From Patescibacteria group bacterium (GTDB lineage: Bacteria > Patescibacteriota > Minisyncoccia > UBA6257 > JAKLIH01), in the NCBI GenBank assembly GCA_022705625.1, contig JAKJEE010000003.1, forward strand, positions 1-40,698: a stretch of DNA of 40,698 nt, read 5' to 3'. The notes under the pieces are model-generated. The model had not been told where the DNA came from and did no database searches. It saw nothing but the letters and a program-made list of their open reading frames with translations. The first letter of the stretch is position 1. The number at the start of each line of letters is the position of its first letter. Shown here piece after piece: positions 1 through 40,698 of the stretch. The position numbers were made by a program, and so were the translations under genes.

Positions 1-654
1 TGGAATGACGATGGAGAAACTCCACCACCAACTGGTCCAATCGTTCCAATTACACCACCAGTTAATCCAGTTAATCCAGGTGATCCTGGCGATGGTGGTG
101 GTGATAGTGGCAAACCACCATCAACTCCCAAACCAAGTGTGCCAGAAGAGGAAGATGATGGCGCAAAACCAATTAGTCCAATTAGCTGTCGAATTCCAAC
201 GTTTAGTTTTTATGATAAATTGGCCAAACCACCGAAGTATATGTATAATTTGTTTACAACTCGAAAAATAGTTGAAAATCCTACTTTAGAATATTATGCA
301 CAAGATTGTGATACCTGTAAACTGGTCATTGAGAGTGAAGATGGAAATAGTGTAGAAAAATTTGTGGCTGATAACACTTTGTTTAAAGGCATGTTAGATC
401 CAACCGATGTGGTTGATGAAAAAAATGAAAGATATGTTTTTGAAGCTAACTCGGTAGCTCTTGATACCAAAGGACTTAAGCCAGGTGACTATATTATAAG
501 TATGCATTGTACTGATCCAGTATTTGGTGGTCCAGTTACAGGAATGAGAAAATTTACTAATGGCGAAGAAGCCCCGCCATGATTAAAATTAACGATTGCA
601 CCCGAAATACGTTGAAGAGAAACAGTGCCAATTATTTCTAGTCAAGCACACTAA
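1..654 (+). CDS. C-terminal part of a Pro-rich surface protein (5' partial)
   Basis: The reading frame is open from base 1 and has no start in the window, so this is the 3' end of a larger gene. The first ~60 residues are a low-complexity Pro/Gly/Asp/Thr linker of the kind that spans a cell wall or joins extracellular domains. A more ordinary ~155-residue domain follows, with a few Cys (one pair spaced CDTC). Two in-frame TGA codons (580 and 613) must be read as Trp to reach the TAA at 652-654; a standard-code reading would stop 24 codons early. No family was recognised. Surface location is inferred from the linker. A strong terminator follows directly. Confidence 0.7.
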
Positions 655-664
655 GATGTAAAAT

Positions 665-701
665 ACCGCCCAAACATTTTGGTTTGGGCGGTTGTTTTTT
701 T
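665..701 (+). terminator. Rho-independent terminator
   Basis: An 11-bp perfect stem (ACCGCCCAAAC / GTTTGGGCGGT) with a 6-nt loop is followed by a T-rich tract. It lies 10 nt after the stop of the Pro-rich protein and ends that transcript. Confidence 0.85.
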
Positions 702-749
702 GTTGGTTATATTTTATAATGTTGTAATTAAAATAATAATAAAATAAAA

Positions 750-1439
750 ATGAAATATCCGAAAGTGACATTTAAAATTGATAAGGAATTAGACAAAAAA
801 ATGTGCCTAAAATTTTTGGATGTTAAAGCAGGAGGGATTGATTTTCGTAAATCAATTTTGCAGATTCATCCAGAATTGAGACAAATAAACAATTTAAAAA
901 CTAAAAAAGAAAAAACGGAATATATCGACAAATATTTTAATAAATATTATAGAAACTATGGCAAAATACTAAAAAATGATTTGTTTAATGTCAATAAAGA
1001 ATGGAATACAATAAAAGATAAATTTTTTGAAGCAGTAACACAGATTTTTGATGATTACCAATGACCAAAAGGAAAATATGTTGGCTATATGTCAGTAATA
1101 AATTGCAATCCAGTGTTTTGAAAAAATAAGGAATGACAAATATTTGCTTGAAGGCCAGAAAAATACCGAGAAATAATTGTGCATGAAATGTTGCATTTTA
1201 TTTTTATTGATTATTTTTTCAAAAAAACTAAGAACAAGAAATTAAGAGAAAAATGATGAATGATCGCAGAAATTTTTAATACGGTTGTAATTAATACGTC
1301 GGCGTTTAAAGAATTAATTAAACCAGGGAAAGAGCTTGGCTATCCTGAGCATCGATTGTTAGCAGCGAAAATGAAAAAAGAATGGCAAAAAACAAAAAAT
1401 ATTGATCAATGAATAGTTGGATTTTTAGATAATGACTAA
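750..1439 (+). CDS. Putative HExxH zinc metallopeptidase-like protein
   Basis: With TGA=Trp this is a 229-aa protein. In the standard code it would stop after 104 codons and lose its key motif. The C-terminal half contains VHEMLH (His145, Glu146, His149), the zinc-peptidase HExxH signature. A Trp-Trp pair encoded by two consecutive TGAs follows, then an AE (Glu174) that could be the third metal ligand as in gluzincins. The N-terminal half is Lys-rich and shows no motif I recognise. No signal peptide is visible, so it is probably cytoplasmic. The start is the first ATG after the upstream terminator; no Shine-Dalgarno is seen. I did not recognise the exact family; the SprT/IrrE-like metallopeptidase group is a possibility. 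Activity is inferred only from the motif. Confidence 0.65.
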
Positions 1440-1548
1440 ATTTTGTATTTGTCAAAGCGGTTATAACATTATGTGGTATCGAAGTATTGCATAAAAATTA
1501 AAATCTTGTTACATTTTGGTAGTTTAATAAATTATTAAAATAGCCAAT

Positions 1549-2127
1549 ATGATTTTATGCGATAAGGATATTAAAAAAGCCATCAAAGATGGTGATTTAA
1601 CTTTTAGAGAAAAATTAAATTCTGAACAAATTGAAGCGGCTTCAATTGATTTAAAATTGGGCCCAATTTTTAAAACCTTTAAACATACATCAGAATCAGT
1701 GCTTGATTTGAAAAAAGGAATTGATTTTAATAGAATTATGGATACGGAAATAGTGGACAAGAAAAAGGGGTTTATTTTACATCCGAATCGCTTTGTTTTG
1801 GTTAGTTCCAAAGAGTTTATGGCATTGTCAAATCGAATTGCTGTCCGAGCCGAAGGTAAAAGTAGTTTAGCCAGAATGGGACTGTTGGTGCATACGGCTG
1901 GATTTGTTGATCCCGGGTTTGAAGGCACTTTGACACTTGAAATTAGTAATCAAGCGGAAATACCAATAGTGCTTTATCCCGATATGTATATTTGCCAAAT
2001 TGCCGTTGAATGATTGTCGAGTCCATGTGAATTATCTTACCAAGATAGAAAGAAATCGTTATATCACAAGTCCGAAGGTCCAAAAGCGGCGAGTACACAG
2101 AATTTGTTTAAAAAGAAGAATAAATAA
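1549..2127 (+). CDS. dcd: dCTP deaminase
   Basis: 192 aa, normal length for dCTP deaminase, which converts dCTP to dUTP (some family members also hydrolyse it to dUMP) to feed dTTP synthesis. The N-terminus MILCDKDI is typical. The core RAEGKSSLARMG (residues 100-111) holds the nucleotide-binding Ser/Arg residues. The segment after GLLVHTAG with DPGF and LEISN (Glu131) matches the catalytic and trimer-core region. The C-terminal LSSPCELSY and GPKAAS stretch matches the substrate-closing tail. One TGA (2011-2013) is read as Trp just before LSSP, and without it the tail is lost. Together with the thymidine kinase downstream it suggests a partly salvage-based pyrimidine supply. Whether it is mono- or bifunctional cannot be decided here. 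Confidence 0.93.
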
Positions 2128-2132
2128 CAATT

Positions 2133-2177
2133 AATAAAACGCGAGATTATTATTCTAATACTTGCGTTTTATTTTTT
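2133..2177 (+). terminator. Possible terminator after dcd
   Basis: The arms AATAAAACGC and GCGTTTTATT pair across a ~21-nt AT-rich loop and are followed by a T-run. The stem is AT-rich and the loop long, so this is a weaker candidate than the other terminators here. Confidence 0.5.
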
Positions 2178-2219
2178 TATTTGTTAAAATATACTCACGT
2201 TAAAATCTAAAAAATATTT

Positions 2220-2906
2220 ATGGCTTTAGTGTCTTATCAAAATGTTACAAAAGTTTACGATAATAATTGCTTGGTGCTGGATGACATTTCATTTGATGTG
2301 GCTGATGATGAGTTTGTGTCAATTGTTGGAAAATCCGGCGTAGGAAAAACAACGCTATTAAAATTACTTTTTGCTGAAGAAAAACCTTCAAAAGGGGAAG
2401 TGTTTTTTAATGGCCGAAACGTTGCAAAAATGAATTCTAACGAAATTGCAATTTTGAGAAGACAAATAGGTGTGGTTTTTCAAGATTTTAAATTATTGCC
2501 AAAATTGACGGCTTATGAAAATGTGGCTTTTTCGTTGGAAGTAGCTGGTTATAATGATGAAAAAATAAAAGATGAAGTGCCAGAAGTTTTAAAATTGGTT
2601 GGACTTCAAGATCGAGCTAATAATTTTCCTCATCAAATGTCAATTGGTGAAAAGCAAAGAATTGCCATTGCGCGAGCCATTATTCAAAAACCAGATGTGT
2701 TGATAGCGGATGAACCAACTGGTAACTTGGATCCAATTAATACTTGAGAAATTATTAGGCTATTACTTAAAATTAATGAACTGGGAACCGCGGTTATTTT
2801 ATCAACTCATGACAAAGAAATTATTAATACCTTGGGCAGACGAGTCATTACTTTAGAAAATGGAATTATTACGCGAGATGAGGAGAAGGGAAAGTACATT
2901 TTATAA
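2220..2906 (+). CDS. ftsE: Cell-division ABC ATPase FtsE
   Basis: 228 aa, the usual FtsE length. FtsE is the cytoplasmic ATPase that, with the membrane protein FtsX, controls peptidoglycan hydrolases during division. Walker A is GKSGVGKT (37-44), the ABC signature is MSIGEKQR (a variant of LSGGEQQR), and Walker B is ADEPTGNLD (163-171). A TGA at 2745-2747 falls in the position after DPINT where Gram-positive FtsE often has Trp (xSWEI). The conserved His-loop STHD lies after that codon, so the protein needs UGA=Trp to work. ftsX follows after a 340-bp gap that holds an inserted repeat element; a tighter pairing is normal, so the gap looks secondarily expanded. Confidence 0.93.
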
Positions 2907-3246
2907 AAGTCAAAGGTCAAAGGTCAAAAGTCAAAAATAAAAATTCCAATATCCAATATTCAAAATAAAGTCAAAAGTCCCCCACACTAACTTTACATTA
3001 GAATGGTAATATTAGTTAAGGGCTATAAACATTTTAAACAAATTATATTATGTATCCAGTAAAGTTAATGTGGGGGCAGGCGCCAGTCAAAAAATAAAAA
3101 TTCCAATATCCGAAAAGAAATTACAATATTCAATATTCAATATCCAAAGAAAATATTCAATATACAATGCCCAAAGAGAAAATCAAAGATCAAAGATTAA
3201 AGATTAATAAAATATAATAATACAATAATAAAATAAATTAAATTTT
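2907..3246. other. ftsE-ftsX gap: degenerate repeats plus one inserted element
   Basis: There is no gene in these 340 bases. They hold drifting short repeats of the types GTCAAAG and CAATATCC/CAATATTC, and one 98-bp inverted-repeat element (2979-3076). A 25-26-bp direct repeat (GTCAAAAA..CAATATCC) occurs at 2930-2954 and again at 3086-3111, on either side of the inserted element. Confidence 0.75.
2979..3076. repeat. 98-bp inverted-repeat element, copy A
   Basis: The ends are CCCCCACACTAACTTTAC and GTAAAGTTAATGTGGGGG, an 18-bp terminal inverted repeat with one mismatch. The interior is AT-rich and non-coding, and carries a third copy-like motif (GTAATATTAGTTA) that could pair with the left arm in place of the right arm. 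It differs from copy G by only about two bases. It lies between ftsE and ftsX. No target-site duplication is evident. Confidence 0.9.
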
Positions 3247-4179
3247 ATGAGTACGCCAATTAGCACAACTTTAAAAAGAATTTTTTCCAAAGGAAAATCA
3301 ATATTTAAACGCAATGGCTGATTAACAATTGCTACAATTGTAACTATGTTTTTAAGTATTCTAGTTTTTACGGGAGTTTTGATAATGAATTATGCATCTA
3401 ATCGTTTTATTGATAGTTTAAAAGATAAAATTGATATTAGTATTTATTTTAAACCCACTATTGAAGAAAGTGAAATTTTATTAGTTCAAGAACAACTTGG
3501 CAAGATTGCTGGTGTGGTTAAAACTGAATATGTATCTCGCGACAAAGCTTTAGAATTTTTTAAGGAAAGATATGGTCATAATGATACCGTGATCAAAGCT
3601 TTAGAAGAAATTGGTGAAAATCCATTATCCGCATCAGTGAATATTAAAATTAAAGATGCTAAAGATTATGAAAATGTTTTGGCGTATGTGGAAACATCAG
3701 TTTTTAAAGATAAATTAGTTAATATTAATTTTACTGAAAATAGGGATTTATTAAATAAAACTACTAGTTTAATAAATAGTTTGAGAATTGGATCGATGGT
3801 GATTACAGTGGTGTTAACCGCAGTAGCAGTCATAGTTGCTTTTAATACGATTAGAATTGCTATTTATTCAATGCGAGAAGAAATCAATATAATGAAATTA
3901 GTTGGAGCTACCAACTGATTTGTGAGAGGTCCGTTTGTTTTGGCTGGATGTTTTTATGGTATAATCGCGGCGTTATTGTCGGCAATTTGTTATATACCAC
4001 TGATTTTAACTATTGGCCGAAAATTTGATGCTTTTCTCGGCAATATCAGTATTACTAGCTATTTTTTCTCTAATATTTTTGTGTTGGTCTTGGCTCAAAT
4101 TGGTTTTGGTATGGTGATTGGTATTATTGCTTCCGTGTTTGCGGTGTCGAAGTATTTAGATGGAAAAGTGAATGAATAA
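3247..4179 (+). CDS. ftsX: Cell-division membrane protein FtsX
   Basis: 310 aa with TGA=Trp, normal for FtsX, the membrane partner of FtsE. The order is a short cytoplasmic N-terminus (LKRIFSK..KRNGW, where the W is TGA at 3319), TM1 (about 28-48), an extracellular domain with a YVSRDKALEFFKERYG motif, then three TM segments. KLVGATNW followed by FVRGPF (TGA at 3916) is a textbook FtsX motif in which W is strongly conserved, and is one of the best internal proofs of the code. The ATG at 3247 is chosen because the conserved N-terminal segment starts there; the next Met would cut into TM1. No Shine-Dalgarno is present. It should act with FtsE in the inner membrane. Confidence 0.93.
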
Positions 4180-4276
4180 GAATATAATATCCTAATACTC
4201 TAATAACCCTAATCATAAAAATTTCATTTTTATGAACGGACCTGTGGTCTAATATTCTAAACGAAATTCAATATCC

Positions 4277-4374
4277 CCACCACACTAACTTTACAGCAGG
4301 ATTGTAATGTTAGTTAATGGATATAAATATTTTAAACAAATTATAGCATATATCCAGTAAAGTTAGTGTGGTGG
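4277..4374. repeat. 98-bp inverted-repeat element, copy B (diverged ends)
   Basis: The ends are CCACCACACTAACTTTAC and GTAAAGTTAGTGTGGTGG, a perfect 18-bp inverted repeat. Compared with the other copies, the terminal C5/G5 has become CCACC/GGTGG at both ends together, and the mismatch seen elsewhere is repaired. Its inner arms GGATATA/TATATCC also pair perfectly. The right flank (tagcaatat-caaag) resembles the right flank of copy G. It lies between ftsX and the thymidine kinase gene. Confidence 0.9.
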
Positions 4375-4433
4375 TGTAGCAATATACAAAGAGAAGTTTC
4401 AATATTCAAATATATTAAAAAAGATAAATCTTT

Positions 4434-5012
4434 ATGAAAAACAATATCAACACAATTACTATTTATTGTGGCAGTATGTTTTCGGGCAAAACCACTGCTC
4501 TGAGAAAAGATTTAGAATTATTTAAAATAGCAGGATTTAAAACGGCTATTTTTAAACATTCATTTGACAAAAGGGATGGTGATAATGTAGAAAAAACTCA
4601 TGACGGCACAATTATGCCGGCGATTATGGTACAAAATTCAGAAGAAATTCTTAAGCATATTGATAAAGTGGATATTATTGGCATTGATGAAGTCCATTTT
4701 TTTGATAATAATTTGGGTAAGGTTGTAAAACGGATGATAAATATGGGGAAGACGGTCGTGGCTTCGGGGTTAGATATGGATTTTATGGGTGAGCCGTTCT
4801 ACAATACAATTTATCTTATGGGTATAGCCGACAATGTTCACAAAATGCATGGGGTATGTGTGGAGTGTGGTGGTAGAGGAAAATATAATCATAAATTTGT
4901 GCAGTGTTCGAATGATCGATTAGAAGTTGGTGCGGAAGATAAGTATAAATGTTTATGTTATAAGTGTATTAAAAATGAATTGGAGAAGAATAATAAAACA
5001 TTTTGAGAATAA
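4434..5012 (+). CDS. tdk: Thymidine kinase (type II)
   Basis: 192 aa, normal for the small tetrameric thymidine kinases that phosphorylate thymidine to dTMP with ATP. The P-loop is GSMFSGKT (13-20). The Walker-B-like IGIDEVHFF (DE at 85-86) matches the family. The C-terminal half has the zinc-binding Cys pairs (CVEC, then CYKC) and the lasso segment between them. The last codons are TGA (Trp), GAA, TAA. In the standard code it would end two codons earlier, so the reading hardly changes the protein. It complements dcd upstream: thymidine salvage plus dCTP-derived dUMP. It stands alone between a repeat element and an ABC exporter gene. Confidence 0.93.
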
Positions 5013-5067
5013 AGAAAATAGTTTGAATGACAGGTAGTGTTTAAAAATATTAAAGAATTGATTTCTT

Positions 5068-6894
5068 ATGGAAGAATATGTCGACAAAAAAATATCTTTT
5101 AAACAGATGTTAAAGATATCTTGATTTGCTTTTAAGATGTATATTAAGCCAGATAGGGTTTCTGGTGTTTTTCTATTTATATTTCAAGTGCTTATTCGTT
5201 TAACCGCGATGGTTGATTTTTTGATTATTGCCAAAATTATTAACGTGGTGGTGGAAATTTTACAAAAACAGGGAAATATTACCGATGTGGTTCCCTATGT
5301 ATTGATGTTAGCGGGTTTTTCATTTATATCAGCGGTGATATCATTAATTCGATGATATTTGACTAATAAAATGAGCCAATTATTTTATTATCAAGCTGAA
5401 ATATTCTTGTATGAGCACTATAAAAATTTGGGAGTGCCAGTGATGGAAGATCCAGATAAAAACAATGTGATTAATCGAGGTATGAGTGAAATTCATCAGG
5501 TTTCAAATTTGTTTAATGAAATTGTAACGGTGGTGGCCGATTTTATTAACGTTATAATTTCAGGCGTTGCTATTTTTTATTTTATGCCAAATGTATTGCT
5601 AATCATCGTGGCATGGGTTGTTTTGAGAAATATACCATTAATGCGAATGACTAAGGAAATGTATCAATATGGATTTAAAAATACAGAAAATCGAAGATTA
5701 TTTAATCATATATTGGAATATATTTTAAGCAAAACCAGTTTGATTGAATTAACAATTCACAATGCAGCTAACTATATAAAAGAAAAATACAATAGTTTAA
5801 TTAGTGTGTATTTGGAAGGATGATTGCGTATCCGCAAAAAAATGTATTTTTGATACAATGGATTTGAAGTTGTTAATGCTATCTTGTATTGTTGAGCGAT
5901 TATTAATATTATTAACAAAATTATTGTTCAGAAACTGTCAGTTGGTCAGTTATACTTCTATATAAGCATGGTGGAAAGATTTGAGAGGAATATGAATAGT
6001 ATGTTTTCGGGAATAACATCGCTATACGAAATGGCATTGAGAATTGACGACACCTATCAATTCTTTAATTTGAAGCCCAGTTTTCCAGATGGCAAAATTA
6101 AATTAAAAACATTTAAAAATCCGCCGAAAATTGTTTGCGATAACATTAGTTTTAAATACCCAAACACTAGTAAACTAATTTTAAAAAATTTAAATTTGGA
6201 AATTAAGCCAGGTGAGAAAATAGCGATTGTTGGTCATAATGGTGCTGGCAAAACAACTTTAATTAAATTATTGTTGAGGTTTTATCAAGTAAACAATGGA
6301 AATATTATGATCAATAATGATAATATTGACGATCTTGAAATTGATACTTATTATAAAAATGTTGGTATATTGTCACAAGATTTTGGGGAATATGGTGCAT
6401 TAACGGCTGAGGAAAATATTTTATTGGGTGATGTAACAAAGATCACTAACAAAATGGCAGTTAAAGAGGCGGCGAAAAAAGCCGATGCCCATAAATTTAT
6501 TAGTGAATATCCTAAAAAATATGATCAACTGTTGAATGAAAGTTATAATGGTGGCATTAGACCAAGCACTGGTCAATGACAAAAAATTGCGATATCAAGA
6601 TTGTTTTATAGAAATCCGTGGTTAGTGATATTTGATGAACCAACGGCTTCAATTGACGCGGAAGCGGAGTATAAAATATTTAATAATATTTATAAATTCT
6701 TTAAGAATAAAACGGTAGTGATTATTTCACATCGTTTCTCAACGGTCAGAAATGCCGACAGAATTATTGTGATTGACAAAGGCAATATTGCGGAACAGGG
6801 CACACACGAAGAATTATTATCGCTAAATGGTAAATATGCTAAAGCGTTTAAATTGCAAGCAGAAGGGTATGAGAAAAAGAATAGCAGTATTTAG
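5068..6894 (+). CDS. ABC exporter, fused membrane and ATPase domains
   Basis: A 608-aa half-transporter: a six-helix membrane domain (about 20-340) followed by an ATPase domain. Several TGA=Trp codons join what look like four separate standard-code pieces. Walker A is GHNGAGKTT (about 388). The signature region reads STGQWQKIAISR, where W is TGA and matches the frequent GGQWQR of this family, although the usual LSGG is reduced to STG. Walker B is WLVIFDEPTASID, and the H-loop is ISHR. Half-transporters of this type dimerise and export lipids, peptides or drugs; the substrate cannot be told. The ATG at 5068 gives a short cytoplasmic N-terminus before the first helix. A TAG stop and a hairpin follow. 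Confidence 0.88.
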
Positions 6895-6942
6895 ATCTTA
6901 GATTTTAGTGTTTAGTAAATACAATACAATCAAATAATTTAA

Positions 6943-6968
6943 AACTCCCGATTTAATGATTGGGAGTT
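6943..6968. terminator. Hairpin terminator shared by the ABC gene and tRNA-Gln
   Basis: The arms AACTCCC/GGGAGTT form a perfect 7-bp stem, extended by weaker pairs. The genes converge here. On the minus strand the stem is followed by a T-rich stretch, so it probably terminates tRNA-Gln best; the plus-strand T-tract is short. Confidence 0.6.
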
Positions 6969-6976
6969 GTTTAGTG

Positions 6977-7047
6977 CTGCGGGACTTGGATTCGAACCAA
7001 GATACTCGGCTTCAAAGGCCGATGTCCTACCATTAGACGATCCCGCA
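6977..7047 (-). tRNA. tRNA-Gln (anticodon UUG)
   Basis: On the minus strand this folds as a 71-nt cloverleaf. The acceptor stem TGCGGGA/TCCCGCA is 7/7 paired, and the D arm has AATGGT. The anticodon stem TCGGC/GCCGA closes the loop CTTTGAA with anticodon TTG. The T arm is CTTGG/CCAAG with loop TTCGAAT. CCA is not encoded and must be added after transcription. Confidence 0.93.
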
Positions 7048-7200
7048 ATTGGTTATACGATATATTACTATATTTTCTTGCAAAAATCAAGGATTTGAAA
7101 TAGTCAGTTGTTTAAAGCCCATTATTTTTAAATGGAAGTTTCGCTTGTATTAAATGAGCAAGAGGAGTAAGATATATATAAGAATATTTAAATTTGAAAT

Positions 7201-8094
7201 ATGAAAAAAGTATTGATTAGTATTGTTTTGATAATTATACTTGTTGGCACCGCAATATGATATATTGTCAGTAGCAAAAACAAGGTTACATCGTCATTAG
7301 TTTTGACTAATGTGGTTACATATATGTGTAAAGATAATAAAAAAATAGAAGCAAGCTATTATAAAGGAGAAAACAAAATAGTAAAAACCGGCGAAATGCC
7401 AATTCCAACTGGCGGTGTCAAATTGACACTAAGTGATGGTCGAAAATTTGATTTATCGCAAACTATTTCAGCAGATGGTGGTCGCTATGCTAATGTTGAT
7501 GAATCTTTCGTTTTTTGAAGCAAAGGGAACGGAGCATTGGTGTTAGAGAACAATATTGAGAAGAGCTATATTGGGTGTATAGTTATTGCAAAGGATATAG
7601 GCAATTTACCAAATATTTATTTGGATAGTAATGCTGGTTTCTCGGTTCGTTATCCGGCTGATTATTTATTAAATACTGATTATCAATATCAAGCTTTGGG
7701 TCCAGGGAAAGATATTAGTGGGGTGAAATTTGTTATTCCTAGCACATTGTCTTCGGGCAATAATCTGTCGAGTTTTGACACTGGTGTTTCAGTTGAAATT
7801 ATCCCATCAATTTTAGATTGTAAAGCTAATCTTTTTATTGATACCACCGAGCTCAAAACTATAACCGATAATGGGATTGAGTATTCTTTTGCTACTAATG
7901 TCCAAGGTGCGGCGGGTAATAGTTATGAAGAAAATGTTTGAGCAATAGTTGGTACAAATCCATGTGTGGCAGTACGTTATTTTATACATACCACTAACGT
8001 TAGTAATTATCCTGAGAATACAGTAAAAGAATTTGATCGAGCAGGTTTGATTAAAGAATTTGATAAAATTCGACGATCATTAATCAATCAATAA
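7201..8094 (+). CDS. Membrane-anchored protein with MliC-type lysozyme-inhibitor domain
   Basis: 297 aa. A signal anchor (about 2-22) exports the rest. Residues 40-118 match the MliC family (inhibitors of c-type lysozyme): TYMCKDNKKIEASYY, then KLTLSDGRKFDL, then GGRYANVDESFVFW (TGA, Trp106) SKGNGALVLEN. In known MliC proteins the SGARY and W-x-K-G segments form the inhibitory loops; here the first is SADGGRY. The following ~180 residues are a different domain that I do not recognise, with VRYPADYLL and two Cys. Without UGA=Trp the gene would be in pieces. The likely role is protection of the cell wall from host or neighbour lysozyme. The domain call is based on motif memory, and the inhibition itself is inferred. 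Confidence 0.75.
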
Positions 8095-8324
8095 TTGTCG
8101 TAGGGTGGATGGTAATATAAAAAATTTGGTGAAAAAAGAAATGAGATATAGTAAAATTGCTAAAAATTTGAAAATTTGTTATAGTTATTATAGTAATAAA
8201 CTTTAAAATTCGCTTGAAAATATAAAAGCAAAGATACAATGAGAATTTTTAGAGTTGTTAATGGTTTAAAAGGTATAAAATAGTGAGATAGTTAATAGTG
8301 ATATTGAACAATAAATAAATATTT

Positions 8325-8855
8325 ATGAACAAATTTGAGCAAATTCAAAATAAAGAAAATAAAGAAAATAAAAGATATGAATTATTGAAAGAGGGGTTGG
8401 TCAGTGGTGATATGTCGCTTGAAGCTATTGCCAAACAATTAATTGAATTCGATCAATCAACCCCTTCGAGAGAATTGGCTAAAGACAATGTCGATTTTTT
8501 AAAAGATAAAGAAGTTGTTGACTTTGTTCAGACGCTTAATCCCGAAGTTGTTAAAGGTTACCATAGATTATTAAGTTTTTTTGAGTTTCATGTTGCTCAG
8601 CAATTAGCTAATAAGAACACTGAAGAAGCAAAAGAATTTTTTCAAAATTCGCTTGAAGATGCTAAACAGGGTGGATCAAAAGATGATTGGTTGGCATACA
8701 TAGAAGGCACACTTTTATATATTAATGGTCAAACAATACCCGAAGATATTATTGATAGAGTGACAGAGCCAAGAAATGCTAAAATTTTAAAGAGGTTTAA
8801 TAATGGCCTTAGAGAAAGGAATGGGCCTGATTATGATAAAGATTATAATAAATAG
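8325..8855 (+). CDS. Hypothetical soluble protein
   Basis: 176 aa, highly charged, no signal peptide and no Cys. It starts MNKFEQIQNKENKENKR, a Lys/Glu/Asn-rich helix, and is predicted to be mostly helical. It contains one TGG tryptophan and no TGA, and ends in TAG. I recognise no family. It sits alone between the MliC-type protein and a small membrane protein, with 230 AT-rich bases upstream in which I see only a weak promoter-like TTGAAA..TACAAT (spacing 15). No Shine-Dalgarno. Confidence 0.7.
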   Translation: MNKFEQIQNKENKENKRYELLKEGLVSGDMSLEAIAKQLIEFDQSTPSRELAKDNVDFLKDKEVVDFVQTLNPEVVKGYHRLLSFFEFHVAQQLANKNTEEAKEFFQNSLEDAKQGGSKDDWLAYIEGTLLYINGQTIPEDIIDRVTEPRNAKILKRFNNGLRERNGPDYDKDYNK

Positions 8856-8964
8856 TAAAGATAAATTATGACTTTGCTTATAAAATAGTATAAAGATTGT
8901 GAATGGGCATAATAATGTTTATTAGCAGGCAACTGATTTATTGTTAAAAATTAAAATTGATTAT

Positions 8965-9237
8965 ATGGAAAATGAAAATAGTACCAATGAAAATCCAAAA
9001 GTATTAAGAGAAGAAGGCAATGGCAAAGGCTGTGAAAATTTAAAATGTTGTGGTGGAAAGAAAATTGATTTTAGTAGCAATAATCGTAATGTGATTTATA
9101 GTATTGGCTTAATTGGGGCTTTAGTTTATTTTGTGTCTACGGCTCATAGCTTGGGGGCTATAGTATTAGGCATTTTCAAGGCCTTGGTTTGACCGGCGTT
9201 GGTGGTCTTTGGGTTAATGAAATTTTTAGGTATGTAA
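8965..9237 (+). CDS. Small two-helix membrane protein with a Cys cluster
   Basis: 90 aa starting at the ATG at 8965; a TTG at 8941 would add eight residues but has a poor context. The N-terminal ~35 residues are hydrophilic with a CENLKCCGG cluster that could bind a metal. Two hydrophobic segments follow (about 47-70 and 73-90), giving a hairpin in the membrane. A TGA (9190) codes Trp in the second helix, and the gene ends at TAA 9235-9237. I recognise no family. Confidence 0.6.
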
Positions 9238-9257
9238 AAAATATCAAGTGAGTCAAG

Positions 9258-9287
9258 TTGTTTTTTTGTTTAAATCTATGCTATATT
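9258..9287 (+). promoter_or_regulatory. Possible promoter of polA
   Basis: TTGTTT, 18-nt spacer, TATATT, 27 nt upstream of the polA ATG. The spacing is acceptable and the -35 box poor. Confidence 0.4.
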
Positions 9288-9314
9288 ATGATTAATATAA
9301 TATAAAAAGTTTGT

Positions 9315-11945
9315 ATGGAGGTTAACAAAAAAACATTAATGGTTGTTGATAGTAATGCTTTAATTCATCGAGCGTATCACGCGCTACCAGGTTTAGTTGA
9401 TCCCAAAGGAGTTTTGGTCAATGCGGTTTATGGATTTTGTTTGATATTTCTTAAAGCGATAGATGATATTAAGCCCGATTATATTGTGGCGACTTTTGAC
9501 GTAAAAGGAAAAACTTTTAGGCACGAAGAATTTGAGGAATATAAGGCACAACGCAAGAAAAATCCAGATAATTTTTATGAGCAGATACCAATGGTCAAAG
9601 ATTTTTTGAAAAGTTTTGGTGTAATGATACTCGAAAAAGAAGGATTTGAAGCTGATGATATTATCGGCACGGTGTGCGAAAAATTTAAAGATGAAGATAT
9701 TAATATTATTGTGGTGACTGGCGATTTAGATACATTACAGCTGTTAACCGAACAAGTGAATGTCTGAACTCTTAAGAAGGGCATTAGTAATAGTGTGGTT
9801 TATGATATCAAAGCATTTGAAGATAAATATAATTTGAGAGTTGACCAGTTTGTTGATTTTAAAGCTTTAAAAGGCGATCCATCCGATAATATTCCGGGGG
9901 TAAAAGGTATAGGTGAAAAAACCGCCATAGAGATTTTAAATAAATATCAGAGTTTAGATCAATTATACCGAAACATTGATAGCTATTTATCAGAGAGTAA
10001 TATCAGTGCCAAAGATAAAAAATTGTTAACCATTTTAAAAGAAAATGAAGATGAGGCAATGTTTAGTCGTCATTTATCGGCGATAAAGAAAGATGTAGAC
10101 GTTGAGGTGACAATGGAAGATATAAAATTTGATTTTAAAAGTAAAGAAAAAGTTTTGTCATTTTTAAGAGAAAAAGGATTTAACTCGTTGGTGGTCAAAT
10201 TAAATGGGTATGATCGTGAGAGTAATCAAAAGGATAAAAAAGCTGTTAGAAAGGTTATAAAAATAAAAGAAATTGATTCAGGTGTTGAATTTATTAAAGG
10301 GTTTGATGAGCAACATAGTCACTTGTTTATTTTTGAAAATAAACATTTAAATCTACCCGGCGATGGTTTGGTCAGTTTTTATAAAAGTGATGATCAATGA
10401 AACATTTTCAAAACTATTAATTGAATACCAGCCATATCTTTAGGTAAAATAGTGCCTTTTACTTATGATAGCAAAAATCTTTATCATAAATATTTTGATA
10501 GTTTTAAAGAAGTGTTGTTTTATGATTTTAAAATTGCTTTTTGATTGCTTGATCCAGATAGAAAAGATTATTCAATTGAGGCCTTAGTTAAAAAATTTAA
10601 TATTAAAAGTGATAAGTCAATTAGCTTTGTCCAAAATTATGAGTTGGAAGATTGGATAAATTTATTTGATAATATTATGAATGTGATTGATAATCGAATT
10701 ATTAATTTGAAATTGGACAGAGTATTGCATGAAATTGAAAAACCGTTAACGCCAATTTTAGTTAAGATGGAAAAGCAGGGGATTGGGCTGAATATAAAGG
10801 AACTTAAAAAAGTTAAAGATAAAATTCATTTAGAAATTTTAACTTTAGAAGAAGAAATCTATGATTTGACTCAAGAAAAATTTAATATTAATTCACCAAA
10901 GCAATTATCGGAAGTTCTATTTAATAAATTGAAATTATCGACAAAGGGATTAGCCAAAACTACTACCAAAAATATTTCGACTAATAGCGATGAATTAGAA
11001 AAAATTATTGACAGTCATCCGGCGATAGCTAAAATCCTAAAATTTAAAGAACTTAAAAAATTAGAAAATTCATTTTTAGATACTTTACCTAATTTTATTG
11101 ATGAAAATAATAAAATTCATACTACTTTTGTTCAAACTGGAACAGCCACGGGTAGATTATCGTCAGATACGCCCAATTTACAAAATATTCCTACCAAAGG
11201 TGATAATGGAAAGTTGGTGAGAAAAGCTTTTGAAGCAAGTGAAGGTTATGATTTAATTTCTTTTGACTATTCACAAATGGAATTAAGAATTGCCGCCAAA
11301 TTGGCTGATGATAAAACTATGCTTAATGCGTTTGAAACTGGTAAAGATTTTCATCGGTATACCGCCAGCTTGGTTAATCATATTGATTATGACAAGGTGA
11401 CGAGAGAACAAAGAAATAAAGCTAAGGCACTTAATTTTGGCATTATTTATGGTATGGGAGTAAGGTCGTTTGCTCAATCAGCTGGTATTTCAAAAGAGGA
11501 GGCAAGAATTTTTGCGGAAGAATATTTTGAAATTTATTCAGGATTAAGAAAATTTATTGATGGTTTAAAATTGAAAGCAAGAGAAAAAAGTTATTGTGAA
11601 ACCTTATATGGGCGTAAAAGATTTTTGCCATTTATCGGTGGTTTTGGTTTTCAGGCAGCTTTTGAAGAAAGAATTGCGATTAATATGCCAATTCAAGGAT
11701 TAGCGGCTGATATTATTAAAAAGGCCATGATAAAAATCGATGAATATTTAAAAGCGAATCATTTTGAAAATGATATTCGATTGATTTTACAAATTCATGA
11801 TGAACTAATATTTGAGGTAAAAGCAAACGTTCAAGATAAAGAAATATTTAATATTATTGACAAAATGATGGAAGAAAATGAACTTGGTATTTTGTTGAAA
11901 GTGGACAAAACTAGAGCTAAGAATTGAGGAGAATTAAAAGTATAA
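9315..11945 (+). CDS. polA: DNA polymerase I
   Basis: 876 aa, full Pol I length when TGA is Trp. Order: 5'-3' flap nuclease (about 1-290; VDSNALIHRAYHA, EADDIIGT, then GDPSDNIPGVKGIGEKTA); a degenerate 3'-5' exonuclease domain (about 300-500) in which the catalytic DxE is replaced by FIFENKHL, so proofreading is probably lost; then the polymerase domain. Motif A is FDYSQMELRI (about 650), motif B is RNKAKALNFGIIYG, and motif C is QIHDELIFEV (about 826). The C-terminus KNWGELKV uses TGA for the W of the family's K-N-W-G-E. I count five TGA and one TGG tryptophans. It repairs gaps and matures Okazaki fragments in the cytoplasm. Confidence 0.95.
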
Positions 11946-12056
11946 CATCCTGATGGAAAGTTGTGTTGGGGGGGGTTAATAATATTTGATTTTTATGATA
12001 CAATGTAATTACTAATTTTTTTAGAATATAGGTTAAAAATAAATAGTGAATTGATT

Positions 12057-13394
12057 ATGAAAAAATTTTTTGAAAAAATAAAATTGGCTACTAAATTTTG
12101 ATCATTTTGAGCATTATTAATGTTACAAATGGTTTTACTAGTCAATGTTTTGTTTAAAATTGTTAAAGGTGAAACTAATATAATCGATTATATTTGGGTA
12201 GCAATGATAGGGGTAATAGTATTAGTTGAACTGTTTTTAATTGATGCTATTTTTAGAGTCAACAAGATTGAATTAGAAAAAAGCCAAGTTAATGGTATGA
12301 TTGCTTCAATGAATGATGCTCTGGTAGCTTATGACGATCAGTTTAAAATTACTTTAGTAAATGAAGCATTAGAAACGCTTTGTGGAATCAATAGAAAAGA
12401 TTTATTAGGCAAAAAGATTACACCGGAAATGAATAGTGATCCAAAATATATGATTTTAACAAAAATTTTGTTTCCATCACTATCACCAGAAATGAGTCGT
12501 TTATCAGCGGAAACGAACCCATCTAAAATTCAAATCAAAATGTTTAAGCCGCGCGAATTTATTTTGGAGCTAATTACTACTCGCGTTGAAAATCAATATG
12601 ATCATAGTTTTGGGTTTGTTAAAATTATAAAAGATCGAACTCGTGAAAATCAATTAATGAAAAGTAAATCTGATTTTATTACCATTGTGGCTCACCAATT
12701 ACGTACACCACTAACAGGTGCGACTTGAGGCGCAGAAGTTTTGTATAAAAAGGAATTGGGCGATATTAATCCTAATCAAGAGAAAATTTTAAAGCAAACC
12801 TTGGCTACTTTGAGCGATATGTCAAACACAATAAACGAATTACTAAAAGCGGCTAGTATCGAAGATGGAAAATTTGGTTATAATTTTGCATTGGGCGACA
12901 TTATGGAGATTATTAATGAAGTTTTGACTTCTTTGGTGGTTCGGGCTCAAGAAAAAAATATAAAATTTGTTGTGTATCCACCAGATTTTGTTGTGCCAAA
13001 ATTTGTGATGGATAAAGAAAAAATTAAGATGGCTATTAATAATATTGTTGACAATGCAATTAAATATAATGTTGTGAATGGTGAAGTGGGCATAAAAATC
13101 GAACAAGTAAAAAACAAACCATTTATTAAAATATCGGTGTCCGATACGGGCATTGGTATTAACGAAAAAGAATTTGAACTTATTTTTGAAAAATTTTATC
13201 GTTCGCCAACAGTTATGAAATCGCATACCAATGGTATTGGGTTAGGGCTTTATATTGTTAAAAATATCATTCAAAATCATGGTGGTCAGATTTGATTAGA
13301 ATCGATTGAACAGCGAGGTACAACTTTTCATTTTGTGTTGCCAACTGATCCAAATTATATACCACCGCAAGCGAAAAGCAATCAAACGTTATAA
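12057..13394 (+). CDS. Membrane sensor histidine kinase with PAS domain
   Basis: 445 aa. Two N-terminal transmembrane helices (about 14-34 and 45-65; W residues here are TGA), then a PAS-like domain (about 80-195; MNDALVAYDDQFKITLVNEA). The HisKA H-box is VAHQLRTPLTG (phospho-acceptor about His213), followed by a TGA-coded W in GATW. The HATPase domain has N-box NIVDNAIKY, G1 DTGIGI, F-box FEKFYR, and G2 GIGLGLYIV. It autophosphorylates on His and passes phosphate to a response regulator. No regulator gene is adjacent, so the kinase is an orphan here and its signal is unknown. The ATG at 12057 includes the first helix. Confidence 0.9.
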
Positions 13395-13433
13395 TTGTAG
13401 GTCGACTAAGTTAATAAAATAAATTTAATAATT

Positions 13434-13679
13434 ATGGAAAAAGAAATAGGTAAGATTACTCATATATTTGAAAAGATTGATGTGGCTATTTTAGAGTTGG
13501 CCGATACTTTAAAAGTCGGTGACAATATCCATATTTTAGGGTCAACAACTGATTTTGAACAAGTAGTTGATTCTATCCAAATTGAGCATAAAAACATTAA
13601 TAGTGCCAAAAAGGGCGAAATTGTTGGTATAAAACTAAGTGATAAAGCTAAAGTTGGTGACAAGATCTTTTTAAAATAG
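13434..13679 (+). CDS. Short translation elongation factor-like (beta-barrel) protein
   Basis: 81 aa. MEKEIGKITHIFEKIDVAILEL, then LKVGDNIHILG and AKVGDKIFL, resembles the second beta-barrel domain of EF-Tu/IF2-type GTPases without any GTPase domain. Stand-alone proteins of this kind are annotated 'translation elongation factor-like' in many Patescibacteria and archaea, and their role is not established. No Trp codon occurs. It stops with TAG 17 nt before the permease start, so the two may be co-transcribed. Confidence 0.7.
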   Translation: MEKEIGKITHIFEKIDVAILELADTLKVGDNIHILGSTTDFEQVVDSIQIEHKNINSAKKGEIVGIKLSDKAKVGDKIFLK

Positions 13680-13696
13680 GATTGTAAATATTTAAA

Positions 13697-14875
13697 ATGA
13701 ATAAAAAAATAAGTTGGCCATTGACATTTGAAGCGATGGCGATATTAATCGGAACCATAATTGGCGGTGGCGTTTTTGTTTTGCCATATGTAAATATTAA
13801 ATCTGGTATGTTAATAACCAATGGGTGATTGGCATTTTTGTGTGTTATTATGTGCTTACTGCATTTAGTATTTGGCGAAATAATTGCAAAAACTAACAAG
13901 GAGATGAGATTACCAGGTTATGCTGGTCATTATTTAGGGAAACCGGTTAAAAAATTTTTCAATTTTGTAAGCATTTTTTCAAACGCTTTTTCGTTGTTAA
14001 TTTATATAGTTTTAGCTAATAAATTTCTGCATATTTTGATGGGTGATAATTTTAATTATATTAAACCTTATACTTTTTTATTAGTATGACTAGTTTTGAA
14101 TATGTTTCTATTTATTAAGTTGTCAATTGCCAGTAAACTGAATTTTACCTTAACTATTTTATTGGTCGGATTGATGGTAATTTTGGCGGGGATGTGTTTT
14201 GGCCAGGTTAATTTGAACAATGTGCAATATAATTATCAGATGATTACTAATTTTTGGTATGTATCGTATGGAGTGATATTTTTTGCTGTTGATGGTTTAG
14301 TGGCTATGCCGATGATGTTTACGTTTTTAAAAAATAAAAAAGCTAGCAAGAAAACTTATAAATGGTCAGTGATTTTGAGTTATATGAGCGTGTTTATTAT
14401 TTTCTTTATTTTTATGAATTCAGTTAGTTTGTTATCGGGTGGAGGAACTTCAGTCGATACTTTTACGGGGTTAATACCATTTTTGGGCAGAAATATATTA
14501 ATTACGGGGGCGTTAATTGGCTTGTTAGCAGTGGTTACTTCTTACATTGTGTTTATTAATTATTATAAGGATATGTTGATTTGCGATGTGAATTGCAATA
14601 AATGATTAAGTTATGTAATTAGTATGTTTTTGCCATTATTATTTTTGTTGTTGGATATTAATAAAGTTGATGATTTGATGTCGCTTACCGGTGGGGTGAT
14701 TGGTGGTATGGTGGCAGTGATGGTTTTGCTAATGTATTTAAAAGTAAGAGATAAAAAACAGACAACCGCGCCTTATAATTTGAATTTACCGAATTGAATA
14801 GTGATAATGGTAGGGGGAATTTGTTTTCTCGGGGCAATGAGTCAAATTATTTTGAGAATTTTTCATCTCGAATAA
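13697..14875 (+). CDS. Amino-acid permease (aromatic/hydroxy amino acid family-like)
   Basis: 392 aa, almost entirely hydrophobic, with about 11 transmembrane helices. The N-terminal EAMAILIGTIIGGGVFVLPY is the glycine-rich TM1 break typical of APC-superfamily amino-acid transporters, closest in feel to the Trp/Tyr permease (HAAAP) type. Several TGA=Trp codons join three pieces. It would import an amino acid with a cation; the substrate cannot be fixed. It starts 17 nt after the elongation-factor-like gene and is followed by a clean promoter for the next gene. Confidence 0.8.
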
Positions 14876-14885
14876 TAAATTTTTG

Positions 14886-14914
14886 TTGACAAGAATGCAA
14901 TAATTTTATATAAT
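14886..14914 (+). promoter_or_regulatory. Strong sigma70-type promoter for the Kazal protein
   Basis: A perfect consensus TTGACA (14886-14891), 17-nt spacer and TATAAT (14909-14914), 27 nt before the ATG at 14942. It is the best promoter match in the window and suggests high expression of the secreted protein. No Shine-Dalgarno lies between it and the ATG. Confidence 0.85.
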
Positions 14915-14941
14915 ATCATTAACAATTATTAATGATTTATT

Positions 14942-17320
14942 ATGAAAAAAATATTAACATTTTTGATTATTTCGTTATTGGTTTGTCAAAGCGGGGTAGT
15001 CCTTGCGATTGACAAAAACAATAATAAATATAATTCAGCAACCGCTAATAATATGATTACCAAAAGTGGTAGTATTAGTGGTATTAGCATAGAAGATAAT
15101 TGACTAGTCATCAATGGCAGTTCAACTTTAACTAAATTTAGAAGTACAATTATTAATATGTTAAAAATTCGAGTTAAAACCGAGACGATTACTTATCGTG
15201 TTAATATATTAGATAATACTAAATTAGAAACTATTAAAGGCGAACCCATTAAGGTGGAAGAGTTGCAGATAGGTGATTATGCAACGGTAACTGGTAAAAT
15301 AATTGATGAAACCACCAATAAAATTGATGATTATAAAACCGAAAAAATATTTTTAATTGAAGCAAGCTATATTCACATTAATAATCGCCGTGGCCTTATT
15401 GAATCCATCGCCAATTCTTTTTCTAATTATTTTAAAGGTAGTGGATTAATTTCAGTGACTAATAAATCAAGCATTATTACTAATCCTGATGGAACGATTG
15501 AATTGAAACAATATGATAATACGGCAGAACGTCAGGGCAAGTGTGTTGGTTATGGTAAACCAATTGTGGAAAATCGAGAAAACGCGCCATTACAACCACA
15601 AGTGTGTTGTGAGGGGATGAAAGCGTACGAAGCTTTAGCTGTAAAATTTGAAGAAAGGCCAACGGTTAATATTCAGGGTTATATTTATACAGTAAAAGCT
15701 TATTGCTATGGATTAGATGGTATTCCGAGCGATATTACTGGCAAAGTATTTGAAAAAGACGATTGTATATCAGAAGGTGAGCCGTTGTTAGTTGGTAGTA
15801 TATTAGCATCAAAAGTTTTAGATAAATGTTGCGAAGGATTGATTGAATGTATTTCCGATACTTATAAATCGTTTCCTCAACCAACTGGCACAGAAGTAAT
15901 TGGTATCAATGGCTTTAGTTATATTGTGAAAGGTTATTGTCGTAAAGAGTGTGCTAAAAAAAGTAATATTAATACTGATTTATTCTTGCCAAAGTTTGAC
16001 ACGGATTTATCAAAATGAGGTGTGTGTAGCAAGAATTCAGATTGTTGCACCGCTCAGAATCCTTTATGTAATTTAGTTTGTCGAGAAGGTAAATGCGTTT
16101 TGCAAAATCCTTCGGATGTTGGCTTTTTGTTAGGTTGTAACCAAGACCAAGATTGTTTTTATGACGGCGAAGGATGTGTGCTGAGGGCGGGCGGATATGA
16201 TTTCAATGTTTTAAATTGAATTTTAATGAATGATGCGCGTGGGTGTGTTTGCAATAAAAATACTCACGAATGTATTTTAGTGGATGATAAAAATTCGCCA
16301 ACCGTTGATGGGTGTAATGTTAGTATGAGTTGTCAAGAAGACAATACTCCAGTATGTGGTAAGGATGGAAAAACTTATGCTAATCCTTGTGAAGCAATTA
16401 GATGCAATACAGTAGCAGATTGTTTTGGCAAATGTCCATGTCGAACTAAACCAAGTGTGCCAAGTATGCCAATTATGCCATCGCCCAATCCGGGAAAGTG
16501 CAGTTTTGAAGATGATTGCCAATTATGCGGAGCTGAATGTTTTGAACAAACAATGCTAAATCAATTAAAAATGACTGGTAAAACCTGCACTGATACTTTT
16601 GATAATCTAAAATGTGTTTGCCAAGATGGTAATTGTTTAGCTATGCCAGATATTTATAATCCTGATCAATTTTGTAACGATATTTTGGAATTAGTTTGCG
16701 GGACTGATGGTAAAACTTATCAGAATAGATGTGAAGCACAAAAAGCTAACACTAAAGTTAAGTGTGTGGGAGCTTGTCCGTGTGAAGCTAACCCACCAAC
16801 TATTACTTGTCCAGAAACATATCAACCGGTTTGCGGAGCTAATAATAAAACTTATAAAAATATATGTTTAGCCCAACAAGCGGGAACAATTGCGAAATGC
16901 AATGTGGCTTGTCCTTGTCCAACGGAACCAATAGTTCCACCTGATAATAATCCTGGCACAAATCCAGTTTTGCCAGTGAATCTAAAAGAAACAAATATAA
17001 ATGGTTTTTGTGGTTTGCAGACCGAAACGGTGTGTAATAGCGACGATGATTGTAAAGTGGCAACTGGTTGTGCGGGTGTAATTTGTCAGGCCAAAAGTGA
17101 TGGAACAATTAACGTAACTTGTGATTGACAGGATTGCTATTTAAAACCAGATAATGTTTATTGCGGATGTGACCGTGGTAATTGCAAATGATATGGAGTA
17201 GTAAACTCCCAAGTTCAAACACCTTATTTAAATAATGTTTATAGCCCAGTGATTGAAAATCCAGGGACAATTACTATTGATCCACGGGGAGGTATTGTGG
17301 CGCCATCAATTATGTATTAA
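14942..17320 (+). CDS. Large secreted Cys-rich protein with three Kazal-like repeats
   Basis: 792 aa when TGA is Trp; the standard code breaks it at several points. A signal peptide (1-22, MKKILTFLIISLLVCQSGVV then LA) exports it. Residues ~25-130 form a beta-rich domain. The rest has many Cys, including CCEG and CSKNSDCC repeats. Three Kazal-like units lie at about 463-500, 576-612 and 621-659, each built as C-x6-VCG-x-(D/N)-x-KTY-x-N-x-C and ending with C-x3-CPC. Kazal domains inhibit serine proteases by presenting a loop near the second Cys. Proline linkers separate units. No sortase motif or C-terminal helix is visible, so it is released or held non-covalently. The likely role is blocking host or neighbour proteases, which is inference. 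A 12-bp-stem terminator follows. Confidence 0.82.
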
Positions 17321-17341
17321 ATAGTAGCTGATAACTTCAAC

Positions 17342-17371
17342 GAAAATCCGTGAAAGTTCTCACGGATTTTC
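17342..17371. terminator. Strong hairpin terminator
   Basis: Perfect 12-bp arms (GAAAATCCGTGA / TCACGGATTTTC) around a 6-nt loop, 21 nt after the Kazal-protein stop. The arms carry A- and T-runs, so it could work in both directions. Confidence 0.85.
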
Positions 17372-17372
17372 A

Positions 17373-17401
17373 TTGATTTTGTCTTGTATTTGTGATAAAA
17401 T
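17373..17401 (+). promoter_or_regulatory. Promoter of the queuosine genes
   Basis: TTGATT, 17-nt spacer, TAAAAT, 25 nt before the queA ATG. The predicted leader is short and has no Shine-Dalgarno. Confidence 0.6.
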
Positions 17402-17426
17402 AATCAAAATAATTTAAAAATGATCA

Positions 17427-18491
17427 ATGGAGATTGATTTATTTGATTATGATTTACCCAAGAAATTAATTAGTCAAAAATTGGTGTTACCAAGAGATAA
17501 ATGCAAGTTTTTGATCTATAACCGCGATACTAAAAAAATACAGCATCGTATTTTTTCGGATATTGTTGATTATTTGGATAAAAATGATGTGCTAGTATTG
17601 AATGATACCAAAGTTTTTCCATCACGATTAATGGGTGAAAAAGAAACAGGTAGCAAAGTTGAAATTTTTTTATTAAATCCAGTGGATAATGATTTTTCAA
17701 CAAAAGTTATTGAAAAATGATACATATTAACCAATAAAAAATTGAATAATCATAGTCAGATTGTATTTAAAAAAAATAAGCAAATAATTTTAACGGGGGT
17801 GATTTATAATGATGTGGATAATATTAAGATTCGATTTAACGCTAAGGGCAAAGTGCTATGAAAGAAAATTTATGAATTAGGCAATATGCCTCTACCACCA
17901 TATATAAAAAGCCAAAAAGATCAAAATCATTACCAAACAGTTTATGCTAAAAATTTAGGTTCTTGTGCGGCGCCAACCGCTGGTTTTCATTTTACTAATA
18001 GATTAATCAAAAAGTTAAAGACCAAAGGAGTTAAAATTGAATATATAACGTTGAATGTTGGCTTGGGGACATTTAAGCCAATTAAAGTTGATCGTGTTGA
18101 AGACCATCGAATGGACACTGAATATTTGTCAATTGATAAAAATACGGCTAAAAGATTAACTCAATATAAAAATCAAGGAAAAAATATTATAGCCGTAGGA
18201 ACAACGGTAGTTAGAACGTTAGAATCTGCTTATAATGGCAAAAAGTTTAGAGATAATGTCAAAAAAACGAACATTTTTATTTATCCTGGTTACAAATTTA
18301 AATCGATTGACAAGTTTATTACTAACTTTCATTTTTCTCGATCGACACCATTGATGATGGTAGCTGCTTTTTTGATGGATTACCAAAAAGATTTTGATTT
18401 ATCGCGGAACGAAATCCTTAGAATTTATAAAGAAGCAATAAAAAAGAAATATAAATTTTATAGTTTTGGGGAGAGTATGATGATAGTGTAG
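17427..18491 (+). CDS. queA: S-adenosylmethionine:tRNA ribosyltransferase-isomerase QueA
   Basis: 354 aa, normal for QueA. It moves the ribosyl part of SAM onto preQ1 in tRNA to give epoxyqueuosine. Family segments present: DYDLPKKLISQ at the N-terminus, VLVLNDTKVFPSRL, NMPLPPYIK, SCAAPTAGFHFT, LNVGLGTFKPI, GTTVVRTLESA and FSFGESMMI-like YSFGESMMIV at the end. TGA codons give W in the EKW segment (family: W-x-x-L-x-K-P-G) and in VLWKKI before NMPLPPYI. The ATG at 17427 is chosen because the other nearby ATG (17420) is out of frame. It is first of three queuosine genes, and tgt starts 30 nt downstream. Confidence 0.94.
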
Positions 18492-18520
18492 CAAAATCAA
18501 AAGTCAAAAATAAAAATATA

Positions 18521-19720
<1,200 letters not shown>

Positions 19721-19745
19721 CAAATTAATCAAAAACACATTTAAA

Positions 19746-20306
19746 ATGAGTAAAATATTATTACATACATGTTGTGCGCCCTGTGCTTTACCTATTTTAG
19801 ATTATTTTAAAAGTAATGGAAATATTTCTAATATTACTTTATTCTTTTTTAATCCTAATATATATGAGGAAGAATATATTAAGAGACTGGAATATGTTAA
19901 AAAGGTTGGGGAGCATTATGGGGCCTCTGTTATTGAAGGAAAAAATGACCATGATGTATGATTGGATTATCTAAAGAATAATTTAGATAATGATTTGAAG
20001 AGTTATTTAGAAAATGAATTAAGATGTCAGTTTTGTTTTAAATTTAGATTGGAAGAATCCATTATGTATGCTAAGAATAATGGATTTGATGGTTTTTGTT
20101 CTACCTTACAAACTAATTTGTATAAAGATACAGAATTTATTATTGATGAAGCTAAAAAATTGTGTGAGAAATATGGGTTAGAGTTTGTTGAGCTGTCTTT
20201 AGATAAAAAGATTGCTTATGAGAAGGGGAAAGAATTATGTAAAGAGTTAGATATTTATAGGCAGAAGTTTTGTGGTTGCGAATTCTCTAAAAGTGTGGTA
20301 CAATAA
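19746..20306 (+). CDS. queH: Epoxyqueuosine reductase QueH
   Basis: 186 aa. QueH (formerly DUF208) reduces epoxyqueuosine in tRNA to queuosine, doing the job of the unrelated QueG. The N-terminal LLHTCCAPC carries the adjacent Cys9-Cys10 pair plus Cys13. A second CxxC is at Cys94-Cys97 (RCQFC), and the C-terminal FCGC has Cys176/Cys178. These are the iron-sulfur and metal-binding cysteines of the family. Its only Trp (VW, 19959) is TGA. It starts 25 nt after tgt, completing a queA-tgt-queH cluster that covers the whole tRNA-bound part of queuosine synthesis. Confidence 0.92.
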
Positions 20307-20340
20307 GAGAATTAATATGTAGATAACTAAACAATTAGGG

Positions 20341-20369
20341 TTGACTATTGTATCATATTATGATATGCT
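20341..20369 (+). promoter_or_regulatory. Promoter of the ATP-grasp gene
   Basis: TTGACT, 17-nt spacer, TATGCT, about 75 nt before the ATG. The leader also carries a good Shine-Dalgarno (AAAGGAG, 7 nt before the ATG), rare in this window. Confidence 0.5.
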
Positions 20370-20444
20370 ATATTAAGAAAAGGCGTGTACCTTAATATTA
20401 CATTAATTTGAACGATATAAAGATTTTAAAGAAAGGAGCCTATC

Positions 20445-21479
20445 ATGAATAAAAAGAATAAAAAGCTTATTACCCCGTTATTGGGACAGGTATTTCAAAA
20501 AGTTGCTCCACGTATTGGGGCAAGAGTTATTATGGAGCCTAAATGGAATATTGTTGGGCAGATCATTTTTAAGAATGGTCGAAAGAGATATTTCAGATAT
20601 TCTAGTTTGGATTTAAATACCCTCGGTTCTTCCGAGATTGCTAGAGATAAGGATTATGCTAATTTTTTTATGGATCAGATGGGTTATCCTATTATTCCTG
20701 GTAGCAAAACCTTTTTTTCGGATCGTTGGGCTAGAATTATTGGCGAGCCATATAGAAAAATTGATAATGCATATAAATATGCATTAAAATTAGGGTTTCC
20801 CGTTATTGTAAAACCTAACAGCGGAAGCCAAGGATTGGGTGTAGCTTTGGTTCACAACAAAAAAGAATTTTATCGTGCCATGAATAATATTTTTAAATTT
20901 GATCGTGTCGCGATAGTACAGGAAAGAATCGTGGGAAAAGACTACAGGTTAGTTGTTGTTGATAAGAAAGTAATCTCTGTGTACGAGAGAATACCTCTTA
21001 GTGTTGTAGGGGATGGGAAATCAAATATTCTTAGACTCCTTAAAAAGAAACAACAGAAATTCGTAGCTTCTAGTCGTGATACTCAAATTAAAATAGATGA
21101 TCCTCGTATTGTTGAGAAATTAAAATACCAAGGATTAACGTTTAATTCCATTTTAGAAAAGAAGAAACGGGTCTTTTTATTAGATAATGCAAATTTATCT
21201 GCTGGAGGAGAATCTATTGACGTGACAAAAGAGACACACTCTAAGTTTAAAAAATTAGCAGTACAACTAACCAGAGATAGGGGTCTTCGTTTATGTGGTG
21301 TTGATCTTATGATCGATGGTGTCATTAGTGAAGAGCCAGAACAGGGTAAGTTTTGGATTTTAGAAATTAATTCTGCGCCTGGTTTAGACCACTATGCTAA
21401 ATCTGGGAAAGCCCAAGAGAAAATAGTGGAGAATTTGTATCTGAAAATTTTGAAAAGTATGGAGAAAAGTAACTTGTAA
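20445..21479 (+). CDS. ATP-grasp ligase (RimK/cyanophycin-synthetase-like)
   Basis: 344 aa. The ATP-grasp fold shows in FPVIVKPNSGSQGLGVALV (about 125-143, with the ATP-binding Lys and Gly loop), VQERIVGKDYRLVVV (the E and the R/V strand), then GVDLMIDG and WILEINSAPGLDHYA, where D, E and N are the Mg ligands. Such enzymes join a carboxylate to an amine, as in peptide or glutathione-type ligations; the substrate is unknown. The gene stands out: strong Shine-Dalgarno AAAGGAG, its own promoter and terminator, more CGT/CTT/CTC codons than its neighbours, and three Trp all TGG with no TGA. It may be highly expressed or a later arrival from a standard-code donor. Confidence 0.85.
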   Translation: MNKKNKKLITPLLGQVFQKVAPRIGARVIMEPKWNIVGQIIFKNGRKRYFRYSSLDLNTLGSSEIARDKDYANFFMDQMGYPIIPGSKTFFSDRWARIIGEPYRKIDNAYKYALKLGFPVIVKPNSGSQGLGVALVHNKKEFYRAMNNIFKFDRVAIVQERIVGKDYRLVVVDKKVISVYERIPLSVVGDGKSNILRLLKKKQQKFVASSRDTQIKIDDPRIVEKLKYQGLTFNSILEKKKRVFLLDNANLSAGGESIDVTKETHSKFKKLAVQLTRDRGLRLCGVDLMIDGVISEEPEQGKFWILEINSAPGLDHYAKSGKAQEKIVENLYLKILKSMEKSNL

Positions 21480-21496
21480 TAATTAGTTACTTAGTG

Positions 21497-21530
21497 GGGC
21501 GAAGTATTTTTACTTCGCCCTGTTATTTTT
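21497..21530 (+). terminator. Rho-independent terminator after the ATP-grasp gene
   Basis: Perfect 10-bp stem GGGCGAAGTA/TACTTCGCCC, TTTT loop, then a T-rich tail. Confidence 0.88.
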
Positions 21531-21568
21531 AAATATATATAAAAGACAGGGTTTTGTGCTTGAACGAG

Positions 21569-22928
21569 TCAAGTAATCTAAATATCAGGATGAAACAGTT
21601 ATCGTTGGGTAGTTAAAAAATAGGATGAAAATTGTTCGACAAAGATGTCTTTATTCTCAGTTTCAAGGTATTTTTTATGAGTAGTTTTGAAGAGTAAATT
21701 AATACATTGATCAATCTTCTCAGATACCTCAAAGATATTTAGATTATTCTTTCTTTTTGTTAATTCTTGTTTTTGTTCTAAAGTCAAATGTTCACTTTCC
21801 ATTAATCTTTGATAAGGTGTTTTAATATCTTTGTACTTTCTTTCTATATGACCTCCAATTCTAATTTTACTAGTTTGTTTAATACTAGGAGTAAAGTAAT
21901 TTTTAAGATCAGCCACAGCTTGAAACAATTCTAACATAATCTTAAATTCTCGAAGAGTATCATGTCTAGAATAGCCAATAATTTTTCGAACGTTAGTAAA
22001 ATTCTTGCATTCGATTAAATGACTATCATTCTTCTCGTAAGGTCTAGCCATAGTATATTCAATATTGTTAGTATCAGTAAATTTTTTAATTAATCAATTA
22101 AGAACTGGTCGACCATTGTCAGGATGCAAACCTAACAATTTGAAAGGTAAACCTTTCTTAAATTCTTTGATAGCAGCTAATACTTGCTCTTTAGCACCCC
22201 TCATTAGCGGTATACCAGCCCATCAACCACTGTAGCTATCAACAAAGGCTAAAGTCTGGATAAATGGGCCAAAAACATTACCACCACAGTGTTCCACTAA
22301 ATCAAATTGGAAGAAACCAGGTATTAATCTATTCAACTCCCAAGACAATTTTACTCTTACTTGTTTCTTTAATTCTTCTTCTTGCTTTACTTGATATTTT
22401 AAAGCTAATCTTCTTTTTTCCTTAGTATCCTTTAATCTTGTATCAATTGTTTTAGCACAACTGGTTCTTAATTTTGCAATTGTATCACTTGAATAAGTTC
22501 CAACTGCTAAATGTTTTAAAGCATCATTTAAACCTTCACCTTTAAGAAAGCTTTCTAAGATTTGAGAACAAGGATATTTCAAAACTTTTCAGAAATGTTT
22601 CAGAGCAAAGACTACTTCAATACCATACTTCTGATTCTTTGTTCTATGTTTACTTAAAATCAATTCTGCTTTGCTTTGAAACTGCAATTTCTTGATCTTA
22701 TCAGTAAGATAATGATAAGCTAGGCCAGTAGTGTCTGTTAGCTCTTTAAGAATTTTGCCTTTCTCTGATCTTGAAAGATTACGATAGTTAGTTTTCTTGA
22801 TTGTTTTCTCAACTATTTGAGTTGTAGTTTTCATATCCATATTGATATTGTTAGATTTAGCTTGTTTATTAATGGTCAAAATCTAACATATTTTTGTTAA
22901 TTTTTCATCCCTATTTTATCATACTTGA
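21569..22928 (-). mobile_element. Insertion sequence with imperfect inverted repeats
   Basis: About 1.36 kb carrying one minus-strand DDE transposase. The ends match as an imperfect inverted repeat: the left end reads TCAAGTA..TAAATATCAGGATGAAA and the complement of the right end reads TCAAGTA..TAAAATAGGGATGAAA. The outermost shared 7 bp set the boundaries given here, which may be off by several bases. A target duplication could not be identified. The element sits between the ATP-grasp terminator and the speD promoter and breaks no gene. Confidence 0.75.
21599..22840 (-). CDS. DDE transposase with integrase (rve) core
   Basis: 413 aa from the ATG at 22840; an in-frame TTG at 22879 would add 13 residues. 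The N-terminal half is a helix-turn-helix-type region (LSRSEKGKILKELTDTTG). The catalytic core reads FFQFDLVEHCGG, then LLGLHPDNGRP, then EKNDSHLIECKN. Asp180, Asp241 and Glu277 give a D-x60-D-x35-E triad, the classic rve spacing. GYSRHDT follows, as in IS481/ISNCY-like integrase-core transposases. In-frame TGAs supply W, one of them in a TGA-TGG pair (SGWWAG). The element therefore works in this genetic code and is not a fresh import from a standard-code host. No frameshift or damage is seen, so it may be active. Confidence 0.88.
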
Positions 22929-22937
22929 TACGAAAGA

Positions 22938-22966
22938 TTGATTTTTGATATTTTTTGTGCTATAAT
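22938..22966 (+). promoter_or_regulatory. Promoter of speD
   Basis: TTGATT, 17-nt spacer, TATAAT, 52 nt before the speD ATG and just outside the right end of the insertion sequence. Confidence 0.7.
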
Positions 22967-23018
22967 AATTTACTATAAACGGCGAGCAAATTAATAATTT
23001 TTAATTTTTTAACTAAGA

Positions 23019-23414
23019 ATGGACTACGGCAAACATTTGATATTGGAGGTTATTACCAAAGATGGTAAAGATTTGGCAAGTATTGTCAAAATGCGAGAAT
23101 TCTTTGATTTGATAATTAAGAAAGTTAAATTTACGGTGGTTGTAAAACCAGTATTTTATAAATTTAAACCGAGAATAAAAGGTGATTTAGCTGGTATTAC
23201 TGGGATGTGTGTAGTGAGCGAATCCCATATTTCAATTCATACCTGACCAGAAAGTAATTATTTCGCGTTTGATATTTTTTCTTGCAGTGAATTTGACGAA
23301 AACAAAGTCATTAGTATCATTAGCGATTTGTTTAATGTTGAAGAGATATATTCTCAAATTGTAGAAAGAGGATTGAGAATTAATTTTAAACGTAGATTCA
23401 TAAAAGGCGCTTAA
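23019..23414 (+). CDS. speD: S-adenosylmethionine decarboxylase proenzyme
   Basis: 131 aa, the short bacterial/archaeal (SpeH-type) form. It decarboxylates SAM to supply the aminopropyl group for polyamines. The self-cleavage site is SESHISIHTW (residues 67-76): cut between Glu68 and Ser69, with Ser69 becoming the pyruvoyl cofactor. The W of the conserved HTWPE is TGA; in the standard code the gene would end exactly there and lack its C-terminal half. FDIFSCSE supplies the catalytic Cys. No spermidine synthase gene is nearby. The stop codon lies inside the terminator hairpin loop. Confidence 0.93.
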
Positions 23415-23423
23415 GCGCCTTTT
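23402..23423. terminator. Terminator overlapping the speD stop codon
   Basis: Perfect 9-bp arms AAAAGGCGC/GCGCCTTTT around a TTAA loop. The TAA stop of speD is inside the loop, so the coding end and terminator share bases. Confidence 0.7.
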
Positions 23424-23483
23424 ATGGTTGTATAAAATATAAAAATAAGTTAAAATAGATTTTAATAGGATTAGTAGCAAGCT

Positions 23484-23915
23484 ATGATTAAAAAAGAAAT
23501 TAAAAATGATGATAAATATTATTGGACTAATCATGTGAAAGAAAAAATCAAGTTTTATGGTTTGTCTGATAGTTTAATTAAGCGAATTATTCGATTCCCA
23601 GAAAGAACGGAAGAGGGTATTGCACCCGATACAATTGCGTCGCTTAAAACAGCTGGATCAAAAAAGAACCAATATGAAATTTGGGTAATGTATCAAATAA
23701 GGAAGAACGTTAAAAAAAATAAAAATGTTAACGAAGATATTCTAAATATTTTAGACAAGTTATCAACAAATGAAATACACGAAATTATTAAATATAATCC
23801 TCAAATTGTGGTTATTAGCGCTTGAAAATACCCAGGAATTACTTTGGCTAAGAATGAAATACCAATACCTGATGATATAAAAAAGATGTTTGGGTTAAGT
23901 GGTTATGTTAACTAA
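23484..23915 (+). CDS. Conserved hypothetical, DUF4258/BrnT-like
   Basis: 143 aa. YYWTNHVKEKIKFYGLSDSLIKRIIRFPERTEEGIAPDTIASLK, later EIWVMYQ and VVISAW(TGA)KYPG. The H-V-K-x-K..RI..P...E start and IWVMYQ strand resemble small RNase-toxin-like proteins of the DUF4258/BrnT type, and proteins with these segments are frequent in Patescibacteria. The usual toxin length is ~90 aa; this one has an extra ~40-residue insert and no antitoxin gene beside it, so a toxin role is doubtful. The C-terminal W is TGA. Confidence 0.6.
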
Positions 23916-23976
23916 CGTAGTGAATTAATGGCTTGTTAGCCAAAATTGGCAGGAAGTGGTTATTTTTAAAAAATAC

Positions 23977-24005
23977 TTGAATTTTTTTAGAAATTTGGTT
24001 ATAAT
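23977..24005 (+). promoter_or_regulatory. Promoter of the 24056 gene
   Basis: TTGAAT, 17-nt spacer, TATAAT; about 50 nt of AT-rich leader precede the ATG. Confidence 0.75.
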
Positions 24006-24055
24006 TTAAGTGTAGTAAAGAACTACAGTTTATTCAAAATAATTAAAAATTTAAT

Positions 24056-24823
24056 ATGAAAAACTTTAAATTTTATGTAGCGTCCATAGTAGTAATATTA
24101 TTCCTATTATGTTTTCAATTTTTATCGATAGTTTTAAGAGAAGCCACTCATTTGGAGGAATTGCGTAGAAATTGAAATCCAGAAACTATTGAGTTGGCTG
24201 ATTTAGGATTTGTTTCCGATAGATTTATTGAAGATTATAATATTAGAAAAGAAATAATTAATTTTAAGGATAAAAAATTTTTAGTGGTATTTATCGGTCA
24301 TGATCAATCTTATTTTGACAGGAACATTATTGCTAATATGTTTATTTATGGGGCTGACAATAAAGGTCAAACCGTGCTAAAAGATTTTCAATCGATCACA
24401 TTAAGTGAAAAGGAGAAAGAAAAATTTACAGAGATTTTGCCCGCTTTGCCATTAGTTGAAAAAATAACTGATATTAATAACGATGGTAATTTAGAATTGG
24501 TTATTAATTTAGGAGAATATGCTGGTTTCGGAGTTCGTTATACGGTGATGTCTTATAATACCAAAAAAGAAGATATAAAATGATTAACTTTGATGGATGC
24601 GAGCGGTGTTCAAAATCAATCATGGTTCTTTGAAGGTTATTTTGAAGACAGTTTGCTACATTTTGAAATCGATGAAGCCAATAATTCAATTTATCAATTT
24701 ACGGGTGTTAAACCATCAGATATTGAGCCAGAAATGGATGAGGATTTAAATCAATGACAATGACGAGCTGATGTGTTTGTATTACAACCTAATAGTGGTA
24801 TGTTTATTCAAAAAATTAAATAA
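24056..24823 (+). CDS. Membrane-anchored extracellular hypothetical protein
   Basis: 255 aa. A signal anchor (about 5-27) is followed by an extracellular region. KITDINNDGNLELVINLGEY (about 140-160) is a D-x-N-x-D-G-x-x-E/D-L calcium-binding loop as in FG-GAP/VCBS-type beta-propeller repeats. Only one such loop is seen. Four TGA-coded Trp occur, two of them close together (NQWQWRAD). I recognise no family beyond the loop. The predicted location is the outer face of the membrane. Confidence 0.65.
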
Positions 24824-24834
24824 AATCGTTAGTT

Positions 24835-25695
24835 ATGTCTACTACGAAAATTTATGTTATTAATAATTTAGGTGAGAAAGAATTGTTTTCGGAAAACAAA
24901 ATAATAATGAGCGCTAGACATAGCGGTGCTAGTTTAAATTTAGCAAAAGATATTGCTAAAAAAATTAAAAGACGAATTAAAAACAATACCAATACTTATG
25001 ATATATATAAGTGAATAAAAGAAATGTTGATTATACAGAATCCGCAGAGTAGTATGAAATATAGTTTGAAAGAATCAATGAGAAAGTTGGGTCCAACTGG
25101 TTATTGATTTGAAAAGTATATGAGTAAGTTGCTGGAAAGCTATGGCTACAAAACCAAAATTAATCAAATTATTGATGGTAAGTGTACTGATTTTGAGGTA
25201 GATGTATTACTCTTGAGTGAAAAATATCAAGAATTAATTTTTGGCGAATGTAAATATCATAATCAAATTGGAACGCGGGTAAATATATCGGTAGTTTTAG
25301 AAAATTATTCAAGTTTTTTAGATTTAAAGGAAGGTAAATTAGCTGTTGATTTTTTAAAGCAAGGTTACAAATCAAAAAGATTAATTGTTACCAATACCAA
25401 ATTTACCAGTAAAGCCATAACTTTTGCTAATTGCTATGGAGTAAGTTTATTAGGATGAAAATATCCAGCGGGGAAAGGATTAGAATATTATATTGAAAGT
25501 GATGGTTACTATCCAATTACAATTTTGCCGTCGATAAATGAGCTGGCTATGGCGGAATTATATGAAAGAAATATATTTTTTGCAAAAGAACTATTAGATG
25601 TAAATATCCAAAAACAATTATTCAAAAAACCATTAAGTAATGTAAACTTACAAAAAGCAATAAAAGAAGCAGAGATACTTTATGGGATTAAATAA
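24835..25695 (+). CDS. ATP-cone domain fused to PD-(D/E)XK nuclease
   Basis: 286 aa. The N-terminal ~90 residues (IYVINNLGEKELFSENKI, SARHSGAS, LAKDIAKKIKRRI) match an ATP-cone, the nucleotide-sensing domain of ribonucleotide reductases and NrdR. The C-terminal part is a restriction-endonuclease-like fold: GYW(TGA)FEKYMSKLLESYGY, then FEVDVLLL (Asp123) and FGECKYH (Glu138, Lys140), giving D-x14-E-x-K. NTKFTSKAITFANCYGV fits the Mrr-type second half. This combination points to a DNA-cleaving enzyme gated by nucleotide levels, perhaps defence or DNA quality control; the function is inferred. No methyltransferase gene is nearby. It starts 12 nt after the previous gene's stop, so they may share a transcript. 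Confidence 0.8.
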
Positions 25696-25710
25696 AACCT
25701 TAATATTATT

Positions 25711-25737
25711 AACCTACTTTTGTAGGTTTTTGGTTTT
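25711..25737 (+). terminator. Rho-independent terminator after the ATP-cone nuclease
   Basis: Stem AACCTAC/GTAGGTT, loop TTTT, followed by a T-rich run. Confidence 0.8.
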
Positions 25738-25795
25738 TATTGAAAAAAAGATAAAAATGTGATAAAGTCAGAAGAGTAGATAGTAATCTCTTTAT

Positions 25796-25805
25796 GCCGA
25801 AGTGG
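25796..25805 (+). pseudogene. Possible tRNA-Leu 5'-end remnant
   Basis: GCCGAAGTGG is identical to the first ten bases of the intact tRNA-Leu at 26363. A CTTCG that could be the 3' acceptor side follows 6 bases later (25811-25815), directly before element copy C. The body of the tRNA is missing. A second similar start, GCCGAGGTGGTGAA, is at 26137-26150. Short matches like these could be chance. Confidence 0.3.
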
Positions 25806-25817
25806 CCCCGCTTCGCT

Positions 25818-25916
25818 CCCCCACACTAACTTTACAATAGAACGGTAATATTAGTTAAGAGAAGCGAAAGATAGTAAATAAATTATGGCATGTATTTAGT
25901 AAAGTTAATGTGGGGG
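25818..25916. repeat. 99-bp inverted-repeat element, copy C
   Basis: The ends are CCCCCACACTAACTTTAC and GTAAAGTTAATGTGGGGG. Its interior differs from copies A and G (it contains GAAGCGAAAG, complementary to the GCTTCGCT just outside the left end). It forms a 113-bp tandem repeat with copy D. Confidence 0.9.
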
Positions 25917-25930
25917 CTAGACGCTTCGCT

Positions 25931-26029
25931 CCCCCACACTAACTTTACAATAGAACGGTAATATTAGTTAAGAGAAGCGAAAGATAGTAAATAAATTATG
26001 GCATGTATTTAGTAAAGTTAATGTGGGGG
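25931..26029. repeat. 99-bp inverted-repeat element, copy D
   Basis: Identical to copy C as far as I can read, and separated from it by 14 bases (CTAGACGCTTCGCT) that recur after copy D. The identity implies a very recent duplication, or an assembly artefact. Confidence 0.9.
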
Positions 26030-26043
26030 CTAGACGCTTCGCT

Positions 26044-26072
26044 CCACTACTAACCAAAGGTTAGTGTGGGGG
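26044..26072. repeat. Collapsed 29-bp copy E of the element
   Basis: Only the two ends remain, fused: ACTAACC-AAA-GGTTAGT forms a perfect 7-bp hairpin and ends in GTGGGGG. It follows the same GCTTCGCT spacer as copy D and looks like an internal deletion product. Confidence 0.7.
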
Positions 26073-26150
26073 CAGGTCTCTTTAGCTAATATACAATTTT
26101 AATTTGTTTTTTAAAAGAGATATATTATATCTTTATGCCGAGGTGGTGAA

Positions 26151-26307
26151 CCCGACTACTTAGAAACTTTAATTTTGGGTCGATTAATTTGAAAGATTAG
26201 AAATACGCTCTCGAGTAACAATATGTTCTTTATACATTGTTTGCGTTAGCAAAATTAAATACAAAAATTGATTTATCAATTTTTTCAAAAGTTTCTAAGT
26301 GTCTGGG
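26151..26307. repeat. Second, unrelated inverted-repeat structure
   Basis: A 12-bp perfect inverted repeat, CTTAGAAACTTT at 26159-26170 and AAAGTTTCTAAG at 26288-26299, extends outward with partial matches (CCCGACTA / TGTCTGGG). Inside, near the right end, is a second palindrome (AAAAATTGAT/ATCAATTTTT). It could be another small mobile element or a structured RNA, and no homologue was recognised. Confidence 0.5.
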
Positions 26308-26362
26308 TAAACATTGGGAACGTTAATTTTTTTATGCTAATATACCCATATAATTTATTCTG

Positions 26363-26446
26363 GCCGAAGTGGCGGAACTGGCAGACGCGCTACCTTGAGG
26401 TGGTAGTGGTAGTAATACCTTGTGGGTTCAAATCCCTCCTTCGGCA
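26363..26446 (+). tRNA. tRNA-Leu (anticodon GAG)
   Basis: An 84-nt type II tRNA. Acceptor stem GCCGAAG/CTTCGGC with A73; anticodon stem CTACC/GGTAG with loop TTGAGGT, anticodon GAG; a long variable arm; T loop TTCAAAT. CCA is not encoded as part of the gene: the next bases are the CCCCCAC end of the GIY-YIG element, which begins at the very next nucleotide. A TATAAT box lies at 26349-26354. Confidence 0.93.
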
Positions 26447-26773
26447 CCCCCACACTAACTTTCATTTCTATTTATTAAATTATTTAAAAGTAGATATATG
26501 TATTACGTATATATACTAAAAAGTATAAAGTATCATACTCACTATATTGGCTATACAAATAATTTAATAAATAGGCTGAAACGTCACAACCACAAGGAAG
26601 TGTATGCCACCAAATTGAAAGCTCCTTACAAGATAGTATATTACGAAGCCTACGCTTCAAGAGATGAAGCGCATCGTCGTGAGCATAACCTTAAACTGCG
26701 AGCTCAAGCACTTAATCATCTTAAGAAACGTATCAAGAAATCTCTTGAAGCTTAATGAAAGTTAATGTGGGGG
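26447..26773 (+). mobile_element. GIY-YIG gene bounded by the element's terminal inverted repeats (copy F)
   Basis: The left end CCCCCACACTAACTTTC and right end GAAAGTTAATGTGGGGG pair over 17 bp with one mismatch. These are the ends of the 98-bp elements, except that the ACTTTAC/GTAAAGT inner edge is ACTTTC/GAAAGT on both sides. Between them lies one small gene (26498-26755). Only 34 nt separate the left end from the ATG, and one nucleotide separates the TAA from the right end. The whole unit is 327 bp. It abuts the last base of tRNA-Leu and is followed, after TCCA, by copy G. It looks like the gene-carrying form of the repeat family. Confidence 0.8.
26498..26755 (+). CDS. GIY-YIG nuclease-domain protein
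   Basis: 85 aa, a stand-alone GIY-YIG domain of the UPF0213/YhbQ type. YVYIL (residues 3-7) and HYIGYT (15-20) are the two halves of the signature. Arg26 (NRLKRHN) is the expected catalytic Arg, and Glu62 in EAHRREHNLK the metal-binding Glu. KAPYKIVYYE and the basic C-terminus are typical. All key residues are present, so it should cut DNA. It contains no Trp codon. The gene fits tightly between the inverted repeats of copy F, which suggests that the protein serves the element, for instance by nicking at the C5/G5 ends. That function is inferred; chromosomal housekeeping UPF0213 proteins are the alternative. Confidence 0.88.
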   Translation: MYYVYILKSIKYHTHYIGYTNNLINRLKRHNHKEVYATKLKAPYKIVYYEAYASRDEAHRREHNLKLRAQALNHLKKRIKKSLEA

Positions 26774-26777
26774 TCCA

Positions 26778-26875
26778 CCCCCACACTAACTTTACATTAG
26801 AATAATAATATTAGTTAAGGGCTATAAACATTTTAAACAAATTATATTATGTATCCAGTAAAGTTAATGTGGGGG
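26778..26875. repeat. 98-bp inverted-repeat element, copy G
   Basis: The ends are CCCCCACACTAACTTTAC and GTAAAGTTAATGTGGGGG; almost identical to copy A, 24 kb away. It starts four bases after the GIY-YIG copy F, so the two ends stand back to back as GGGGG-TCCA-CCCCC. Confidence 0.9.
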
Positions 26876-26939
26876 CATAGCAATATCCAAAGATAAATTA
26901 CAATATTCAACAATCAGTATTCAAAAAAGATGCAATTGA

Positions 26940-26968
26940 TTGTTTTATTTTATTGTTTTTGCTATAAT
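26940..26968 (+). promoter_or_regulatory. Promoter of the 26992 gene
   Basis: TTGTTT, 17-nt spacer, TATAAT, 23 nt before the ATG. The leader has no Shine-Dalgarno. Confidence 0.65.
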
Positions 26969-26991
26969 AAAATTAATAAAAGTATCAAATT

Positions 26992-27384
26992 ATGTCTAAC
27001 AAAGTATTAAAATGAACAGGTATTGTTTTTGTTGTTATCATTTTATTAATTTATAGCGAAGATATTTTAGCTTTAGCCAAACAATTCAAATATAAAAGAG
27101 CTGGTTATAAAATCTGCAATTCTTATACTTGTATGAACGAACAAATGCAAACTTGTCAAAAGGCCTATTTAAATATCACTTTCGGTTTTAAATGAGTTGA
27201 TATGTTTATTCAGGGTTATCAAGCTGATAAATGTGTTTATCAAGTTAAACGTTATACTGGCGATGGTTACAGCTGTATTTTTGATAAAGAAATTTTTTCC
27301 AAAAAATTAGTTGATCAATTGTTTGGTGTGCACAATGGTTTAGAAAATATTATTGCAAAGAATTGTCATACCATTAATTATTAA
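26992..27384 (+). CDS. Small secreted Cys-containing protein
   Basis: 130 aa. A signal anchor (about 7-25, with TGA-coded W at the start: VLKWTG) exports a ~100-residue domain with six Cys (CNSYTCMNEQMQTC and later single ones), probably disulfide-bonded outside the cell. A second TGA gives W in FKW. The final CHTINY contains the last Cys. I recognise no family. It starts behind its own promoter, and the stop is 9 nt before the next gene, so they may be co-transcribed. Confidence 0.65.
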
Positions 27385-27393
27385 AATAATTTT

Positions 27394-28716
27394 ATGGAAT
27401 TATCATTATTTTTTAAATTTATTATTGCTTTGCTTTTGGGATCAATGATTGGTTTAGAAAGGGAAGCAGGTAATGCCGTCGTCAAGGAGCGATGAACCTT
27501 AGGTGGAGTGCGAACTTTTGCCTTAATATCATTTCTCGGTTCAATCGCTGGCTTTTTATTTACTAATCAAGAAACCATCCTAACTTATTTTCTCACTGCC
27601 TTTATTTTTATTGCCATTTTAATTTATTATTTTGTTACGGCCTTTAAAGCTCACAGCACTGGTTTGACTACAGAAATCTCAGCTTTATTGGCATATTTAA
27701 TTGGTTTTTTTATATTAACTAACATTATACCTATTTTTATCGTGGTAGCCTTTTCAATTATTTTAATTTTAATTTTATCTAATAAACATCGCAGTAAACA
27801 ATTTGCATCAAACATTGACCCCGAAGAATGAAATTCTTTCCTGAGTTTTGCGATTATGCTCTTAGTAATTTTGCCATTTCTACCCAATATCAATTACAAA
27901 TTAGGAAATATTCCAATTTTTCAGAGCATATCGTTTCCACCTTCAATTGCCAATCTTGACATTGTTAATCCTTATCATTTATGATTGGTAGTGGTATTAA
28001 TTTCAGGCATAAATTTATTTAGTTATGTTTTACATAAAAAATTTGGCAATCGTCAAGGTTTGTATTTATCTGGATTTTTAGGCGGTCTTATGTCATCTAC
28101 CATGACCAATCACGTATTAACCAATAAAAGCACAACCGAAACCATTAGTGGTCAAAACAATTTAGCTATTAGTAATTTTCTAGCTTTCATTGGTTCATTA
28201 ATCCCTATCTCTTTTTTTATAGCTATTTTAAATGCAGGACTATTTATACAAATTTTGCCAGTTATACTACTAATGATTTTTGTCACCATTATTTTTATTT
28301 TATTTATCAAAGGTAAATATAACCAACCAACTATTCAAACGGTTAATATTCCTTCTCAAAAAAAACCAGATCTTTTTTTGGTTCCAGCGATTAAATTTGC
28401 TTTGCTACTCACTGCCGTCAAAATTATATCGGGATTAGCTTTAATTTTTTGAGACAATCAAGGGTTTTTGTTAGCGTCAATCATCTCATCCTTAGTTGGT
28501 ATTGATGCCATCGTTATTAACGTAGCGGAAATGGCCAAGGCAACAATTTCCATTAATTATGGCATTTTTGTGATTTTAATTATTAATATAGTTAATTTAT
28601 TTGGTAAATGGATTTATTCTTATTGACAAGGCAGTCGAACATTCAGTCGATTAAATCTATATTTACTAATTTTAATTTCAATAATTAGTTTTATCTGATA
28701 TGCCAATATTATTTAA
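27394..28716 (+). CDS. MgtC/SapB-type membrane protein with DUF4010
   Basis: 440 aa. The N-terminal ~130 residues carry the MgtC/SapB signature [14 protein letters not shown] followed by W(TGA)[15 protein letters not shown]. The rest is a DUF4010-like membrane domain ([34 protein letters not shown]). About 12-13 transmembrane helices. Proteins of this two-part build are widespread and uncharacterised; MgtC itself is linked to Mg2+ limitation and survival in host cells. Five or more TGA=Trp codons are used. It lies 9 nt after the small secreted protein gene and 16 nt before murC. Confidence 0.85.
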
Positions 28717-28732
28717 TTTTTAAAATAATTTA

Positions 28733-30178
28733 ATGACCAATATTAATTTAGAAAAAATCAAAAAAATATATTTTGCAGGAATTGGTGGCATCGGCACAAG
28801 TGCCATTGCTAAGTTTATGTTATATAATAAAAAAACAGTTATTGGCTCTGAACTGGTTGATTCTGAAATCGTTGCTCAGCTTCAAAACTTAGGTGCCAAA
28901 ATTTATATCGGTCAAAAAGCCGAAAATGTACCAGCTGATATTGATTTATTTGTTTATTCGCCAGCATTGCCATTTAATCATATCGAACGTCAAACAGCTA
29001 GAAAATTTAAAATCCAAGAGATTTCTTATTCAGAAATTTTAGGATTACTCAGCAAAAATTATAATACTATTGCCATTTGTGGCACCCACGGCAAAAGCAC
29101 TACTACGGCTCTAACGGGTTTAATTTTTGAATATGGCCAAAAAGACCCCAATGTTATTGTTGGCTCAAAATTAAAAGAATGAGATGGCAATATGCGCCTT
29201 GGCAAATCCGATATTTTAATTGCTGAGGCGTGTGAATGAAAAGCTCATTTTTTAGAAATTTTTCCAAACACCATATTAATTAACAATATTGAGCTTGATC
29301 ATCCCGATTATTATCAAAGTGAAGAGCATATGGTGCAAACATTTCAAAAATTTGTAAATAAATTAAAAAAAGACGATTTACTTATTATCAATAGTGATTC
29401 AAAACAATCTCAGTCAATTAAAACCAAAGCACGTCTTTTTACCTTTGGCATTAATAAAAAAGCCGATTTAATGGCTAAAAATATTAAAGTTGACGCTAAA
29501 CAATCAAAGCAAATTTTTGATTTATACTTTAAAGATTATCCATTAAGTGAAATTGAAACACATTTACCCGGTATCATTAATGTTTATAACATTTTGGCCG
29601 CTATTGCGATTGCCATAAATTATCAAGTTGACATTAGCTTAATTAAAAAAGGGATTGATAATTTTTCGGGCATTTGACGTCGATTTGATCGAGTTGGCTA
29701 TTTTGATTTTGATGACAATAGAAAATTCAAATTAATTAAAAATATCAATGCCGTTGATTTTAAAAATAAAGTTTTATTGATATCTGATTATGGCCATCAT
29801 CCAACGGCTGTTCAGCAAACCATTCAAGCTGTCAAAGATTTTTATCCAACGAAACGAATTATTTTAGCTTTTCAGCCACACGAGCACACTCGCACTAAAG
29901 TGTTGCTTAAGAATTATATTAATGCTTTTGACCAAGCTGATGTGGTTATTTTCGAAGAAATTTATACAGTGCCTGGACGTGAATCAAAAGCCGAAATTGA
30001 AATGATTAACTCTCAGGATGTAGTTAAAAAAATTAAAAAGCATAATCCCAAGCTTAACATTCAATATGTTCAAGATAACCAATCAGTTATCGAGCAAATA
30101 AAATCAAATTTAAGTAAAAACGATGTAGTGATTATTATGGGTGCCGGGACCATTTATAACGCAATAAAAGCATTATAA
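28733..30178 (+). CDS. murC: UDP-N-acetylmuramate--L-alanine ligase
   Basis: 481 aa, normal for MurC, which adds L-Ala to UDP-MurNAc in the cytoplasm, the first peptide step of cell-wall synthesis. The N-terminal Rossmann loop is FAGIGGIGTSAIAKF. The P-loop CGTHGKSTTTAL is the Mur-ligase ATP site, then NNIELDHPDYY (Mg/ATP), IW(TGA)RRFDRVG, SDYGHHPTAV and AFQPHEHTRT. These last are specific for MurC over Mpl in context, although Mpl is a close relative. The conserved W in GIWRRF is TGA. The gene shows that the organism makes peptidoglycan, which argues against a mycoplasma. Confidence 0.93.
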
Positions 30179-30190
30179 CTCATAAATGTA

Positions 30191-30236
30191 AAAACTAATC
30201 TATTTCAAATATTCAATTTGGGTTGGTTTTTTTGTA
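30191..30236 (+). terminator. Possible terminator after murC
   Basis: AAACTAATC pairs with GGTTGGTTT using G-T pairs, followed by seven T. The loop is about 20 nt; a weak candidate. Confidence 0.45.
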
Positions 30237-30319
30237 ACATTTTAATATATTTTTCGTCTTCATATATACGAGTAAAACTCGCTTATTTGTTTCTCTGAAA
30301 AATAAAATTAAAATAGATT

Positions 30320-32071
30320 ATGAAAACCATTAAAAAATATTACAAAATTTTAATTCGACAATACAAAAAACAATTTACGCTATTTATTTTGTTTTTATGT
30401 TTGGGTTGAGGATTAAGTTCTATTCAGCCCTTATTTTTTAAATGATTTACTAATTCAATTATTGATGAAAATTGAGGCTATATGCTCCAATTATTAATTA
30501 TTTTTATCTTCTTTAGTTTTGCCCACAATATAGCTGGTGTTTTAGCTTGACGATTTATGGGCTATTTACGCATTTTTATTTCCAGAGATATTCGATTAAA
30601 AGTATTTAAAAAATTGCAAGATTTAGATATGAGCTATCATATATCTCATAGTACTGGCAATACCATCAGTATTCTTAAGAGGGGAGATAGCGCCGTTGAC
30701 GATGCCATAGTAATTTTTCATATGTTTTTGTGGGGGCCATTAATTACTTTTAGTATTTCATTAGCTATCTTGTGGGGTATTCACTGAGCCTTTGCTGTTT
30801 CCGTTTTAGTTTTTGCCATCATTTTTATCATTATATTACAAAAACTATTATCTAATAATCTAAAATGGCGCCGAGCTTATCACGAGCAAGAGGATAATAT
30901 TACTGGCAAAATTACCGACAATCTCATGAATATGATAACCGTTAAACATTTTGCCAAAGAGCAGTGAGAACATAATCGTTTAACTGACTTTTTTAAACTA
31001 TGAACTTCAAACTATTTGGACTATGATAAAAGTTTTCGCTACATGGATTTTATATCTAATATTATCGCCACTATCAACATTGTACTGGCTTTATTCTTAG
31101 GCTATTTTTATTTTAAACAAAATGTTATCACAATCGGTGATTTTGTGTTATTATTTGTAATGATCACACGCATCAATGATGAACTTCGTTATTTAGTATA
31201 TAACTATCGTGAATTTAATCGATCATTGGTTGATGTGGAAAAGTATATCAATATTCTTGAAGAAGAACCAAACATCAAAGAACCAGAAACCAAAATAAAA
31301 ATTAATAATATCAATCCAACCATTGAATTAAGAAAAGTAACTTTTAATTATCCAGATAATACCAATCAAGTATTTAAAAATTTAAGTTTTAAAATCAAGC
31401 CCAAAGAAAAAATTGCTTTAGTTGGTAAATCAGGCGCAGGCAAAACTACCATTATCACCCTTCTGTTACGTTTTTATGATGTAGTTTCCGGTGGAATATA
31501 TATTAACGGTCAGAATATTAAAGATTTTAAAAAAGAAGAATTAAGATCACTGTTTGGCACCGTTCCACAAGATCCAATTATGTTTAACGAAACTATTAAA
31601 TATAATGTTTGTTATGGTAAATCCGAAGCCACCATGGCTGAATTAATTATGGCTTGCAAATTGGCTAATATTTATAATTTTATTGATTCATTACCAGCTA
31701 AATTTGAAACTCAAGTTGGTGAACGAGGAATTAAATTATCGGGTGGGCAAAAACAAAGATTAGCTATTGCCAGAGTTATTTTAAGCAATCCTCAAATTAT
31801 TATTTTTGATGAAGCTACCTCTCAACTTGATTCTGAGTCAGAAAAAGAAATCCAAGATGCTTTTTGAAAAATTGCTAAAGAAAAAACCACGATTATTATT
31901 GCTCATCGTTTATCTACTGTTATCAAAGCCGATCGAATTATTGTTTTTGATCAAGGTAAAATTGTTGAATCGGGAACTCATGAAGAATTATTAAAACTTA
32001 ATCGCAAATATTGTAAACTTTGAAAAATTCAATCGGCCAATATTAGTATCAACAGCAATATTATTAAGTAG
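30320..32071 (+). CDS. ABC exporter, fused membrane and ATPase domains
   Basis: 583 aa half-transporter of the MsbA/LmrA type. Six helices (about 20-310) are followed by an ATPase domain. Walker A is GKSGAGKTT, the Q-loop is TVPQDP, the signature is [14 protein letters not shown] (intact, unlike the exporter at 5068), Walker B is [12 protein letters not shown], and the H-loop is IAHRLST. TGA-coded Trp join four standard-code pieces. It acts as a dimer in the membrane; the substrate may be lipid, peptide or drug. A TAG stop precedes two GC-rich palindromes. Confidence 0.9.
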
Positions 32072-32079
32072 TTAACCAA

Positions 32080-32108
32080 AATCGAGCGCCCCCAGGGGGC
32101 GCTCGATT
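32080..32108. repeat. GC-rich perfect palindrome 1
   Basis: Perfect 14-bp arms around a single central A at 32094. The inner 10 bp of each arm (GAGCGCCCCC) is shared with palindrome 2, and the outer 4 bp (AATC/GATT) is different. It lies 8 nt after the ABC-exporter stop. Confidence 0.9.
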
Positions 32109-32141
32109 GGCAACAAGATTGATTAAATATAGCTTTTTAGC

Positions 32142-32174
32142 TCAACAGAGCGCCCCCAGGGGGCGCTCTGTTGA
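32142..32174. repeat. GC-rich perfect palindrome 2
   Basis: Perfect 16-bp arms around a central A at 32158. It has the same inner 10 bp (GAGCGCCCCC) as palindrome 1, but the outer arms are TCAACA/TGTTGA. The centres are 64 bp apart. A T-tract (GATTTTCGGG) is poor, so a plain terminator is not the best explanation. Confidence 0.9.
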
Positions 32175-32257
32175 TTTTCGGGTGTTCTATTAGGTTTTAT
32201 ATTTTTGACCCTTGATTTTCATTTTTGACTTTTGATATTTGACTTGTCATTAGTGTC

Positions 32258-32286
32258 TTGTCTTTTGACAAAAAATATGATACAAT
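32258..32286 (+). promoter_or_regulatory. Promoter of uvrA
   Basis: TTGTCT, 17-nt spacer, TACAAT, 29 nt before the ATG. Upstream (32190-32250) lie degenerate TTTTGAC/TTTGAT repeats like those near ftsE. Confidence 0.55.
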
Positions 32287-32315
32287 TGATTAATTTAAAA
32301 ATTCAAAAATTTGTT

Positions 32316-35186
32316 ATGACTAGCCAAAATTCAAAAAAATCGATTGTTCAGGATACAATTAATTTTTACGGAGTTAAAGCCAATAATTTAAAAAATATTG
32401 ATGTTAAGATTCCCAAAAATAAATTGGTAGTTTTTTGTGGAGTATCAGGTTCAGGCAAAACATCATTGGCTTTTGATACTATTTACGCCGAAGCGGAACG
32501 TCGTTATGTGGAATCGTTATCATCGTATGCTCGACAATTTTTAGGGGTTAAAGATAAACCAAATATTGATAAAGCCGAGAATCTATCACCAGCCATTTCA
32601 ATTGATCAAAGATCATTAATGCGTAATCCACGATCAACCGTTGGCACGATTACCGAAATTTATGATTATTTAAGAATTTTATATAGCAATATCGGCGAGC
32701 CATTATGTCCAAATTGCCACCAACCCATTCAAAGTCAAACTGTTAGTCAAATTGTGAACCATATTTTAAAATTACCAGCCAAAACCGAATTTTTAATTCT
32801 ATCGCCAATTTTCCAAGACAAAAAAGGTGAAAACAAAAATGTTATTGATGAAATATACAAGTTAGGGTTTCCCCGCGGTCGTTTTGATGGTCAGATTTGA
32901 AAATTAGAAGAATTATTAGAGAAAGATATTGATAAAAATAAAAAACACACTTTAGAAATTGTGATCGACAATTTATCAATTGTTAAAGACATTGAACGCA
33001 ATCGCATATCTAGCTCAGTGGAATTAGCCCTCAAAATGGGCAAGGGTATTATTTATGTTAGTATTCAGAAAGGCGATTTAAATGTAATTAAAAACGATCC
33101 ACAATATAATTTTTCCAATCAAAATGACAGTGACATTATTTTTAGTGAACATTTCGCCTGCAACACTTGCGGTTTCAATATGCCCAAAATTGAACCACGC
33201 CTTTTTTCGTTTAATAATCCGATTGGGGCGTGCAAACGTTGCACTGGTATTGGTAACTTAATCTCGGTTGATCCTGACTTGATTATCCCTAATAAAGATT
33301 TAACACTCGATGAGGGCGCTATTCATGCTTGAGCTGGGGCTTCACATCGGATTGGTCGTCAAGGCTATTTTTGGTGATTATTAGCAGGTTTAGCCGAAAA
33401 ATATAAATTTTCTCTTAATGTGCCTGTTAAAAATTTGCCCGAAAATATTTTGCATTTAATTTATTATGGCGACAAAGATCAAGGTGGAGATTTTGAAGGG
33501 GTAATAAATAATTTAGAACGACGTTGAAAAGAAAGCGATTCTGAATGAACCAAAAAAGAAATTGAAAAATATATGCACAATACCATTTGTCCAGAATGTA
33601 ATGGTTTGCGACTAAATAAATATGCGCTCAGTGTGTTTATTAATCATAAACACATTGCCGATATCAATCAAATGACAGTCGATGAGTCAATAGAATTTTT
33701 TAATAATTTAAAAAATCATATTACTGGTTCGAAAAAAGAAATTGCTACGCCGTTAATTAAAGAGATTTTAGCTCGGCTCAATTTCTTAAAAGATGTCAGT
33801 TTAAATTATTTAACCATTTCACGTGAATCAACCACTTTGTCGGGTGGGGAAGCGCAAAGAATTCGTTTAGCCACTCAAATTAGTTCTGGACTTTCCAATA
33901 TCATTTACGTTTTAGACGAGCCATCAATTGGCTTACATCCCCGTGATCAAAAACGATTAATTGATAATTTAAAAAAATTAAGAGATTTAAACAATACTGT
34001 AATTGTGGTTGAGCATGATGAACAAACAATTATGTCGGCCGATTGAGTTATTGAAATTGGTCCGAAAGCTGGTAAATTTGGTGGTGAAATAGTTTTTCAG
34101 GGCACACCCAAAGAATTGTTAAAATCGAAAACATTAACCGGCCAATATTTGAGTCAAAAACTTAAAGTCGATTTAAACAAGGACAAAAAACGTAATCAAA
34201 ATTCGGCTAGTATTTCGTTAGTTGGCTGTAACAAACACAATTTAAAAAATATTAATGTTGAGTTTCCTTTGGGAAAATTAATTGGTGTAACTGGTGTGTC
34301 CGGTTCAGGTAAATCAACATTAGTAATGGATGTTTTGTATCCAGCGATTATAAAATATTTAAAAATGAATTCCGACAATGATGTTGCTTATCAAGCCATT
34401 AAAGGCGTTGGCAATATTGATCGCTGTATTTTAGTTGATCAGGAGCCGATTGGTCGCACTCCTCGGTCTAATCCGGTAACTTATATTGGCATATTTAATT
34501 ATATTCGTGATCTATTTTCTAAAACCGAATTAAGTAAAATGCGTGGTTATGATGCCGGCCGATTTAGTTTTAATGTTAAGGGTGGTCGATGCGAATCATG
34601 CCAAGGAGATGGTTATAAAACCATTGAAATGTATTTTTTGCCTGATGTTTATACTGTTTGCGATGAATGCCATGGCACTCGTTTTAATGATGAAACCCTG
34701 GAAGTCACCTTTAAAGATAAAAATATTTCTGATGTTTTAGAAATGAGTGTTGATGAGGCGTTAAAATTTTTTAAAGACATTCCGATTATTAAAAATAAGT
34801 TACAATTATTAAGTGATGTTGGCTTATCATATATGAAATTAGGTCAATCCTCGACGACTTTATCAGGCGGTGAAGCTCAAAGAGTAAAATTAGCGGAAGA
34901 ATTATCTAAACGTGATACTGGCAAAACTTTATATATTTTAGATGAACCAACTACGGGTCTTCATTTTGATGATATTAAAAAGTTATTAAATATTTTAAAT
35001 CTATTAGTAGAAAAAGGTAATACGGTGATTGTGATTGAGCATGAATTAGACGTTATTAAAAATTGCGATTATATTATTGATTTAGGCCCCGAAGGTGGCA
35101 ATCAAGGTGGTGAAGTTATTGCTACTGGCAGTGTTAAAGACATAAAAAATAACAAAAAAAGTTATACGGCTAAATTTTTAAAGTAA
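32316..35186 (+). CDS. uvrA: Excinuclease ABC subunit A
   Basis: 956 aa, full length for UvrA, the damage-recognition ATPase of nucleotide excision repair. It has two ABC modules. Module 1: Walker [16 protein letters not shown], zinc finger [13 protein letters not shown], signature [13 protein letters not shown], Walker [11 protein letters not shown]. Module 2: Walker [11 protein letters not shown], zinc finger [14 protein letters not shown], second [10 protein letters not shown], Walker [11 protein letters not shown]. Six Trp are TGA and one is TGG, including RRWKESDSEW where both W are family-conserved aromatic positions. The ATG at 32316 is preferred over an upstream in-frame start because it follows the promoter. 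No uvrB/uvrC is in the window. Confidence 0.96.
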
Positions 35187-35214
35187 TTTACTTATTTTAA
35201 AAATGTGATATACT
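35187..35214 (+). promoter_or_regulatory. Extended -10 promoter of the zinc-ribbon gene
   Basis: TTTACT, 16-nt spacer, TATACT with a TGA extension directly before the -10. A strong Shine-Dalgarno (AAAAAGGAGAAGG) follows. Confidence 0.55.
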
Positions 35215-35246
35215 ATATTTAGAAATTTTTTAAAAAGGAGAAGGAA

Positions 35247-35399
35247 ATGAATATCATACAAGCGATTATTGATTTTCTGTTCCGCCCAAATTTGAAACAA
35301 TTCAAATGCCCTGCTTGTAGGGCTAAGTTTAAAGGGGAAGTAGATGAAGAAGAAGGGTTTTTCCAGTGTCCTTACTGTGGGAAAAAATGGGGAATTTAA
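35247..35399 (+). CDS. 50-aa zinc-ribbon protein
   Basis: 50 aa. After a hydrophobic N-terminal helix (NIIQAIIDFLF), two CxxC pairs (CPAC and CPYC, 20+ residues apart) form a zinc ribbon like those of rubredoxin-type or TFIIS-type mini-proteins. The last residues are KKWGI, with W as TGG. It has one of only two clear Shine-Dalgarno sites in the window (AAGGAG, 7 nt before the ATG), its own promoter and its own terminator, so it is probably well expressed. The role is unknown; RNA/DNA binding or metal storage is possible. Confidence 0.8.
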   Translation: MNIIQAIIDFLFRPNLKQFKCPACRAKFKGEVDEEEGFFQCPYCGKKWGI

Positions 35400-35408
35400 A
35401 GCCAATGT

Positions 35409-35446
35409 AAAACCGTGAGCTAAACGTTAAAAGTTCACGGTTTTTT
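35409..35446 (+). terminator. Rho-independent terminator after the zinc-ribbon gene
   Basis: AAAACCGTGA/TCACGGTTTT, a 10-bp stem with a ~16-nt loop, then T6. Confidence 0.82.
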
Positions 35447-35508
35447 GTTATGTTTATTGTATTTTTTACATTTTTTTGGTATATTTAACTCAATATTCAA
35501 TAATATAT

Positions 35509-36522
35509 ATGCTCGAAGATATATTAAATAAATCAGTGCCTGATTTAGAAGTTCGTGAAAATTCAAATAAAACTTTTAGAATGTTAGCATCCAAAACTGC
35601 TGATTTTTTTAATGGTTTTATTGATATTTTAATTAAATCTAAAGATATCTCGCAACAGCAAGAATTAATCGAAGAATTAATCAGCTCTTTGCCAGTGCCT
35701 ATGCAAAAATTATATAAAAAAGGGGTAGAATCTTTTCTAAGACAGGTCAAAAAAAATCATGAAAATTTAGAACAAACTAAAGGTAAAGAAAAAGAATTAT
35801 TAATGATTGGGCTTATTAAAAGTATTCTTATTCAAACTAATAATTATAGTGATGCTAATTTGAAGATTACATTTAATAAAATGATGGCCGATCAACAGCA
35901 TTTTGAATATTCAGAATTAGTACCAGGAATTCCTATGTTAAAAATTAATAATGAGTTTTTACAGTTGTTATCGGGCAATGTAGAAGATTTTGGTATGTTT
36001 TGTAGTACACCCGTAATATCATTTATTGTAAGTGGCGCCGATGATGTTTCTGACAAAATTTCTAAACACGAACTAAGCCATTGTATTTTTTATTTTTTAA
36101 CAAAGGATAATTATTTAAGAGAAGCCAATGATATAGAGAAAAATAATTTTCAATGATTTTGCGAAGAAATTGTCGGGTATATTTTAAGTAAAGATTTTAA
36201 AAAACGAGATTTTGTTAAAAAGTATGTTTTTGGTGATTCCTCTAATTTGAATGGGGTATTTTTGCAGTTAGATGACCAGGAGTCCCTTAAAAAAGTCAAC
36301 GATATTTTAAAGGCAATATTTATGTTTATGATGTCCGGCCATCGTTTAAATATTAAAATGGATAATTTTATTTACCCCTGTTTAATTTCTAGAAATTTCG
36401 ATGAATTATTAGACAATTGTGGACGCATTGTGCCTCAAGCTGAAACCAAAAAGATGATAGAAGAAATAGAGACCGAAAAAATAGATTTAGACAAATTAAT
36501 TGATGATTTTTGTCAAGATTAA
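35509..36522 (+). CDS. Putative HExxH metallopeptidase-like protein
   Basis: 337 aa from the ATG at 35509; a TTG at 35476 would add 11 residues that look non-coding. Helical and charged through residue ~170, then KHELSHCIFYFL with His187, Glu188 and His191 forming HExxH. A downstream W(TGA)FCEE (Glu219/Glu220) could give the third zinc ligand. The TGA lies after the HExxH, so the standard code would cut the possible third ligand off. No signal peptide. It does not resemble the HExxH protein at 750. The family is unknown and peptidase activity rests on the motif alone. It precedes an unknown gene and groES. Confidence 0.6.
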
Positions 36523-36584
36523 AAAATATTTGATTTTTTAGATTAATTTTGTTATATTTCAATACATAATCCTAAAATATTATT

Positions 36585-37061
36585 ATGTTCAATCCAAATA
36601 TACCAAATCAACCCGATAATAACATTGGTTTAAATCAAAGTGAATTATTGGATCAAATTGTTGGTATGTTCAATTCTGATGTGTTTATTAGTGGCGTTAA
36701 CGATCATTTGCAGATTTCTACTATTGATAACAACAAGTATCAATTAACTTTTAAAAATAATGAAGCCAATGAGCTAAAACAAACTGAAGGCGATTTCGAA
36801 ACTATTATCGGATTGTTAGCTAAAATAAAGTCCGAACTTTATCAAAATCAAGCAATGTCTTATGGTGATACCTTGGTGTCATTAACGCCAGAAATGAGAT
36901 CAATATTTTCAGATAAGCTTGAAGTAAAATCTGACCAACTCAGCGAAAATGGTCCAACCTATAAATTAAAGTGGAGTAACAAAATAATCCTGGAAAATTA
37001 TTCGGAAAGTGAATTAGTCAAAGTTTTAAATAATTTAATTTATATTTTTAATAATAAATAA
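36585..37061 (+). CDS. Hypothetical protein upstream of groES
   Basis: 158 aa, Asn/Gln/Ser-rich at the start (MFNPNIPNQPDNN), then a mixed alpha/beta region. No Cys and no signal peptide; one Trp (TGG). Its stop is 31 nt before groES, so the two are probably co-transcribed. I recognise no family. Confidence 0.65.
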   Translation: MFNPNIPNQPDNNIGLNQSELLDQIVGMFNSDVFISGVNDHLQISTIDNNKYQLTFKNNEANELKQTEGDFETIIGLLAKIKSELYQNQAMSYGDTLVSLTPEMRSIFSDKLEVKSDQLSENGPTYKLKWSNKIILENYSESELVKVLNNLIYIFNNK

Positions 37062-37092
37062 AGGTCGTTAATAAAAATTTAAAATAGCCATT

Positions 37093-37389
37093 ATGCAAAT
37101 TAAAAAAGTTTTAAATGACAATATTTTGTTGGTAGTTGCCAACCAAGAACAACAAACTTCTTCTGGCATTTTGATTCCTGATTCCGCCAGCGACAAACAC
37201 ATTCAAAAAGGTAAAATTGCTTTTGTTGGCGAAGGAAGAGTAAATGAGAAAGGAGAAAGAAATAAAATGTCAGTTAGTGTTAACGATGAAGTTTTGTTTG
37301 AAAAGGGATATAATTCTCAAGAGATTAAAATCGATGATAAAACTTATCTTAAAATTTCGGAATCCGACATTATTGCCATTTTAGAGTAA
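37093..37389 (+). CDS. groES: Co-chaperonin GroES
   Basis: 98 aa. GroES caps the GroEL chamber during protein folding. MQIKKVLNDNILL matches the first strand. The mobile loop is QTSSGILIPDSA, with the hydrophobic GIL that docks on GroEL, then GKIAFVGEGR, VNDEVLFEKGYNSQEI and SESDIIAIL at the end. No Trp. Unlike the usual tight groESL pair, groEL starts 171 bp downstream after a possibly structured leader. Confidence 0.93.
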   Translation: MQIKKVLNDNILLVVANQEQQTSSGILIPDSASDKHIQKGKIAFVGEGRVNEKGERNKMSVSVNDEVLFEKGYNSQEIKIDDKTYLKISESDIIAILE

Positions 37390-37559
37390 TTATTTAAACC
37401 GAACAATTTATAAAAATATTATTTTTACAAATTGCGGAGTTCTCACGTCAAGTTTACTGATTATTTTTTAAGTCGAATGATGGTTTTAAAAATCTGCCGC
37501 AAAACTCACACTTTCTATCGTAATTTGAGTGCAGAGTGAAGCGGGATAAAATTTATACT
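37390..37559 (+). promoter_or_regulatory. groES-groEL gap with promoter and possible leader structure
   Basis: 170 non-coding bases. TTGCGG (37432-37437) can pair with CCGCAA (37497-37502) across a 59-nt interior. Downstream, TTGAGT, a 16-nt spacer and TAAAAT (37525-37552) look like a promoter whose start would fall at or next to the groEL ATG, giving a nearly leaderless message. No CIRCE operator is present. The structure and the promoter are both predictions. Confidence 0.35.
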
Positions 37560-39188
37560 ATGAGCAAAAATATTATTTTTGATGAAAAAGCCCTTCAAAG
37601 TTTAAAATTAGGTATTGATAAATTAAATAATGCCGTTAAAATTACATTAGGGCCGAAAGGGTCAAATGTTATTTTAGATAAAGGCTTTGGTTCACCACAT
37701 ATAACTAACGATGGAGTCACAATTGCTAAAGAAATTGAACTCGAAGATAAAATCGAAAATGTTGGAGCTTCAATTGTTAAAGAGGCCTCTGAAAAAACTA
37801 GCGAAAATGCTGGTGATGGCACTACATCTGCTATTGTGTTGGCTACCGCGATGATTAGTAATGGTATTAAAAATATTGTTGCCGGCGCTGATTCAATGTC
37901 AATTAAACGAGGAATGGATAAGGCCAGCCAAAAAGTGATTGAACATTTAAAAGAAATTTCTAAAGAAGTTTCTAAACAAAATGAAATTTCAGATGTAGCT
38001 ACCATCTCAGCTCGCGATCGAAATATTGGTGATATGATTGCTAATGTTATTAATAAAGTTGGTAAAGATGGTGTGGTTACCGTTGAAGATGCTCAAACCG
38101 TTGGTCTTACCTCCGAGATTGTTGAAGGATTGCAATTTGATCGTGGTTATGTATCACCTTATATGGTGAGCAATACTGAAAAAATGGAAGCCGTATTAGA
38201 CGACCCTTATATTTTAATCACTGACCAAAAAATTTCGGCGATTAAAGATTTGTTACCACTACTTGAAAAACTAATGCAATCCGGTTCAAAAGAACTATTA
38301 ATTATTTGCGAAGATTTAGATGGCGAAGCTTTAGCTACATTGATTTTAAATAAAATTAGAGGTATTTTTAATACCGTAGCTGTCAAAGCACCGGGTTTTG
38401 GCGATCGCCAAAAAGAAATGCTTCAAGATATTGCAATTTTGACTGGTGCAACCGTCATTACGCCTGACTTAGGAATGAAATTAGAAAATACTAATGTTAA
38501 TATGTTAGGCCACGCTCACAAAGTTATAATTAATAAAGACAATACAACAATCGTTGATGGTAAAGGTGAGAAAAGCAAAATTGACGAACGGATCAATCAA
38601 ATTAAAAAACAATTAGAAAATGCTGACAGTGAATTTGATAAAGAAAAATATCAAGAACGTTTAGCTAAATTATCGGGTGGGGTAGCAATTATTAAAGTTG
38701 GGGCTCCATCGGAAATAGAACAAAAATCAATTAAGGATAGAATTGACGATGCAGTTAGGGCTACCAAATCAGCAGTTGATGAAGGGGTTGTCCCTGGTGG
38801 TGGTGTGGCTTTAATTCGTTGCTTAAATTCATTGGTCAATGTTGAAACTATCAACGAAGATGAAAAAATTGGTGTTGATATTATCAAAAAATCATTGGAA
38901 TCACCGATCAGACAAATTGCTGAAAATTGTGGTATCGATGGATCAGTAGTAATTGATAAAGTAAAAAATGAACCAGATGTTTGGTTTGGTTATGATGCTG
39001 ATAAATCCGAATATGGTAATTTAATGACCAAGGGAATTATTGATCCCACCAAAGTTGTGCGTTTTGCCTTTCAAAATGCTGTATCGGTGGCGAGTATGTT
39101 TTTAACTACTAAAGCCGTTATTGTTGAAAATCCAGAAAAGAAAGATTGTAATTGCAATCACGATCATTCGATGGACAGCGAATACTAA
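37560..39188 (+). CDS. groEL: Chaperonin GroEL
   Basis: 542 aa, normal length. It forms the folding chamber with GroES. The family hallmarks are all present: VKITLGPKGSNVILDKGFGSPHITNDGVTIAKEI, NAGDGTTSAIVLA (the ATPase Asp), VVEGLQFDRGY-like, KAPGFGDRQKEML, LSGGVAIIKVG, and EGVVPGGGVALIR. The C-terminus is unusual: in place of the flexible GGM repeat it ends in KKDCNCNHDHSMDSEY, a Cys/His/Asp cluster that could bind metal inside the chamber. The ATG at 37560 (MSKNIIFDEKA) is preferred to an upstream GTG-type start. The single Trp is TGG. Confidence 0.96.
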   Translation: MSKNIIFDEKALQSLKLGIDKLNNAVKITLGPKGSNVILDKGFGSPHITNDGVTIAKEIELEDKIENVGASIVKEASEKTSENAGDGTTSAIVLATAMISNGIKNIVAGADSMSIKRGMDKASQKVIEHLKEISKEVSKQNEISDVATISARDRNIGDMIANVINKVGKDGVVTVEDAQTVGLTSEIVEGLQFDRGYVSPYMVSNTEKMEAVLDDPYILITDQKISAIKDLLPLLEKLMQSGSKELLIICEDLDGEALATLILNKIRGIFNTVAVKAPGFGDRQKEMLQDIAILTGATVITPDLGMKLENTNVNMLGHAHKVIINKDNTTIVDGKGEKSKIDERINQIKKQLENADSEFDKEKYQERLAKLSGGVAIIKVGAPSEIEQKSIKDRIDDAVRATKSAVDEGVVPGGGVALIRCLNSLVNVETINEDEKIGVDIIKKSLESPIRQIAENCGIDGSVVIDKVKNEPDVWFGYDADKSEYGNLMTKGIIDPTKVVRFAFQNAVSVASMFLTTKAVIVENPEKKDCNCNHDHSMDSEY

Positions 39189-39194
39189 AAAATT

Positions 39195-39230
39195 AACCCG
39201 CCAACCAGTCAAACTGGTTGGTGGGTTTTA
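39195..39230 (+). terminator. Rho-independent terminator after groEL
   Basis: A 15-bp stem with one G-T pair (AACCCGCCAACCAGT / ACTGGTTGGTGGGTT), loop CAA, then TTTT. Confidence 0.88.
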
Positions 39231-39295
39231 ATTACTTGCTTTTTTTAAAAAAATTATTTAAAATATAAGTAATAAAGTAATAACTAAATCTGATT

Positions 39296-40090
39296 ATGAA
39301 TATAAAAAATCGCAAAATGCTAACTATTTGGCTATCGATAATCTCGATATTATTCTTTTTATTTATTTTTCAAAAGGTATTTTCTGCCTATCCAGAATAT
39401 CTACGGCTTGATACAGTTACCAGCAAACCGATTGATGTATCAATATCTCGATCTTTTCATGGTTCAAAAAATATTACTAAAAAAACGAATAACTATAAAA
39501 CCTGTATTAATCAATCAAATGGCGTAGTCAATTGTTTATCATTTTGTCCCTCCTTCGACACTGAGGGTAAATATTGTCCACCAGAAAGTGCAAAAATATA
39601 TGCTGTAAATCAAGAAGGCAAAAAATATAAAGATATTATTGTTACCAACCATTCTTATTATTTTAATTATGCCTTAGCGAAATTTTTTGGTTTTACTCAA
39701 TACAAAACGAGTGAAGTATTAACTAATAGTACTAGCCGTTTTAATGCACCTCGAGTAATCGCTTTTATGGATAATCAAAATATTGCTGATTCAAAAAATA
39801 ACAAAATGTGCAATGGCGTTATAACAATAGAAAAAGCATTGTTAGGCTTTGCTAAAACCACCTCCAGCAGTGGTAAGGTTACCATTCATAAAAATATACC
39901 AGCTATATATTTTTATGTTTCAAGATATGTTTATCCAATTAGCAAAGATGAAGACTGTATTGATTTTGGTATCCCTATGGATATAATTGAGCCAGTCATT
40001 AGCGATAACATTAAAAAATATTTACCAACTGATTTTGATATAGATAAAATCAATTATTATTTCCTAGATATTAGCAATTTTCCCAAATAA
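39296..40090 (+). CDS. Secreted or anchored hypothetical protein
   Basis: 264 aa. A hydrophobic N-terminal segment (about 8-30, ending VFSA) is a signal peptide or anchor. The mature part has Cys pairs in its first third (CINQSNGVVNCLSFCPSF..YC) and single Cys later, suggesting disulfides. YYFNYALAKFFGF and IPAIYFYVSRYVYPI are aromatic-rich strands. Its single Trp (IWL) is TGG. I recognise no family. It is preceded by a possible promoter (TTGCTT-N17-TAAAAT, 39236-39264) and followed by a terminator. Confidence 0.65.
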   Translation: MNIKNRKMLTIWLSIISILFFLFIFQKVFSAYPEYLRLDTVTSKPIDVSISRSFHGSKNITKKTNNYKTCINQSNGVVNCLSFCPSFDTEGKYCPPESAKIYAVNQEGKKYKDIIVTNHSYYFNYALAKFFGFTQYKTSEVLTNSTSRFNAPRVIAFMDNQNIADSKNNKMCNGVITIEKALLGFAKTTSSSGKVTIHKNIPAIYFYVSRYVYPISKDEDCIDFGIPMDIIEPVISDNIKKYLPTDFDIDKINYYFLDISNFPK

Positions 40091-40101
40091 AATTATTTTT
40101 T

Positions 40102-40140
40102 ACCACTCCAAATAATATTAATTGAAGTGGTTTTTTATTT
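40102..40140 (+). terminator. Terminator after the 39296 gene
   Basis: ACCACT(CCAA)..(TTGA)AGTGGT stem with one mismatch and an AT loop, followed by a long T-rich run. Confidence 0.7.
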
Positions 40141-40159
40141 TTTTAATTAACGTTGGCAC

Positions 40160-40188
40160 TTTACAAATTAATAAAAATATGGTATAAT
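40160..40188 (+). promoter_or_regulatory. Promoter of the tandem-repeat surface protein
   Basis: TTTACA, exactly 17 nt, TATAAT; 51 nt of leader precede the ATG. Confidence 0.8.
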
Positions 40189-40239
40189 ACGGTTGATAGT
40201 TTTATAACTTGAAATTAATCAAAAATTAAACCAAAATTT

Positions 40240-40698
40240 ATGAAAAACCGCATAATTACAGTCCTAATCACCTTGATGCTGGTTTTTACCAACATTATTC
40301 CAGTTTTAGCATTTTCAACGAGTGATAATTATTTTTCTGATAGTAATAATGTTAATTTTGTCCAAACTGCTACCACCACTACTACCACGACAACCAAACC
40401 AAATTATACCTATACTACCACCCCAAATTATTATTATCCAGTTTGAAATACTACCACGACAACCAAACCAAATTATACCTATACTACCACCCCAAATTAT
40501 TATTATCCAGTTTGAAATACCACTACTACAACCAAACCAAATTATACCTATACTACCACCCCAAATTATTATTATCCAGTTTGAAATACTACCACGACAA
40601 CCAAACCAAATTATACCTATACTACCACCCCAAATTATTATTATCCAGTTTGAAATACTACCACGACAACCAAACCAAATTATACCTATACTACCACC
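40240..40698 (+). CDS. Thr/Tyr/Asn-rich tandem-repeat surface protein (3' partial)
   Basis: The gene runs off the window. A signal peptide (about 1-25, ending VLAF) is followed by a short spacer and then a 23-residue repeat, W-N-T5-KPNYTYTTT-PNYYYPV. Each repeat is 69 bp and begins with TGA (40444, 40513, 40582, 40651), so every unit needs UGA=Trp; in the standard code the protein would stop after 68 residues. Units differ only by synonymous Thr codons. The composition (Thr, Tyr, Asn, Pro) suggests an extended fibre or stalk that may be glycosylated. Function is inferred; adhesion is plausible. Confidence 0.8.
40369..40698 (+). repeat. 69-bp coding tandem repeat
   Basis: Nearly identical 69-bp units, at least 4.7 visible; the first lacks the leading TGA-AAT. 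Differences are synonymous (for example ACT ACC ACG ACA against ACC ACT ACT ACA). The array continues past the window end. Confidence 0.95.

Follow-up and report, generated by a model that had tools for sequence, protein, structure and literature searches.

Within the window (the whole stretch of 40,698 nucleotides that was analysed), a small gene for a GIY-YIG nuclease lies between inverted ends that recur in neighbouring non-coding elements. This raises the question of whether the unit, here called F, is a mobile element and, if so, what moves it. GIY-YIG nucleases have known roles in homing, repair and restriction. We favour, with a probability of roughly 0.7, the reading that F is a minimal mobile element, consisting of inverted ends and a GIY-YIG gene, which is aimed at structured-RNA genes. 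A wider proposal, on which we are evenly divided, is that F stands for a hitherto undescribed class of transposable elements. In this proposal the entire mobility machinery would be a single-domain GIY-YIG nuclease, which would recognise its own ends, insert the element into tRNA, tmRNA, 16S, 23S and RNase P RNA genes that supply transcription, and mobilise non-coding elements with matching ends.

The features of the window are collected in Table 1. The initial annotation had described F as 327 bp, with 17-bp inverted ends around an 85-aa GIY-YIG gene and one base after the stop codon, and this layout is what the coordinates give. The outer ends are CCCCCACACTAACTTTC at one end and GAAAGTTAATGTGGGGG at the other, the 17-bp inverted match between the arms is extendable to 20 bp with one mismatch, and a gap of one base separates the TAA stop from the 17-bp right arm. 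The left end had been placed exactly after tRNA-Leu, and the first base of F was indeed found directly 3' of the discriminator base (A26446) of tRNA-Leu(GAG). The TCCA between F and element G is the tRNA-tail tetranucleotide that flanks elements at tRNA-Ala in a second genome of the genus (G001, L194). The end motif was observed 14 times in the window (0.32 expected) and matched 59 + 55 (114) times in the whole genome, while a reversed control gave 0 matches.

Table 1. Positions of element F, its parts and the associated features in the window
Feature	Position	Strand	Remark
Element F	26447-26773	+	327 bp; inverted ends and one gene
Left terminal inverted repeat of F	26447..26466	+	20 bp, one mismatch to right arm
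Right terminal inverted repeat of F	26754..26773	+	overlaps last bases of stop codon
GIY-YIG nuclease gene of F, 85 aa	26498..26755	+	sole gene of element
Internal inverted repeat of F, left arm	26468..26485	+	perfect 18-bp repeat CTATTTATTAAATTATTT
Internal inverted repeat of F, right arm	26557..26574	+	18 bp, within gene
tRNA-Leu(GAG), intact, target of F	26363..26446	+	ARAGORN and junction reading
TCCA spacer between F and G	26774..26777		
Element A, non-coding	2979..3076	+	98 bp
Element B, non-coding	4277..4374	+	98 bp
Element C, non-coding	25818..25916	+	99 bp; 11 nt downstream of tRNA-Leu 5' fragment
Element D, non-coding	25931..26029	+	99 bp
Element E, collapsed	about 26044..26072	+	two ends only
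Element G, non-coding	26778..26875	+	98 bp; same 16-bp ends as F
tRNA-Leu 5' fragment	25796..25806	+	GCCGAAGTGGC; same arrangement in G001
Second tRNA-Leu 5' fragment	26137..26149	+	GCCGAGGTGGTGA; broken by foreign insert; repeated in G001

Two further properties of the locus were noticed. The internal inverted repeat (26468-26574) brackets the beginning of the gene, from its start codon through its first codons. In another copy of the element (C8:42978-43304) the segment between the internal repeats is inverted, and turning it back raises the identity to copy C28 from 264/327 to 316/327; the same segment is apparently inverted in a copy of G001 (G001:C86, L193) as well, so the gene start can flip. 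Additionally, TGA is apparently read as an amino acid throughout the window and at L200, because ORFs of at least 150 aa nearly double in total length under code 4. The amino acid is probably Trp, since G001 has a tRNA with anticodon UCA that resembles tRNA-Trp. The GIY-YIG gene of F has no in-frame TGA or TGG codon.

The protein of F matches the Pfam GIY-YIG family (PF01541, E = 1.7e-11). Nine columns are invariant in 30 relatives, seven of which are motif or catalytic positions (Y3, Y5, Y16, G18, R26, H30 and E62). The membership test for the family combined a domain match with the catalytic set of Tyr, Tyr, Arg, His and Glu, and both are present. By its residues the F protein is a catalytically complete stand-alone GIY-YIG nuclease, without biochemical evidence. 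The dN/dS values between genomic copies are 0.04-0.25 (0.16 for F against the intact G001 copy), which, as far as sequence comparison can establish it, demonstrates purifying selection on the gene. The AlphaFold2 model of the protein has a pLDDT of 94.6, and the folds nearest to it are UPF0213 BH0048 (1ZG2) and Slx1 (best E = 1.5e-3). No known transposase (DDE, HUH, serine or tyrosine recombinase) is present in F, whose only gene is the GIY-YIG gene. UPF0213-like proteins are usually classed as repair-type nucleases, which would fit an F that is not mobile at all: a GIY-YIG repair gene of the host with ordinary terminators or processing hairpins on either side. A chromosomal GIY-YIG paralog without such inverted ends (C37:7521) speaks for the same reading.

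The genome of the window (G000) is a MAG of 571 kb in 37 contigs and is 85% complete. Genome-wide pairing of the ends recovered 44 elements. Of these, 39 measure 97-107 bp, and the other five are all exactly 327 bp long. The GIY-YIG gene is present in all five of the latter, so that four further full copies carry it between the same ends as F. It is intact in F (C11), C18 and C34, with one stop in C28 and two stops in C8. Two contig ends (C35:17365-17449 and C34:1-84) hold the two halves of what would be a sixth copy, at tRNA-Val(CAC); this identification is probable. Because these contig breaks (the start of C34 and the end of C35) fall inside the element, copy numbers in fragmented assemblies are too low.

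The tRNA targets of the five full copies are Leu-GAG, Pro-GGG, Leu-CAG, Val-GAC and Ala-GGC. All large copies, the split one at Val-CAC included, start right after the tRNA discriminator base, on the tRNA strand (with one extra C in C28 at Val-GAC), and the chance that a random insertion falls at most two bases from such a junction is about 1.5e-4. The tRNA junction of F in the initial annotation is not incidental, structured-RNA genes being the target. Upstream sequence is common to the Leu-GAG and Leu-CAG loci, so these two insertions may not be independent; the same search detected no such common flanks at the other loci. Short direct repeats are present at C34 (CGGCA) and C18 (CCGA), and no clear target duplication was found in the flanks examined at F, C8 and C28.

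Occupancy was compared between G000 and two genomes of the same genus, G001 and G002. Elements fill the Leu-GAG and Val-GAC sites of G000, and neither G001 nor G002 has one at these two sites; the Val-TAC, Leu-CAA and tmRNA sites are occupied in G001. The Ala-GGC cluster exists in three states: G000 has the element, G001 has a 142-bp non-coding element (flanked by TCCA) together with a copy that carries the gene, and G002 has an empty site, with one neighbouring tRNA inverted. At the tRNA-Ile/tRNA-Val locus, G002 and G000 are colinear as far as the tRNA-Val base that immediately precedes copy C28; the alignment resumes about 75 nt beyond C28, with 19 nt between. In G002 this locus represents an empty site in a syntenic context, and its left boundary is precise. 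The F-type element is demonstrably mobile and targeted, and catalysis by the GIY-YIG protein is inferred. The reading as an immobile host repair gene is contradicted by the near-identical copies at several unlinked tRNA genes, by the syntenic empty site and by the insertions inside rRNA genes described below, and we give it next to no credence.

Six non-coding elements with the ends of F (A-E and G) had been reported in the window and are present as described, but only the 16-bp ends are common to them and F. The 98-bp family comprises about 39 copies of 97-107 bp in the genome, with a mean pairwise identity of 78% and interiors unrelated to that of F. Its members are not at tRNA ends, and only one copy is near a tRNA. 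Because the interiors are unrelated, these elements were rejected as deletion derivatives of F. The suggested layout of an autonomous element with MITE-like derivatives thus holds in that GIY-YIG copies occur with non-coding elements sharing their ends, and fails as to derivation by deletion; judged from their sequences, the 98-bp elements are end-sharing passengers. A second non-coding family, of 139-150 bp, also has the outer CCCCCACAC and is located at tRNA 3' ends. Loci of this family, with CCCCCACACYCAGAAA ends, are C3:12912, C21:8982 and C31, and L178, L198 and L203 in G001; at C29:10786 a similar left end comes after tmRNA. Head-to-tail joins of elements by CTAG or CTGG, giving GGGGGCTAGCCCCC, are frequent (L198, L203, C7 and others).

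Outside the genus, G084, G209, G228 and G090 were each found to have a single end pair, the one that surrounds the gene, and in G147 there is one 133-bp pair whose ends are closely similar. These single-copy counts rest on patterns improved over CCCRCACCWWTTT, with which the counts in 13 other genomes were uninformative, as it left out the common TTTTG version. The non-coding swarm is seen only in this genus and is not class-wide, and most other sampled genomes have one end-pair copy, a distribution that agrees with homing or horizontal spread no less than with transposition.

Since several unrelated interiors have these ends and the genome is incomplete (85%), a transposase encoded elsewhere could recognise the CCCCCACAC ends, the GIY-YIG gene being merely carried. 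Against this, the comparison of many genomes shows the gene as the constant part, with ends that change along with it. Furthermore, no Y1 transposase (PF01797) was found in the 85%-complete G000 genome, and the ORFs between end pairs up to 3.5 kb apart are isolated or ordinary ones, FtsX for example, with no obvious transposase candidate among them (others were not domain-scanned). DDE-type transposases were not covered genome-wide. We regard carriage by another transposase as improbable.

A scan of 84,980 species genomes yielded 80 loci with relatives of the gene, mostly in Patescibacteria, with some in Omnitrophota and others. The gene was tightly bounded by inverted ends at 23 of 79 loci; the controls gave 2 of 1975 for random placements and 1 of 1975 for shuffles. 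In a second sample, a search of 380 Patescibacteria genomes, a family member was found in 276, and inverted ends around the gene were counted by hand at 16 of 29 loci. End sequences differ among genomes, usually starting with a C-rich run such as ACCCCGCACC, so that unrelated genomes carry the gene between inverted ends of their own. End similarity tracks protein similarity (Mantel r = 0.39, 0 of 5000 permutations), and the inverted-end trait is clustered on the protein tree (9 changes, 25.4 when shuffled), many forks of which are unresolved. Given that ends and protein vary together, and that no other enzyme emerged as a candidate, movement is likely to be the work of the GIY-YIG protein; that it, rather than another enzyme, does the cutting is an inference. 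Two outcomes had been named beforehand as refuting the idea that a stand-alone GIY-YIG domain underlies a transposon-like family: that copies of the ends elsewhere never flank such a gene, or that related strains carry the gene at a fixed locus with unrelated flanks. Neither was observed, the related genomes showing polymorphic occupancy and a syntenic empty site, and the idea is supported.

Structured-RNA genes host 18 of the 48 inverted-end elements outside the genus, in or at 16S, 23S, rnpB and tRNA genes (placement mostly by Rfam; by reading flanks for L259 and L262). If such genes make up 2% of the genome, the chance of this is about 1e-18. The specific sites are the V1 hairpin, h17, h44 and 3' end of 16S, one site in 23S, rnpB, and the 5' part of tRNA genes. 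Within rRNA and rnpB, variable hairpin regions are where the insertions fall, and the elements in RNA genes are all on the strand of the RNA gene; this same-strand bias and the tolerated sites could partly reflect selection. Direct repeats of at least 4 bp, variable in length, were detected at the junctions of 11 of 50 elements, compared with 2% for mismatched pairs. An identical rnpB site, directly before AGGAAAGTCCG, is used in three different genomes (L126, L221 and L233).

Several other interpretations of these insertions were discarded. Insertion at hairpin tips as a rule is unconvincing (12 of 28 junctions in a predicted loop, 28% for random sites); it is striking only at L107 and L123. 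An intron reading was rejected as Rfam found no intron ribozyme (group I/II) inside the scanned elements; the group I intron in L081 lies outside the element. A phage origin was rejected as well, the viral contigs examined containing no relatives and only one weak phage hit being obtained.

In addition to the loci with inverted ends, 27 further relatives have no tight inverted ends and lie immediately upstream of a same-strand tRNA gene. Under a 45-nt criterion, 28 of 80 loci (including L082) are upstream of a tRNA, none on the opposite strand, while the value for other ORFs of the same loci is 10 of 508. At many of these loci a 5' fragment of the same tRNA is present upstream of the gene, often interrupted by a palindrome, as with the TCCA-flanked palindromes in tRNA-Trp of L099 and L151; L097 and L141 are the mirror image, with tRNA 3' fragments downstream of the gene. 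The window, too, has tRNA-Leu 5' fragments upstream of its intact tRNA-Leu. As at integrase att sites, one intact tRNA is kept in such arrangements.

Some individual loci are more elaborate. L099, L108, L114, L120, L135, L151 and similar loci have partial tRNA copies with a palindrome in the anticodon loop or D-loop, and the interrupted copies (L099, L108 and others) are followed by the GIY-YIG gene and then by an intact tRNA of the same kind. No description of palindrome-interrupted partial tRNA copies with a GIY-YIG gene was found in the literature searched. In contig C12 of the window's genome (L015; 9360-9780, minus strand), two broken tRNA-Ser copies precede an intact tRNA-Ser, one of them with a 107-bp element in the D-loop and a palindrome in the T-arm, and a second, diverged GIY-YIG gene (37% identity) comes after the intact tRNA-Ser.

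The branch without inverted ends bears on the main rival explanation, namely homing into tRNA-like sites, with the inverted ends pairing at the RNA level into a stem by which the insert is looped out of the structured RNA, in the manner of 23S intervening sequences, and not serving as transposase sites. The members of this branch adjoin tRNA genes and have partial tRNA copies on their other side, the outcome expected if a cut tRNA gene had been repaired, and a precedent for cutting within tRNA genes exists in SegB, a free-standing GIY-YIG enzyme of phages (PMC13096335). The single copy of a given end pair in most genomes sampled and the variable hairpin regions chosen in rRNA and rnpB also agree with it. 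However, the same element is present at six or more different tRNA genes in G000, non-coding elements that have its ends abound outside RNA genes, the ends covary with the protein, short direct repeats are above chance, and no purpose is obvious for a stem that follows an already complete tRNA 3' end. We consider homing unlikely, though clearly the strongest of the rivals.

In the favoured reading, F is an element moved by its own nuclease; its insertion at the 3' end of tRNA genes leaves the tRNA intact. The gene starts 51 bp inside F and 15-50 bp inside most relatives, on the strand of the host RNA gene wherever this is known. The little room for a promoter upstream and the shared strand suggest expression from the promoter of the host RNA, probably that of a tRNA or rRNA, with release of the message, again probably, by ordinary processing of the RNA. 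Recognition of the inverted ends is probably also a task of the nuclease, which perhaps sees them as hairpins or cruciforms; action on hairpins is inferred from the closeness of its fold to UPF0213 and the branched-DNA nuclease Slx1. It probably also cuts the conserved DNA of tRNA and other structured-RNA genes with a short stagger. To our knowledge, GIY-YIG enzymes are hydrolytic nucleases and not strand-transferring transposases, so the joining must come from something else. Host repair, likewise an inference, would join element and target, sometimes leaving a 4-9-bp duplication, and non-coding elements with the same end sequence may be carried along. No biochemical evidence supports these steps.

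If true, the proposal would add a new enzyme family to DNA mobility, with an element of about 300 bp among the smallest autonomous ones known. It would account for unexplained GIY-YIG inserts in CPR rRNA genes, for the repeats and tRNA fragments found near tRNA genes of Patescibacteria, and for some assembly breaks. It also raises the question of how a domain without a separate DNA-binding part finds tRNA, rRNA and rnpB genes, and an 85-residue nuclease aimed at conserved sites could become a compact tool.

The transposon-like family had been thought new. In the open-access literature searched, no such element was found, nor were inverted ends, targets in tRNA and rnpB genes, empty sites or non-coding companions of a GIY-YIG gene. 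CPR rRNA insertions that encode GIY-YIG proteins have been described as unlike group I/II introns and scattered over several sites (Tsurumaki et al., 2024, PMC11270868), and their GIY-YIG proteins were placed outside homing in 2024 (PMC11270868). The 16S and 23S cases reported here are very likely the same objects. The 23S intervening sequences with IVP/S23 are likewise short rRNA inserts with inverted repeats and sometimes a small ORF, but their protein family is different, and the elements here also target tRNA and rnpB and have multiple genomic copies. SegB-type phage homing endonucleases resemble F as stand-alone GIY-YIG genes linked to tRNA genes, and the position next to tRNA genes is seen here too; they are phage-borne, and the portion of the source available reports neither inverted ends nor non-coding relatives (PMC13096335).

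RAYT/REP and IS200/IS605 systems share with F a small protein gene between palindromic ends and many non-coding elements with the same ends, whereas they use an HUH/Y1 tyrosine transposase and the only protein of F is GIY-YIG. The likeness to RAYT/REP drawn at the outset therefore stands for the layout, and RAYT identity was rejected, as no Y1 transposase was found in the 85%-complete genome. Compared with an insertion sequence with MITEs, F has the terminal inverted repeats and the non-coding elements with the same ends, but no transposase of known type. BH0048, for which we know of no inverted ends or mobility, is the closest solved fold and likewise a stand-alone GIY-YIG domain. Each known class considered misses one or more of the defining features that were tested, or has a different protein, which would make the element new in kind; the novelty would be smaller if homing were the mechanism.
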